A stretch of DNA of 12,578 bases, taken from contig CATKEA010000134.1 in NCBI GenBank assembly GCA_949746915.1, positions 1 through 12,578 on the forward strand. The letters run 5' to 3'. Below are positions 1-12,578 of the stretch, one piece after another (position 1 is the stretch's first letter; each line of letters starts with the position of its first letter). The notes beneath the pieces are model-generated. The model was not told the DNA's origin. It was given only the letters and a program-made list of their open reading frames with translations, and did not search any database. Source of the stretch: an uncultured Bacilli bacterium. GTDB lineage: Bacteria > Bacillota_I > Bacilli_A > RF39 > UBA660. The translations under genes and the position numbers were made by a program.

Positions 1-26
1 ATAATTTTATTATATTATTTATGTTT

Positions 27-35
27 ATTATAACA
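27..35 (-). promoter_or_regulatory. possible extended -10 promoter for the next gene (outside the window)
   Basis: On the minus strand this reads TGTTATAAT, a perfect -10 hexamer with a TGn extension, lying just after the ychF stop codon and pointing out of the window. No good -35 lies 17 bases upstream. In such AT-rich DNA a chance match is quite possible, so this is tentative. The 43 bases after ychF otherwise hold only AT-rich sequence, with no convincing terminator hairpin. Confidence 0.3.
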
Positions 36-43
36 TATTTTTG

Positions 44-1144
44 TTAAACATTAAATCTAAAGTGACAAATATCTCCATCTTGCATTATATATTCTTTTCC
101 TTCAAGACGAGTACGACCTGCTTCTTTTACCTTAAGTTCACTTCCACAATCTATTAAGTCTTGGTATGATATTACCTCTGCACGAATAAAACCTCTTTCA
201 AAATCAGTGTGAATTATACCTGCACATTCTTTAGCATTCATTCCTTTTTTGAAGGTCCATGCACGACATTCATCAGGACCTACAGTAAAGTATGTAGCAA
301 GTCCCAATAAATCATATGTCTCTTTTATTAGTTTATTTAAACCACTTTCTTCTAGTCCTAACATATTTAGCATATCTTCTTTATCTTCTATATTTAATTC
401 ACTTAATTCTGATTCTACTTTTGCACATATTCTAACACATTTAGCATGTTCTTTTGTAGCATAATCCCTTACCATTTTTACAAATTCATTATCTTCTAAA
501 GCAACTTCTTCTTCACTTATATTAGCTAAATATATCATAGGCTTAATAGTTAAAAAACTATACGATTTTAATATTTTTTGTTCTTCTTTAGTAAAATCTA
601 CTAATCTAAGTGGAATATTATTTAATAAAGCTTCTTTGGCCTTACTTAGTGCTTCCATTTCTTTTAGAGCTTCTTTATCTTTATTTGATTCTGCTTTTTT
701 TCGCATTTTTTCAATTCTGTTTCCTACTATCTCAAGATCAGCAATAGTCAATTCTAGATTTATTATTTCGATATCTCTAATTGGATCAATTTCTCCTTCT
801 ACATGAATTATATTGTTATCTTTGAAACATCTTACTACTTCTATAATGGCATCTGTTTCTCTAATATGTGATAAAAATTGATTTCCTAAGCCTTCTCCTG
901 AACTTGCGCCTTTGACAAGTCCTGCTATGTCAGTAAATTCAATTGACGTTGGAATCGTCTTTTCTGGAATATACATTTCTTCTAGTCTTACTAATCTTTC
1001 ATCAGGTACTATAACAACACCTACATTTGGATCAATTGTTGCAAATGGATAATTTGCTGCTAGAATATTCTTTTTTGTTATTGCATTAAAAAGTGTTGAT
1101 TTTCCTACATTAGGTAAACCTACTATACCTGCAGTTAAACCCAT
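44..1144 (-). CDS. ychF: YchF/OLA1-type ribosome-binding ATPase
   Basis: This is a 366-residue TRAFAC-class P-loop protein (YyaF in B. subtilis, about 366 residues), so it is full length. Visible motifs are the P-loop GLPNVGKS at 9-16, G3 with DIAGLVKGAS from D72, and NISE at 208-211. The NISE occupies the place of NKxD, and this NxxE is the family feature linked to preference for ATP over GTP. The hydrophobic residue after the G3 glycine, instead of a catalytic Gln, fits the HAS group. The C-terminal TGS domain lies at about 280-363 (TVGPDECRAW, then FERGFIRAEV). The family binds ribosomes and is linked to stress and translation control. The start is ATG at 1144, preceded by AGAGGGTG at a good distance. 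The gene has its own likely promoter and follows the terminator of the partition operon. Its place near parA/parB matches yyaF in B. subtilis. Confidence 0.97.
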   Translation of the reverse strand: MGLTAGIVGLPNVGKSTLFNAITKKNILAANYPFATIDPNVGVVIVPDERLVRLEEMYIPEKTIPTSIEFTDIAGLVKGASSGEGLGNQFLSHIRETDAIIEVVRCFKDNNIIHVEGEIDPIRDIEIINLELTIADLEIVGNRIEKMRKKAESNKDKEALKEMEALSKAKEALLNNIPLRLVDFTKEEQKILKSYSFLTIKPMIYLANISEEEVALEDNEFVKMVRDYATKEHAKCVRICAKVESELSELNIEDKEDMLNMLGLEESGLNKLIKETYDLLGLATYFTVGPDECRAWTFKKGMNAKECAGIIHTDFERGFIRAEVISYQDLIDCGSELKVKEAGRTRLEGKEYIMQDGDICHFRFNV

Positions 1145-1174
1145 ATTTTCACCCTCTTTTCGTTTTGCTACTTT

Positions 1175-1203
1175 ATTATATATTAATTAACAAAAGAAAA
1201 CAA
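1175..1203 (-). promoter_or_regulatory. predicted ychF promoter
   Basis: The minus strand shows TTGTTT (1203-1198), a 17-base spacer and a perfect TATAAT (1180-1175), which puts the transcript start about 30 bases before the ychF ATG. The -35 lies within the 3' arm of the preceding terminator hairpin. Spacing and -10 are good, the -35 is only TTG-type, and the call is by eye. Confidence 0.5.
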
Positions 1204-1216
1204 CCCTTAGGTTGTT
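1186..1216 (-). terminator. Rho-independent terminator after the abgT-family gene
   Basis: On the minus strand AACAACC and GGTTGTT form a perfect 7-bp stem around the loop TAAG (1216-1199), followed by the tail TTTTCTTTTG. It begins five bases after the abgT stop codon and separates the parA-parB-mscS-DUF951-abgT unit from ychF. In the opposite direction the hairpin is followed by CTTTAC, a poor tail, so it acts mainly on the minus strand. Confidence 0.8.
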
Positions 1217-1221
1217 CTTTA

Positions 1222-2820
1222 CTATAATGTTGGATAAATATTATTTCCGATTGGTATTCCTGTTATATACCAAATTAAAATTATAGCTAGCCATGTAAGA
1301 CTTATTACTAAACAATATGGCATAATTATTTTAATAGACTTACCTATTGTTATTGGCTTCTTCGGATCCTGATTATATATATTTAAGTATCCTACATATA
1401 ATACAAAATATGCAAGTATTGGAGTAATTCCTTTAGTCATAGAATCTCCAGCTCTAAGTAAAAATTGCGCAAATTGTGGTGATATGTTTGCTTGCATTAG
1501 TTTAGGAACTACTACTGGTGCTAATATTGTCCATTTGGCTATTGGTGTTGTTGCTAATAAATTAACAAAAGCAACTATTAATACTACTAATAAAATTAGT
1601 GGAATTCCAGTAAAATTTACTTCATTTATTATATTAGATGCCCAAGCTGTTACTACTGTTGCAATATTAGTTTTTCTAAATACAGCTACAAATTGAGAAG
1701 CAAAGAATAACAATGAGATTAAAGAAGCTATTTCTATTGTATATGATGTTGCTCCTTCTACTAAATCTTTATCATTTCTTACTGTTTTGGCACCAAGTCC
1801 ATATGCTATTCCTGTAGCTAAGAAAAATATTGTTACAAGGAAGGTAAAACCATCTTGAAAATATGAGTTAACACCAAATAATTGATTTAAATATGTTGTT
1901 TCACTCATGTCTAAGAGAATTCCACTTCCTGGTAAATTAGGTATTAACATATATACAAATACTAATATCATTAAAATACTTGTAATTAAAGCATTTTTTA
2001 AACCTTTTTTTTCACGAAGATCATCTTCAAATTTTTTCTGTTCTTCTTCTTCAATATTAATTAGGTCTAATTCTTCTGTTTTTTCTAAATTTTTATCTTC
2101 AATCTTATATCTACCTAATTTAGGTATTATCATTTTTTCAACTACGATTGTTCCAACAATTGATAATACTATACTAGTCGCTATAATTATATATATATTA
2201 GAACTTAATCCAACATGATAAGTAGAATCAATTAATCTTGCTGCTTGTTCTGATGTTGATATTAAATTTACTTCCATACTACCCACAAATAAAGTAGCTC
2301 CATATCCGAAGGCAACTCCACAGAAAGCTGCAATAATACCTCCTATGGGATTTCTTTTATTGGCTTTAAATATCATTGCTCCAAGTGGAATTAGAAGAGC
2401 ATATCCTATTTCATTTATTAAACTAGAAATAGTAGCTAAAAATATTAAAATAAATGTAACTTTTTCATTACTCATCTTTGATAGAACTCTTTTATTAAAT
2501 GTATCAATTAAACCACTTGATTGTGATATTGATAAACCTATTATAGCAATTAGTAATGTACTTAATGTAGTAAAACTCATAAAGTTTCTTGATGCATTAC
2601 TAATAATATATTTAATTCCATCATAATTACATAAATTTTCAACAGTTACAAGTGTTGACTCTAATTGATTAGTATTAACATTTAATTTTGCATAAGTTGC
2701 TTGCATTTCAAAGGCAGAAAAAATTCCACTTAATAAAACAACTAATATTGTTAATACTATGAACATTGTAATTGGATGAAAATAAAATTTTTTTAACTTC
2801 ATCTTTCTCTTATCTCTCAT
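1222..2820 (-). CDS. AbgT-family transporter (p-aminobenzoyl-glutamate importer or antifolate exporter type)
   Basis: This is a 532-residue polytopic membrane protein, with hydrophobic stretches from about 17-37 onward and a charged cytoplasmic loop at about 236-274. The C-terminal half carries the AbgT signature: AKW (W430), P448 and AGDS (R456, D459). The spacings W+18=P, P+8=R and P+11=D agree with the functional Trp, Pro, Arg and Asp of YdaH and MtrF as I recall them. GSMEVN at 180-185 sits where other members have an important Asp, and here it seems to be Glu183 (inference). E. coli AbgT imports p-aminobenzoyl-glutamate, a folate breakdown product. YdaH and MtrF are reported to export sulfonamides. 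Substrate and direction cannot be decided here. The start is ATG at 2820 with AGAGG five bases upstream. The DUF951 stop codon overlaps that ribosome site, so this is the last gene of the operon. Confidence 0.88.
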   Translation of the reverse strand: MRDKRKMKLKKFYFHPITMFIVLTILVVLLSGIFSAFEMQATYAKLNVNTNQLESTLVTVENLCNYDGIKYIISNASRNFMSFTTLSTLLIAIIGLSISQSSGLIDTFNKRVLSKMSNEKVTFILIFLATISSLINEIGYALLIPLGAMIFKANKRNPIGGIIAAFCGVAFGYGATLFVGSMEVNLISTSEQAARLIDSTYHVGLSSNIYIIIATSIVLSIVGTIVVEKMIIPKLGRYKIEDKNLEKTEELDLINIEEEEQKKFEDDLREKKGLKNALITSILMILVFVYMLIPNLPGSGILLDMSETTYLNQLFGVNSYFQDGFTFLVTIFFLATGIAYGLGAKTVRNDKDLVEGATSYTIEIASLISLLFFASQFVAVFRKTNIATVVTAWASNIINEVNFTGIPLILLVVLIVAFVNLLATTPIAKWTILAPVVVPKLMQANISPQFAQFLLRAGDSMTKGITPILAYFVLYVGYLNIYNQDPKKPITIGKSIKIIMPYCLVISLTWLAIILIWYITGIPIGNNIYPTL

Positions 2821-2828
2821 AATTACCT

Positions 2829-3014
2829 CTATTCAATAACTTTTTTCAACTTTTTATTAAATTCTACTCTTGGAATCATAACAATTCTACCACATCCTAA
2901 GCATTTTATCTTAATATCTGCCCCAACTCTTATAATTTGCCATTCATTTGTTCCACATGGATGTCCTTTTTTCATTATAACTTTAGAATTTAATTGATAT
3001 TCTTTATTTTCCAT
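2829..3014 (-). CDS. yyzM: DUF951 family small protein (YyzM-like)
   Basis: This is a 61-residue protein of the DUF951 family, which is typical of Firmicutes. The B. subtilis member yyzM sits in the same neighbourhood next to ychF. The core runs from about 8 to 49, with GHPCGTNEW near 17-25 and the pair C38-x2-C41 followed by MIPR. His18, Cys20, Cys38 and Cys41 could make a small zinc site (inference). The family's function is unknown, although proximity to partition and translation genes is conserved. I chose the ATG at 3014 because GAGG lies six bases upstream. An in-frame TTG at 3026 would add four residues but is itself next to that ribosome site. The gene overlaps the 3' end of mscS by 11 bases, suggesting coupled translation, and its stop is eight bases before the transporter gene. 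Confidence 0.88.
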   Translation of the reverse strand: MENKEYQLNSKVIMKKGHPCGTNEWQIIRVGADIKIKCLGCGRIVMIPRVEFNKKLKKVIE

Positions 3015-3831
3015 TATGCACCTCAATCTGTTGATATGGAATTTTTATCTTAGCCTCTTCTAAACGATTTTTAATTGCTTTTCTCATTAGTCTTTGAACT
3101 GCAAAATGATTCATGCTAGATGTTTTGGCTACCATTCTGTATTCAATTGAAGAACTGCTTAAACTTTCAAGTCCTAATACTTCAACATTGCCTTTTAAAT
3201 TCGGAAGAGACTTGCTTAATTCTTCTGAAAGTTCTTTTAAGATTTCTTCAACTTTATCTAAATCTGATTCATAACTTACTGATACATCTATTATTGCCAT
3301 AGAATAAGCCATACTATAGTTTATAACCTCTGTTATATTCCTGTTAGAAATCATTTTAATTTGGCCTTCATAATTTCTTATTCTAGTGGTTTTTAATCCT
3401 AAATAGATAACTTCTCCTTTAAAGTTACCTACTGAAATTGTATCACCAATAGCAAATTGATTTTCTATAATAATGCTAAGTCCTGCTATTAAATCTTTGG
3501 CTACATCTTGGAAAGCTAATCCAATTACTGCTCCAAAAACTCCAATTCCTGCTACTATTGATGTCACATCTACTCCATATATTGGCAAAATAGCTAAGGC
3601 TGTAAAAATTATAATACAGTATTTTATAATATTTTGAATTAGTACTTTATATGTTTCGATTTTTTTATAATGATATGAACTTTTTTGAAAATCACTTTGC
3701 TTTTTAAAGATAACATTTTCACTTAATTTTTTTAATAGTTTATTTATTATATATCCTACTATTATATATAGAATTGGCAAATAAACTTGTGGAATTATGA
3801 TTTTTTCAATTATTTCATAAAACACTTTCAT
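3004..3831 (-). CDS. mscS: small-conductance mechanosensitive channel, MscS family
   Basis: This is a 275-residue protein with the minimal MscS layout. Three membrane segments lie at about 14-33, 66-84 and 88-119. The pore-lining TM3 is rich in Gly and Ala (AGIGVFGAVIGLAFQDVAKD) and leads into the conserved IAGLSIIIENQFAIGD. The beta domain follows (VGNFKGEVIYLGLKTTRIR), then NRNITEVINYS and a C-terminal alpha/beta domain to about 270. MscS channels open under membrane tension and release solutes during hypo-osmotic shock. The family's E. coli prototype is 286 residues, so this looks complete. The start is ATG at 3831 with AGGTG upstream, only 10 bases after the parB stop. An MscS gene between parB and ychF occurs in other low-GC Firmicutes. 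A direct link to chromosome segregation is not implied. Confidence 0.93.
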   Translation of the reverse strand: MKVFYEIIEKIIIPQVYLPILYIIVGYIINKLLKKLSENVIFKKQSDFQKSSYHYKKIETYKVLIQNIIKYCIIIFTALAILPIYGVDVTSIVAGIGVFGAVIGLAFQDVAKDLIAGLSIIIENQFAIGDTISVGNFKGEVIYLGLKTTRIRNYEGQIKMISNRNITEVINYSMAYSMAIIDVSVSYESDLDKVEEILKELSEELSKSLPNLKGNVEVLGLESLSSSSIEYRMVAKTSSMNHFAVQRLMRKAIKNRLEEAKIKIPYQQIEVHNGK

Positions 3832-3841
3832 ATTGCACCTA

Positions 3842-4720
3842 CTAACTATCTATGCCCATTATTTCTAAAATACGATTTAAGTCATTATTATTAACAAAAG
3901 AAATTTCAATTTTATTTTTCTTTATTTTTACTTTTGTTCCATATTTATCACATAAATTTTCTTCTACATATTTAAATTCATTATTTCTTTGTTGTTTTGT
4001 TACTATATTTTTCTTTTTGTAATCTTCGTCGACAGCCAAGTCTTCAACTTGTCTAACACTTAAATTTTCTTTAATTACTTTATTAGCAAGTTCTATAACC
4101 TTTTCATCATCTTCTATTTTTGATAAAACACGTGCATGTCCCATGGATATTTTATCTTCTAAAACAAATGTTTTTACCATTTCTGGCAAACCTAAAAGGC
4201 CTAACATATTAGTTATATGACTACGACTTTTTCCTAATCTTTGTGCTAAGGCGTCTTGGGTTATTTTTAATTCATCTAAAAGCTTTCTATATGCTTGAGC
4301 TTCTTCAATAGCATTTAAGTCTTCTCTTTGCAAATTTTCTAGTAATGCTATTTCCATCATTTCTGTATCAGAAAAATCTCTTATTATAGCTGGTATAGTT
4401 GTTTTTCCTGCCATAGTTGAAGCTTTTACTCTTCGTTCTCCTGCTACTATTTCATATCCTTTAATACTCTTTTTTAAAATTACAGGTTGAAATACACCAT
4501 GTTCTTTTATTGAATCAGCTAGTTCTTGAAGTGCTGCTTCTTCAAATACTTTACGAGGTTGGTATGGATTACTTCTTAATTCACTTATATTTACTTCAAC
4601 AACAGCATCTTTAGGAGTTGATTCTTGTATCTTTTCCTCTATTTGTTCATATTCTATTGGTTCATTATTAAATAATTCTTCTAAGCCTCTTCCAAGAGCT
4701 CTTCTTCTAGTTTGTTCCAT
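3842..4720 (-). CDS. parB: chromosome partition protein ParB (Spo0J)
   Basis: This CTP-dependent DNA clamp loads at parS, spreads along the origin region, recruits SMC condensin and stimulates ParA. From ATG at 4720 it is 292 residues. Arg-rich RRRALGRGL near the N terminus is the usual ParA-activating segment. SNPYQPR at 50-56, the CTP-binding GERR at 94-97 and ENLQREDLNAIEEA at 128-141 follow. The helix-turn-helix lies at about 153-178, and the C-terminal dimerisation domain (KYGTKVKIKKNKIEISF) spans about 239-290. Recognition positions read R166, M172, G177 and G194, with Arg and the last Gly as in parS-binding ParB rather than Noc. An in-frame TTG at 4729 would give 295 residues. The AAGGAAGTGA site lies very close to that TTG and rather far from the ATG, so the start is open. 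It overlaps parA by 14 bases. Confidence 0.95.
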   Translation of the reverse strand: MEQTRRRALGRGLEELFNNEPIEYEQIEEKIQESTPKDAVVEVNISELRSNPYQPRKVFEEAALQELADSIKEHGVFQPVILKKSIKGYEIVAGERRVKASTMAGKTTIPAIIRDFSDTEMMEIALLENLQREDLNAIEEAQAYRKLLDELKITQDALAQRLGKSRSHITNMLGLLGLPEMVKTFVLEDKISMGHARVLSKIEDDEKVIELANKVIKENLSVRQVEDLAVDEDYKKKNIVTKQQRNNEFKYVEENLCDKYGTKVKIKKNKIEISFVNNNDLNRILEIMGIDS

Positions 4721-5492
4721 TTCGTGCAATCACTTCCTTTGCTAAATTTAGATAAGCCTCTGCTCCTTTACTTTTAGAATCATAGGCTAGAATTGGTTTC
4801 CCATGTGAAGGCGCTTCTGTTAGTCTAACTAATCTTGGGATTATTGTGTCATAAACTCTTTCTTTGAAATATTTCTTTACCTCTTCTACTACTTCTAAAC
4901 CAAGGTTTGTTCTTGAAAGCATTGTTAATAGTACTCCTTCTATATCTAAGTTTGGATTTAAGTTTTTCTGAGCTAACATAATAGTATTAAGCAATTGCAT
5001 TATACCTTCTAGTGCAAAAAATTCACATTGAACAGGAATAATAACTGAGTTAGATGATGTTAAGGCATTCGTTGTTAACATTCCTAATGATGGTGGGCAA
5101 TCTATTATTAGAAAGTCGAATGCATCTTTTATTCCATCTATAGCATTTTTTAATTGTGTTCCTTTTGAAAAGTTACTTTCTAATTGACTTCTTTCTAGTA
5201 ATTCAATATCCACTCCTGCTAAATTTATAGTTGCTGGTAAAATAAATAAATTTTTATATTTTGTTTTTATAATTGCTTCTTCTATTTTACATTTTCCTGT
5301 AATAACATCATATGTACTTTTATCTATGTCGCCTTTATTTATTCCTACACCGGTAGTTGTATTTCCTTGTGGGTCGAGATCGATTAATAAAACTCTTTTT
5401 CCAAGTACTGCTAGCGATGCAGAAAGATTAATACTAGTTGTAGTTTTTCCAACGCCACCCTTTTGATTTACTAATGAAATAACCTTTCCCAT
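4707..5492 (-). CDS. parA: chromosome partition ATPase ParA (Soj)
   Basis: This 261-residue ParA/MinD-type ATPase forms ATP-bound dimers on nucleoid DNA and is driven off by ParB. In Bacillus, Soj also regulates DnaA. The deviant Walker A KGGVGKTT is at 11-18, with the signature Lys11 and the catalytic Lys16. The A' region LIDLDPQGN contains D38 and D40. Walker B is LIIDCPPSLG with D131, and the late conserved stretch LTEAPSHGKPI is present. SRTNLG at 193-198 corresponds to the arginine-containing DNA-binding patch of Soj. The protein is close to B. subtilis Soj along its whole length. The start is ATG at 5492 with AAGGTGAT upstream. It is the first gene of a five-gene unit and its 3' end overlaps parB. 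Confidence 0.97.
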   Translation of the reverse strand: MGKVISLVNQKGGVGKTTTSINLSASLAVLGKRVLLIDLDPQGNTTTGVGINKGDIDKSTYDVITGKCKIEEAIIKTKYKNLFILPATINLAGVDIELLERSQLESNFSKGTQLKNAIDGIKDAFDFLIIDCPPSLGMLTTNALTSSNSVIIPVQCEFFALEGIMQLLNTIMLAQKNLNPNLDIEGVLLTMLSRTNLGLEVVEEVKKYFKERVYDTIIPRLVRLTEAPSHGKPILAYDSKSKGAEAYLNLAKEVIARNGTN

Positions 5493-5537
5493 CTATAATC
5501 ACCTTTTTCTTTTATAAATTTCATGAATGCTATTTCT

Positions 5538-5546
5538 ATTCTATCA
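5538..5546 (-). promoter_or_regulatory. predicted extended -10 promoter of the parA operon
   Basis: The minus strand reads TGATAGAAT, a one-mismatch -10 with a TGn extension, placing the start about 38 bases before the parA ATG. The sequence 17 bases further upstream is only T-rich (TTTTAT), a poor -35. The -10 lies inside one arm of an 8-bp inverted repeat (5542-5549 and 5570-5577). Confidence 0.4.
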
Positions 5547-5577
5547 AAAAATAATTAAATATAAAATACTTTTGATA
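5542..5577. repeat. 8-bp inverted repeat around the parA promoter
   Basis: TATCAAAA at 5542-5549 is matched by TTTTGATA at 5570-5577, separated by 20 bases of almost pure A and T. One arm covers part of the predicted parA -10 and the other is part of the tail of the noc terminator. It could be an operator or chance in AT-rich DNA. Confidence 0.3.
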
Positions 5578-5604
5578 AAAAAAGGACGATGAAAATCCTC
5601 CTTT
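5574..5604 (-). terminator. Rho-independent terminator after the Noc-like gene
   Basis: On the minus strand AAAGGA and TCCTTT form a 6-bp stem. It continues, after one G-G mismatch, as GAT/ATC around a TTTC loop (5604-5581), and a run of seven T follows. It starts six bases after the noc stop codon, so noc appears to be its own transcript and the parA operon starts anew beyond it. Confidence 0.72.
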
Positions 5605-5610
5605 AAATTG

Positions 5611-6702
5611 TTATTCTTGTTTTTTGTCTATTTTAATAATTACTTGATAAGTATTTTCAAAATCCATTTCATCTATCTTTACAGAAAAACCATTTTTTTC
5701 TATGTTGGCAGCTGCTATTTTAATTGTATCTATTGCTTCTTTAGTATTTCTTATATTTGTTGATTTATTTTCATAAGATATAGAATCATTGGTTGTTGTT
5801 AATGTTTCAACAGCTGGAACATTATTTAATGCTGTTGGGGTTTCTTCTGTATCTTCGTCATCAATAATAATTGGTTCTGTTGGCATCATTAATCTATCAG
5901 CAAATGAAAATGGTTTTTGTTGTGGTTCTGTATTATTATTTGTTTGGATGTTATTATTTAAATCGTTAATTTGTGGCGATGTATTTAGATCTGTTCTTAA
6001 TAAATCATCAAGATTAGCTGTTTGTCTTTCTGGTTTATATATATCACTTGTTTGCTCTTTTAATTTATTTACATCGATAATACTATTTGCTGTTATATCT
6101 TTAAATCCTTGCATTTTTCTTATTTCATTATCCAATTCTCTTACAGTCATTCTATTTTGGATAACTTTATGCATCATATCTATTTGTTGTTGACTATTTG
6201 ATAAATTTAATAAACTTCTTGCATGTCTTTCAGAAATTTGATTTGTTAATAGGGCTTCTTGTACTTCATCTGGTAATGCCAATAATCTTAATTTATTTGC
6301 AATGGCTGCTTGACTTTTTCCCATTGTTTTTCCTAATTCCTCTTGAGTCATACTATCTAGTTCAAGAATTTTTTGATAGGTTCTGGCTTCTTCAATGGCT
6401 GTTAAATCTTGTCTTTGTAAATTTTCTAGTAATGCAACCTTAGAAGTTTCTTTATCATCTAGATTTCTAATAATAGCTGGAATTTTTGTAAGACCTGCTA
6501 GAGCTGAGGCTTTATATCTTCTTTCTCCTGCAATTATTTCATATTTATCTCCTATTTTTCGTACAATAATAGGTTGAATTACTCCATGTTCACGAATAGA
6601 ATCTGATAATTCTTTTAGAGCTTTTTCATCAAATACTTCTCTAGGCTGGAATCTATTTGGTATTATATCATCAAGATATAAATCTACAACTTCTCTATTC
6701 AT
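5611..6702 (-). CDS. noc: Noc-like ParB paralogue with long C-terminal extension (nucleoid occlusion candidate)
   Basis: This 363-residue ParB-family protein sits between rsmG and soj, exactly where B. subtilis has noc (283 residues). The N-terminal CTPase domain has IPNRFQPR at 14-21 (the Noc form), GERR at 59-62 and ENLQRQDLTAIEEA at 93-106. The helix-turn-helix lies at about 118-143 (GKSQAAIANKLRLLAL), followed by ISERHAR at 156-162. Recognition positions are Q131, K137, A142 and R159: three Noc-type and one ParB-type. Two things are odd. The N-terminal amphipathic helix that anchors Bacillus Noc to the membrane is absent. After residue 200 comes a low-complexity N/T/D/E-rich linker (about 205-315) and a small C-terminal domain (about 318-361). 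Noc blocks division over the nucleoid, but that role is unproven here. ATG 6702 is chosen because AGAGGGG lies well placed upstream; an ATG at 6720 has no comparable site. Confidence 0.85.
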   Translation of the reverse strand: MNREVVDLYLDDIIPNRFQPREVFDEKALKELSDSIREHGVIQPIIVRKIGDKYEIIAGERRYKASALAGLTKIPAIIRNLDDKETSKVALLENLQRQDLTAIEEARTYQKILELDSMTQEELGKTMGKSQAAIANKLRLLALPDEVQEALLTNQISERHARSLLNLSNSQQQIDMMHKVIQNRMTVRELDNEIRKMQGFKDITANSIIDVNKLKEQTSDIYKPERQTANLDDLLRTDLNTSPQINDLNNNIQTNNNTEPQQKPFSFADRLMMPTEPIIIDDEDTEETPTALNNVPAVETLTTTNDSISYENKSTNIRNTKEAIDTIKIAAANIEKNGFSVKIDEMDFENTYQVIIKIDKKQE

Positions 6703-6741
6703 TTCTATCCCCTCTTTCATTCTTTCTACCCTATGTTATTG

Positions 6742-6771
6742 ATTATATCATTAAGTTTATGTTTTTTACAA
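6742..6771 (-). promoter_or_regulatory. predicted noc promoter
   Basis: The minus strand shows TTGTAA (6771-6766), an 18-base spacer and TATAAT (6747-6742) with a TG one base before the hexamer. The transcript would start about 33 bases before the ATG at 6702. The -35 abuts the tail of the rsmG terminator, so the gap is used compactly. Confidence 0.62.
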
Positions 6772-6798
6772 TGAAAAAATAGCAATTTGCTATTTTTT
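6768..6798 (-). terminator. Rho-independent terminator overlapping the end of rsmG
   Basis: An 11-bp perfect stem (6774-6784 with 6788-6798; AAAAAATAGCA paired with TGCTATTTTTT) has a three-base loop. It ends in a T run on the minus strand. The rsmG stop codon (6792-6790) lies inside the hairpin. The stem is nearly symmetrical and AT-rich, so it could also work on the other strand, but no plus-strand gene exists here. Confidence 0.75.
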
Positions 6799-7485
6799 TA
6801 TTTTATTTATTGGTCGTGGATATTTTCTATTTGTTGGTGCTAATTTTTTTATCAGTATTAATGTCCTTACACTATTTTCTATTGGAAGTAAAAATTTTTC
6901 AACCTTTTCTATATCTCCATTTACTTTTTTGATAATGTCTTTACTACTATTTAATTCTTCATCTGCATTGGCTTTCATTGCTATAAAATAACCATTTACT
7001 TTAGCAAGTGGAATACATATTTCACTTAATAGTTCTAGATTAGATACTGCTCTTGCTGTTACTATATCAAATTTTTCATAATTTAAACGAGCATAATCTT
7101 CTCCTCTTACATGATATGCTACTATATTTTCTAACGAAAGTTTGGATATGAGTTCATTTAAATAATTTACTCTTTTTTGAAGTGAATCTATTAGTGTGAT
7201 TTTTAAGTTTGGAAAGACAATTTTTAATAATAATCCTGGAAATCCAGCACCTGTTCCGATATCACATAATGTTTCTACTTCATATAAATTAATTACTTTA
7301 AATATTGTAAGGCTATCATAAAAGTGTTTTAAGTAAACATCTTCTTTTAAGGTTATTCTTGTTAAGTTTATTTTTTGATTCCATTCTATTAATAAATCAT
7401 AAAATTGATTTAATTTATTTAGTTGGTCTTTTGTTAAGCTTATCCCTAAATTATTTACTTCCTTTATAAACTCTTCTATTTTCAT
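6790..7485 (-). CDS. rsmG: 16S rRNA (guanine527-N7)-methyltransferase RsmG (GidB)
   Basis: RsmG uses S-adenosylmethionine to make m7G527 in the 530 loop of 16S rRNA; loss gives low-level streptomycin resistance in other bacteria. The 231-residue protein is near the usual 210-240. The N-terminal NQKINLTRIT is at 36-45. The SAM-binding motif DIGTGAGFPG is at 75-84, with the acidic strand end LIDS at 98-101. The substrate-side TARAVSNLELL follows at about 143-153, and the basic tail KYPRPINKIKK at 221-231 resembles the family's KYPRK end. The start ATG overlaps the mnmG stop as ATGA, so translation is probably coupled. A hairpin that includes the rsmG stop codon ends the transcript. Confidence 0.97.
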   Translation of the reverse strand: MKIEEFIKEVNNLGISLTKDQLNKLNQFYDLLIEWNQKINLTRITLKEDVYLKHFYDSLTIFKVINLYEVETLCDIGTGAGFPGLLLKIVFPNLKITLIDSLQKRVNYLNELISKLSLENIVAYHVRGEDYARLNYEKFDIVTARAVSNLELLSEICIPLAKVNGYFIAMKANADEELNSSKDIIKKVNGDIEKVEKFLLPIENSVRTLILIKKLAPTNRKYPRPINKIKK

Positions 7486-9347
7486 ATTTTCTTTTCCTTT
7501 TTTAAATAAACCATTAATATTGAAATATCAGCTGGATTTACTCCACTTATTCTTGAGGCCTGCCCAATTGATGTTGGTTTAATTTCTTTCAATTTTTGTA
7601 AAGCTTCACTAGCTAAATTATTTATTTTATCATAATTAATATCTGTTGGAATTTTGATGTTTTCAAGATCTAACATTTTTTGTGCTTCTCTATTAGCCTT
7701 AGCAATATATCCTTCATATTTTGTATTTATTTCTACTTGTTCTATAACTTCTATATCAAAATCTATATCAATAAAGTGCTTTAAATGACTTAAATTTATT
7801 TCTGGTCTTTTTAATATGTCAAATAAAGTTGTACTTCCTTCTGATAATTTGGGAGTATTAATTTTTTCAAAATAATCATTAACTTCTTTCTTTGGTGTTA
7901 TTTTAGTAGATTTTAATAGATTAGTTAGTTTATTTATATTTTGTTGTTTCTTAATAAATTTTTCATATTTTTCTTCAGAAATAAGTCCTACTTGATAGCC
8001 ATATTCTCTTAAACGAATATCTGCATTATCATGCCTTAATAATAATCTATATTCAGCTCTTGAAGTAAGCATTCTATATGGCTCTTTTGTTCCTTTAGTT
8101 ACTAAATCATCAATTAATACACCTATATATGCTTCATTTCTTTTTAATATTAATGGTGGTTTTTTTTCTAGTTTTCTTGCAGCATTTATTCCTGCTATTA
8201 ATCCTTGACCTGCTGCTTCTTCATATCCACTTGTTCCATTTATTTGTCCAGCTGTATATAAATTTTCAATTATTTTAGTCTCTAATGATTGTTTTATTTG
8301 TAATGGGTCTATAGCATCATATTCAATTGCATAGGCATATTTTAGTATTTCGGCTTTCTCCAAGCCTTCCAAACTATGAACCATTTTTTCTTGAACATCT
8401 TCTGGCATACTTGTAGAAAATCCTTGAATATATATGTCATCATAATAAATACTTTCTGGTTCTAAAAATAATTGATGTCTTTCTTTATCTTTAAAACGAA
8501 CAACTTTATCTTCTATTGATGGACAATATCTAGGTCCGATTCCTTCTACATATCCTCCATACATACTTGATTTATCTAAATTATCCATGATTATTTTATG
8601 GGTTTTATCATTTGAATAAACTAAATGACATGATATTTGATTTGCCACATCATACATTGGTTTATTGTCAAATGAAAATGTGTATCCTATTGAGTCTCCA
8701 GGTTCTAAGGAAGTTTTTGAAAAATCAATACTATTTTTTGCTATTCTTGGTGGTGTTCCTGTTTTTAAGCGTTGAATTGTAAAACCTAATTTTTTTAAAT
8801 TATCACTTAGATGCTTTGATGGTTTTTCACCATGTGGTCCACTTGATGTTTTAGTTGATCCTCTTAGAATAACAGCTTTTAGATATGTTCCTGTTGTTAA
8901 AATGACTATTTGAGATTTTATTATAGTTTGATCATCTAAAATAATTCCTTTTATTATATTGTTCTCTACAATTAAATCTTCAACGATACCTTCAAGAATA
9001 GTTAAATTTGGTTGATTTTCTAAAGTTTTTATCATTGCCTCTGGATATGTTACTTTATCTCCTTGAGCTCTTAGTGCTCTTACGGCTGGACCTTTTTTTG
9101 TATTTAACATCTTTACTTGAAGGCAACTGTGGTCTATATTATTAGCCATTTCTCCACCTAGAGCATCTATTTCTCTTACAATAATTCCTTTAGCTGGTCC
9201 TCCTATTGAAGGGTTGCATGGCATGTCTGCAATATTTTTCTTGTTTCCTGTAATAAGTAATGTTTTATGATTCATTCTTGCAGCTGCTAAACTAGCTTCA
9301 CATCCAGCATGCCCCCCACCTACTACAATTATTTCATATTCATTCAT
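7482..9347 (-). CDS. mnmG: tRNA uridine-5-carboxymethylaminomethyl modification enzyme MnmG (GidA)
   Basis: MnmG is the FAD-binding partner of MnmE. The complex adds cmnm5 (or nm5) at U34 of tRNAs reading split codon boxes, using methylene-tetrahydrofolate and NADH. From ATG 9347 the protein is 621 residues (usual about 620-630). The FAD Rossmann motif IIVVGGGHAGCEAS is at 6-19, followed by the family signatures MPCNPSIGGPAKG and GGYVEGIGPRYCPSIEDK, which contains a conserved Cys. Later come TAGQINGTSGYEEAAGQG, LTSRAEYRLLLRHDNAD and the C-terminal ASRISGVNPADISILMVYLKK. A TTG 87 bases upstream stays in frame, but the extra residues match no MnmG and are encoded partly by the palindrome at 9381-9406. 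ATG 9347 has AGAGGAAG about 10 bases upstream. It lies 120 bases after mnmE and overlaps rsmG by four bases. Confidence 0.97.
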   Translation of the reverse strand: MNEYEIIVVGGGHAGCEASLAAARMNHKTLLITGNKKNIADMPCNPSIGGPAKGIIVREIDALGGEMANNIDHSCLQVKMLNTKKGPAVRALRAQGDKVTYPEAMIKTLENQPNLTILEGIVEDLIVENNIIKGIILDDQTIIKSQIVILTTGTYLKAVILRGSTKTSSGPHGEKPSKHLSDNLKKLGFTIQRLKTGTPPRIAKNSIDFSKTSLEPGDSIGYTFSFDNKPMYDVANQISCHLVYSNDKTHKIIMDNLDKSSMYGGYVEGIGPRYCPSIEDKVVRFKDKERHQLFLEPESIYYDDIYIQGFSTSMPEDVQEKMVHSLEGLEKAEILKYAYAIEYDAIDPLQIKQSLETKIIENLYTAGQINGTSGYEEAAGQGLIAGINAARKLEKKPPLILKRNEAYIGVLIDDLVTKGTKEPYRMLTSRAEYRLLLRHDNADIRLREYGYQVGLISEEKYEKFIKKQQNINKLTNLLKSTKITPKKEVNDYFEKINTPKLSEGSTTLFDILKRPEINLSHLKHFIDIDFDIEVIEQVEINTKYEGYIAKANREAQKMLDLENIKIPTDINYDKINNLASEALQKLKEIKPTSIGQASRISGVNPADISILMVYLKKEKKI

Positions 9348-9380
9348 GAATAACACTTCCTCTATATTAAATTTGTTATT

Positions 9381-9406
9381 AAAATTATTTCCCGGGAAAT
9401 AATTTT
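9381..9406. promoter_or_regulatory. perfect 26-bp palindrome containing a consensus Noc-binding site (NBS)
   Basis: The 14 bases at 9387-9400 read ATTTCCCGGGAAAT, identical to the published B. subtilis NBS consensus. The palindrome extends perfectly for six more bases on each side (AAAATT outside left, AATTTT outside right). It lies in the 120-base gap between mnmE and mnmG, 34 bases before the mnmG start. CCCGGG is strikingly GC-rich for this DNA, and no second copy was seen in the window. A Noc-like protein with mostly Noc-type recognition residues is encoded nearby. Binding by that protein is inferred, and a local effect on mnmG transcription is possible. Confidence 0.85.
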
Positions 9407-9467
9407 CTGACTTTGATTCTTTTTTATGTATCAATGCAACATTTTATATAATTTATTGTTTAATTTA

Positions 9468-10835
9468 CTATTTGCCTAAACAAAATTGACTAAATAATTG
9501 ATCTATTAATTCTTCACTATAGACATCACCTGTTATTTCACCTAACTTATTCCATGCTCTTTTGATGTCTATTTCAATCATATCTATTGGTATTTCATTA
9601 GTTATTGAAACATATACTTCTTCTAATATGCTCTTTGCTTCTTTTGCTAAAGATATTTGCCTAACATTACTTAAATACGTAAAATCTGATTTTTCTAGCA
9701 TATTAAGGTTAAACAATGTTTTTATTTTATCTTTCAAGTCATCTATTCCTTTTGCATCAATCGTATTTGTATATACAATATTTGGACACTCTATTTCTTT
9801 TATATTTATTTTGCTTTCTAAATCATTTTTATTAATAACTATAATTGTTTTTTTATTATTAGCCTTTGCGGTTGAAATTATTTCTTTATCTTCGTCTTTT
9901 AATTCTTCATTATTATTTAAAACTATAATTACTAATTCTGATTCTTCCATCATTTTTAAGCTTTTATCTACTCCTATTTTTTCTACTATATCATTTGTTT
10001 CTCTTATACCAGCTGTATCTATTATTTTTAATAAAACTCCATCTATTGTTATTTCTCCTTCAACTATATCTCTAGTTGTTCCTTCTATATCTGTAACGAT
10101 GGCCTTTTCTTCGTCCAATAATTTGTTTAGTAGACTACTTTTACCAACATTTGGTCTTCCCACAATGGCAGTTTTTATTCCTGTAGTTAAAACCTGACCA
10201 TTTTCTGAATCATTTATAATTTTAATTAGTTCTTTTTGGATAATATCTATCTGTGGTTTTACCAATTCATTCGTCATTTCAATTGCATCTTGATATTCTG
10301 GATAATCAATGTTTACTTCAATAGATGCTAATAATTCTAACATTTTTTGACGAAGATTTCTTATTTTTTTACTTGTAGCTCCTTCAAGTGATTTCATTGC
10401 TACTTTTCTGGCTTTTTCACTTGTTCCATTTATCAAATTTATTACAGCTTCTGCATTTACTAAATCTATTCTACCATTTAAAAAAGCTCTTTTTGTAAAT
10501 TCTCCTGGCTCTGCAAGTCTGGCTCCATTTGTTACTACTAATTCTAAAACTTTTTTTGTTGTTGCAATACCACCATGGCAGTTTATTTCTACTACATCCT
10601 CTGTTGTAAAGGTTTTTGGTGCTTTCATTATTGATACTAATACTTCATCTATTACTTCATTCTTTTCATTATCTATAATATATCCATAATTTATTGTGTG
10701 AGTATCTACTTTCTCTAAGTTTTTTCCTTTAAACATCTTATTTACTATTGATATTGAATTTTGACCACTTATTCTAATAATTGATATTGCTCCTACTCCT
10801 AAAGCTGTTGATATTGCTACTATTGTGTCATTCAT
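9468..10835 (-). CDS. mnmE: tRNA uridine-5-carboxymethylaminomethyl modification GTPase MnmE (TrmE/ThdF)
   Basis: MnmE is the G-protein half of the MnmEG complex that modifies U34 of tRNA. From ATG 10835 the protein is 455 residues, the normal size. It starts with the tetrahydrofolate-binding domain (TIVAISTALGVGAISIIRIS at 4-23; EINCHGG near 83-89; ARLAEPGEFTKRAFLNGRID near 105-124). A helical region follows, into which the G domain is inserted. G1 is GRPNVGKS at 226-233, G2 EGTTRD at 251-256, G3 DTAG at 273-276 and G4 NKND at 335-338. The C terminus is FCLGK with the catalytically important Cys452. An upstream in-frame ATG at 10871 would add 12 residues but lies before the ribosome site AAGGTGAT that fits ATG 10835, and it overlaps the likely promoter. 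It is first in the mnmE-mnmG-rsmG unit. Confidence 0.97.
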   Translation of the reverse strand: MNDTIVAISTALGVGAISIIRISGQNSISIVNKMFKGKNLEKVDTHTINYGYIIDNEKNEVIDEVLVSIMKAPKTFTTEDVVEINCHGGIATTKKVLELVVTNGARLAEPGEFTKRAFLNGRIDLVNAEAVINLINGTSEKARKVAMKSLEGATSKKIRNLRQKMLELLASIEVNIDYPEYQDAIEMTNELVKPQIDIIQKELIKIINDSENGQVLTTGIKTAIVGRPNVGKSSLLNKLLDEEKAIVTDIEGTTRDIVEGEITIDGVLLKIIDTAGIRETNDIVEKIGVDKSLKMMEESELVIIVLNNNEELKDEDKEIISTAKANNKKTIIVINKNDLESKINIKEIECPNIVYTNTIDAKGIDDLKDKIKTLFNLNMLEKSDFTYLSNVRQISLAKEAKSILEEVYVSITNEIPIDMIEIDIKRAWNKLGEITGDVYSEELIDQLFSQFCLGK

Positions 10836-10869
10836 ATTATCACCTTCTTTTTTATTAATTCTGTTCTTC

Positions 10870-10878
10870 ATTATATCA
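10870..10878 (-). promoter_or_regulatory. predicted mnmE promoter (proximal)
   Basis: The minus strand reads TGATATAAT, a perfect extended -10, giving a start about 28 bases before the mnmE ATG. Seventeen bases upstream is TAGAAA, a four-of-six -35. The nine-base -10 element is identical to that of the noc promoter. Confidence 0.55.
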
Positions 10879-10923
10879 TGATGAATTTGTTTTTTCTACA
10901 TACTTGGTCACAAAATTTAGTAT

Positions 10924-10932
10924 ATTATAACA
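10924..10932 (-). promoter_or_regulatory. predicted mnmE promoter (distal, alternative)
   Basis: The minus strand reads TGTTATAAT, a second perfect extended -10 placed directly after the khpB terminator. It would give a leader of about 80 bases before mnmE. The -35 region is only T-rich. It may work with, or instead of, the proximal promoter. Confidence 0.4.
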
Positions 10933-10938
10933 CATTTG

Positions 10939-10968
10939 ATAAAAAAGAAAAGAGGTTTTATTCCTCTT
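10939..10968 (-). terminator. Rho-independent terminator at the end of khpB/jag
   Basis: On the minus strand AAGAGG and CCTCTT form a 6-bp stem with a seven-base loop (10968-10950), followed by the T-rich tail TTCTTTTTTATC. The loop contains the khpB stop codon. The stem is short, but position and tail support termination before the mnmE unit. Confidence 0.6.
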
Positions 10969-11572
10969 CCTTTGGTTTAATTATTACATAACGATTTGGT
11001 GTTGATCCTTCACTTTCTGTATATACCCTTTTGTTGTCGGCTAAAACTGTATGAACTAATCTTCTTTCATATGAATTCATTGGATCTAACTTTGCTGGAA
11101 TTTTCGTTTTAGCCACTTCTCTGGCTATTTGTTTTGCTATTCTCTCTATATTTTTTTGTTGTTTTTCTTTATATTCACTAACATCAATTATAAATGGAAA
11201 ACTACACTCTATTTCACTTGCTACAGCTTGCTTAGCAACTATATTTAAAGCTTCCATTGTTCTTCCCATTTTTCCTATTAGCATAGCATTATTATCCGAA
11301 AATAATGTAAATATTATATTTTTTTCTCTATTTTTTACTTCAATATTTATATGTATTCCAATATTATTTGTTAATTCCTTCAAATATTTTTTTATAAATT
11401 CTATTACTTCAAGCTTTGTTACTACTTCTATTTCTACTTTTTTACTTTTAAATAATCCACTTTTTATTTCAAGCTCTTTATATATTAAATTTTCTTCTTG
11501 TTCAAGTAAATCTATTTTGGCTTGATTTAGGGCTTCTTCTAATGTTTTTCCAACATATTTATGCTTTTCCAT
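10958..11572 (-). CDS. khpB: RNA-binding protein KhpB (Jag / SpoIIIJ-associated)
   Basis: This is a 204-residue protein with the three Jag parts in order. The Jag-N domain is at about 4-50 (VGKTLEEALNQAKIDL, then GLFKSKKVEIEVV). The KH domain is at about 72-130 with GKMG at 100-103 (LIGKMGRTMEALN). The R3H domain is at about 137-200 with R160-x3-H164 (ERRLVHTVLADNKRVYTES) and NRYVIIKP near the end. In streptococci and other Firmicutes KhpB pairs with KhpA, binds RNA and affects cell elongation and division. Its place after yidC is nearly universal in Firmicutes. The ATG at 11572 overlaps the yidC 3' end by 14 bases. AGAGGAG lies a little far upstream (about 11 bases), so coupling to yidC translation is likely. 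Confidence 0.95.
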   Translation of the reverse strand: MEKHKYVGKTLEEALNQAKIDLLEQEENLIYKELEIKSGLFKSKKVEIEVVTKLEVIEFIKKYLKELTNNIGIHINIEVKNREKNIIFTLFSDNNAMLIGKMGRTMEALNIVAKQAVASEIECSFPFIIDVSEYKEKQQKNIERIAKQIAREVAKTKIPAKLDPMNSYERRLVHTVLADNKRVYTESEGSTPNRYVIIKPKEEE

Positions 11573-12491
11573 TTACCATCTTACTCCTCTTAACAATTAA
11601 ATTTTGGATTATTGTAAATAAATTAGTTGCAATCCAATAAATACATAATGCAGCTGGCATGAAAGCTCCCATTACAACAATCATTATTGTCATCATATTA
11701 CTCATATTTTTCATTGGATTGTTTTCACTTTGTGAAGTTGTAGCATTTAAAGTAAATGAATAATATGTTGTTACTCCTACTAATCCTAATAATAATAAAT
11801 ATAACCAGTTTCCATTATTTATAAGTCCTATGTATGGTGTTGTTCCTAATTGTAAATTTAAGAAGTTTTCTTCAAATAATAATGGTACTCTATTTATCGC
11901 TTCTAAAAATGCAAAAAATAATGGTAATTGAATAAATGCATAAATGCATCCAGATACTGGATTAATATTATATTTTCTATATATCATTGTCATTTCATTA
12001 CTTTTTTTCATTATTGATTCTGTATCTGTTTTATCTTTATATTTTTTTTCTAGTTTATCTAATTCGGGTTGTGCTTTTTTTATTAACTCTGATTGTAAAG
12101 CTGTTTTTCTTGTTACTGGATAAAGAATTAATCTAAGACCTATACTTGTTATAATCAATGCTAATCCAGCACTACTAACATATTTAGTTATAAATAAAAT
12201 TATAAATGCTAAAGGTTTAACAAATAAACTCGTCCATAGTCCTTCATACCCACCACTTGTTACTTGATATTCAGTACATTTTGGAAGTTTTTTTATATCA
12301 ATTTTATTTTCTTCATATTTTTTTATTACATCTTTATTAGTTGGTTGACATAAAATATTTTTTGTAAGATTTTGACCGGTTTCAGGATTTGTTACTACTT
12401 TTTTATTTGAATCTTTCAAGGATTGAGTACATCCTGTTGTTAAAGCTATTACAGTAATTATTAATAATAATTTAATTTTTTTATCTTTCAT
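11559..12491 (-). CDS. yidC: membrane protein insertase YidC (SpoIIIJ/OxaA type, lipoprotein)
   Basis: YidC inserts proteins into the cytoplasmic membrane, alone or with SecYEG. This one is 310 residues. A lipoprotein signal peptide ends in the lipobox LTTGC with Cys21 as the lipidation site. After an exposed segment of about 65 residues come five hydrophobic segments, near 90-102, 108-125, 178-198, 228-245 and 265-300. The groove Arg is probably R120 (SIGLRLILYP). The cytoplasmic hairpin runs at about 127-172 (ELDKLEKKYKDKTDTESIMKK), and FIQLPLFFAFLEAINRVP marks the next membrane segment. Compared with SpoIIIJ (about 261 residues) the external N-terminal segment is longer by some 45 residues and holds C48 and C72, which might form a disulfide (inference). 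The ATG at 12491 has AAGGAG six bases upstream and overlaps the rnpA end. Confidence 0.96.
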   Translation of the reverse strand: MKDKKIKLLLIITVIALTTGCTQSLKDSNKKVVTNPETGQNLTKNILCQPTNKDVIKKYEENKIDIKKLPKCTEYQVTSGGYEGLWTSLFVKPLAFIILFITKYVSSAGLALIITSIGLRLILYPVTRKTALQSELIKKAQPELDKLEKKYKDKTDTESIMKKSNEMTMIYRKYNINPVSGCIYAFIQLPLFFAFLEAINRVPLLFEENFLNLQLGTTPYIGLINNGNWLYLLLLGLVGVTTYYSFTLNATTSQSENNPMKNMSNMMTIMIVVMGAFMPAALCIYWIATNLFTIIQNLIVKRSKMVNGKA

Positions 12492-12578
12492 TTGTTTCTC
12501 CTTTTAAATCTTTATTGATATTATTGATTATTTTATTAAAACTATTGTTTAACTCAGTATAAGAGGCACTTAAGCAAC
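12481..12578 (-). CDS. rnpA: probable C-terminal end of RNase P protein component (partial at window edge)
   Basis: An open frame enters from the right edge on the minus strand and gives 31 codons ending in TAA at 12483-12481. Its residues include LSASYTELNNSFNKIINNIN. The pattern of a hydrophobic/small start followed by a helix with SY-EL-NSF-K resembles the C-terminal helix of RnpA proteins of AT-rich Firmicutes. The gene just before yidC is almost always rnpA in this lineage, which is the main support. RnpA helps the RNase P RNA process tRNA 5' ends. The frame overlaps the yidC start by 11 bases and contains its ribosome site. The rest of the gene lies outside the window, so the identity is inferred. 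Confidence 0.6.
   Translation of the reverse strand, partial: CLSASYTELNNSFNKIINNINKDLKGETNER

Follow-up and report, generated by a model that had tools for sequence, protein, structure and literature searches.

The locus considered here raises the question of what a perfect 26-bp palindrome is doing in the short gap between two genes of an uncultured member of the Bacilli. The window, i.e. the whole stretch of 12,578 nucleotides that was analyzed, is contig C134 of an assembly comprising 1,420,423 bases in 274 contigs at 86.8% completeness. As originally predicted, the palindrome AAAATTATTTCCCGGGAAATAATTTT at positions 9381–9406 contains an exact Noc-binding site (NBS). Both features can be read directly from the DNA: the symmetry is broken only at 9380/9407, and the 14-bp core ATTTCCCGGGAAAT at 9387–9400 is the sole exact match in the window, the one other match having three mismatches. 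Neither feature is assigned to a strand, and the whole palindrome is annotated as an extended NBS on the basis of its sequence and of the flank frequencies at 100 exact sites described below.

The palindrome is located in a gap of 120 bp, 33 bp before mnmG. On the minus strand mnmG extends over 7482–9347 (mnmG_gidA profile, 894.9 bits); its start is most likely the ATG at 9347, which is preceded by the ribosome binding site GAGGAAG, and the profile begins at residue 33 of a longer TTG frame. On the other side of the gap a minus-strand frame at 9468–10835 ends at 9468. It was taken from the list of open reading frames, has conserved matches in relatives and could also be read as a longer frame from 10871; from the gene order we take it to be mnmE. 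The remaining genes of interest are encoded on the same strand. The noc gene occupies 5611–6720 and encodes a protein of 369 aa if translation starts at the ATG at 6720, and of 363 aa with the ATG at 6702 as start. A listed open reading frame at 4707–5492, presumably parA (soj) by gene order, has matches that adjoin parB in nearer relatives with 73–95% identity, and parB (spo0J) at 3842–4729 shows parS-type recognition residues with R and G at the two switch positions. The order mnmE-mnmG-rsmG-noc-parA-parB is also that of B. subtilis. Between rsmG and noc there is in addition a short AT-rich inverted repeat, AAAAAATAGCAATTTGCTATTTTTTTA at 6774–6800, which could end rsmG transcription.

The protein encoded 2.7 kb from the palindrome (P0001) had been described as Noc-like with mostly Noc-type recognition residues, and both descriptions hold. 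Its best-scoring family is nucleoid_noc (NCBIfam TIGR04285) with 288.8 bits, which is below the curated cut-off of 315. In a maximum-likelihood tree of 29 rows, in which the bacterial family is represented by 12 of its 56 Noc proteins and by 11 ParB proteins, P0001 groups with the two solved Noc proteins apart from ParB with a support of 100/99, and these two references nest among the proteins of the family. Judged by its sequence, the window protein is a Noc ortholog. Its recognition residues Q137, K143, A148 and R165 are of the NBS type; the switch to NBS specificity has been reported to need Q173, R201 and one permissive Lys at 179 or 184 (PMC7383237). The pattern Q-K-x-R is found in 53 of the 56 family Noc proteins. 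For this survey 57 Noc frames were extracted and the fragments from G110 and G131 were left out; in G056, G097, G139 and G140 noc is absent from the fetched stretch. The CTP-site residues GERR and ENLQR are invariant in 17 sequences, and judging by these two motifs the protein may form a CTP-dependent clamp on NBS DNA. Proteins about 46–51% identical to Noc over half of its length are also encoded in records named as phages of Listeria or Staphylococcus (OR846756.1, OR850003.1 and similar), which may represent host DNA rather than phage genes.

An absence of other NBS-like sites from the genome had been named beforehand as evidence against a Noc-binding function. Within the whole assembly we detected no second NBS with up to two mismatches; this assembly, in which parA and parB are present, also contains no parS closer than two mismatches and no dnaA domain. 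The rest of the origin region beyond the window is probably absent from it. Since a single NBS was found while dnaA and parS are unassembled, the full NBS array of this genome is inferred from relatives, and with the origin contigs lacking here it is the relatives that settle the point.

The bacterial family, a member of GTDB order RF39, was sampled with 145 genomes from 144 genera; the genomes are small (0.5–1.7 Mb). An NBS with up to one mismatch occurs in 128 of them, with one to eight copies in 127 genomes and 23 copies in the remaining one; a reversed control pattern gave one match each in seven of the 145. dnaA was placed via PF08299 in 134 genomes. In the 28 most contiguous genomes the pattern ATTTCCNNGGAAAT is found 53 times, distributed over 25 genomes, and 50 of these 53 sites, from 23 of the 28 genomes, are no more than 27 kb away from dnaA. 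The three exceptions comprise a site on another contig in G118, whose dnaA contig breaks off within 1 kb beyond the dnaA match, and sites with non-consensus centres in G115 and G131. NBSs in this family are few and confined to the origin. The expectation of a chromosome-wide scatter that leaves out the terminus did not hold for the 28 contiguous genomes, the window's own genome being too fragmented for this comparison.

We also analyzed origin stretches of up to 40 kb around dnaA from 61 genomes (2.12 Mb in total), oriented by dnaA. The genomes were picked from the 134 with dnaA by contiguity and by the known places of dnaA and noc, and six of the wanted second halves are absent where the contig ended. 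The exact NBS 14-mer occurs 111 times in 48 of these genomes, and the 139 other palindromes that can be built from the same half-site letters together yield one occurrence in the same stretches. An unbiased count of palindromic 12-mers (GC >= 4) placed the NBS core TTTCCCGGGAAA at the top with 48 of 61 genomes, followed by the parS core TTTCACGTGAAA with 43 and by TTCCACGTGGAA with 10; those ranked next reach 4. The distribution around dnaA was determined in 48 genomes, the stretches of which reach 9 kb or more from the dnaA match in both directions. NBSs are present on both sides in 15 of them (3.5–9.6 kb away on one side, 3.2–15 kb on the other), on the side of the gene we take to be dnaN only in 29, on the other side only in one, and on neither in three.

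Conservation of the palindrome in the mnmE–mnmG gap of relatives, which had been proposed as a check, is supported for the neighborhood and not for the exact position. Among 21 named loci of the nearest clade that cover the stretch, an NBS is found upstream of mnmG clearly in 11 and probably in one more; in nine of the 11 clear cases mnmE is seen beyond the NBS, and in two the contig starts in between or no mnmE is seen. These loci overlap partly with the six fetched genomes that hold an NBS in the gap (G042, G128, G080, G110, G096 and G063, out of 61 stretches, not all of which contain the gap). The gap NBS abuts the stop codon of mnmE in four of the six and lies nearer to mnmG in G042, G110 and the window. 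Its position thus varies within the nearest clade, and base-by-base conservation of place was not found there. In G094, G104, G032, G086 and G077 an NBS is located in the jag–mnmE gap instead, where G128 carries its second site, and further NBSs are found where rsmG ends or directly upstream of noc (the latter in G107, G143, G055 and G090). In loci L023 and L035 (G003 and G006) NBSs fall within the coding sequence of rsmG, at a distance of a few hundred bases from noc. Selection appears to maintain an NBS in the neighborhood and not at one exact place.

The six additional symmetric bases on each side of the core had been taken as a sign of a longer footprint or of a cruciform. The former suggestion is supported, as these bases are mostly part of a longer site. 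At 100 exact sites (window included, G022 left out) the flanks read outward on both sides T (97%), T (74%), A (85%), A (82%) and A (67%), which gives a family-wide consensus of about AAATTATTTCCCGGGAAATAATTT with a length of about 24 bp. At 198 parS sites the two flanking positions next to the site read A, and a pattern of this kind is absent further out.

These observations bear on two other readings of the palindrome. Noc bound to the palindrome could act as an operator or roadblock that tunes transcription of mnmG-rsmG, as was considered in the original prediction. The short distance to mnmG and the NBS kept upstream of mnmG in the nearest clade agree with such a role, and the sites just upstream of noc could mean autoregulation. 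However, the gap is occupied in only six of the 61 stretches, whereas elsewhere the sites are found in other gaps or near parS: the letters stay constant while the place moves between the jag–mnmE gap, the mnmE–mnmG gap, the region upstream of noc and the vicinity of parS. In addition, no promoter-like match was detected on the minus strand between 9200 and 9700. We therefore regard an operator function as very unlikely. The palindrome could also act through its own structure, either by forming a hairpin in the mnmG leader or by extrusion from the DNA as a cruciform, and an 11-bp stem with a CCGG loop is indeed predicted in RNA. Folding is nevertheless no better than that of shuffled sequences (z -0.90, with 35 of 200 equally good), and a hairpin would tolerate any complementary stem, whereas the letters are fixed across the family and alternative palindromes of the same composition are next to absent from the origin stretches. 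Hairpin, terminator and promoter readings of the palindrome were rejected, a terminator signature also being absent, and we assign a structural role of the RNA or of a cruciform a close to negligible probability.

We next consider where the NBSs lie in relation to parS, defined here as up to one mismatch from the TGTTTC/TGTTCC forms. parS is present in 51 of the 61 origin stretches, at 7.3–9.8 kb downstream of dnaA if G026 and G039 are left out, whose arrays are elsewhere. Among the ten stretches without parS are seven that stop no more than about 2.4 kb from dnaA; G034 carries a variant parS, and none is seen in G032 and G143. Across the 51 genomes with parS, a parS is found within 200 bp of 60 of the 138 NBSs (ATTTCCYRGGAAAT). 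Leaving out G022, 47 of 125 NBSs are near parS, compared to a mean of 3.0 and a maximum of 13 in 2000 circular shifts. In 23 of the 51 genomes NBSs occur within the parS array or no more than 200 bp from it, usually about 8 kb downstream of dnaA; elsewhere they are mostly found some kilobases past the array or across dnaA. Within the 23 genomes the two kinds of sites tend to alternate, with 89 transitions between them versus 67.6 ± 4.8 in shuffled arrays, and none of 5000 shuffles reached the observed value.

Individual genomes illustrate this arrangement. In G110 five NBSs are each placed 27–28 bp centre to centre from a parS, and G013 and G054 are further examples of interleaved sites. In G022 (locus L161, G022:C1) 13 NBSs and 12 parS sites alternate with a period of about 79 bp in a satellite-like array, which is found about 3.0–4.0 kb into the locus and 8.0–9.0 kb downstream of dnaA. 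Since the arrays of G022 and G013 are partly tandem duplications, the alternation seen in these two genomes is not independent evidence. The sister genome G042, which belongs to the same genus as the window, carries one NBS at +8 kb, separated by 16 bp from a parS, and another at -5.2 kb within the mnmE–mnmG gap. Among the matches listed in a search of open-licence literature there was no report of NBSs inside parS clusters.

The presence of NBSs can further be compared with the recognition residues of Noc. The critical Q is replaced in G034 (V), G134 (E) and G123 (I, in a diverged recognition helix), and all three genomes are without NBSs. Conversely, ten NBS-less genomes (G101 and nine others, two of them only 64–69% complete, the rest not) still encode a Q-K-x-R Noc, and in G064, G025, G130 and G011 no noc was detected, the single match resembling ParB, yet one or two NBSs are present. 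In these four genomes the missing noc perhaps reflects assembly gaps. Because NBS-less genomes were examined preferentially (11 of 20 fetched stretches were used for this reading), the link between loss of the Q and absence of NBSs is suggestive only. At the usual place of parS, 8.1–9.2 kb downstream of dnaA, G034 (L171, G034:C20) carries nine copies of GTTACACGTGTAAC; this array is perhaps a rewired centromere, in a genome where the Noc helix is altered (VKTR) and no NBS is found. In G101, G123, G143 and G086, which have few or no NBSs, we found no new repeated palindrome that could serve as an alternative cognate site.

The N-terminus of the protein differs from that of Bacillus-type Noc. 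Residue 8 of P0001 aligns with residue 25 of 7nfu_A, P0001 being 17 residues shorter in front, and this N-terminal stretch is the place of the membrane helix in Bacillus-type Noc (PMC8429893). The amphipathic membrane helix is missing from P0001, the residues 1–8 of which are unstructured in the model. Across the 56 family Noc proteins a median of 15 residues precedes the motif IPNRFQPR, a number that rests on the chosen start codons. The structure model, a monomer with a mean pLDDT of 68.6 and a pTM of 0.39 that was used for secondary structure only, consists of N and HTH domains of the ParB type, followed by a disordered linker at about 205–325 and an alpha-beta-beta C-terminal domain. Linker length varies widely, whole family proteins comprising 327–719 aa. 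A short conserved stretch with a consensus near I-N-x-x-I-K-x-x-A-x-D-I-N follows the HTH domain (within 5611–6100 of the window). An FxF motif in the linker was considered as a conserved feature and dropped, since it is present in some Noc proteins only.

With these data two further readings can be weighed, which concern the protein that reads the site and the place at which it acts. The NBS could be recognized by ParB as a second type of parS and not by Noc. Such a reading would fit the mixing of both sites in one array, the fact that they differ at only two positions per half, and the four genomes that have NBSs and no detected noc. However, the window ParB carries the parS-type R and G where Noc has Q and R, every published ParB tested prefers parS and every Noc prefers NBS (PMC7383237), and the three genomes in which Noc lost the Q are without NBSs, so we attach very little credence to a ParB-read NBS. 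Alternatively, the sites could serve classical nucleoid occlusion, in which NBS-bound Noc at the membrane blocks division over the nucleoid, the small number of sites representing a reduced version on a small chromosome. The orthology by tree, the best score against nucleoid_noc, the exact NBS and the small genomes are in line with occlusion, and the sites of B. subtilis and S. aureus are reported to be origin-biased as well (PMC5540599). On the other hand, with 50 of 53 sites at 27 kb or less from dnaA most of the chromosome is left unmarked, whereas the known sets comprise about 70 sites around most of the chromosome (PMC4331003) or 41 loci over ±700 kb (PMC5540599). The missing N-terminal helix also argues against occlusion, although an anchor could be located elsewhere in the linker. 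B. subtilis Noc lacking its first 10 residues was not membrane-associated in a test with an NBS plasmid, and overproduced full-length Noc could bring the truncated protein to the membrane (PMC4331003). Taken together we consider classical occlusion unlikely in this family.

We instead favor the interpretation that the palindrome belongs to an origin-confined set of NBSs and that Noc probably acts at the centromere as a second, orthogonal clamp and not as a guard of division along the entire chromosome. This reading is based on the site itself, the recognition residues of Noc, the confinement to the surroundings of dnaA, the interleaving with parS and the missing helix. In such a mechanism Noc together with CTP, as in its relatives, would load at origin-proximal NBSs beside ParB and close as a clamp, and the clamps would then spread over kilobases toward oriC alongside ParB. 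In S. aureus Noc covers 8–10 kb around a peak, i.e. 4–5 kb in each direction, and restrains initiation (PMC5540599). With a comparable reach, Noc loaded about 5 kb before dnaA would cover its promoter side, and Noc loaded at +8 kb would extend into the ParB zone and partway back to dnaA; zones spreading 4–5 kb from -5 kb and from +8 kb would not fully meet. As there is no membrane helix, the effect might be exerted by the bulky disordered linker and by local partners at the origin–parS complex and not by tethering of the nucleoid to the membrane. Segregation, SMC loading or timing of initiation are candidate outputs, between which the sequence does not distinguish.

Compared with the Noc–NBS systems of B. 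subtilis and Geobacillus, the family has the same 14-bp core, Q/K/R residues and CTP-site residues as well as an ortholog by tree, and with B. subtilis it also shares the gene neighborhood. It differs from these systems in having a handful of origin-confined sites in place of about 70 scattered ones, in the weaving of sites into parS arrays, and in a Noc that combines a long, disordered linker with the lack of the N-terminal amphipathic helix. The site, extended to about 24 bp, may also differ from that of B. subtilis, which was compared over its core. S. aureus Noc has an identical NBS core, origin-biased sites, 8–10 kb spans and a link to the control of initiation; there all but one of the 41 loci are within ±700 kb, whereas in the family the sites lie up to about 27 kb from dnaA and are often mixed with parS sites (PMC5540599 for S. 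aureus). With the ParB–parS centromere the family's Noc–NBS system has in common few clustered sites downstream of dnaA and a clamp protein of one superfamily. Protein and site are however different ones, and the NBSs form a second orthogonal set in or next to the parS set.

Outside the family the picture is mixed. In a class-wide sample an NBS-like match with up to one mismatch was found in 114 of 296 genomes, many of the centres outside the family being unlike NBS. The sample includes 40 genomes of the family, 38 of them with a match (G275 with 11), and outside the family 76 of 256 genomes have one. In G170 (f17) all five sites fall in the interval from 14 kb ahead of dnaA to 25 kb past it (G170:C1:111464-150345); its Noc sits in an open frame of 681 aa. 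All three Y/R-centred sites of G342 (f19) lie within 15 kb of dnaA (G342:C33:28905-39127), this placement covering the Y/R-centred ones among seven sites counted with any one mismatch, and two of the three are 45–49 bp start to start from a parS, one of these two with two mismatches. In G165, G167 and G295 the Y/R-centred sites are far from dnaA; some other one-mismatch sites of G167 and G295 are located toward the opposite end of the single contig, and across the join they may be close to dnaA. The nearest relative with a species name that we found is Candidatus Scybalousia intestinigallinarum.

A duplication of ParB has been proposed as the source of Noc, which would have acquired its own sites afterwards (PMC7383237). 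Against this background we put forward, tentatively and at somewhat less than even chances, a two-protein centromere in which ParB–parS and a helix-less Noc–NBS would form orthogonal CTP clamps on an alternating array beside oriC. The ancestral job of Noc would then perhaps have been centromeric, before its sites were scattered and a membrane anchor was gained in the Bacillales. A lineage with a parS-like layout of Noc sites and no anchor makes it testable whether the origin function or nucleoid occlusion came first, and it would provide two orthogonal clamps that naturally share a single stretch of DNA.
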